64,000 nt of DNA from Cloeon dipterum (lineage: Eukaryota; Arthropoda; Insecta; Ephemeroptera; Baetidae), in assembly GCF_949628265.1 (NCBI RefSeq), contig NC_088790.1, forward strand, positions 22,076,545 to 22,140,544, read 5' to 3'. The position numbers were made by a program, and so were the translations under genes. Shown here piece after piece: positions 1 through 64,000 of this stretch. Numbering within the stretch: the stretch's first letter is position 1; every line of letters starts with the position of its first letter. A model generated the notes under the pieces. The model made no database searches, was not told where the DNA came from, and saw only the letters and a program-made list of their open reading frames with translations.

Positions 1-52
1 ATATAATCACCCCAAAATAAGAAATTTTTATATTTCACTCTACTCCTTGCAG

Positions 53-5732
<5,680 letters not shown>

Positions 5733-8329
5733 AAGGACGATGAACGCGTCAGGAGCAAAAGTGCGCCACCCACCCCGTCGACAAGCAGCGGCCGCCCTCG
5801 CAGCTCGTTTCGCTGTTGATTGCGATTTTTATTTTCTATGTGTACGTGAAAGTGTTTCAAGCCCACGCAATGGAAAATTTTGAGTGCACGGGGATTTTTC
5901 AAACTTTGCGGCGTATTCTTTTTTATATTGAGATGAAAGGATAAATTTTAGCTCCATCAGGTTCCTTTAATGATGCAGCCAAAATTAAAATAGCCACGAT
6001 AAAAACTGCATTCCTTTTTCTGAATTTTTTTCGAACGTGTGAATTTCGTATTAGTTTGGTAAGTTTCCGAGATGTCTGTACTAAGATGTTTCCCAAGAAT
6101 GAGACACCAAATCCTGTAATCTCAATCAAAATTGGTTTGAATTCTCGATTTGACTACGTATATTACTGTTTCTGTGTCTCCTTGGAAAAGAAAAACCAAA
6201 GAACATGTTGACTAATGTTGTAGAATTTAACTGAAAACTATTTATAACCCCGGTACGGAGAGCTTAAGCGCGTAACAAAGCACAACATGCAGTTTTGAAC
6301 AGAGGAAAATTCACGAATGTCTCTCTATTTTGACTCGGTACTTGTAAATGGAACAGATGAAGTGTATTTATGGAAGATAAATCAAACGTGAAATACTATG
6401 TTTCGTATAAGAACACAGTCGTTGAAGCTACGTAGGCGATTAAAATTTTAAAACAAGTTTCAAAGTCAAGCTAGTTTTGACGTGCACAAATTAAAATAAC
6501 AGCTAATTTCTCAGAGGAAGCGAAAATTTAAAGTAGGAACTGTCACCAACATAGTTGACGTATCAGCCTAATTTTATTTCACTCTTGAAGTAGTGATAGT
6601 TCTGGCCTCAATTTGGACCCGTGTTTCCTCAGTCAGTCTCACACGGATTTATTAGTTGATTTGCAAAAAAAAAAACACGAATTTAAAATGCTCAACTTCA
6701 ATAATCTGCGATTTCCTCCAGTCGAAGCTCAACGCGTACATACTTATCTGTTATATATCTGAACTTGATAGAAAAGGACTTTTAACACTTAACACACCGT
6801 GGACGCAAACATTTTTGGAAAAAGCAAGATGAGATTGAAAAGGTGTAAATACTTAATACTAATTATTGTATTCCTTTGAAAAGCTCAAACAGGAAATTAT
6901 CTCTTACGAACAACTCAGTAAATACCCCCGCGTAAAACTATACTGCTAATTATTAATTGTATATTATGAATGATTATCATAAGGTTTTATATGACGCGAC
7001 ATTGTTGGCAAACGTAAAAAGGTGCAGTTAGGGATTATTGTATACACGACCTAGGCTATAAGGCAGAACGGAAACTGTAAAAGCAGGTAAATCTCGTGTT
7101 GGCGAGAAGAGACCGAGGTTTGAACTTCCAAGCCGAGCATATATTATTGTACCAAAATGAAACAAATACACCCCGATGCATAGTACACGCAACTCTTGCT
7201 GTGATTCACCACCGCGCGGAGGCCGGAAATTTGGACGACCATGCGAGCAGCGGTTCCAGACGGACAGAAGCATCCAAAAATTTATTACAGTTTAATAAAA
7301 ATCTGTCACTCATTGTAAAACTTAAGTTTCATTCTCTGAGTTAAGGTCCTCATTCATAAACCTCAAAATTGGATTTAAAGACACAGAAGCAGGGCTTTAC
7401 AACAGGGCAGACCATTGATAAAAAGACTTCAGTCGTTTAATTGTAAATAAAGCGCCCCTTTCAATAGGACGTAAAAAATCGGATAAAAATGTTTCAAAAT
7501 TCTCCTGCGAAAATTTAGAATCATATGTCCTACACAAACAACCCAAAACTTAATAAAAACAAAAACTCCAGAAATCTTTAAAATTCTTGTTTTTTTCTGT
7601 CATATTTTTAATTAATCTATATTACGTTTAAATATTCAAATTTCTTTTAAAAAGTCAACCTTTGAAATTGAATATTTGGAATGATCCAAATGAGTCATTC
7701 GCATTCTTTAAGTGGAGTAAAAATTAAAGTTTTGGTCAACTATTGAACGAACCCTGCCATAGTGAGAAGCAGAGGAAAATTGTCACTTTTTGATGTGAGT
7801 AAAGTTAAAAAGATTTGTTTTGCGTTGCTGGCTAATTTATTCCATCCATAATAACAAATTACAGCTACAACAGCAATCAGTTAATGTTGAACACCTAAAT
7901 AAGAAATCACATGTATTCAAGTATATTTGTGAATGTGAAACAAGTGCAATCGTCAACAAATTTAAAAGCAATCGGCGGCACTCCATTCAATACTTGATCC
8001 TCTTCACCGAAAAAGGATGTAGCAATATATGATATTTTACACATTAGTTTCATAATTGATAGTCTTTGAGCACTCCGTCGTTGATAAATGTTTCAGTATT
8101 AAACGCGTAAAAAGCTAGACTACTTGTTTTTTAAGCACTACCATAGAGTACTACTGCCAAAAATAGAAAAACGTGTGGCCAAAATTGAAACCTCCGTCAC
8201 AGCTCACAGAGACTATATACTTTTCCTCGCATGTAAACAAAGTGCGATGTTCCCATAGATAAATTTTAAATTTAACCCAGGAATGATGAAACAAAAAAGA
8301 AAAACTATATTTGGGCACGTAGACATCAA
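5733..8329. other. convergent intergenic region and 3'UTRs of FAM135 (+) and ALT (-)
   Basis: The two flanking genes converge here. The stretch just after the FAM135 stop (5733-5900) is GC-richer and is probably 3'UTR; several AATAAA motifs follow, for example near 7291 and 7444, and none can be chosen with confidence. Short open frames on both strands near 7030-7340 and 7820-8030 have no recognisable domain or splice context. I see no RNA gene or mobile element. Confidence 0.5.
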
Positions 8330-14791
<6,462 letters not shown>

Positions 14792-14982
14792 TCTGCGCTC
14801 CGTATGTACCGTCCTAGAGCCCCTCCGGTCGTTGATTCGACGAGAATGTCGGCCGCCGACGACCTTAAAGTCCCGCTCGAAGCCTTCGCACGCGATTTTC
14901 GCCGCTCAGGGGCTGCAGGCTGCTGATAATCGGCCGAGGGTGTAATAAGTGGCGCAACTACCCAGCCAGAGGTCGAAGAAGA

Positions 14983-15020
14983 CACTGCAACGACATCTGT
15001 TGGCACCACTATTATATATC
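14983..15020 (-). promoter_or_regulatory. candidate TATA + initiator core promoter of the ALT gene
   Basis: On the minus strand GATATATAAT (15011-15020) is followed about 31 bases downstream by TTGCAGTG (14983-14990), a spacing usual for TATA to initiator. It lies about 190 bp upstream of the ATG at 14789-14791, so the 5'UTR would be short. No transcript evidence is available, so this is inference from motif spacing. Confidence 0.45.
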
Positions 15021-15814
15021 GTACCGAACTGCGCGGTCATCAATGCTGCGTATGTATCTTACAGGGGGTAGGGGACATGTTAAAATTACACTTTTCGCCC
15101 CCCATATTTTTGTATGGGATTCCCATAAGAACTGGTGAGATGTGTAACCCGGCGGAAACTGTAACTTTTCCATAATTATCACCACTGTCACATTAATCAG
15201 CGCTAATTAGGATTAAATATTAATTTCGAACGCATTTTAAGTATTGGGAGTATTGGCAATAAGAAGCCAACATATACAAGAAGTTTTTTCTTTTCTAAAT
15301 AGGGACATAGTTGCCCTGCTGATCTGCAACAGATAATTTCTGAATCTAAAAAGCATAACATATTTAACCCAAGAAGTAAAATAAAATAAAATTTAAATTA
15401 GAAAGTCCTTGTTCAAACATTAAGTTAATTAGACCGGCCGGCCCCTTCATTTCCATAATTATACTTTAAATGTTTAACTAATAGTCGCGTTCAAGAGAGT
15501 AACAATTAAATTATTTATTCATTAATATGTAGTTGATCTATTTTTCTTTTCTCAAATCGTTTTCCAAACAAATTATGGTTTAAATTGCATTCACGTATTT
15601 TGAATCAAAATTTTGGAAGATAATTAAAAGTAAAAACGAGAAGAACCGTATTGATATTATACGCTTATACTCATCCTACATAAGAGTAATTTTTCCATGT
15701 GATTTTACATTGTCCTCAAGAGATTTCTTTCAATCATTATTCATTTAAATAAGAGGAGTATTTTTGAAAATATATTATTTACTGTTTTCAAAGCTTTGTA
15801 TATGTTTTATTAAT
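15021..15814. other. intergenic region between ALT (-) and the sterol reductase gene (-)
   Basis: About 800 bp, AT-rich, with no supported gene. It contains the upstream region of ALT and the 3' flank of the sterol reductase gene. Confidence 0.5.
15806..15811 (-). terminator. poly(A) signal of the sterol reductase gene
   Basis: AATAAA on the minus strand begins 4 nt after the TAA stop codon at 15815-15817. If used, the 3'UTR would be only about 20-30 nt. A more distal signal cannot be excluded. Confidence 0.45.
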
Positions 15815-18800
15815 TTAATATATGTATGGTAACATTCTATTTGGCACAGTTTTAGTATATTTGTCCCACGTTTTTCCGTATTTTGCCTGGCACTTGTCCT
15901 CGTCCCTGTAAACTCTGTGCACTAGAAGGCCAGCCAGGAAGAAAAAGTAGAACATGGAAGGAATGGGCCCGTGGCCGCTGGCCGCCGGAATGGTCCAGCA
16001 AAGGGTGCACAGCAGCTCGAACGTGTAGTTTCCGTGTCTCGCGATGCCCCAGCATCCCGACGTGAGCAAGGCACTCTCTCGAGCTGCTCCTGTCGCGTCT
16101 GTGTATGGGGCCGGGATGTAAGTGGCAGGCCGACCCCAAAGCTTCACCGCCTTTCCACCCTTGCCCGCTTTTCGTTCTTTGGAGTTCCACCACGCCGAAA
16201 ATACCTTAATGAAGAATAGTTTTGAAAATTACATTTTTAAATATTCCCCGCGTTGCATAATTTTGATATGTTATAATACTTATGAAAAAAAATAATCATT
16301 CTTGCATAGTTAGAAAACAATTTACAAAATGTTAAAACCAAATTGTATTAAATCCCTAAATGTATCTTAACGGTTATTTAAATAATTCTGAAATTTACAA
16401 ATTCGTGATCTATTTGTAAATTCCTGTAATTTTTCATATTTATATAAATTATTCTGAGCAACAATAATAGTCTTTTTGGCCAAAAAATCAAATTTAAATT
16501 ACTATATTTGTATGTGAAAAATCAAAATAATTAATTGTGCACAGTAATTGTTGATCTAATCTCGTGTCATAATATTTTAATTTTAAGAAGGATTTTCGAA
16601 TATTATGATAGCTTCCTAAATTAACTTTTGTCGATTTGTTTTTAAACCATTAATTTGTTTTTCAATACCTGTTTTTCATAATCTATCCTGTAATTGATGA
16701 GTACGCAGCCGATGCCAAGCAGGAGCGTGATTGCGGCGGTAAACGGGCTCATTGTTGAAGGGAAAGTGACTTGATGGTACGAGTGGAAGGTGTACAAAAT
16801 CGGCACCCACACGAGGCAGCCCCAGCAGAGATAGTAGCCGGCGCGGTCGTACGTGATGTCCAATGTGTTGAAATAGCCCGTTTCCCAGTGAAAGAATTTT
16901 GACAGATAAATCGTTTGTAAAATCGCCGAGACTGAAGCTCCCGCGACTCCGCTGCCGTTTTCCCACTGAACTGACCAAAAGGCCAGCACCAGAATCTGTG
17001 CACATCAGATTTGCAGATATTTAAATTAAAATTTCGATTCAGTTTCTTAAATTTACCTGCCAAAGCATGAGACCAATCCTGCAATTTGTAAGCTGCTTCA
17101 CGTCGCAGCCAAAGAGTCGTGGGTGCAATTCGCATCCGCGGTAGAAATCGTAGAGGAGAGGATTCTTTGACTTCTTTTTTCTCCTGCCATCCAATAGGAG
17201 CCAAGCGCAAAGCAACAGGGCAACGTTATTAAAGCAGCCAAGAATCTCCGGCATGCTTTCATATATTTGGCGTGATAAGCTGGGATACAGATTCTGCGGA
17301 AAAACACTTTTGTTAATTTTTTTAATGGCTCGCCTCTTTTGAGATGGGTGACACCCTGACAATTTGCGAAAAATTCGCGTTCTATTAACGTGGGCGCCAC
17401 GGGCTCCGTTGGAGGAAGCCCATTCCAGAGAAGGACTACCCGCGTAGAAAAATTTAGTCCAGGATTGTTCTAGGAATATACCTCTTTGGTCGAGGATCAA
17501 TCCTCAGGAACAATTATGGGCTGATATTGGTGACGCTTTTTCGTGTTTTTAGATTAATCCGAGGATTATCCCAAAAAAATAATCCTAGAATGTCCCAGGG
17601 ATGTTCTTAGGGGGATGTCAGAAAACTCTTGCGTTCCTCCTAAGAATATTCCTGGAACATTCTTCGGTCTTTCTTAGGAACTTCCTCAAATTAATCCAGG
17701 ATCAATTTCAAACGTGAAAAAAATTAGTCCTTGGCTCTTTATTTTAATAAAATTTAATTTATTATTTTCTTAAATTTTAATTGGGATTTACACAATAATT
17801 AAACATATATATTTATTCCAAGAATAATTATTTTATTTTTAATTTCACATACAGGCAGTAGAGCATAACAATTATGGTTTCACAATGACAGAGTGCATAT
17901 ACATCCATACATTTTGGGCACTACACAAATATCAGTATTTAAGATTAAACACAAATCAAAATACTGCTTTTGACAAATTAATCATACAGTTCATGTCAAT
18001 AAGAACAAGAATGAAGGACAGGCTGTGCAACAAAATGATTTGGTTCAGGAAAAGGAAGCATGACAAGAACAGATCCAGAAATGCCACCGCGATTTACATA
18101 GAAAAATTACACATTTTTCATCACCGACTTACAGTTTCCGCCACCCAAACTTATTTATGGGGTTCTAGTTAATAACTTAAGGACTTGCGAGAATCCCATA
18201 TCAAAATATTGGTGGCGAAAACTGCGTAAGTAGCAGCAAAAAGTTAAATTTTACCATAAAACCGTTGGATTTGAAAGTTGCGCGATCTTTTCTAATTTCT
18301 TTGGACGCTAATCTATAAAATGAGACTTACCCTCCTGTTAACCGCAAGATCCAGGCCATCCGTCCGAGTCCGCGGGACGTCCGTGATGTCCCATACTGGC
18401 GGCGTCCGGCGTCCTGCGTCCGTTAATAACTTTAACTTTGAACATCGGTTGACCGTTGACGCGTTAGACAAAGAGAGCGAAGCAGGATTTTGTAAGTCTC
18501 TTGCTGCTGCTGCTCGCCAGTCCTGCTGCCACCGCCCGTCGCCCCTCCCCCGCTCCACAACAGTGGCAGGCAGCAGCAGCAGGCATTCCATGCAAGTGCG
18601 TGCATGCATGTGCAGCCGCCGCTACCACGCGCACACTAAAATCGCCCTTTTAACCCTTTTTTGTCCTTCTGACCTTTATTTTCAAATTTGCCCGTTTGTC
18701 GGTAGCATTAATTTAAGACTCTTTGTGTTAAGAAATTAATTTATTCAATCGAATTTATGATTTTTACCCTTTTTAATCTGGGCAGATTCTTTGAAAAATA

Positions 18801-20790
18801 AAGGCATCATAATTTTTTGTTAAGATAATGAAAAATTTGTTAGGTTTTAATATAAAAATTTAATCCATCGCATTAATTAAAAAAATATTTGCGAGAAAAA
18901 TTTTTTGTGATAACGATTTCAAAATATTTAACAGTATGGCAGTTAATTTTCTTGATTGAATTATGTTTCATATTTAATTTTGTGTTTTTAATTGTAAGAA
19001 AAATATCTAAGTTCTTCTCTTTTAGGGTTTTTTTAAAGAATATTCTAGGAACATTCAAAAAATATTTTGAATTAATCTCAGAATGATCCATGGAATAATC
19101 TGGGGCTATTCTATTTAACTTTATTCAAATTTCCCCTTTGGGATTATTCTAGGGATATTCTTGTAAATTAATCTCTAGATTGACTTTAGAACATTTTAAG
19201 GTTAATCAGGATTCATTCCAGGAACATTCCAGAAATTAATTTTTTGGATTAATCTTAGATAGATCCAAAGAATAATCAGAGGATATTTCCTGTAGATTGA
19301 TCTCTAGATTGATCTTAAACTATCTTAGGTTAATCTTGATTAATCCAGGATTAATCCTGGAACATTTTTTTGGATTAATTTTTTCAGATAAATTTAGATT
19401 AATCTAGGATTAATCAGGATATTCCTGGGTTATATTTTTTTATGCGGGTAGCTCATGTTTTACTACTGCCCCGCCGGACCAGGGTCTTTTATTGAAACGC
19501 TAGAAATTCGTCCCGGTACTTCACGCAAATTGGAAAGGTGAAAACCAGCAAGCAGCGAGTCGGGAAGCTTTCGCAATCCTCCAAAATCCGATATTGTCAT
19601 TGCATTAATGCAAGAAAATCAAACGTAGATGATGCAAATCAGCCCGCACTCGACCTCAAACATCGCTCAAATCCTCACACAGCAATTGCGAGCAAAGCAA
19701 ACAATGTGAGTCAACATTTTGAGAAAATTTAAGTATAAAGGTTCAAAAAAAGAGAACCAGTGTTATTTTATTCACTATACATACTAAAGGGCACAGACCA
19801 TCTTGGTTTGACCCAAAAATTTTGCGGTATTCAAGTTTGATGTAAATTTATGATAATAAAGATTCCAACATTATATTTTTATCTGAATGTTGTACCGAGC
19901 AGGCAACACTAAAAATGTGCACCCATTTGCATTACGATAGCACGAAGTTTCTTTTATACTCTTGAACTTGATGACCTTTGCGCCTCGTCTTTGTATAAAT
20001 AACATCACACGACTATATAATAATTTTTTGTTATGAGCGTACCATATACAGACAACCTATCAGCGCGATATGTTCGTTTAACGAGCATTTCCGGACACCA
20101 CAATTTAAATAAAAGCGATTAATTCATTAGATAACAATTATTAATAGAGACGTTAGACTGCGCATGCAGGTGTTTGTGGCTGATAAAATTCCATTAAACT
20201 TGTTGTCTCGCCGCACGTGGTTCACGTGTGATAACTTAAAAAGAAATCTTTGTCACCTCATTAAAAAAGATTCAGATTTGCACACACGTGTCCTTGCGTT
20301 ATTAATATCCCTTATCATATTATGTGGTTATACGAGATGCGTGAGACAGATCTGATTTTTTAATAAGAACAGTTTTTACCTGAGCGATCATAAAGGTCAC
20401 ACTGGTCACGGCATAGTACAGGAAACCGTTTGCTTTGTACGGCGGTCGGTAACCTTCAGGAGTAGGAGGACCTACAAATATCTTCCCAGGCACCCAGAGC
20501 CACACCACGGCCCAGAGAATTGAAAACGCGACCTGAGAACGAAACAAAATTAGGAAAAAAATTAATTAAAAGAAATTTCAACTCACGAATATCCACGCGA
20601 AGTCGTTTCCTAAAATACGGTGGCACTGGCCAAAGTCCAAAGGGCAGGGCGTGCGACCCTGACCAAGGGCCGCTAGAATTTGAACGGCCGCGGTGAAGAG
20701 CAGCAAAAATACGGGAGGCACTAACTGGTAACGCACGACATTATACAGCGGACTGGCGTCGAGAGCGCCTTTGTGTTGCTGCCGAGCCAT
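15815..20790 (-). CDS. 7-dehydrocholesterol reductase-like sterol reductase (ERG4/ERG24 family)
   Basis: Exons on the minus strand: 20587-20790, 20380-20532, 17057-17293, 16669-16995, 15815-16204; 1311 nt, 436 residues, phases consistent. Multi-pass membrane protein, expected in the ER. It resembles DHCR7 more than LBR or TM7SF2: GPPTPEGYRPPYKANG near the N-terminus, LLYDFYRGCELHPRL (about residues 165-179), FHWETGYFNTLDITYDRAGY, LLTSGCWGIARHGNY (about 353-367), and the ending RDEDKCQAKYGKTWDKYTKT with VPNRMLPYIY, the usual C-terminus of DHCR7. Odd points: positions that I recall as N-P-R, R-P-G, W-G-D and NYxGD in vertebrate DHCR7 read H-P-R, R-I-G, W-G-C and NYTFE here, so activity or substrate may differ. 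Insects are regarded as sterol auxotrophs, so a retained family member is notable. Family assignment is firm; the exact reaction is not. Confidence 0.9.
17436..19451. mobile_element. 2.0 kb inverted-repeat element (non-autonomous DNA transposon or foldback) in intron 2 of the sterol reductase gene
   Basis: The left end CTACCCGCGTAGAAAAATTT and the inverted right end CTACCCGCATAAAAAAATAT match at 17 of 20 bases. If the ends are cut at CCCGC, a TA dinucleotide flanks both sides, as in Tc1/mariner insertions; no longer target-site duplication is seen. Both flanks inside (17451-17710 and 19020-19440) are packed with short direct and inverted copies of TTAATCCAGGATTAATC-like and CCAGGAACATTCC-like motifs. 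The centre (about 17720-19000) is AT-rich apart from a GC-rich patch at 18330-18620; frames there are not recognisable as a transposase. The end similarity is clear; the class is uncertain. Confidence 0.6.
20214..20290. promoter_or_regulatory. cluster of three CACGTG E-boxes
   Basis: CACGTG occurs at 20214-20219, 20223-20228 and 20285-20290, within 77 bp inside intron 2 of the sterol reductase gene and just downstream of its exon 2. Such clusters can bind bHLH factors (Myc/Max, Clock/Cycle, MITF/TFEB type). Binding is not shown by the sequence alone. Confidence 0.35.
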
Positions 20791-21487
20791 GTCCGGGCTG
20801 GGAATGAATATTTTTTCCTACCCGCAGCCTCGCAGTAGGCAGTAATCTAATCTAACTGTGTGTCTCTTTGCAGCGGACGCGGTGTTTTACGAGAAACTAT
20901 TACAGCGCAAAGACACATTTTCTATGTGCTGTGCGTATACTTGACCGTGGGCGCGCGCGCTCGTCAATGTAACGGTCCACAAGCGACAATAACTATTAGA
21001 TCTAAAGGGGAGAGGAGAGGAAGGAGCCGTTGAGTTATTTCAAATGATTTAAAAATAGTACACTGCGTGTAAAACGAATGTTTTCTTATTTGTCAGTTCT
21101 TTCTAAATCTTTGAATCCACAGGTTGTAGATGTAGTTATAGCTTTTTTTCTATCCAGGACTTTGTGTTTAGTTGCCAAGGTCTTTGTTCAACATAACTGT
21201 AAGTGTCAAGTCTTGATCTGCCCTTTTTTGGGAGATAAGGTTCATCAATAAAACAGAGTCAATTTTAACACCATTGATAGAAATTTATTTTAACTCTTGG
21301 AGGAATCCTTTTTTAACAAAAATATTTCCATTTGATTTAACAGTAAATATAAGATCTGTTTTTGAGGTACATAATATAATTATTTTCTTAAAGGCACAGA
21401 TTTAAATCACCTAATTAAGGCTTTCAGCAAGATCCAAGTCATGGCGTAGCATGTGAGCAACTCCTCATGGCACAAAAATAATTGAAA
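20791..21487. other. intergenic region between the sterol reductase (-) and BCKDHB (-) genes
   Basis: About 700 bp. It holds the upstream region of the sterol reductase gene (a GC-rich patch at 20930-21030 with a CG run) and the 3'UTR of BCKDHB. No other gene is seen. Confidence 0.5.
21284..21289 (-). terminator. candidate poly(A) signal of BCKDHB
   Basis: AATAAA on the minus strand about 200 nt past the stop codon of BCKDHB. Confidence 0.35.
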
Positions 21488-23131
21488 CTAGAAATTGACA
21501 ATCTTTTTCACTGCCTCGAGACAGCGCCATTTCGTTGGCAGGTAAAACGGCTCGAAGATGTGCGGGAAGGGCGTGTCAAACCCGGTGACTCTAGTGACTG
21601 GAGCTTCCAAATTCAAAAAACACTCTTGCTGAATGGTGGCGGCCAGTTCTGCCCCAAAGCCGCAGGTGAGGGGCGCTTCATGGGCGACAATAACGCGTCC
21701 GGTCTTCTTCACTGATTGGCAGACGGTATCCTTGTCCCAAGGGAGGATGGTTTGCAGGTCGATGACCTCGCAACTCACTTTTAGCTGCTCTTTGGCCATT
21801 TTAGCAACTTCAAGCAAAACATGCACCTGCAACAAACAATTCAGTCAAATAAATGAATGGCTAAATAAATTTTTGAGTAGAATGACATAGTAGAAAATTG
21901 TCACATCTGAGTTTCTTTTGTTGGTAGTTTTTTGTACCAACATTTTTATCCTCTACGTTAAGAATTTTGCACCTGAATCACAAGAGTTATTTGCTTTTTC
22001 CTACATGATAACAAAAATAGCGAGATTTGAAATGAATAATTATACTGAAGGTTCTGTGGTTAACAGTCATTTCAAATCTCTCATTTATTGGTTTACTAAT
22101 TTTTCAAAAATTAAATATATTATGAAATAATAAACAAATGAAAATTAATTAATTCAATCAATTACGTTGAAAGGAAATAATTAATTCTAATGAAAAAAAT
22201 CTCACGCACCGCGCGTTTTTATACCTTTGGGCATTTTTAAGCCCTGATTTGGTCATCATAGATTACAAAATCGCAATTTGATGTACCTGTGTGCCCCATC
22301 CAACCAGGGTGACTTGGTTTCCTGGGGTGAGCACCTGTGCTTTGCCCAACGGAATAAAATATTCCGTTTTGGGCACCATTTCTTCGGCTGTGCGGTACAA
22401 AACTTTAGGCTCTAAGAAGATGCACGGGTCTGGGTCTCTGATGCACGAGAGCAGCAGGCCTTTGGCAGCAATGGGGCCTCTCGGAACCACAACTTTTAGC
22501 CCTGGGGTGTGAGCAAAATAGGCTTCAGGACTCTGCGAGTGGTAGACAGCTCCGTGCCCCACTGCACTGCAAGGAGACCTAAAAGTGGGAAAAATCCAAA
22601 TAAAAATATTAGCAACGATATCAAAAATAAAAAAATTATAATTTCATCCAACCTAATTGTCAGCTTCCCGCAATCAAAGAGTCCTCCACTTCGGTAACGG
22701 TACTTGGCCGCCTCGTTGACAATCTGGTCGAAAGCCGGGAACATGTAATCTGCAAACTGCATTTCGGCGATGGCTGTGGCGCCTGCAGCTGCGGCTCCAA
22801 TGCCGAATCCAGCGATGCCCTGTTCGCAGAGGGGCGTGTTGAACACTCTGTCAGCACCGAATTTGTCCTTCAAGCCAAGCGTGCAGCGAAACACGCCGCC
22901 GAAGGCCACGTCTTCGCCGAAAATTATGGCCGAGTCGTCCTTCTCGAGAGCAGAGTGTATCGCGCTGTTTATCGCCATGAACATGTTTTGCTTGATTGTC
23001 TCTCCGGACACAGGTGGTTTAGCCGTGTCCGGCTGGTAGACGAAGTGAATCGCCCTGGCCGAGACCGCATGCCGTGCAAACTGAGGTCGGGAAAGAAGAA
23101 AATAAAACTTTCTCGTAATTGCTCTTGCCAT
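21488..23131 (-). CDS. BCKDHB: 2-oxoisovalerate dehydrogenase subunit beta (branched-chain E1-beta), mitochondrial
   Basis: Beta subunit of the E1 component of the branched-chain 2-oxoacid dehydrogenase complex, which decarboxylates the oxoacids of Val, Leu and Ile using thiamine diphosphate. Three exons on the minus strand: 22653-23131, 22287-22578, 21488-21826; 1110 nt, 369 residues, phase kept. The chosen start (ATG at 23129-23131) gives [20 protein letters not shown], a basic presequence. The frame stays open slightly upstream, but without a better ATG. Family blocks: [76 protein letters not shown], then in the C-terminal transketolase-like domain [39 protein letters not shown] and [19 protein letters not shown]. 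Assignment is firm. Confidence 0.96.
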
Positions 23132-24333
23132 TATTTTCCTGAGCAGTGTGTCGAAGAACTTCGTATAGCCAATCAAAAACTAGCAATGTTGCCAACAAAA
23201 ATTGGTCTTGAGAAAGCCGCGAAAACCTGGATGAGATTGCGGGACCAAAAATTAGCAAGAATTTTTTTGTTATTAATATAGGACTTATATGAATTTTAGT
23301 GACATAACTATTTTTAATTATTTTTTAGCCAAAGCTAGGACATGTTAATTACAGTTTTAATGGATTCAAATTACATGATTCGTGCTATTGATGCTCCAGC
23401 AACGATTAAATTGGAAGCTAGGAAAAATTGTCAATCGTCTTAATGTCACAGCTTAGAGCTCCTTAATTTTATACGCTTAAATCTTACAAATATGTGGTAC
23501 ATTTGTATTAAGAGAGTTGAAAAGGATCTTCATAAAACATTTATAATGAATTATTCGAATATATCTCTCATTAAAACAGTGTTGAGGCGACACTCTAATA
23601 TTAAATAGTATGATAATTCTTCCTGTTAATTTCATTACGAATAATATAAATTCAACACTACCACGCCAAAATAATATACCTTTGTAGTGCGCTCGCCACC
23701 TGATGACGTTCATACCTTTTGCCTGTGCGCCCAGAGCCCATGCGCACGCAAGGAGTTTTAAGTAGTGAATGCGATGACATACGTTTATTCGCAAATAAAC
23801 TACCAATCGCCCAGCATCCAGGCATAGCGCTCGCAAGGCATAAGGCAAGAGATGTTTAGGGTGCGTCGGTCTTGCACAATTTTTCGCTGATATTGCCCAA
23901 GTGTGAAATATTGCAGGTGTGTTATATTTTTATTGTCTCGTAAATTGATCGAAAACCGCGACTGGTTAATTTTTGTAAAGCGGACGTATGGATTTTACTT
24001 GGAGATAATGATTTCAAATGCTTTTATTTTTATATAGCCTTGATTTTTAATAGATAAAGATATATTTATAATTATTTATCGTAAATTATCTGATTAGACC
24101 AATGAATGCTACAGTACAGTCACTCTTCCTTGAATTGAATTTCATTTAATTCATTCGCAGTAGTTCCATATAATAAAAATTCCTCAAAATGACATCATCG
24201 CCCAAATAATATAGTCTGCGAAGGCGGTCTGCACAGTATATCTCCACAGGATTTGGAGTCTTTTTATAAACATTGACATCCGCTTTTGCAGTTCTGCGCG
24301 GATGGGAGTCTGTGACCGTCGATTGTGTGCCAA
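23132..24333. other. divergent intergenic region between BCKDHB (-) and the Methuselah-like gene (+)
   Basis: A 1.2 kb head-to-head spacer that must contain both promoters. AT-rich, with no clear TATA/initiator pair recognised. Small frames (23477-23848 minus, 24146-24373 minus) have no recognisable similarity. Confidence 0.5.
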
Positions 24334-26392
24334 ATGAAGATGCAAGGCCTGTGCTGTTCCAAGTGCTCCACATTAATCCTACTGCTTTTTTATTTGAATC
24401 ACGTAGGACATGCCCTGAGTGGAAGATGCCCTACAGGTTCCGTGTTAGAATTGCCGACGGATTCGAAGGTAAAAAATGGAAGCTTGGTTATCGAAGGAGT
24501 TCTGTACGAAAGTGTACCTACCTGGAATGATGGCTCAAAACACTATGTGTGTGAATGCGACCTGAAACCTTGTTTCAGAAAATGTCCAGAAGGTAATTAT
24601 TAATATTAAGCATTGAATTTAACTGATCGCTTTTATGCATTTTAATTTTCAGAGGTACTGCGGGAAAATTTGTTGAAACAGATTTCAAATAAAACCATGG
24701 TGCAAATCGGCATGGAAAGAAATGAGGAACATCTCTTAAAAGTTATTACTCTACTTGACGAGTATATTGATTGTCACCTTGGATCAGAAGTATATTTTAA
24801 CAGTCCAGGGATCGATGATTATATTCTGTCATCTAATGGCGAGCTCATTTTCCTGAGTGATAACCAAACTCTTAATTCAACTGAATTTTGCATAGGTGTA
24901 AGTATATTATACTCACGCAAAAATTATTTGATTTCTTAAAATTAATTATTTCTATTTTATTTTAATACATAAAACTTAAATCACATTTTTTGGTCACCAC
25001 TGTGCAGTGATGGTTTAGACTGGTTCAAATTTATTTAATTTCCTGATGATGTAAAGCAGAATAAATTCTTCATTTGTGTACATAAACTTAAAGTTTTAGT
25101 TTGAGCATTTCACGAAGAAAAATTAACTTAGCAAAAATAAGAAATTATAATACTAATATTGTAATTAACACTATATTATTCATGATTGATAGGACACTGG
25201 AGAAAATGCAACAAATGCAGTTTTATTGTGTGGTGATGAGACTCCGCACCATCACGATTTATTCAGGAAATTGATTTTCACACTTACAATGATATCCACC
25301 GTGATGCTGTTTCTCAACTTCATCGTAATTGTGTTGACAAACGAGTTTAAAAGCCTATATGGGAAGAATCTAGCCTGCATGTCTATTACTTTGATGGCTG
25401 GGTTGGCAGGGCTCACCTTTATAGCACTCACAGGACACACAATGCATAAATATGTGTGCAAAATTGCCGGTAGTTAACTCCAATTTTCATGACATTTAAG
25501 TGGCTACTTTTATCTAAATTTTTAGGATACGCCACATATTTTTTTATGCTCAGTTCCTTCTTCTGGCTAAACGCAATGTGTTTCGACATTTTCTTGAGCA
25601 TCAGGTAAAAGTATTCATATGTATTTTTATGAAACTATATAAATTAATTATAATATTTTTAGGAATCTCCAAAATTCAACCAGGTCTCGATTTGATTCAT
25701 TCAACCGTCGATTTTTGGTCTACTCCGTTTATTCCACTCTGAGCCCATTTGTGTTTTGCGTTATTGCTGTCATATGTGATAATACGCTCACCTCAGATGC
25801 TTTTTTATACCCTGGGTTTGGCGTTGAAAATTGTTGGTTCCGACATGGTTGGTTGACTAATACGTAAATAAAAGTATTTAGATAAAAATAAATCGTTTCA
25901 GGTCCAGGCGTGTTCGTCGAAGATATATTTTTCCATGGGCTAGTCTTCGTTTTAATGACTGTGAATATTGTCTTTACCGCATACACCGTGTATCAACTCA
26001 AAAAGCTCAGCCGCAACGCAGGACACGATGACAGGCAGAAGTGAGAAATCAAAATAAAAAAGCGATAATAATAATAATGGTTGAAATTTTAAATTTTCTT
26101 TAGAGCCATGGTGCATTTCAAGCTGTTCTTCTTGATGGGTGCTACTTGGCTGTTCGAACCAATTTCAGCTTGGTGCCTCAATGAACCAAACTGGTTCTTC
26201 TGGCCAATGGATGTCATTAACGCTTCTAAGGGAATTTTTATTTTTATTCTCTGCGTTATTTTCAACCCAAGAGTGAGAAATTCGATTATTAAGCCATGCA
26301 ATGAACGCACTGGACAAACCACTTCAAGTAGCAATACTGGCGTTATGATGCAGGATCTGCCTGACAATGAGACAACAAGTTTAAATCACTAA
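24334..26392 (+). CDS. Methuselah-like G-protein-coupled receptor
   Basis: Seven exons: 24334-24592, 24653-24897, 25193-25469, 25526-25604, 25663-25847, 25902-26040, 26104-26392; 1473 nt, 490 residues. After the start, CSTLILLLFYLNHVGHALS is a likely signal peptide. The Cys-rich ectodomain contains YVCECDLKPCFRKCPEG, a Methuselah hallmark. Seven hydrophobic segments follow: LIFTLTMISTVMLFLNFIVI, SITLMAGLAGLTFIAL, YFFMLSSFFWLNAMCFDIFL, VYSTLSPFVFCVIAVI, IFFHGLVFVLMTVNIVFTAY, KLFFLMGATWLFEPISAW and INASKGIFIFILCVIFNPRV. Family C-W-F before TM5 is present. The donor after exon 5 is GTTGGT, weaker than a nearby GTAAAT; only the former keeps the frame of exon 6. Ligand unknown. The start was chosen because it directly precedes the signal peptide. 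Confidence 0.92.
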
Positions 26393-26465
26393 TCCCCTAT
26401 TTTGCTAATCGTGCTTTTGCCGAGATATATTGTGACTAATTTAAAAATTGGATTTTGATCCTTGC

Positions 26466-26471
26466 AATAAA
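26466..26471 (+). terminator. poly(A) signal of the Methuselah-like gene
   Basis: AATAAA about 75 nt after the stop codon, the first such signal on this strand. Confidence 0.5.
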
Positions 26472-26945
26472 ATTATTGTTACTAAAATATAAATATAAAT
26501 AGCCACTTTTTCTAGGCATTTTTTCGGAAGATTTAATTGAAATGATTGGCAAGGCATAAAGTTCATCTCCTACACTTAAATAAACTTGTTAATACCCCAT
26601 TCCTTGGATTTAAAATAATGCAAAATGTCAACATGCTTGTCTTTATACGGATGAAGCAAGTAAAAATATGTAGATTTTCTAGGTTTTAAAATTTTGTAGA
26701 TTGTTCAGTTGATTTTTCCTGAATAAATATATAGGAGTTTTACTATAATATGCTAGCCATATAAATCTTTAATTTTTGCTTTAGAATTTCCGATCAATTT
26801 TAAAGAGTGTGGAAGTAAACTTTTAGATATATCAAAAAATATTTATTAAATAATAATTGAATAATTTCTTGAACACGCGAGAGTTTACAACTGACATTAC
26901 CAAAGAAGTAAAATTAATTTATTCGATTGGCCAAAATCAATAGAA

Positions 26946-27062
26946 TTATTTGATAACGCTATAATATACCGGTACTGTTATATGGCTGGTCCAGGGTTTG
27001 AACTCCTGAAGACCAAGATAGTTGCTGCTCATGGAGCTCCCTTGTCTCATGTCATAATCCAT
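26946..27062 (-). CDS. hypothetical small ORF or isolated first exon
   Basis: A 38-residue frame, beginning MDYDMRQGSSMSSNYLGLQE and continuing FKPWTSHIT. It is less AT-biased than its surroundings and its composition looks coding-like. A GT after the codons for SHIT could be a donor, but no partner exon was found on this strand. It may be a small peptide, a lone exon or a pseudogene remnant. I do not recognise it. Confidence 0.2.
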   Translation of the reverse strand: MDYDMRQGSSMSSNYLGLQEFKPWTSHITVPVYYSVIK

Positions 27063-27576
27063 ATTTGAAAAATTTGTCTTTGTCTTTGCGTGCTTGAACT
27101 AGAATAATTACACTGCACTCGCACTCAGTTTGCTGGACCAAGAATGTTGTTTGTCACTATTAAATATGTGCGCATGGAAAGTTCCGCTAAAACGTTAAAT
27201 ATTTAACAGGGAACAAAGTACATAAATATAATATATTAAATATTATGTGTGTAGTAAATATCTTGGTCATCGATCCATTCAGGAATATTAAAACTAAGGC
27301 CAAAATCTGTACTACTTAATAATAATTCTACACTTTCACTTTCCTGACTTTCCCCAAGCCGGCACTTTTTGTTAACTACATGACCACACGTCCTCAACCA
27401 CACGCACGCAGACCGAACTGGACCGAACATATGTTTTTTGTTGTTGTGATCTAAATAAAAGAGGAGGAGAGAGTGGTAGAGGAAAGGGGGCGTGGATCCG
27501 ACTGGTGGCACTGGCTGTGGCAGTCAAAGTTCCTAGTCTGCTAAATGGGCTCTTTAACTCTCTTGTCTCTTGACAG

Positions 27577-27622
27577 AAGGCTAAGGTAAAGCCTGCCGAG
27601 TCCACCGGGAACCTGGATAAAG
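27577..27622 (+). other. exon-like 46 bp segment with splice sites on both sides
   Basis: A pyrimidine-rich tract and TTGACAG precede the segment, and GTAAAA follows it. In one frame it reads KAKVKPAESTGNLDK. No neighbouring exon was found, so it may be a non-coding or alternative 5' exon of the downstream SLC26 gene, or a chance match. Confidence 0.2.
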
Positions 27623-28228
27623 GTAAAACAACAGTGTAAGAGCTGATATCTGTTGCAGTGTATGTGTGTGGATAGCAAAATTGAAATTTTGTACAATTTG
27701 TTCGATGACCAACTTATTGCGCTCGTGTTTGACACTATTTTCGCTGGAATCAGATTACATATAAATCATTTATAGATACAAAAATACATTGCTAGAAAAT
27801 CATATGGGTTTATTTGACAGTGAACTTCACACACCATGGAATATATGTAATGTGAAATTATGATAATTGCGAGGGACCAGTCACTATGAGACTGACTTTT
27901 ACATATATTAATTATTCTGTTAATTTCAAATTAAATGCGCATTACGTTTAGCTATCACTTTTGTTTAAAACATTTTATCAAAAAAATTTCAATATAATTA
28001 AAATTCTTTCATGTCATGAATGTTTCCATTGAAATATGTTTAAAACTAACAGAAAAATCACCAGTGCAAAATTCTACCTTTTAAACAATTAAAGACTTTT
28101 TTTACAAAGTGGTTTGATAATGTGGCCTTGACCAACAAATTAATATAGGTCAATGCATTGCCTCCCTAAAATCACTTTGTTTGCTTTCAGATGCGCTTCA
28201 TCGTCACCTTGATCTCAAATCAGCCTGT

Positions 28229-28235
28229 TGATAAG
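28229..28235 (+). promoter_or_regulatory. GATA-factor site upstream of the first SLC26 gene
   Basis: TGATAAG about 200 bp upstream of the start codon. GATA factors drive many gut and Malpighian tubule transporter genes in insects; a matching site lies before the second SLC26 gene. Confidence 0.3.
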
Positions 28236-28431
28236 ATCTCTCCTGTTTAAACAACCACAATACAGCGTATGGTGCGGCATATTGACGAGAGATCAATTTA
28301 AAATGCTTTGAGGTGGGGCGGTTCAATCTCAATTGATTTGTTTGTCAATGATACAGTGTCAGGAGCTTGTTGAAAACAATGGCGTGTTTGACTGTGTAAA
28401 AATTAATTTTTAGGCATTACTACTTAGCATT

Positions 28432-31381
28432 ATGAGCCTGAATAGTGCGAAAAACCAGAGCGTAAATGCGCAGGATGAAGAGGTAGATTTCGAAACACCT
28501 GTAATTCGGGTGCTCCGAAACCAGGAGAGTTTTAACAAGCTCAACCAGTATGACGTACCGCCAGAAACACGTGAGTTTTTTGTTTGATCTTCTATTAGAC
28601 GGGAGGCTAATAAACCTGCTTGACTGCATTCTAAAAATCGAACAGCTCTCATCCAAAAAGCGATGGGCCAACTCTCCCCGGGCAAATGCGCTGGCTGTAT
28701 GTTATCCGTTTTTCCGTTCTTTGGCTGGATACGGAGCTACAATTTCAAAAGAGACCTAGTTGATGACCTTGTATCAGGATGCACCGTTGGCGTGATGCAC
28801 ATTCCACAAGGCAATTTCAATCAGAGCAAAAATGTTCACAGCAGAGTAATTTTATCCCCGCAGGTTTAGCGTATGCAATGCTGGCTGGGGTCCCACCTAT
28901 CACTGGACTTTACATGGCTTTCTTTCCTGTGCTAATTTACATCTTCATGGGCACGTCCAGGCATGTCTCAATGGGTATGTTTTGAAATAAATGAAAGTAT
29001 TTACTTTATTCGTCATTTATGACAGGGTAAAGTTGTTATCCAGTTGGTATTTACTTAAAAAAGTTGATTAATTTCTAAACATGGGTTTCATCAGTCTAAT
29101 AAAGTTCAAACCTATGTTTCCCTTATCTTTTAAAATTAAAAATGTTGTTAACGCTCAATGAATGCTAAATGTAGCAATCAAATTTTTCTTTAGTGTGTGA
29201 GGTTTAATGGTTCAAATTAGTGCAAAAGTTAAATATTCATCACCTGATATGAATTTAACCGCCAAAATAATTATTTTAGGTACCTTTTCCGTGGTTTGCC
29301 TCATGACCAAGGCCATTGTCGTAGCGCACGCAGCGCCAGACACGGTGGACAACAATTTTGAAACGGCACCAAGTCTTTCATTTTCTGATGCGTTCATGGA
29401 GCCTGAAAATTCTCAGCTGACGAGTGTGCAGGTTGCAACTGTCGTCTGTTTTGCTGTTGGACTTTGGCAGGTACTAGATTAGAAACCTAAATAAATAACT
29501 ATACAAGCTAACAGGTATTGGTTTCAGGTTCTAATGGGACTTTTTCGACTGGGCAACATCAGCGTTTTTCTGTCTGACACTTTGGTTAGCGGATTTTCAA
29601 CAGCGGCTGCAGTACATGTTCTGGCGTCGCAGCTGGGCAGTTTGCTCGGCGTTCAAGTTGGAAAACACAACTCTGATTTTAAAGTCATCCTGGTATAAAA
29701 CCTTTTTGTGTCATTAAAATTTTAAATATTAATCAAGACTATTTTAGGTCTTAAGAGATGTGATAAAAAATATTTCAACGTTGAATGTGGTCAGCCTCTC
29801 ACTCTCACTGTCAATTATGGCATTATTAATTTTGTACACTGAAATCATCAAACCCAGAGTCGAGAAGCGCTGTCATTATCCTTTCCCTATGGAGTTGATG
29901 TGCATCATTATTGGCACCGTTCTCTCCATATCCTTTGATCTGGGTCCTTTGCACGGAGTCAAGTGCGTCGGAAATATCCCTAGAGGGTGACGTATATTAC
30001 AATTTACGCTTAAATTTATTTTTAGCTCCTGATCTTTATTAATAGGTTACCTTCACCAAGTTTTCCAGCATTTTGGCTTCTACCTGATGTAATTTTCCAC
30101 AGTTTCCCAATTGCCTTGGTTGGATTTACAATCACACTTTCAATGGCTTCGATTTTGGCCAAAAAAGGTCATTACAAGATAAATGCTAACCAGGAGTTCT
30201 TGGCTTGTGTAAGTTATAATATTCAAAATTCTATTTGAATTGATTTTTTAAAATTTGATTCTAGGGCTGCGGCAATTTGTTTGCATCCGGTTTCTCTTGT
30301 GTTCCTTTTGCTGCCTCCCTCTCTAGAAGTTTGATTCAGCAAAATGTTGGCGGCAAGACACAAATCGCCAGTGTGTTTTCCTGCTCCTTAATTCTGCTCA
30401 TTTTGCTCGCTATCGGACCATTTTTTGAAAAACTTCCAAATGTGAGCCGTTTTTTTCATTTAAATATAAAAACTTATTTAATTTCTTGCTTCTAGTGCGT
30501 TTTGGCCGCAATTGTCCTTGTCTCTTTGAAAGGAATGTTCATGCAGCTGAAAGACTTTCCTTGCATCCTTCGAAGATCAAAACTTGACGCTTTTGTCTGG
30601 ATGGGCTCGTTTGTCGTGTCTGTTTTCTGGGACATCGACTATGGGCTGGGAGTTGGACTTCTCCTCTCTATTCTTTGCGTCCTACTGTACGGTCAGAAGA
30701 TGCATGTTTACACTCTTGGGAAAGTGCCAGACAATGACATTTATTTGGACAACAAGCACTACCTAGCGGTAATAGTTTCTGCTTCCGTTAAAAGCTTGCT
30801 TAACTGACTTATAAATGTGCCAGGCCAAAGAGTTACCTGGAGTCAAGATAATTCACATATGTGGAAGTCTCCATTTCGCCAACAAGAACCAGCTGGAGAA
30901 AAGGTGCAGCAAGATTGTAAAATTACACGGCCATGCACCACACGTTGTTGTGCACAAAGATGGAGAGAGACGCGCCTTGAACTCTGACTCGGTAAGATTT
31001 TTAAAAATAATTTATATAATTCTACAGTTTAACCTAATCATTACTAGGTTCATTGTGTCATTTTGGACTTGTCTGGAGTCAGTTTTATTGACCCGTCTGC
31101 CGCAGACACTTTGTCGACGCTTCGGGATGACATTTATCAGAAGTTAGAAGGAAAGCTACTCTTAGCAAATGCTCCTCGTAAGTTCTAATATTTATCCATT
31201 GCAATTATGAGTAATTGAAAGAAAAATTCCATTTTTTCCATCAGCTAACATCCTGGAGGCTCTGAAAAAGTATAAATATTTCTCAAGCTCTCACCCAGTT
31301 AATGGAAATTTGTTCCCAAGTATTCATGACGCTGTACTCAAAGCGCAGGAGTTATCTCTCTTGGCGTCAGGAGAGTCTTAA
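28432..31381 (+). CDS. SLC26 family anion (sulfate) transporter, tandem copy 1
   Basis: Twelve exons: 28432-28570, 28646-28810, 28864-28974, 29280-29470, 29528-29692, 29748-29986, 30046-30208, 30265-30441, 30496-30768, 30824-30991, 31048-31177, 31245-31381; 2058 nt, 685 residues, phase kept. A plasma-membrane anion exchanger or sulfate permease, most like the SLC26A11 group, is expected. Evidence: [20 protein letters not shown] and the SLC26 signature [20 protein letters not shown] with GTSRHVSMG, the [16 protein letters not shown] / GGKTQIASV block, [15 protein letters not shown], and a C-terminal STAS domain ([37 protein letters not shown]). Intron 2 (28811-28863, 53 bp) starts with GC, not GT. 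Copy 2 follows 650 bp downstream with many exons of equal size, so this is a tandem duplication. Substrate is inferred from family only. Confidence 0.93.
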
Positions 31382-31544
31382 CATATGAGCACAATAAGTC
31401 CAAGGAAAACGTGTGTTCTCTTAGTGACATATAGCTGTGATTTAGAAAATGCAGATCAAATATACAAACAAATTTTAATTTTTTTATCTGTTGGTTCGAG
31501 TTCCTGTAACTTGAACAGTGTGTCAATTTTATCAACGGTTTGTG

Positions 31545-31550
31545 AATAAA
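31545..31550 (+). terminator. poly(A) signal of SLC26 copy 1
   Basis: AATAAA about 165 nt after the stop codon. Confidence 0.45.
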
Positions 31551-31969
31551 TATTACTACACTTGTGAAATATTTACTTGTTATAATTTACATTTCCATGC
31601 GAGTCCCGAATGAACACTTCTGCTACTAGCATATATGCATTACCGCGGCACCGCTAGACCTATTTTTAAACATCTCCCTTCCACCTCTCATTTTGCACGT
31701 GTTTTGGAGTGAGGGGTAGATGCAGTCAGCTGTGCTCGCCGCGCAAACAAATAATTTTATCAACGCCTGAGCGAGCGTTGCGATTTGATCTCTTAGTGGG
31801 ACGATAACATCACATGCGCTAGGCGTAAGTTGAAAAGCACACAAGCGTTAGGATCAATATATTTTCTGATAAAATATTCAGAGCGCAAGTTAGAAAAGTT
31901 TCATGTAACCGGTTGATATCTATTTTGTATTGTTTTCAAATAGCTTCGACCGTTATGTTATAATACCAC

Positions 31970-31976
31970 TGATAAG
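31970..31976 (+). promoter_or_regulatory. GATA-factor site upstream of the second SLC26 gene
   Basis: TGATAAG about 55 bp before the start codon, parallel to the site before copy 1. Confidence 0.3.
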
Positions 31977-32029
31977 CAGCTGAAATTCAAACATTGGTTT
32001 AGTACGCGCAGAACAATTTGTCGTGGAAA

Positions 32030-35000
32030 ATGCAAACTCTTGAAGACTTCCAAATCTTGCACAAGTATGAAAAAACACCTGAGCTTAGTAAGAAAAAATT
32101 AATTTATTTCCAAATAATATCAACCCTGATTTTAATTTAACAGCGTTTATACAGAAGGCCAAAGCTGCAATTCCGGGTATAAGCGTGTCCCAAACATTTT
32201 TATCAATTTTCCCATTTCTTGGCTGGATGCGGCAATACAAATTCAAAGAGTACATCGTTGATGACGTCGTGATAGGATGCACCATTGGAATCATGCACAT
32301 ACCTCAAGGTAAGAGACAATTAATTACTATCATGTAATATCAAAATTGGGAACGAAAGTTTTTATTTTTTGCCACAATATTGAAAGCATTTTGCTAGTTG
32401 CTTTTACATGCAAGAAGTGACACTAGGACACTACCCTTGCGCCTGCGGACAACTGATTTAGGCAGCCCGCATGTCCGCTGTGATGCCTGTGGTGCGTTGC
32501 ATGCTTTGCCATCAAATAAAGGGAGATTCCATAAATTTGGAAGCAAAATGACGAATATTTTTTATAGCAAACAAAGATTTTTAATTTCTTTTTCGATTAA
32601 TATACTGATATTAATAAGTATTAATATGATTTAAGGGGGGAAACAATGTATTTAAGATTCATGAACCCAGGAAAAATATTCTATTATCATGAAAGTAATT
32701 AATTGTTTTTGTTTTTAATTTTAGCTTTTGAAAGTTGAATTTATCTCGGTAAATCATTTAAACCTAAATTTGGAAAGTATCAAACTGGTAATAATTTGTA
32801 TCTAATAATAAATAACCTAAAATATTAAAAATGGAAAAATAATAAATCATGAGAGAGAACTCTATGTTTATACTTTTTATTATGTTATTGAGTTGGCCAA
32901 ATCCATTAGCCTCGATATATAGGTAAAAATAAGGTATTTTTATATTTATAACCACATGCATACTTACACATTTTTGTTCACAAAAATGTTCAATCGAAAA
33001 TTCAGGTCTGGCTGCAGCGATACTGGCAGGAGTGCCGCCCGTGGTCGGCCTTTACATGGCTTCATTCCCATCAATTATTTACGCGCTGATGAGCACATCA
33101 AAGCACATTTCAATTGGTATTTTACTCCATAATCACACTAAAAGCCTGCGGATTGAGCAGAGGGAAAATATGTTCGCAGGAACAATAGCCATCATTTGTA
33201 TAATGGTGAAGCCAATCGTGTCCTTGCACGCCAAGCCCGAAACCGTGGACAGTAATTTTGAAAAGCCACCCGATCTGACATGGTCGGAGGCAATTTTCAA
33301 GCCGGAAAATGCAGAGCTCACTAGCGTCCAGGTTGCAACGGCTGTGTGCTTTGCAGTTGGAGTTTGGCAGGCAAGAATTTAGTAAAAATACGCTTCATTT
33401 AAATTTAAAAATAAATGTATATATGTGCTCCATATCCTGGAATAGCTCTTAATGGGAGTGTTTCGGCTGGGAATAGTCAGTGTTATCCTTTCTGATGCAC
33501 TCGTAAGTGGATTTTCTACGGCTGGAGCCACTCATATTTTCTCCTCTCAGTTAGGAAATCTACTGGGTATTGAAATCGCAAAGCACAGCTCCAATTTTAA
33601 GGTTTTACTGGTAAAAAATTACTTTTAGATAAAAGTGAGTTGGTGCAATGATTTTGTATACAGATTTTCAGAGATGCCGTATTAAATATTTTAACCATGA
33701 ATTTGGTGAGCTTTGCTTTGTCAATGAGTGTGATGGCTGTTTTAATCACATATTCAGAAGTTTTGAAGGTATATTTTTAAGTTTAATATACCGCCTGGGC
33801 CTTTAATTTAATTATTTTTCAGCCTCGTTTGGAGAAAGTATTTCGTTTTCCAATACCTGTTGAGATGTTTTGCATAATTATTTGCACCCTATTATCTATG
33901 GCATTCGACTTGGAAAATAAATACGGAGTTAAGTGCTTTGGCACCATTCCAAGAGGGTAATTTGAAGTAGCAATTTATTACTCTAAAATAATTAATATTT
34001 TTAACAATTTTTTAAGAGTTCCAGCCCCAAGCTTGCCAGCATTCTGGTTCGTGCCGCAGATCGCACTGCAAAGCTTGCCAATTGCCATAGTCGGCTACGC
34101 AATTACGATTTCAGTGGCAACAATTTTGGCAAAAAAATCGAAATACGAGATCAGACCCAACCAGGAATTTCTAGCTTATGTAAAATAAAAGATTTCTCAA
34201 ATTGAATACAAGAAAGTAACAACTAGTTACAAATTTACTTGATTAATATTTTTTCCAACAGGGCTGCTGCAACATTTTTGCGTCTTTTTTCTCTTGCATT
34301 CCAGTGGCCGGCTCCATTTCAAGGAGTATAGTTCAGCACAAAGTTGGCGGTAAAACGCAAATTGTCAGTTTTGTGTCTTGCGCTTTTGTTCTTCTCGTGT
34401 TGGTCGCGATCGGTCCGTTTTTTGAGCCATTGCCCAGCGTAAGCGTATAAAATTGAGTGAACCTTAATGCACAAATTTATTGGTGATTATTCCAGTGTGT
34501 GTTAGCAGCGATTTTGATCGTCACACTGAAGGGCATCATGTGGCAAGTGAAAGACTTTCCTGGAATTTATCGCAGGTCGAAATCGGACGGCATCGTGTGG
34601 ATGGGCACATTCTTTGTGGCCATTTGCTGGGACACTGACTACGGTTTGGCTGCCGGACTTATTCTTTCAACCTTTTCTGTGATACTGCATGGTCAAAAAC
34701 TGAATATTTGTGTCCTTGGACGAGTGCCGAGAATCGACACTTACCTCGACAAAAGATATTACTCCGCTGTACAAATGGTGCTGCCGAAAATATGCTTATT
34801 TTAATTATCTTTTTGCTGCGTTTCAGGCAGAAGAAATTCCAGGAGTGAAAATAATTTACATCTCAGGAAGTTTGCATTTTGCCAGCAAAGGGCAGATGGT
34901 TAAAAAGTGTACCGAGATAGTGAACATACGGAATCAACAATTAGGAGTCGTTAAAAATGATGTTGAGCACGAGGTTTGTTTATTAGAGCGTTTATTAATA

Positions 35001-35391
35001 TAAAAATGTATATATCTTTTATTATTGAACAATTTAGTTCACCAAAGATGTAATTATTGATCTATCTGGAGTCTATTTCATTGATCCCTCGGCCACAGAT
35101 GCTCTTAAGAGTCTTAGAGAAGATATACAACATTTTTTGAATGGTTCTCTTTACTTAGCAAACTGCCCTCGTAAGTAATTGCCAATTGCTTGCCATTCGT
35201 ATAGATTAACACGAGTATGTTTTTTTGCAGCAATGATACAGGAATCGTTGATTAGGTACAAATTCTTTGGCCCTGATTGTCATATCAATGATTGCGCTTT
35301 TCCAACGATAAATGATGCAGTTCTGTTCATTCAAAGCAGTGCTGCAGTGCGCAGTGACTCTCAAACTAATAAAGTCAATATATTATATTAA
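32030..35391 (+). CDS. SLC26 family anion (sulfate) transporter, tandem copy 2
   Basis: Thirteen exons: 32030-32087, 32144-32308, 33006-33116, 33180-33370, 33446-33610, 33664-33768, 33823-33956, 34017-34179, 34262-34438, 34496-34768, 34827-34973, 35038-35170, 35231-35391; 1983 nt, 660 residues, phase kept. Same layout as copy 1: [39 protein letters not shown] with [25 protein letters not shown] / [28 protein letters not shown] domain with [17 protein letters not shown] and [17 protein letters not shown]. Exons of 165, 111, 191, 165, 163, 177 and 273 nt equal those of copy 1; the 239 nt exon of copy 1 is split here into 105 + 134. The intron after 33370 begins with GC. The N-terminal tail is shorter than in copy 1, and the LAYA of the signature reads LAAA. 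Intron 2 (32309-33005) is enlarged to 697 bp. Function is inferred from family. Confidence 0.93.
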
Positions 35392-36092
35392 TTTGTTGAG
35401 GAAAATTATGGATCTAGAAATATTTAATGATTTTATCTGTACGTGATTTAAATTATTTCTATGTATGTCTTGTTTGGGCAGATTGAGACAATAAATTATT
35501 AGTAAATTATATTTAAATTTACGCCAAAAATATTTTTTAAACGCAAACATACTCATGAAAAGAAGATAGAATGACTTTTAGCCAATATTAGCAGAAAAAA
35601 AGGGGGAAAATAATTAAAATCCTGATACTTTATAAATATATTTAACATAAAAGAAAAAAGAATTCGTTACAGAAAACTGTTATTACATAGATCTTTCCCA
35701 TCATAGATTAAATAATTAAAAGAAATTTAGCTGTTCTTGGAACTTCATTAATACTAGCAATATTATATCAAAGGCTTAAAGGAAATTTTTGACGTACCGC
35801 GCGCCTCCTTTGTTTAAACAACACCAATGGACGTACAGTTCCGCCATCTGTGCTCAGCGATCGCGACTTTTTGCAAAGCGGGCGCATCGTCTTGTTTCTG
35901 CCCACTGTCGGCCCCGCAATTCATTCGAGTGTTTGGATGTGTCCGCGTGAGACGTGCACTCCGCGTGAAGAGTGTCCGAGACCGTGTGACCAGCGCTGAC
36001 CGCGGGACAGCAGTCGAAACGGACAATGTGGGCCGCCGGACTCAGCGCGTGCCCTCAGTGATTCGCTTGCTTGCTTGCGGACGACCGTGGAC
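35392..36092 (+). other. 3'UTR of SLC26 copy 2 and promoter/5'UTR region of the Ig-domain gene
   Basis: AT-rich until about 35795, then sharply GC- and CpG-richer to the ATG at 36093, as expected for the promoter and 5'UTR of the next gene. No TATA box is seen in the GC-rich part; an initiator-like TTCATTCG lies near 35920. Confidence 0.45.
35490..35495 (+). terminator. poly(A) signal of SLC26 copy 2
   Basis: AATAAA about 100 nt after the stop codon. Confidence 0.45.
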
Positions 36093-39000
36093 ATGAGGGC
36101 CGTGGGCCTGTTGGTGGGCCTCCTTTTGGGCCTGGCGTCGGCTGAGCTTCTGAGTGAGTAATGAGATAATATTTGGATGCCGCTTCCATTCAGTCGGACT
36201 ACGCTGTCCGCCGCGTTCGGACGAAATATAGATACTATGGGTTGGGTTGACTGAATGACGCCGGCTGCCCTGTGTTGTGTTGTTGACGCGGGGGCGTGGT
36301 TGGGGACTTTGGGACTTTTGACCCGTGCTTTTTATTTTTAATTAAAAGATTTGTGTGATTATTTTTAAGTTCTAATTTATTTTATACATTAAATTTGTTG
36401 GTTTTTTAAAACTTGGTTTTTATTAGGAAAACATTTTTTTGTTTTTTTGAAATTTTTAGACGAGTGTAAAACAGAAATTTGACTAAAAAACGTATTAAAG
36501 CAATAAATCTCATATTATTTGAAGAAATTCGCCAAATCTGAGTTTTATGGGAATTTGCAATTACACGTTATTTTAAGATCAGAGTTATTTAATGATTTAA
36601 TTTTGGCATTTTACAAAAAAATTATTTTTACAAATCTATAGAAAACGGAAATACCACGAACACCAACACATTTGTCAGTAATTTGTTTAGTTTGTCGGTA
36701 ATTTGTTTAATCAGCAATATGAAGCTCTGGCTTAGTTGTTTCAATCAAAGCCAATCTAATTACTGGCGGATCGGTCGCACAGCAGCAAACACAACAAATA
36801 ATAATGAGCATTAGAGGACACTGCTGCGGCTGACCGTCACCAACTGATCAGCCAGCGTTCGGCAAATAAACGCGCACGGCAGCAATGTTATATGTTATTA
36901 TAAATTCAGCAGCCGCGCGCGATCTGCAAAATGATTAATTCCGTGTGACCAATGAGCCGCGATTTCAAGTTTAATTGCCTAGCCGAGCGAGGCAAAACAA
37001 AAACGCCACGAAACGACCTCCCAACGGCGCCTGCTTAATATTCATTGAGCCGGGGCGTGCAATTTATTTTCAATATCTCCGCGGCGTCGCATTTGCATGC
37101 AAAACTTCCCATTAGTTTTTCCGCCCAGAGCGTCATTTGCATCCGACGCAGTCGAAAGCGGAACCGAAGCGAACACACCTTTTCTAGGAAGAAATCCTGC
37201 TGCAAAAAGTCGACTTCGCTTTAATGAATTTATTTCGTTGATTTATGCCAGCAAAAACACTGTGCAAAAAAATTCCAGAAATAAGTCATCTTAAAATTAA
37301 TCATGAATTTTCGAGCAGTTCATGTTTTAAGACACATCTATAGTTATGGCAATTGTTTGAACTAAAACTAACTCACTTTATTTTATTTTTCAAGTTTTTT
37401 GTCTTCTCTCAAGGGGTCTAAAATTTTTAATCTTCATTCCTTGAAGCCAAATCCAATGCTCTTACAACATGTATTTGATGCCTTCTCTTGGAAAGGTAGT
37501 ATTGGACACATCATTTTATTTTTTCTGTATTTCCTAAGCAGTGGTTGAAAATTATAATTTATAAATTATAAATCCAAAAAATGTCATTTTGTTTCGTACC
37601 AGTCCGCGTCTTGGATCAGTTATAAAAATTCACGTCGCATTATCAACTGCAGGACGTTAAAAATCACTGGTCGTCGAAAACGATTAATTGAAAAGCATTC
37701 AGAGGAAAATAATTTAAGTTTGGTGGTTACTCATTTTAAAAGTAAATTAGAGAAAAGCATCAGTGGAATTTGAAATTTATTTTTCTTTCCTACAATGTAA
37801 TCTGCAATTCAAATAATTTCCGTCCTCGGTTTGTTTATAATTTGTATGCTACTTGTCGATCAGCAGGATATTCACGCCTTTTTCGCTAACTCAGGAAGAC
37901 GGCTCAATCAACGGTTGCTGCGATGCGTTTTTGCGTCAAGACTCTTGGCAGTGTTGATTGATTTCAAATCCAATCATGACAAGTCTCGAATTTTTCATCC
38001 GTAGACTGTAGACATGCCGGCACGAAGCTTTCAATTTGCACTTCTCAACTCCGCCTAAAAGTCGCGGTCTAGACGTCGAAGCTTCCCTTTTCACGCAAAA
38101 TAAAACTTCTCGCTAGCGTGTCAGGGCACCATTCGAAACTAAAACCAGTATAGCTCGGTTAAATCGATTTTAGAACATTGCGAAATCGCGCCATCCTCTG
38201 TAAACAGTTTGTTTGCCAACTCTTTTGCATATCCGCTCATTTGCGAGAGGATTTATTATTTGCTCCGATGCTGCTGTCATTTCTATTCAGCGTAGCGTGT
38301 TTTACTACGGGCAGGTGTGTGCGAAAAGAATCGGACTACGGCTCGCCAGATGAACGCTCCAATTCAATAGGCCAGCCGCGCGCGTGCTGAAAGGGGTGGC
38401 ATGTACTTTTTATAATAGGGAAACGCTGTTTGCCGGAGCAAATAAATTCCCTGACATTTTGCAATTTGTTTACGAGATTTTTTTTATTATTCTGCAACAA
38501 CCTAGTTGGGGATGCTGCGTAAAAAGAGTTTATTGTGCGGTAGATTGAATTTTTCTCGTGCTCTTTTGCTATTAAAAAACCTGCCAAGCAAATCTTTTGT
38601 TTTCTTTTGCATTGCGGGATTACTTTGTTTAGGAATAATTGAATTTGAAAATAAACCAAAAATATAATCCAATAGAAAACATAAAAATAATTTAAAATCC
38701 TGAAATTATTTATAAGTATCTGAGATTTTATAATATCTATTCCAAACCAAGCAGTCACTCGTCATTCTCCTCCACAAAGATAAACAATACGTTTTGTATG
38801 TATCTCAGTTTTACATACAACCGCACGAAATCGAGAAATTGCGAGTAAAGCTAATAGAATATCAGCGTTTCACAACCGCAGCTCGGTAGAATGCGGGTCG
38901 ATGGGTTTTCTTTTCCTCTGGCAATTGCACTCTGGCAAACACAACACGTATCGCATCCAAACAAACTCGCTGGTGGAAAAGTCGTATACAAAACTAATTT

Positions 39001-42000
39001 AGCGAGGAGAAGGAATTCACACGAGAGCGGCGGGAAAAGCAGTGCCGCTGAAATAATCTCGTCCAACATAAAGATGATGCTGGATGGAAGGAGTCCTCGG
39101 AGAAATCTTACGAGTGTCGTCACGGCGCAAATTACGAGTTCAGTATCGTAAAAAAGAGGCGAGCTTGCAGGGCAAATTATTTGACGACTAAACTTTTAAA
39201 GCCGCTCTGACTTTTGCTTTTCCGCAACCTGATGCTCCTGTCTTACTCAGCGTAGTTTATGGTGGATTATAAAGTTAAGTTGTCTGTGATCAGAGAGGCG
39301 AGTAAATCGAGGAAATGCTTCATGTATACTTACCAAAGCTTATAAAGAGGCTAATTTACATTTTTAATCAACTACTTCAGCATAGTACTTTTTTATATGC
39401 CTTCATTTTTCCAAAAAAACTAACCAGCGCTGTCTAATAAAAATTCATTACAAATTTTGCAGAACATTTTTAAACTTTTGTAATTTTAAAAGATATGTTG
39501 AATCTAATATACAAGAATAAGATATTTTGTCATGTTATAAAATAAAACAACTTGGAAAGCTTGAAAATATGAACCCATTTAACAATAATTCATACATTGC
39601 ACATTTTTTACGAAACGTTATAATGGAGCAGTTGTAACGAATTATTTGGGTCTTTAATTATATGACCAGCCCTTTTTTCTAATCGTCTTAAATCTTAGAT
39701 GACTTCAAAATCGCATAAAGAGCTTATTTTGATATTAAGTTTCCACGGTCTGTTACTGTGTCATCAATGCTGAAAATGTAACATAGTTCTTCATCCCAGT
39801 AAGCTTCTTTCGATGCGCGAACGCGTCCCACTCTTTCAGCAACTTTTTACCAAATTTACATCGACGTCTGCGTTTTCCGCCTCTGCCGCTGACAAACCAA
39901 TCTAATTTCGGGCATGTTTCAATATTTGTCGTGAGTCTCGTCTCGTCAGATCCGCTTCTTGCCGAAGTCAAACACGCCGCCGACCGATGCTAATCGATTG
40001 GAATGGAGCTTTGTGTTCGTTTTCTGTCCGCGAGAAGAGCGGCTCACTGACTGACTGACTGACTTGACTGACTTTGGGCCTAGTTCCAGAACTTGAGCCC
40101 CCTCGTTAGCAATGCAAGCGAAAAGCGGCCCGATCTGCGCCGTGTCACGGGGCTCGGGGCTGTTTGAATAATTAGTCAGCACAACTCGGTGCAGTGATCG
40201 CCGAAATTGGGTCCGGATGGATGCTCAGCGCGCGAGGGTGCTTGCTTACCTTTCCGCTTCGGCACTAACAAACTTGTTCGCTCCTGGCTTACGTGGAGAG
40301 CGGTCTGAATTAATTATTTGCACCGCCCTGCTCTGTGCCCCACTTTGCAGGGAGTTAAAAATTTTTGCTCGCTAGGGACATGAAGTTGAAAGAGAATCTG
40401 CTGATGAAGATACAATGGCATACGCTTAAAAATTGAGAAAAAATGTTTTCCTTGTCGTGGGGTATATATAAGGAAAAAATTGAAATGCTAAAATTGTCAT
40501 ATTATGTGACTCTCTATTTAAAGCCCCGTCCTATTTTATGTTATAAAAGTAAATTTTAATTTTGGTATTACAACTAGCAATCTATAAATGAAAAAAAATA
40601 TATAACATTTTCGAACTCAGTAATGAGTTGAACTTCTACAATGGTTATAAGATGTCAACACTCGAGGTTGATTGTTCCATGTTATGAAAAAAACAGACTT
40701 CATCCTCGTTGCTAAAAAAACTTCCTCTTATTCCTCCGACAAGTTTCGGCGTCATAGTACAAGAGATGTTTTGTTGTTTAAGAAAGAGGGGCACGACTTG
40801 ATGGTTGAGTGCAGAAATAAATAATCAAAATCACGATCTGAGTTTTCAAACAGGGGCCCGTGTAGGCCGTGCAGCAAAAAGAATCTCGGTGTTTGACGCC
40901 ACAAAAACTACCATTAGTCTTATGAGGAAAATGGGGTGTGCTGATGGCATCCCCCGGAGTATCGCTCTAATGGAATACAAGGGAATGTTTTGTTACAGGA
41001 GAAAGTAGGCCATTGTTACCCCCGATTTGCATTTTAATAGCTTTTTTAAGGTGGAACAAACCAGACTCGCACAAACATATACATAAAAGAAAGTTCATAA
41101 TTACGGTTGGCTTAGGAAATTAAATATTCAAGCTCGATCGAGCCTACTTTGTCTGGTAATCTTGGCCTCATCCCTCGGAAATGGAATCTGAATCGCGGAA
41201 CCTCGGCTCGAGGGTGCAAGGCTCTTGTGTTTTCAGTCGGTGTGCGCGCGCTCAGCATTTCCAATTTCCTTGGTCGCGATGCTGCCTGCCTGCCCTCCCT
41301 TATTGTCCTTCCTGCCCTCGGATCGCATCGATTCACCCCGCAGGCCGGGCTGATAAAAATAATAATAATAATATCACGTACCACCTCTTCTGTTTTGACA
41401 GAGCGCGCGGTCTCCGAACCACCGCCGCCGCCGCCGCCTTTTTGGCTCGTGCCGCTCTTGTGCACGCGCCCGACCGGCCGCCTGCCCGCCCGTCGCGTAT
41501 AAATTGGGCGGGCTGAATGAAAAAGCGATTCGACTTTTTAAAAAGTTTGCATCGTCGTTGGCAGAGGAGGTGTTGCCGAAAGTTTTTTTTTGTCAAAGCC
41601 AGAGCACTCCATAAAAGAGAGAGAGCAGCCGCTGGAAACTTTTGCGAGAGCTTATTAATGCTGTTTATACGCCGACGCTGTCGATACAGAACGCAGCATT
41701 TTTCGCCTCCGGAGAGAGAATTCTGCGAAGAGGAAAATAACAAGAAGTCAAACTCGTCGATACTCCGTCGGAAGAATTCTGCAGCAACGTGCTTGTTTGT
41801 TGCAAAATTGGAAAAGCAAGAAAATGCCAAACGCAATAAACCCTAATTCACTTAAAGCACGTGGGCAGTTGTTCTATTCTGAGTACAGCAATCTCGGCTG
41901 TAAGAGGTGTACATTGCAGAGCAATAACCATAAATTCACCACATATACACTCACAGTCACGTGCAAATGATCACCACCAGCACATTTCGTGCTGAGCGAA

Positions 42001-45000
42001 TTTTCGCGTGGACTGGCGCGTGGGTCGAGCCGATCGCCCGCGTCCAGCATAAATAAAAAAGAATTATACAATCGGGCCGATATATATAAAAAGCGGCCTG
42101 CTTGATATTTATGTAATGCACACGCATTGAACGAGGGTGGGTGGGTCGGATTTTGTGGGGTGTGTTTTATTGCGCGGCAGGAAACAAAGTCGGCTCTTTA
42201 TGTTTGTGCGTGCCCGGAATGGGAACTACATTACAAGAGCTTTTTATTAAAAAGTCGCGCGCGGCCAAGAAGGAGGAAAGTAAGCAGCCTTTGAATCGGT
42301 CCGCTTTGTTTCGTGGAATGGAATAACGCTCCGAAACTTTGCACAATGGGGGAAATGCCGCCGCCAACTTTGTTTTTATATGCTCAAAAGCAGGTAGATC
42401 CCAATTTCTAAACTCGCTCTTTGTGGATAAAGTTTGATAAATAAGAGCCTTTGAGCTGCGAGGGTTTATGATTAATTTCTACCAAGATGCGGAGAGAACA
42501 CAGGTGGACCATCCAATGAGTATATATCATCGGGAATTCGTGTTTGTTGAACTTCCAAACGTGTGTTTTGATACCAAACAAGATGTGCTTATTTTTATTT
42601 TCCTTGTGTGCAACTGCCTGAACACTTTCTGCTTTTTCCTTCATTTAAGATGAATAAGAATAGTTTTTTTTTAAATCTGAAGTCAGTTTTAAGTATTTTT
42701 AATAGAGTTTAAAGGGATTTGAAACATAACAGATGAGTTTCTTAGTTTATGATGACTTCCATTTATCAAGTACTTTATTTTACTTGTCAAAAAGAAAAAA
42801 AAGAAATCATTGACGAAAACGTATATGGCTATTGGAAATATGCAAATTCTAGCTATCAATCCTTAACAGATTTTGAACATCAATTCTATTAGGTATTTAT
42901 TAGTGCTTGATTTTCTTATTGTTTTCTCTCTACACGCAACTTAGGAAAATTTGAAAGAGGAAAAAATTACCAACACAACCACAAGCGTATAGAGAAACTA
43001 CAATCGCAATCTCGTAACACCCCTTCACTACGACAAAAATTCACAAGCTCAAACTTCCATTCTATCTTAAAGCCATGTCAAAGAGTTAAGTCCTGCTTCT
43101 TATGGGAATTTTCAGCAGCCAGAGGAACCAATTTTCGATAGTAATCAATGTTCGCAACACACTTACTCTCTCTCAGCTCCTGACGCACAAAAAAGCTCTT
43201 TGCAACACCGAGGCATCCTTCTCATCCAATTAAGGGTGCGAAAATTCAATTTGACAGCGGAGCGAAAACTAAACGCAAGGCATCGGAGCAGCACAACAGC
43301 GGCAAACAAACCGGCTCGATGTGCTGTCGAGCGGCAGCTATTTATTTGTTGTTGTTGTTGTGCCTTTGCGTGCGGTTCAAGTTTGAGCGACGCGGCGTCG
43401 GCGGTAGCGAGGCCCGTATTTATTAATTAGCACTCATTAAACACCCCCATCGACTGCACAAACCACCCTCGTTAGGGCGTGCAGCGCTGGAGTTTGCCGC
43501 AACTATTTCCTCTTTCGCTGGTGCCGCCGCCGCCGGCGCCTTTCTGCTCACTCGCTGATAAACCCCCCCCAGCGGACGAATGGGCATCGCGTGAAATTTA
43601 ATAGCCCCGTGCTGATGCGAACGCGTGGATATCTCTCTCTCTCTCTCGCTCTCCTTTACTCGCTCCGAATGGCGCCCCATTAATTCCAACAACGCAGCCG
43701 GCGATATCGAGATTCCGGCCGATTTTTGTCTGTTTCAAAACTCGAGCAGCGCGGCTCATATACTCGAACAACATCCTGCCCCTCAAGTGCCACCGTGCGG
43801 ACCAATGGCGTTGGAAGTGACTACAATAGTGTCTATGCAGTGGATTTGATCCGTTGTTTCACCGTTTACTCGCAGAGGAAATTGCACTTTTTCAGCCAGG
43901 GAAAAGTTGGGTGCTTGCTTATACTGTGCGCGCACTTTTTTCTACGTGATGCAATTTAAAGCAAAAATCGTTACTAAACCAATGGTTGCTTTTATTCGGT
44001 CTGAGATTTGAATGCAAATCTAGCCAGTTTATGATTTTTCCAAAAAGAAATTTTAGGTTTCTGTTTTTTGTTAAAAAAAACCTAAGTATTAGTTTAAAAA
44101 AGCAAAAAATGTCCCCAAAAAGTTTTCTCGCTGCATAAAAAAATCATGTTTATTTAAATAAAGTTGAGATTGAAGTAGTTTTAATTCATTACAAAGATAT
44201 CAGTTCAGTGAGCGCAAAAATATTGTAATTAAAATTCTCACATTGACTTGGAGTTTATTCCAATTAAATTTTAATAATTCTTGTCATGAGCACATTTCGT
44301 CGAAACACATATTAAAATAGATAAATCAAAGTTATTAAGAGAGCAAAACATGCTTTATTCTCCCCCATCCCTTTTATCTGCTCAGAAATTTAATATTTTC
44401 TGCCATCTACAATCAAGTTAGTCTACAGGCATCTTAATCGCTTCATGCCCCCTCAAATCAGAATGCCAGAGAAGCGTTTGCCTCTCAGTCTCGCGGGAGT
44501 TGGTGCGCATTAAATTTTAAAATTTTAATTTCGCACCCTCTTTCTCGTTTGCTGGAACAGTTAACGCTGGGTAATATCTGCTAACTTGCCGCGCAACCCC
44601 CAACACTGTGGCTCGCAAATCATGAGCATTCGGGGTGTGCTGGAGAGTGTAACCGGAGCAGAGTGTGCTCGAGAGGACGTATTTCGGATGTCACGGCCTT
44701 TCCGCGCGCCCTTAATGAGTCTTAGGGGAGGCCGCTCGTCATTCTTGCCGTTCAGCAGGTAAATTGCATTATTCCGCGACGGCTGGAAAAGTCGAGTGAG
44801 TGCTACTGCTGGGGGAACCAAGTGATTCGATTTAAACCACCCTTTATGTACATTGAAAAGTCAAATCCTGTGGGAGATATTACAGGTTTAAATATTGCGT
44901 CGTCCCTCTTTGTTAGTCAAAATTCGATATAACTCCACGTTTGGCCCCGACTCTTTAATTATGCGCGGCCATTTGATTCGCACGGTGCGCATACGCAAAT

Positions 45001-48000
45001 ATTGGATGGAGCTGGCAAGCGGGCGCTTTGTTCGCAGTGTCAAACCGAGATAAATATACAGATTAAAATTTGCCTTGCGGCCATTGGGAGAAAAGCACAT
45101 CTCCGTCTGTTGAATTGTAAAAAGCATATTGTACAAGGATTGGACGAGCAGACCGACGAACAGTGTCGAATCAGCACTTTTTATCCTTGGGTTACTTTGC
45201 GAATCACAGCCGGAGGGCAATTTGTTTTCTTGCATAGCGGAAAACAGCTTGTTTGGCCAAAGAGTTGCTGTTTGCGTGTTTTTGCTGGAGTTGGTGTGGA
45301 GAGATAAGAGCAAAAAAATGTACTTTCTGAACCGCAAAAATATAATGTACGCCCAAGTAACAGTGCAATAAAGCGCTTTGAATAATGTTTCCATTGAATT
45401 GTTTTGGTCGACTGATTTCCAAGCCCGAATTGCCAATACTATTTAATTATTGAGAGCAACAGCCACGAATTTAATTAAAAAGCAGCTCGCACGCTGTAAT
45501 GCTTGTGTTAATAGCAAACATCGAACTGAAAAGTGCCTCGATGGAATGGACGTTCAAAGGCAAAACCGCTAAACTTTTTTACGAGTGCCCTGCCTGGCTG
45601 CCTGCCTGACGACAGACGAAATACATCCAACTCTTTTTACGAATGTCAAATGTGACGCATTCCGATCGATTTGCGAGGCCTGCGTTTTGTTTGAGCAGCA
45701 GTAAAATTTTGATGGTGCGCCTTATCATTTTCATTCGCTAAATATTTGACAATACGTCCGTCAGCCCACCCGAGGGGCCGGGCGCTTGGCCAGAAGGGCC
45801 GACGTCAGCGGGATTTCGGGTCACGTTTCACTTTTGACGTTCGCCAATACGTCAAGTGCAACCCTTTTCCATCGAAAACGAAAACGCACGGCAAACGTCG
45901 GGCAGGGAGATTTGGTGCCTCGGGAATGTGAGAGGAATGCTCAGTGATAAGGACGGAAAAGGGATGGAATTTTAAAACACACTCTCTCTCCGCCTTTTTC
46001 CCACCGCCGACCAATTTAACTCCGGACGCCAACGCCATAAATTATTCATCGGCAAACACGATGGTTTGGAAAATCCCTTCATTGCACGTTATTCTTTGCT
46101 CCCAAGCATATAGAAGGCGGGAAACAGCAGATTGTGCTCAACGCGATCAGCACCTCGTGTCGCACATTTGCATACTTTGTGACAGGTGCTCTGCACCTAT
46201 GCCTACATTGTGTGGCGGAAAAGGGATGCTTCAATTGACCCAGAAAATTCAAATTCTCTATCTTCATATTTTTCAGCAAAATGTTCTGTCTTTGCACTCC
46301 TATAAAATAATTTTATCACAGGAGGAAAGTAGGGAAAATTACACTGCGAGGAGTAACAATACCTTTTGATTTACCATCTCTAATTGAAAATTATTTTTGA
46401 GAATCAATTTTTTTGTATGTATATATAGAAGATCAAAAATATTATATTGGTTGAAATTAAAAAAAAAAAGATTTGTTAAACTAAGTTCACATGTCATAAA
46501 AATTTTGGCCGTTCCTTGGTTTTTAAATTAAAAGAGGCATTAATTTTCACTTTTTCCTGAAATATCTCGCATTATTATCCAGTTTTATGCTCTCGACGAG
46601 GGTTTGGTATAGATAAAATTGTGTTTTGGAAAATGTGTTAGAGTTTTTTGTGAATATATGTTCGACGAAAACGAACATAATAAATTTTCTGCCCTATTTA
46701 AAAATGCCTCGCGGGGTCCAAACCAATTCCATTACTCGGAGGCAAAAAAGCGTCCGAATTTCCATCGAAAACATTCCAGTGCCGATTTTGTGCTAAAAGC
46801 ATTCGGAAAGAGCGGCAGATTGATTAGCCGCAGTCGCCGGAATTGAATCAGCGAGTGGGTGGGCACGGGGGAAAAAAGGGAAAAGTCCCAGGCGTGAGTG
46901 ATTTGTTGTGTTCGGAATTAACGATCTGACACGCAAACAAACAAAAAAAAACTCGGCGCGAATTTTCCAGCGTGCCCGCATTTGGAACGCTCATTACGGC
47001 TCAATCGGAACTCTTGGCTATTGATTGGATTGGGTGGTGTGACCGACTCGACGAAAACATTCTCATCAAAATAAACTAGTTGTTTGCTGCGCGGAGCTAT
47101 CAGAGGTGAAGATGCGCGAGAGGAAAGCGAAAATAATTCCCGTTTGGTATAAAAATTGGCTGAGTGCCGGTGGGAGAAGGAGGAAAGAAAAGCTCCTCCT
47201 CGCCTTTCTAAATGCTGCTCTCCTACAATTTTCAGATACTCACTTACTGTGGATAGTGTGTGAAATGTTGGGCGGAGATGGGAGTGCTGGGCATTTTGAC
47301 TATTCCTCCCGAGCTTTATAAAATGCTTTTAGTACCAAAAAGAAGACAGAACAAAGTACCATTTCCACTTTTTCCTCAATTCTGGGTCTGTTTTTACAGT
47401 GTCTGGCTAAATGAAACAATTTTTAATGTGAGGCTATGTAAATGGTATTTGATTATATACCTCTAACAACATAATTTATCAAAAATAGAGCACTGTGCGG
47501 TGTCAATTTTCATTACCATGGTAACCGCATTTTTTTAAATCAAAAACCACAACCGCACCACAACCGCATCGGTCTTGACCAAAACCGTAGTTGCGGTAAC
47601 CGCAAAATTACCGCAAAACCGCAATTTATTTAATGATTTAGAACAAAATAGTTTTCTTTTGGCAAGGCTTAAATTTAATTATTTCTGCGTGCAACTCCAT
47701 ATCACGGGTTTTAACCATCATAATTGCAAAAACTTTTCACCGTTAGACTCGTCTTGACCTCCCCTGAGCAGCTGAAGGGTTTAGGGGTTCTTACCCTCCA
47801 CCCCTATACTTTAAACTCTTCGGAAATGAACAACATTTTATAGCTCTGGATAATTTTATTAATTTACATTTTATTAAAAACATTTTTTTTTTAGTTTTGG
47901 TTGAATGGGCGGGGTGATAATTCAGTAGGAATTTAGGATGATTTTAAATGTTTTGAAGCCAAGTCGATGCAAATGGAAGCAGGTATGTTAATTTTTTTAT

Positions 48001-51000
48001 TAAAATTGAAGCAATTGAAAGGGGATGAGGGTAAGCTCCCCATAAACACTTGGGCTGTTAGTGGAGTTCAAGGCGAGTCTAACGGTAGGAAATTTTTGCA
48101 ATTCTGATTGTTGGAACCTGAGATTTGGAGGTTCAAAGAACCCAAAAAGTGGAAAAATGTCATTTATATTAAGTTATGAAATAACTATCAAGATATCCTA
48201 AAAATTACGCCATTCTGAAAAATTTGGCCCGGTTTTTAATTGCGGGCACACATTTAAGTGGCTCTTGATCCGATCAACTTGTCCACTAAAAGAAGCCCAT
48301 TTATTCCATTTATGATGCATCAATAACGTTGTAGTAGTTGATTGGCTTGATATTAGATTTAACACATAATTTATTCAAAGAAAGGGGATTTTTTTAAATT
48401 TTTGGTATATTATAAAAAGTGCCGTGCCCATTCCCAGAAATTACAACAACGTTAAACATATACCCGTTACGTGGGACGCCCTACCCGTCCCGCGCGACGC
48501 CCTACCCGTTACGCGTAACGCCCTCCCCGTTACGCGTAACGCCCTACCCGTTACGCGTAACGCCCTACCCGTTACGCGTAACGCCCTCCCCGTTACGCGT
48601 AACGCCCTACCCGTTACGCGTAACGCCCTCCCCGTTACGCGTAACGCCCTACCCGTTACGCGTAACGCCCTCCCCGTTACGCGTAACGCCCTCCCCGTTA
48701 CGCGTAACGCCCTACCCGTTACGCGTAACGGCCTACCCGTTACGCGTAACGCCCTACCCGTTACGCGTAACGCCCTACCCGTTACGCGTAACGCCCTCCC
48801 CGTTACGCGTAACGCCCTCCCCGTTACGCGTAACGCCCTCCCCGTTACGAGTAACGGCCTACCCGTTACGCGTAACGCCCTCCCCGTTACGCGTAACGGC
48901 CTACCCGTTACGCGTAACGCCCTCCCCGTTACGCGTAACGGCCTACCCGTTACGCGTAACGCCCTACCCGTTACGCGTAACGCCCTACCCGTTACGCGTA
49001 ACGCCCTACCCGTTACGCGTAACGCCCTACCCGTTACGCGTAACGCCCTACCCGTTACGCGTAACGCCCTACCCGTTACGCGTAACGCCCTACCCGTTAC
49101 GCGTAACGCCCTACCCGTTACGCGTAACGCCCTACCCGTTACGCGTAACGCCCTCCCCGTTACGCGTAACGCCCTACCCGTTACGCGTAACGCCCTACCC
49201 GTCCCGCGCGACGCCTACCCGTCCCGCAGGACGCCCTACCCGTTCCGCAGGACGCCCTGTCCGCGGGACGTCTTATCCGTGCTAAACAGTCGCATAATAA
49301 AAATGGTAAATTTTGTTTCTCAAGATTTGCGGTTTTTTGCGGTTCCACCGCAACCGCAAAAATGAAACCGCAACCGCAAAAATGAAACCGCAACCGCACC
49401 GCAACCGCAAAATTATAACCGCATCTGCGGTTGTGGTGGGCGGTTTGCGGTTTTTTAGTACCAAAACCGCAACCGCACAGTGCTCTAATCAAAAAGGAAT
49501 CAAATTTTTGAATCAACCTGACACGCTAGTTCTGTTCACCCTTTCTTGCTTGGAAACTTTAATACCAGAACATTTTTGATAAAACTCCAGTGTTTTGCTT
49601 TTCGAAAGTTTCGGCCAAACAACCTCATTCTAATCACAAATTAACAAGATTTGAAATTCATTCCTAGCATTTGAATATTTACCGATTTTATGCACATTTT
49701 TAATGAATTACCGCAGGGTGGGTCCAGAGAGCGTGAGATTAGTATTCAAAATTCTATGTCAAATTAAAGATCCAGCAGCCGTGGCAAACTTTTGCTGCCC
49801 AATTAAGGCTGGAGGCGCGCTCGTCGGTCTCAACTTGGCGGCGTGTCGTTGCCAAGCGAAACGAGTACTCAAAGTTCGCCATCAAACCAAGTTAAATTGG
49901 CTGACTGGCAAAAAATTTGGTGCGGCGAAAAAATTAATTACGCCGGCGCCTCGGCGTGTTAATCACCACCACTGTCGCAGACAAAGGGTCGCCTTAATTG
50001 CACGCGCCGCGACTGTGCAGCACTACCACACTTACTTGGCAAAAACTTTGGCCGCCACTTTATAAATAACAAGATTCATTTGCATAATGACGAGAACGGA
50101 AAAATGTGCGGCAGGAGTAGATTCGATTGAATTATGCAAATTGCGAAACACCCTCCTCGGCGCGGAGGTACGATTCTCCGCGAGGGTGAAAAATGAAAAG
50201 AAACAGGTGCAGTGGAGGTAATCATAAAGTCCGTCGCCACCGCCTGCTGCTTCCTTACAGCTTTAATTAATGCCGAGGAAAACATGCGATTTCACCATTT
50301 CCACTGGAAGGGTGCAATAAATCATGCTTGGCCCTCAAGGCAACAGGCGGAAGAACATGCTTGGCCACGCCTTCTCTCTTAGTCCTTCATGATTAAGTAA
50401 GTAAATTGATCGTTTTTTAAACTTGAGACCACCAGTTTCAATGAAATGAATATTTTTGGGTTTATTCCACTTCCTTCTCCCATATTACCGCTCTCAAATT
50501 TTAAATGTAAAATCCTATCTAATGGCATATCGCAGTCATCAGTGGCATACGCAAACCAAAAGAAGGATTAAATTTTATTCAACTCTTCTAATGTTGAGTA
50601 ATATTAATAAGGTCTCTTATGAACGTTTTTTAAGAGACGAAGCAAGTTTGTTTCATCTTGAGTCTAGAATTTTTCCCGGAAACAGACGCCATTAGTAAAA
50701 TCATGCAGTTGCAGAGCTGCATAATATTTTCCATTGAAGTACGTTGCCTGCGAGCCACTAAAATTCCCATTTTGTTTTTTCGTATTGTAGTTGAGTTCTA
50801 AGCGCGCTTTAAAGTTTGCAACTGGCTGACTAGTCTTTTTTGCTCATTGAAAGTCGTTCCTGGTGCACTTTCCGAGAGGCAATTCGCGAGTTCACAACTT
50901 TGCCTTTCGTGCGAGCCACTCGGTTTGATTAACAGCTATGGGGGAGTTTGCATTGCATTCACAAGAGCGTATTGTCGGCTCTGCAATTTCAATTGGGCTT

Positions 51001-54000
51001 GATTGCGTCGTTTGCCGCATGCAATAACAGAGCGCTTCAATTGAAACCTCGTCAAGTTGGATTAGAATTTCAAGTCTGTTAATTACAGAATTCTAGGAGG
51101 TGATGGAAATTACATTTAGGGCCCGAAGACACATTGAAAATCAGATTATGTGAGTGAAACAATTTATAAAATTTGATTGTTTTAGAATTTAGAATATATA
51201 TCTACTTGTAAAATGATGATTTAAAAAATTGATCCTTTTCACATTGTAAAGAAATGTCACGACTGTCACGAGATATATTTTTGTTCCTGCTACTCCGTGA
51301 AAATGGTGCTCATTTCTGAATGCCTCTGGTATGACCACCCACGCAGAAATGATGATTCGGCGTTGTGGTTATTAGTAATACTGCGAGTTTTTTTCTCCTG
51401 GGAAATATCGAACGATGGGGGCTATTGTTCTAATGCCCAATAAATTGCAGTGGTGTTCTGGTCTCGTTCACGCGGAGCAGTGTAGGAAAGACAGAAAACG
51501 TCGATGAGTTGGCAGCAAAAACGTTCAGGCGCAAAGATGAGAGCTCGTCGCCAGGATTATTCGGTGGAAATCGATGGCCGATTGCGTAAGCTGGAGGAGG
51601 GTGCGTCTAAAAATTGAAAAAGCTCTCCTTCTTGTTGACGGAAGGTTTCGGCCGGATTTGATGATGATCGCTGGTGGCAAGCTCCCAGTTGCGGAGTTGG
51701 ATTAGCTCAAAATGCTGTGCGTTACTGAAAACGTCAGACTACCTGATAGTCGGACAGTTGAAAATGGAGGACGTGGATGGGAAAATCTAGGAATTATGAG
51801 GACTCTTTTCAATATGTGCTTAACTTTTTCGGAGGTTGGAACGGCGTGATAATAATACAAATAATGGCAAAACGAATAGAGTCGTAATGCAGACACTCTC
51901 CATATTATAATATTTTTAACCATTAAATCAATTTTTACTGTGCCGGAATTTAAGTTTGACCATGAGCGTTAAGTTCACATATCCTTGAATTATTCGTCAG
52001 TTAGTTGGGTAGCGCGCCCATATGTGTTATTTAATATGGAACACACAATCCCAAACCTGTATCAAATGAAGTTTCACTTTGAGCTTAAAAACAAACTGTG
52101 CGCAGCTGAAAACTTTGTTGGGCGAGCATTTGGACAATCGCAGGCAATTTTCCAGTAGAGCTAACAAGCGTGGCAGTCCCTCGTGAGGAATGCAAATGGA
52201 ATCCGACAGAATCCCCGCAGTGCGCCGGAATAGTGGAGCGCGGAATTCGCGGAATCCCGCATCTCATTCCGGCTTGTTTGCCCATTACGACTGGCCAAGG
52301 GGGCCACCGCTTGGTCCCTTTTCTAATTTCGCTGGCCAAATTAGCCGACGAGATGGACACGCAGATAATCTCTGGAGCAGCAGTAGCCAGCATCTGCCTC
52401 CCAGCTACTCATATAGGGCGCCTTAGGTGCGATGAACTCGCGACTCTCTATGTATTCAGTGCACGCTTCCGTCCCGGGGTAGTGCGAAAGAATATATTTA
52501 CTGATCTACATTTAACTGTCTCTATCAGAATGTTTCAAAACGTAATCACCGTAATATTTAGCATCAGAGGCAGAGGCCCCAGCCTGCTAATTTTGGGTCA
52601 CGTGTCCAGCCGTCAGCCCCTGGTCAAAAAATCGAAAAATAGCTAATATCTCTAGAAAAATTTGGTATCTTAGTGATTATGCACAGTCAAACTTGGCTTT
52701 TTAAGGTATGTGAGCCATGTCAGCCTCCGCCGGGCTAAATTTGGCTTAAACAGGGCAGCCAGCCACTTTTAAAAATTACGCGGCTGAGACCTCAATTTAA
52801 GCAAGTAGTATTGGTTAATTGGTCAATTTAGTAAGTAGTTTTCAGACATCAAATTCCTCAAACTGTAATGAAAAAACGCTGCAGAAGACCTATTGATTCG
52901 TTTATTTTCCATAAAAGATTTTCAAAATTAGTTTAATTCATCAAAATTGAACTTTTGACATTATTTTTTGCCAAATTGTTTGTTAAATAACAATGTGTCA
53001 AAATTTAACACTGGTGGCACCGATTGAGATTAGATTAAAAAAGTAATGTGTTTCACATCCCCTTTTTTCCACTCGCAGTGGAAATTTGGAGCGCACGGCG
53101 GACGAGTGCGGCTTTAAAAAGCACGCTTGGGAGGCCGCGAGGCTCAAAATTTAATAATAACCACTGTGCCTGACCAAATTATGGTGAAAAACGGCTCATA
53201 TGCGTGTGTGAGCTTGGAATGATGCTCTTTAGTTTTATGGAGTGGTGTCGGTGGCTCGGACGAGATCAGCCCGCTCGATATTATCTGTGCCTCCCACGAC
53301 AGGATTTGCCGCCTGAAACGAGATCTTTCTCTCTTCTTTCGTGTAACAGCTGCTGGGCCCGGCCTCGGGATTAAATTTTTGCCGAGTGTGTTTCGCTGCC
53401 TTAATTTGCGCCTGGACCATTTTATTTGAATTCCGGCTAGCGGAGGAAGCAATAAAAAGCTCGATCTCCACTGCTCCGGGGTAATTGCTGCACTTGAAGC
53501 ACCCGAAGGAAATTGGCTGGAATTCGCTCCGTTCGGACAGCAAGCAGGGCCGCCAACTGGCACGACGGTGGAGCGGATTACTTTTGTGGCATTGCTGCTA
53601 TGTGTAATCTTTTATAATCCACTCAAAATGGAAAGCCGATTAAGAGATGTAATTTGGCAAGTGGTACAGGGGAGTATTCAGAGCAAAAATGCTGCATTTT
53701 GGAAATCCTACAAAAATCACTAAACTGCCTTGATCATGCAATGATATTAAATATTTTTAATTCTCCCCCAAAAATCATGGATTTTATAAGAGCTGTTATG
53801 GACTTCTTGCAACAGTAAATCTTTTACCATTAACAAAATCATTGGGTTTGAGATAATTGGCGTCATCTTATAACCTATTTTGCAATATTTAAACCACATT
53901 TTAAATTACTTTTAAAAATCTCCAACTTAAAAAGATATCTGATCAACTTTACTAGATAAAAGTTTAATAAGTGAATGAGACAACCTGTTAACTAATTGTT

Positions 54001-57000
54001 GCTCATTTTTCTGGCTTTTGAAATTAATTTATTTTTTAAGGCTGAAAACCGTGCCAACTGAGGGATAGAAAAGCAGCCAACCCCACAATTAGTCAAAATG
54101 TAATCGCAGGCACACCAAAGCGAAACACACGCCGTGTCATAAAGCAGAGTTTTGCGCGCAAATGTTTGCGCAGCGGGTGGCGAATACGCGATAAATTGAG
54201 TAACGGACGGCAGGATTTGTTCGGTATGAATGGAGCTTGTGTCTCGACGAGAGATGACATACACGCGCGCGCTCGCAAATTTCCACAAAAGCCGGCAGCC
54301 GTCCCCCATTATATGGCGGGCGGCGGCATTGAAATGCGGCACAATGTGTACGCACATGCATGCCCTATGTACACTAACTGAGTTGGATTCCGAACGCGAA
54401 GGGTGGATTTTGATTGTACTAGCTGCCAACTCAAATTAACTCTAAATCATTGAATAACCCAACAACCAACACAGCTTGAAATCAATTCAGGTTGATTTTA
54501 AGATTAAATATTTGTAATTTTAAGCGTTCTGACGTAGTTTCTGATTATTTCAATGTTACTAACTATCCTCCGATTACATCCGATTATTACAAAATTTGGT
54601 TGGTATATAATTGTAGATATTAAATTAAGAGCTCATTAATATTTCTAGTTTTTGAAACTGTTCATAACTATTCGCACATAACCACGGAAGGATTGTAACA
54701 GACATTTGTTTTCCTCAGCACACTTATGAACCCAAGCAAGGCCAATTGGTCCCCGGAAATCTGAGAGGACCCCTTACGTAATTTGATCGTTACGACGCTC
54801 AATCTTCAGCAGCCTTCTTGAGTTTCCCTTTGAGCAAGGCTGCAATATTTACTTTCACTTTTCTTTGGAAGGTCCGTGCTCCTTATTTTCTCTCCCTTAC
54901 AACATCCATTTATAACAGCGCATATTGTGATGGTTCTAATGGCGCAAAATTCCGAAACTTTTTGCCGCTTGAAGTTTTATTATTAGATTTCCCTTTTTAT
55001 GCTTTCTTTGTCGCTTCCGCGGCTCAACACACACACCCCAATGGCATTTACGTCGAGAGGAAAATAACGCGTGGCGTTTTATTGTCGGCCGCAGAGCACC
55101 AACATGGCAGTGATATGTACAAATTCGGCGGCATGCGCTCTAGTTTCATCTCGTTCCGCACTCTATTTCCGGACAGACTTTTCGGCACTCGCTGTGTGCA
55201 GCCGAGCGCGGACGATTGTCGCAGACTAATTGCTAATTTACTCGCCAACGTCGTTGCCAATTAAGCTGCCCGTCTTTCATTTCTCGTCCGAGTTTCATTA
55301 AAAAGGAGCTAGTCTTTCTCCCCGCCGGCTTGCGATTAGTCTTGACGTGGCTCGACAAGACCATCAGCACATTGGCTTGTGATGTAATAAATTAAATTTT
55401 TCTGCCGAGGACAGCTCACTTCGCTTTTAATTTTGTCAGTGTCAAGGAGGCTCTTGCTGCTCTTCCTCCCTTTCCGCACAAGTCTCATTCCATTCTTTAT
55501 TTTATTTATAAAAGAAAAATATCACGATTGACTGAAATTTTGATTTTTTTATTGGTCTTAATTAGGTTCAAGTTCTAAAGTATTTATCAATACAATTCCA
55601 ATCTTAATTATTTGATTTGAAATGAGATGAAATGGTGCATATTTTATTTTAATTTGGAATCAAAATTCAAATTGCAACTGAAGTTTAATCCGAGATAATC
55701 TGAATTTTTTTATCAAGGATAATCCATGATAGGCTATGAAAATATTTCATTTCAGTTCTCCATGTTTAAATTACTATCAAAACGTACTCAGCGTGTGATG
55801 TGTCTCCTGGTGTGTCGCAGATGCGTCAATCACTCACAATTGTCAGGATTGTGAACCATTTCTTGGGCCATACTGCAGGCGGTTTCTGCGCTCGCCTCGT
55901 TTTCTGTCAGTTAGCACAGCAGACATCTTCTCTGTGGCTCATAAGTGGCGCAGCAAATGGGCTGACGTTGATTGATTGATGCCGAGCGCACTGTGTGAGC
56001 ATCCACAGCCCTTTATTCAGGCTTCTCAGGGGCTGCTTGCTGATTTCAATTTGAGCCCGTCTGCCCGCCCGCCTGCATGCTCGACTCAATCAAATTAGCA
56101 AGTAAATTAATCTCGTTCCACTGCAGAGTGGATCGCTTTCGAGTGCCGCGTCCGATTGCAAACCATGAATGAGCAAACATGGGCTGAGTAAAATTTCAGA
56201 GGGTGAGCGTTGCACCCGCTGAATGGCTGCCTTTTGATGCGGTTATCTCCGATATCCTGGAATTCCACTCGGGAATACTAATCTCTGGGAATCACCGGGA
56301 AAACTAATCTCTGGCGTTAAAGGAAAATTATGCTATCGCATTCAAAATTTACTTGCTTATTCCTTGCTTGGATGCAAATTTTGATTAATTATTCAACACA
56401 ACAAAGTCCAATAATTGTAGCCTGACTCCCTCTCAAATAACTAGCTAACAAGCACTTACATAAAATGTATGAATTTTTGTTGCCAAGAGGCACCATGTTT
56501 ATTCCATTACCCAGTATTTTTTGTTTATTTCTTCGAAAGTCGCAATGGATGGTGACAACTAATCCATTTGTCTATAACAGTGGAATTTTTGTTTAGTTTG
56601 CATTATGATATTTTGTAAAATTTCTTGCGTTCGCTGGATTCATTTTGCCGTTAATCCTGTGCCTTATGAATACGCTAAACCCCAACATAATGTCTCATTC
56701 TTAAATGGCACACCAAGTGCACGTTCGCTTAACACCACATTCATTTTATTAAAAGCCCATTTCTTGGCTTTCAAAATGACCAAGCAGAAAATTACGCCTT
56801 TCCGTACGCTGCTTTTATACAAGAATTAACTCAGCAACCACATCGTATCTGGAGAATGAAAACGCTTTTGTTTCAAGCCATGGCGAACTCAATTCCAGCT
56901 GGTAGAAAATTCTCTGCGCCCTGGCTTTTTCCATCCAGTGCCCCCGATTCTACTGCTTCCCAACTTTATGTGTGTAATTCTTTGCCGGCTGGCTAAATGA

Positions 57001-58970
57001 AAAGTTACGACGCCAACCTACTCGCAATGCTTGCTTATATATTATATAAAAAAACTGCTGCACCGTTTTTCAGGAAACTGCTTGCATTGACGGCACTCGT
57101 TGCGTTGGCACAAATTGAATTTAATTCCTGGCTCGCTAAACTTGAAAATGCTCAAATCTTTGTAATTAAACTCGCATGCGTTATTTTACGTCAAATGCTG
57201 ATGCGAATCACATTAACCTGATTCGTGGCACAGCAAAGCGTCCAAGTGAATTTAGCCAAGCGTGCATCTGTTTGCGGCTTAGTGCAAATACGCCAGCAAC
57301 ATGGCGGCTTTCCTGCTCTCGTCGCCATCAAATTCGCTTCTTGCTCCGGGAAACGCACATTATGTCGAAAGTACCCGGGCAAATAATAACAACTCTATAT
57401 TTTTGGAGTCACTCAATTTATTTGAATCAAAACTAATGAATTACCTTGTTACCAAAAATTTGTAGCCGTACTTTGTTAGTAATTAATGAGAACATAACAG
57501 ATATTTTTTCTCAAGATAATTAAGTTGGATCAAAAAGCCAGTAAGCCTATTCTCAACGTTACACTTGCTTCTTAATTACCACTAGCACTCATTTTATGGC
57601 ATAAGTAAAAATTAAGCAACAGCAGGGGAATCAAACTGATACTATATTAAATCAGAAAACTAATTGAAATTAAATTTTCGGGCAGATTTAAAATGAAGGG
57701 ACTTGAGTTGGCGACCCTCTCAGCCGCGAGTTTCGCACTACTTGATGCTGAGTTTCGGCAGTCTGCCGCTGTACACGCAAATTAGAGTAAGCTGCGTGCG
57801 TATGTACTGCGGCCAAATCCATTGTATGCCATTTGGTGCGTGAGAAAGTGAGCATGGCGGCAGTCGTCGCTGCGCCACTGGCATTTTGTTGCACTCGTGA
57901 TCGTTCGCTTGAATGTCCTGGCTTACGGTCGACAGTTACGAGTGTGCAATTTATGACGACCCCAACAAAAGCAGTGTGCTTGAAGAAATTCTCGAAATCC
58001 ACCGTTCAACGCAGGAGGAGATATTTCTGTGCAACTCACTCTATCTAGAAAAATACTCACTTCCTTAACACGTAGGATCAGAGTGGAAACTTATAATTTA
58101 ATTTTTCAGATCTATTTTGGGCTCTATAGAAATTAGTGTCGAATATAAGTTGAAAATTTATAAGTGGATCACTGAGAGGATATTAAAAAAGATATTAGAT
58201 CTATTAAAATAATCTAACTCTAAACAGTGACTATTTGAACAGGACGTAACTCGCGAATTGGAGCGTAATGGTTTCTGAAAATTTAAAAAAGTGCTCTTAT
58301 CTGCTGGGAAATGGAAACAATTGTCAAAACTTCTGAAAACTTTTACTCTATCAATTGACACACCCTTAATGAAAAAAATAATTTTCTAAATAAATTGTTT
58401 CAAATGCTTAAAAATTGATGATTCTGGCTCATTCAATATTAAGTACAAGCATAATAGCGGCTTCAGAAACTATGATTGATAACCGGTTTTGTATATCCCT
58501 GACTATTTTACTACTCTTTATCGTGCAACGGGCGTCCAGATTAAATATAAAATTTTGTTTTGGAGCCAGATCCATATTTTTAGTCTCTGCTACACAAGGA
58601 AATTTCCAACAAGTATGAAAATATATTCCTTTCGAAAAATATGCACTCCAATATCTGCGAGCTTTTAAAAAGTTTGAGGCTTTTACAAAACTCGCTGATC
58701 AAATATCCGTCGGGCTGAAGTTTTACATCAATCTCTCTGTCTCTCAAGATAAAATGTGCAAGTCGTCGTCGGAAGCACTTAACTGATTGTTCCTGCCAGC
58801 GCTCGAATTCAGTTGCACTGATTTACCGCTTTTGGCTTGTTTCAGGCGAAGCTCGCATCTCGGAGCACCCGACGGACATGTCAGTGACCTACGGCACTCA
58901 ACTCGAGTTCATGTGCATCGGCACGGGCATCCCTGCGCCTGCCATCAAGTGGTTCAAAAACGGCGAACCG
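36093..58970 (+). CDS. immunoglobulin-domain cell-surface or secreted protein, first two coding exons (partial at 3' end)
   Basis: Exon 1 (36093-36153) encodes MRAVGLLVGLLLGLASAELL, a clear signal peptide with cleavage expected after ASA, and ends with a perfect GTGAGT donor in phase 1. The next exon found (58846-58970) fits that phase and reads SEARISEHPTDMSVTYG, then QLEFMCIGTGIPAPAIKW and FKNGEP; it is the first half of an I-set Ig domain with its first Cys and core Trp. It ends in phase 0 at a GTATGT donor, and the matching second half must lie beyond 64000. The opening RISEHPTD and WFKNGEP resemble Ig1 of Roundabout receptors, but I-set domains are too similar to be sure. Other exons could hide in the 22.7 kb intron. 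Long first introns are common in axon-guidance genes. Confidence 0.75.
40045..40073. repeat. CTGA tetranucleotide microsatellite
   Basis: About seven CTGA/TGAC units with one interruption. Confidence 0.7.
41358..41374. repeat. AAT trinucleotide microsatellite
   Basis: Five to six ATA/AAT units, 50 bp before a CCG run. Confidence 0.6.
41422..41438. repeat. CCG trinucleotide run
   Basis: Five to six CCG units in a CpG-rich block. Confidence 0.6.
41498..41504 (+). promoter_or_regulatory. TATA-like element in a CpG-rich intronic block
   Basis: TATAAAT flanked by GC-rich sequence (GTCGCG before, GGGCGGGC after). Could be an internal promoter of the Ig gene or of a non-coding RNA. No downstream exon was identified. 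Confidence 0.2.
42081..42093 (+). promoter_or_regulatory. strong TATA-like element in intron 1 of the Ig gene
   Basis: TATATATAAAAAG with GGGCCGA before and CGGCCTGC after. Context resembles insect TATA promoters; no transcript is evident. Confidence 0.2.
43632..43647. repeat. TC dinucleotide microsatellite
   Basis: Eight TC units on the plus strand, equal to GAGA-factor-type sites on the other strand. Confidence 0.6.
47478..47485. repeat. left 8 bp target-site duplication of the hAT-type element
   Basis: ATCAAAAA, identical to the 8 bp directly after the right end of the element (49488-49495). Confidence 0.85.
47711..48113. repeat. internal inverted duplication, about 100 bp arms
   Basis: The arm 47711-47812 and the inverted arm 48013-48113 align over about 100 bp with substitutions and small gaps. 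The best part is GCGAGTCTAACGGT with TTTTTGCAATT on both sides. The spacer is about 200 bp. It lies inside the hAT-type element and would fold as a long imperfect hairpin. Confidence 0.7.
48461..49270. repeat. minisatellite: about 38 copies of a 21 bp unit with a 12 bp palindrome
   Basis: The unit is CCC + GTTACGCGTAAC + GCCCTA; the middle 12 bp is a perfect palindrome containing ACGCGT. The spacer varies among GCCCTA, GCCCTC and GGCCTA, and the latter two alternate in a 42 bp higher-order pattern around 48860-48950, followed by a run of identical units. Units at both ends are diverged (cores GTCCCGCGCGAC, GTCCCGCAGGAC, GTTCCGCAGGAC, GTCCGCGGGAC), and one end unit is 20 bp. Because 21 is a multiple of three, two plus-strand frames stay open over 860-940 bp; this is a by-product, not evidence of a protein. 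Confidence 0.95.
49488..49495. repeat. right 8 bp target-site duplication of the hAT-type element
   Basis: ATCAAAAA, matching 47478-47485. Confidence 0.85.
49496..58845 (+). other. second part of intron 1 of the Ig-domain gene
   Basis: No supported exon. Alternation of AT-rich DNA and GC-richer blocks continues (for example 49780-50060, 52170-52440, 53050-53560, 54050-54420, 55000-55330, 57200-57360, 57700-58020). A 50 bp hairpin lies at 52224-52273. Confidence 0.4.
52224..52273. repeat. GC-rich inverted repeat
   Basis: GCCGGAAT and ATTCCGGC close a 50 bp stretch which also contains GCGGAATTCGCGG and AATCCCGC. It may fold as a nested hairpin. Function unknown. Confidence 0.4.
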
Positions 58971-61900
58971 GTATGTAAAAGGGCTGCTGGCTGGCTGCTC
59001 GTGTTTTATCAGGCTGAAAGCTGACGAAAGGCCGTTTGTTTGCTCCTGCGTAAGCGTCTGCAGCCCAACTCAAACAGGCACACCACCGCTTTAATTGGCA
59101 CGTGCGCAAACATTTTTTTTGCACGTCCATGAGCGAACTGCAGTGCGGCTTTTCCTTCCCGGCTGCCTGTGGTCCCTAAAAGGGGTTTTCAGAGAAAGGG
59201 ATGTTACGCGCCTTATCTTTTTCCAGCGTAGATGCTTTGGAAGCTGTTTTCTTTGGTGCCCATGGCGATAAACCGGAAAGTTATTTAGTTTTGAGGCTCT
59301 AGATTTTAGAATTTTTCTCGTTTCGTAATACTGGGTGTTGAAAACATGCGAAAAAATGCAATGTTCTTTTTAAATTAACCGTTGAAATATTTAAATTTCA
59401 CTTTGTGAATCAAGGACTTCCATTTTTATGACTCTAGACTCTCTCCTGGGACTGCTTGAATTTGTTTTAATCTCGTCCGTTTGTTTCTGCAGCCTGTTTG
59501 CGAACCGGCCAGCTAAAAAATCTCTTCGTATCGCACTCACAAGCCGCCAAGTTCATTTGCATCTCTAAAGAGAATGTTGTCACGGACAGTGTTTCTGAGT
59601 CTGAGTAACAGTTTTATTTGCTTTGCAAAGTTAAAATGTTAACGCAGCACCGCTTCCAGCCGGAAAATGGTTTTTGCTTCAACTTGGCGTCTGGGCTTTT
59701 ACATTCGGCAGAAAGCACTCACATCGTGCCGAAAATTCGCCTGTCAGCCGTTTCATCTCTGCTCAGGCCAAGAAGGAAATTGAATTTGTAGATTATTCAA
59801 CTCGCCCGTCACAAAACCACGAGAAGTTTACCATTTAGTTAGAGTGTTTTATATTTTAAATATTTTATGTTGCAAAAACAAAATTTGCATATTTTTTATG
59901 TTTTTGGGGTTTGAATAAATGGTTGAAGGAATGACACGTTACGATACCTATTGTAAGTCAAGACGAGTATGGTTTTAAAAAATTCCACGTTGTATCCGAG
60001 ATTATATTTGTCGCTTTACATTTTTAGAAACCTGGAATGCATTATTTATGCTTTTCTGATTAAATAATTAAAAATAAGCAAAATATTCAAGTTCTCTTAC
60101 TGTCTTTTAGAGTTATTGGCTCTTTACAAAAAATTTAGCGAAGACAACAAATTGAAAATTCAACATGTCTTCTAAAATTGATTCAAAAATCAATTCTATA
60201 CATGGCCTGCCCACAGAAAACCTTTTTGCTCAACAAAATGAGTTTAACGGTGTCCAAAATTTTCCATTTCAAACCAGTCTCGATATTGCCTACAACCTAA
60301 TTTATAAAAAAATTTGTGGTTTATCAGCGAACTTAACCTTTCAAAATGTCAAAAAATATGTATTCAGAGCCAGAGGTCCCTGTCAGAAATTTCCACCACT
60401 CATAAAAGGAGCCACTTTTGCTTGAATACGTATTCATTTAATTGCAAATTAAGGCATCCACAAAAAAATACATATTCAGATTACTTCTTAAAATTTGATT
60501 AGCATGTCATTGTGAGAAATTCTAAGGAACTAAATGAAAAGCGTAAAACCGCTTTCTTAGCCGACTTTGAAACGCTTTAAAACAACCGTTTTGCCCCATT
60601 TGCCTTGAATCGAGTCAATTCTGTGAAAGGCTAAGCAATAGCTAGTGTCTAGAATCGTCAGTTCCAGAAGAGTAAACCGAGCCAATTACATTTCACAACA
60701 ATGAGACTTTCGCAGAGTGCGAGGGCACGGCCAATTTGCTCGCAGGGAAGAATCGTCGGCTCCTCCTACCCACCTACCCACCCAGCCGCACCGCTGCGTT
60801 GCCATGGCCAAGACAAAGGCGTGCACGCGATGTAATTAATTTATCGGGCATAGCATTCCTCGCCGTCCGAGCTGAGAGCACAATTTCAGCCGGTGGAATC
60901 CGAAAGGAAAATATTTTGGGTCGCATACCTTTTGCGTATACCTTTTCGGCGGCGGCGGTAGCGTGCAAACATGCCCTGCTGTGCATGCCATGCCGCCTGA
61001 TGAAAATGTAAACGAGCCGCGCGTTGCTGCCGAGCGGAATTTTAAACGGCCGCTTTCAATTCGGCGTTGCGCCGGCCGGATTTCGAGCCTAACGAGCGAA
61101 CATCTCTGCGGGGCTGCTGCGAAATAATGAACTTCCTGGGTCGACGTGCCGCGCCATTTCGAACGCTACGAAAAATATTTTCATCCTTTATTTTTGGAGG
61201 CAAAATGGTTGTAGAGCTAATTAGCTCTTTTGTTCTGTCAGACGGAATTTGTTTTGGTTTTCTGAATTCACGTAATTTTAATCTAAAATAATCATGCTCT
61301 TTAGAAATTTCAAAATTTCCGGCTTTTTGTTCCAAAACAAGGACGTAATGAAAGATAAAAAAAAACATTTGTTTGTGGGAGGAAAAAAGCTCTTTTACGT
61401 CGTTGTGGGTTGAAACAAAATTTTCCTCTGCTGAGTAAGGCGGCGAACTGAAAGCCCTCAGGGACGAAAAGTGCCCGACGACGTGTCGTTTGCCGCGCGG
61501 TCAGAGATTTGCATCGAACGAGTCTCTGTTTGCTTGTTGTTTACGCAGTCACAAGCTCATTTGCCGGGCCGTTCGGTCTCCCGCGGGACTGCTTTCCTGC
61601 TGATGAGCCGCCTCCTCGGCTCGATTTTTACGAGCTAGCTTTCCCGCCCGACACTCCGCCGCTGCCGGTTGCATAACTGCCGATGCGGCAGGCGCTTCTC
61701 TGCTGCTGCCGCTGCGAACTGGAGATGATATTGAATTCGGGCAGCGGGCGGAAGAAGCAGCCAGCGTCGCCGCTCGGCCGAACCAATTGGGCAAATTGAT
61801 TAAAATGGCCGAGGGTGAGCGGCAGGTGAGAAAAAGTGCTGATTTTTTATACCGTCGCGCCCGGTTTTATTACCAAAGATGATCTTGCCTTCGCTTTTGG

Positions 61901-64000
61901 TGGCATCCATATCAGAAACCTGTGTTGGAGTCGATATAGACTTGATATTTTCTGTAGATTTTATTTAAAAAATGTCGTTGCTTTTTTGGTTCAAGCAATT
62001 ATTCTCAGATTTATCAAGTTTTTACATATCCCGTGATTGAAAGTTTTATTGCTTAATCGTCCATTACGTACTGTTTTCATTAAGAGGCTTTTATTTGAAT
62101 CGAAAGATGTCTGATTTTCACTAGTCAGATAAAGCACTGAACTTATTTATTTATGCTACACTGCTAAAATATTTGGCTCTTATATCGTTTATTCTGTTAA
62201 GGTAATTAAAATTATTTTTTAAATACAGCATTGATCCTACCAATCAACTAAGTTTAGTGTTGTATAAAGTGACCAAGACTTGGCTGAAAATTCAGTCGTA
62301 AATTCGAAAATTTGGCAAAATTGTGTTTCAAGAACGTGTTTTATGTGACATATGTATTAATTGATAGGTAATATTTGACATTCGAAAGAAATCCTGTGCC
62401 TCTGTGATATTTTAACACTTAATCGTAAAGGAAAATATTTTTCAAAATATTCAAGGTTGACTAAGATTCACGTGTTGTTGTGCTGTTCTAAACGTTTGAT
62501 TTTAAGATGTCCAAAATACGTTATTAAATTGTTTTTCATTATTTAATTGTTTGAAATTTTAGAAATGGAATTGAGTAATTTTTCCGGTCATAGTCTTAAC
62601 ATTTGGGGACCAATTCTGGAAAGTTATAAAACATTTCTGACTTCAACCCAATGCCACAAGGAGTGTTTTCTTTGGACCTCCATTACTCAAATAGAAAAGT
62701 TTCCCTGATGATTTTAGATAACAACAACGAGAAATGCACAAATGCAATCAATAATTCACCACAAATAAAAGCGTAACATCGTAACATCAATAAGTCATTA
62801 ATTTGAAACAAACTCTCAGCATTGATTAAATTCTGTTCAATTCGATCACACCTGATCAATCAAAGTTTCCCAGCAAGAAGAGAATTGAGCCTCATTTTCC
62901 AGTCTAATAAGCCGCGCACTCGGCAGACCGGAAAAGTATAACGCCTCATTCAAAGGCAGTTGGGCAACGTGCACGCAGGCAAATTCGATTTACGCCTAAT
63001 TGATTCTTGCAGCAACCGTTCTCGCGCAAATGCACGAGAGGGACGTATCAAAGGCGACACCCGATTGCATTTCTCTCCTCTGGCGAGATCCAATTCGGTT
63101 TCTCCACTCTCGCGAAAATCGAGTTGCGGTGGACGCCTTTGATTCCCGGTGCAAAAGGTCGGCGGCGCTCAGCGGTGGTGGTGGCGGCGGCGGGCGCGAA
63201 CGAATACTCGTTTTGCCAGGCGAAGAATCCCCCGGGGTGCTCATCTGGCGCGCCAACCGCCCGGCTCGATAGGCGCTTTTATGCCGAAAGGTGCAACATC
63301 AAAAAGCATAAGTGCCGCTCGCGAGCGAGAGAGCGAGCAAGAGCACTCTCTCTGGTTTCAGCAGGTGCCGCACAGCCCAAGCTCTCGTTATTTTGTATTA
63401 TCATTCGAGTGCTTCTGCAGAGTAGCGCAACGCCGGAAGTATCAAGTTTGACTCGGCTCAGGCCCGTCTGACACGGCGAATGTGCTCCATCTAGCAAACG
63501 GGAACGGCGAAATTAGCATATTCTGATTTGGAACCAAATGAGGAACGACTCGCTTTGCAATCGATCTGCCCCACAGCTCTTTTAAAATAATATTTTTCAT
63601 ATAAAGATGAAAAAGCATTTATTTTCAAATTTTTGGCTCAATATAGTTCAAAATATTTGCTTTTTAAAACAATTTTAAAAAAAGATGTCATGAAATATAA
63701 TTTTTGAGATAGCTTTTCTGCAAAAAAAAAAAAAATTATATGTTAATAAGCAGATAAAATCCAAATAAAAATATTTCAATGGATATGTTTTGCAAATTTA
63801 GTCTATTTCTGGGAAATTTTGTTGTTTTGGAGTCAAATAGCAAATTTGAGGTGGGCTTAATTTGCTTCAAGTTCATGCTTATTTAATGTGCATTACTAGT
63901 GCCCACCAGAAAAATAATTGTGTAAACTAATCAGCCAAAAGACTTTAATTAGAGGACAAAATCCTCGATTTCAAAATTTCACTGTTAAGTTTTCAGGTAT
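58971..64000 (+). other. intron 2 of the Ig-domain gene, continuing past the window
   Basis: Begins with GTATGT at 58971. No exon completing the Ig domain was found before 64000. GC-rich blocks lie at 60730-61100, 61440-61830 and 62900-63480; the last two have low AT content and many CpG. The final 430 bp are AT-rich. Confidence 0.45.
61805..61825 (+). other. possible alternative first coding exon of the Ig-domain gene
   Basis: At the edge of a CpG-rich block (61440-61804) an ATG opens MAEGERQ and is followed directly by a GTGAGA donor in phase 0, the same phase as the end of the Ig half-exon at 58970. An internal promoter here would give a protein without the signal peptide and without the first half of Ig1. 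This is inference from position and phase only. Confidence 0.2.

What the first reader, a model, noticed from the sequence alone, without database searches (positions are those of the whole stretch)
48461..49270. Palindromic 21 bp minisatellite carried inside a transposon
About 38 tandem copies each hold the perfect palindrome GTTACGCGTAAC, so the array can form many short hairpins or cruciforms and contains a dense set of CpG and ACGCGT sites in AT-rich surroundings. Diverged end units keep approximate two-fold symmetry around C-G-C-G (GTCCCGCGCGAC, GTCCGCGGGAC), which hints that the symmetry itself is maintained, for example by a dimeric DNA-binding protein. A mobile element carrying such an array could seed satellites or binding-site platforms.
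Basis: partly seen in the sequence, partly recalled or inferred. Interest (0 to 1): 0.75.

Follow-up and report, generated by a model that had tools for sequence, protein, structure and literature searches.

The report
Transposon carrying a palindromic tandem repeat
A non-coding jumping element in an animal genome carries a block of short mirror-symmetric repeats that occurs in many of its copies, appears to fill a 43-kilobase copy, and exists in two versions whose differences are themselves mirror-symmetric.

Summary
The array is real: window 48461-49270, 21-bp period, 32 of about 39 units with GTTACGCGTAAC. It lies inside a 2,002-bp non-autonomous hAT element (47486-49487; 16-bp TIRs; 8-bp duplication ATCAAAAA). 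A transposase-bearing relative with the same TIRs exists. The array is not unique: at least 23 hAT copies carry one, and one TIR- and duplication-bounded element spans 43,450 bp (14.8 kb of it read). The A unit also builds two composite satellite blocks (at least 53 kb and about 43 kb, sampled) and a few small arrays outside the family.

Copies carry alternative palindromes at the same site: A (GTTACGCGTAAC), B (GTCCCGCGGGAC), and forms with extra bases at the dyad (GTCCCGC-GTGACT-GCGGGAC; GTTACGCG-AGA-CGCGTAAC). A and B differ at four bases, exactly two complementary pairs; the linker is unchanged. Within each type, however, substitutions are not compensated, so symmetry is not policed unit by unit. 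Changed half-sites and spacing argue against one dimeric protein.

Best reading: a palindromic minisatellite captured once by a hAT lineage, carried by it, and expanded in place; symmetry probably set by rare array-wide events such as template switching plus homogenisation. Repeats riding on transposons are known; switching palindromes are the unusual part.

The parts
47478..47485 (.). left copy of the 8-bp target-site duplication ATCAAAAA
47486..47501 (+). left terminal inverted repeat TAGAGCACTGTGCGGT
   Evidence: 76 genome hits with up to 1 mismatch versus 3 for the reversed control
47486..48460 (+). left body of the non-autonomous hAT element; first ~145 bp are shared with the transposase-bearing relative
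47695..47805 (+). arm 1 of an imperfect inverted repeat inside the left body (about 79% to arm 2)
   Evidence: query 209-319 matches 534-644 on the other strand
48020..48130 (-). arm 2 of that imperfect inverted repeat
48461..49270 (+). tandem array, about 39 units of 21 bp = CCCTACC + CGTTACGCGTAACG; diverged units at both ends
49271..49471 (+). right body with subterminal ACCGCAA/TTGCGGT motifs
49347..49398 (+). 2.6 copies of the 20-bp subterminal repeat ACCGCAACCGCAAAAATGAA
49472..49487 (-). right terminal inverted repeat
49488..49495 (.). right copy of the 8-bp target-site duplication ATCAAAAA

Best explanation
A palindromic minisatellite rides inside one lineage of non-autonomous hAT elements. 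SHOWN: the array sits at a fixed internal place, where arrayless relatives have about 220 bp of ordinary sequence; the 18 array-bearing copies that could be placed on a tree form one clade; copies have hAT-type 8-bp duplications and the same TIRs as a copy with a hAT transposase domain; array length differs from copy to copy, and one bounded copy spans 43 kb. INFERRED: the array was gained once, was moved by that transposase, and expands or contracts in place by slippage and unequal exchange. INFERRED, less sure: because the cores are self-complementary, each strand can fold back within or between units, which promotes expansion and lets a polymerase copy one arm from the other (template switching). 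Such rare events make new perfect palindromes (A from B or the reverse; longer stems with bases added at the dyad). Homogenisation then spreads one of them through an array, while point mutations between these events are left uncorrected.
For: hAT rider: TIRs and TSDs; PF05699 domain inside a TIR- and TSD-bounded 4,234-bp copy; ends shared with it at 92% and 85%; array-bearing clade 100/100; arrayless state. Expansion: arrays read in full from about 0.4 to 6.8 kb, with higher-order periods of 50, 63, 79, 108 and 279 bp; a 43,450-bp element with CTTTAGAG on both sides, B array at both ends and at three inner spots. Symmetry between types: A and B differ only at unit positions 4, 5, 10 and 11, two complementary pairs, linker identical (chance 0.0004 for random placement, post hoc). 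The 20-base (703 units) and 19-base (84 units) classes keep both arms in their main forms and lengthen the stem to 7-8 bp. Half-changed cores GTCCCGCG|TAAC occur in 6 array contexts, 17 copies. Left bodies of array-bearing copies differ from the window copy by 0-8.5% while A and B cores differ at 4 of 12 bases, in two adjacent base pairs, as expected from few multi-base events. Template switching between inverted-repeat arms is published (PMC8794818, passages read).
Against: A12, the commonest core, hardly folds alone (MFE 0 kcal/mol as DNA and as RNA); its foldback needs pairing between neighbouring units. Some amplified cores are imperfect (GTCTCGCGGGAC 153 copies, GTTATGCGTAAC 77, ATCCCGCGTGACTGCAGGAC 60), so perfection is not required for amplification. 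No within-type compensation. The A/B switch may be a single event, and A could have entered from a satellite rather than arisen inside the element. No intermediate was caught with one arm freshly copied from the other.
Confidence: 0.58

Rival explanations
1. Ordinary slippage minisatellite: the seed unit happened to be palindromic, and symmetry has no part in its expansion or evolution. A and B are two variants of an old mixed array that were amplified by chance.
For: No compensated substitutions beyond chance within A12, B12, A19 or B20. Imperfect cores amplify too. End units are a mixed, imperfect set, some shared by A and B copies (GTCCCGCGCGAC, ATCACGCGCGAC).
Against: Four A/B differences falling in exactly two complementary pairs, with none in the linker, and the two amplified length variants both growing at the dyad with arms intact, are hard to credit to chance; 1,691 of 2,603 cores have all six pairs.
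Confidence: 0.27
2. Binding-site platform: the palindrome is bound by a dimeric protein (host factor or transposase) and selection keeps both half-sites.
For: Perfect two-fold symmetry in most units (1,691 of 2,603); dense arrays in many copies. The A core resembles a bZIP half-site pair (recalled, not tested).
Against: A and B half-sites differ at 2 of 6 bases, and the 19/20-base cores change the half-site distance by 7-8 bp. The transposase-bearing copy L056 and some other relatives have no array. No within-type compensation.
Confidence: 0.08
3. Selected hairpin: the array acts as folded RNA or single-stranded DNA, and selection keeps stems but not loops.
For: 19- and 20-base cores fold at z = -4.9 and -4.3 as DNA. 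In 20-base cores loop sites carry more substitutions than arm sites (64 over 6 sites versus 58 over 14). The A/B switch keeps pairing.
Against: A12 alone has no stable fold. Arm substitutions are not compensated. Counts are not independent events, because arrays copy their variants.
Confidence: 0.07

Closest known systems
hAT superfamily DNA transposons, non-autonomous members
   Same: 8-bp duplications, short TIRs beginning TAGAG, and a transposase-bearing relative with a Dimer_Tnp_hAT domain
   Different: internal part is largely a palindromic array; one bounded copy spans 43 kb
Tandem repeats riding on MITEs (Xenopus MITE repeats, Hikosaka and Kawahara; lepidopteran MITEs with GTCY microsatellites, Coates et al.; both seen only as references in PMC9659126)
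   Same: by their titles, a short repeat array is dispersed by a non-autonomous DNA transposon
   Different: palindromic unit with alternative symmetric versions and dyad insertions; not described in the passages I saw
Tetris / TIR-220 of Drosophila virilis (PMC4079207; outline with abstract, and section 20 read)
   Same: repeats of a non-autonomous DNA transposon also occur as kilobase satellite arrays
   Different: Tetris is a foldback-like element with ~220-bp repeats inside its TIRs; here one central array of 21-bp units
Atlantic cod gadMor-hAT-1784 hAT-derived MITE with inverted repeats in tandem (PMC12368964, passages read)
   Same: hAT-derived non-autonomous element with internal inverted repeats in tandem
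   Different: 167-169-bp units there; 21-bp units with a perfect palindrome and A/B switching here
Template-switch maintenance of hairpin stems (PMC8794818, passages read)
   Same: multi-base compensatory change in a stem by one event, proposed without stepwise selection
   Different: described there for RNA genes; here it is only inferred, in a tandem array

Membership tests
hAT superfamily | 8-bp target-site duplication | tested here: met
   11 of 15 array-bearing copies read at both ends have a perfect 8-bp duplication, 1 has one mismatch, 3 do not match
hAT superfamily | short TIRs of the YARNG type (motif recalled) | tested here: met
   TAGAGCACTGTGCGGT at both ends
hAT superfamily | related element coding for a hAT transposase | tested here: met
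   PF05699, E 2.4e-13, inside C5:29276554-29280787 with the same TIRs and duplication GTGGAAAC; sequence match to Hermes weak, E 0.01
hAT superfamily | catalytic DDE residues and demonstrated transposition | not testable with these tools
   transposase is in several reading-frame pieces; not reconstructed, no assay
MITE | small size (under about 800 bp, recalled), non-coding, TIRs | tested here: not met
   window copy is 2,002 bp; the array-bearing copies read at both ends span 755 to 43,450 bp; so called a non-autonomous hAT element
Foldback element (Tetris-like) | long terminal inverted repeats containing tandem repeats | tested here: not met
   exact TIRs 16 bp; the array is single and central; a short subterminal 20-bp repeat (2.6 copies) lies near the right end only
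Template-switch-maintained hairpin | several complementary changes in a stem in one event | tested here: inconclusive
   A/B double-pair switch and half-changed cores fit; no polarised single event observed, no within-type excess
Dimeric protein binding-site array | conserved half-site sequence and spacing | tested here: not met
   half-sites differ between A and B; spacing differs by 7-8 bp in 19/20-base cores

The most novel reading that the evidence does not exclude
A self-perfecting satellite: palindromic units act as attractors, because one arm can template the other during replication. New arm sequences are therefore turned at once into new perfect palindromes and spread through the array. 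A hAT transposon carries this system around the genome and seeds satellites with it, so symmetry persists while sequence turns over and no protein or RNA function is needed.
Probability: 0.22. Interest if true: 0.72.

Novelty: new variant of a known kind. Interest (0 to 1): 0.46.

Why it matters
Satellites seeded by transposons are known, but why some satellite units keep dyad symmetry is debated (for example at centromeres; only search listings seen). This family offers many copies of one array, on closely similar carriers, with alternative perfect palindromes and dyad insertions. That makes it possible to test whether symmetry is kept by selection, by a bound protein, or by the way hairpin-prone DNA is copied.

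Tried and rejected
Coding repeat: 21 is a multiple of 3, so reading frames run through the array (331 and 289 aa on +, 257 aa on -). The 19- and 20-base cores give 28- and 29-bp units, which would break such frames in other copies; rejected by inference. Within-type compensatory selection: tested and not found. Indel placement by wraparound alignment: abandoned, because it read the 29-bp unit as two 21-bp units with a deletion; that reading cannot be excluded, and it also leaves both arms intact. Right-end cores were mis-registered, so its right-side and combined counts are not used; repeated. The C1:33.85-33.88 Mb stretch was spot-checked as a possible second giant array: five 401-base spots had none. 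Of six transposase reading-frame pieces, only the C-terminal one gave a Pfam family over its cut-off. Literature: searches list no paper whose title or abstract start describes a palindromic 21-bp hAT-borne array; (six phrases for palindromic repeats) returned 9 papers, by title none about such an array. That is absence from these searches only. The species was not identified.

Full report
What is there. The array was confirmed by Tandem Repeats Finder at 48461-49248 with period 21 and 37.6 copies; the diverged last unit ends near 49270. Thirty-two of about 39 units hold GTTACGCGTAAC exactly. The symmetric part is 14 bp, CGTTACGCGTAACG (373 of 375 cores counted in nine A-type copies), so a unit is a 14-bp palindrome plus CCCTACC. 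Seven units differ from the perfect core, six of them at the ends. Genome-wide the 12-mer occurs 2,588 times against 6 for the reversed control.

The carrier. The array lies in an element of 2,002 bp (47486-49487) with TIRs TAGAGCACTGTGCGGT and the 8-bp duplication ATCAAAAA. The TIR occurs 76 times with at most one mismatch, against 3 for the control. Fifteen array-bearing copies were read at both ends: 11 have a perfect 8-bp duplication, one has a single mismatch (L055), and three (L043, L044, L051) do not match in register. A copy at C5:29276554-29280787 has the same TIRs and a perfect duplication, has no array, and holds a Dimer_Tnp_hAT domain (E 2.4e-13). It is one of 13 PF05699 matches in the genome. 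A second, near a TIR on C4, is 92% alike over 1,137 bp. The window element shares its first ~145 bp (92%) and about 200 bp at its right end (85%) with the C5 copy. It is therefore a non-autonomous hAT element. Catalytic residues and mobility were not tested.

One gain of the array. Arrayless relatives (L021, L023, L025, L027 and L032 seen clearly) have ordinary sequence where the array stands; it measures 218-222 bp in the three (L025, L027, L032) that the script could measure, of five tried. A tree of left bodies puts 18 array-bearing copies in one clade (100/100) apart from 3 arrayless ones, with A and B labels clustered (2 changes each). I chose those three arrayless copies from about a dozen fetched. 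L038, L043, L046 and L055 were left out because their left body is missing or short, and L075 was fetched later and not used. Left bodies of array-bearing copies match the window copy at 91.5-100%.

Not only here, and not only in this element. I count 23 hAT copies with an array among the loci examined; others were not fetched (for example beside the TIR at C4:27634100, where one search shows a B core). The longest runs from C1:7497544 to 7540993 (43,450 bp) with CTTTAGAG on both sides. 14,754 bp of it was read (both ends and three inner spots), and inside the element's ends this is B-type array apart from a few odd end units. Outside the family, two composite satellite blocks repeat a ~230-bp spacer alternating with runs of A units: C2 from about 31,488,775 to beyond 31,542,000, and C4 about 5,533,888-5,577,025, both sampled, not read through. 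In one search only 40 of 188 candidates were scored, and all 48 listed spacer matches lay in these blocks; one further spacer copy was later met at C4:28646877-28647092 (93% over 217 bp). Small arrays with no hAT body in the stretch fetched lie at C1:1193303, C1:37656256, C2:11761430-11763430 and C4:28647466. Exact 12-mers found: 579 in 17 hAT loci, about 33 in small arrays (slight double count), 389 in 22.3 kb of satellite sample. The blocks thus plausibly hold most of the remaining ~1,600, but this was not counted.

Alternative palindromes. In the same place, copies carry A (GTTACGCGTAAC), B (GTCCCGCGGGAC), a 20-base core GTCCCGC-GTGACT-GCGGGAC, or a 19-base core GTTACGCG-AGA-CGCGTAAC. Core lengths over all contexts: 12 (1,816), 20 (703), 19 (84), and 62 others, many of them two units with a diverged linker. 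A and B differ at four of 21 positions, forming exactly two complementary pairs; random placement gives 0.0035, or 0.0004 with complementarity required. This is a post hoc figure for one comparison. Cores of mixed type (B left arm, A right arm) number 25 copies. Across 77 distinct 12-base cores, 348 of 462 pairs are Watson-Crick against 313 after shuffling right arms (0 of 5,000 shuffles as high).

Results against symmetry being maintained. That excess comes from the A/B split. Within A12-like, B12-like and B20-like cores, shuffles reach the observed value in 4,670, 4,840 and 4,113 of 5,000. Of 64 pairs of arm substitutions, 5 are at paired positions (5.8 expected) and 2 are complementary. For these within-type counts the script dropped consensus cores, cores more than three changes from any type, and cores equally near two types, which sets the half-A half-B cores aside. 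Several imperfect cores are highly amplified. Of 15 left-end cores of array-bearing copies (16 rows, less L026, an arrayless copy), two 12-base cores are perfect and two more begin 20-base cores with intact stems. Of 17 right ends (21 rows, less 4 arrayless copies), two 12-base cores are perfect. The commonest end core, GTCCCGCGCGAC, has 5 of 6 pairs. Ends are homogenised least (general knowledge), so either the ancestral units were imperfect or the ends have decayed; this was not resolved.

Mechanism. The facts fit symmetry that changes in rare, multi-base, array-wide steps rather than by unit-by-unit selection. Template switching between arms can do this in one event (PMC8794818; passages), and homogenisation would spread the result. 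Self-complementary units can also pair with neighbours: three A units fold at z = -5.2 as DNA and -4.6 as RNA, although a lone A12 does not fold. The 20- and 19-base cores fold strongly alone (z -4.3 and -4.9 as DNA). Loop sites of 20-base cores vary more than arm sites (64 over 6 versus 58 over 14), but variants are shared by descent within arrays, so this is suggestive only. A dimeric protein would have to accept two half-site sequences and three spacings.

Place among known things. Tandem repeats carried by non-autonomous DNA transposons and satellites grown from them are known: Tetris (PMC4079207, outline with abstract, and section 20), cod hAT-derived MITE (PMC12368964, passages), and the review PMC9659126 (passages; its reference list names Xenopus and lepidopteran cases). 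Coral CMITEs form tandem arrays of the element (PMC2872659, outline with abstract). The symmetric switch and dyad insertions are what I did not find in searches. I rate it a new variant of a known kind.

Noticed in passing
window 48370-49365 (+), 48416-49285 (+), 48441-49214 (-): Open frames of 331, 289 and 257 aa run through the array only because 21 is a multiple of 3; not taken as coding.
   Followed up: partly
L057, L058, L064 (C2:31.488-31.542 Mb) and L059, L060, L065 (C4:5.534-5.577 Mb): Composite satellites of a ~230-bp spacer plus runs of the A unit. The C4 block ends about 300 bp from an exon resembling a 7tm chemosensory receptor (PF08395, E 3.6e-4, below its cut-off), so it lies near a gene and hints at an arthropod host.
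   Followed up: partly
L083 1078-1293 and L074 1-93 (C4:28646877-28647092): A dispersed copy of the satellite spacer beside exon-like sequence, with a 2-unit array about 400 bp further on: a possible source locus of the composite satellite.
   Followed up: partly
L055 (C5:23779600-23785000) and L001 1569-1702: A second, different ~134-bp spacer recurs among A units inside one hAT copy and occurs once between two mini-arrays at C1:1193303.
   Followed up: partly
L072 (C1:37655900-37656700): An array of 15 parsed cores without hAT ends, in an intron-like position beside a conserved-looking exon; two cores carry 3 extra bases at the dyad.
   Followed up: no
all arrays parsed: Frequent substitutions look like CpG transitions (C5 in A cores; G1 and G16 in 20-base cores), uneven between strands in A cores (22 records at C5, 3 at G8; not independent events).
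   Followed up: no
window 4200-33379: Exon-like frames match Transket_pyr, Aminotran_1_2, ERG4_ERG24 (two), Sulfate_transp and DUF676 (6 of 8 window frames tested): ordinary genes.
   Followed up: partly
C4:31.66-31.77 Mb (L020, L024, L034): A cluster of diverged arrayless copies of the left body in which a GC-rich stretch (GGGCTGCGGGCTGCTCGGCGCGC) follows shortly after the point where the array would start.
   Followed up: no
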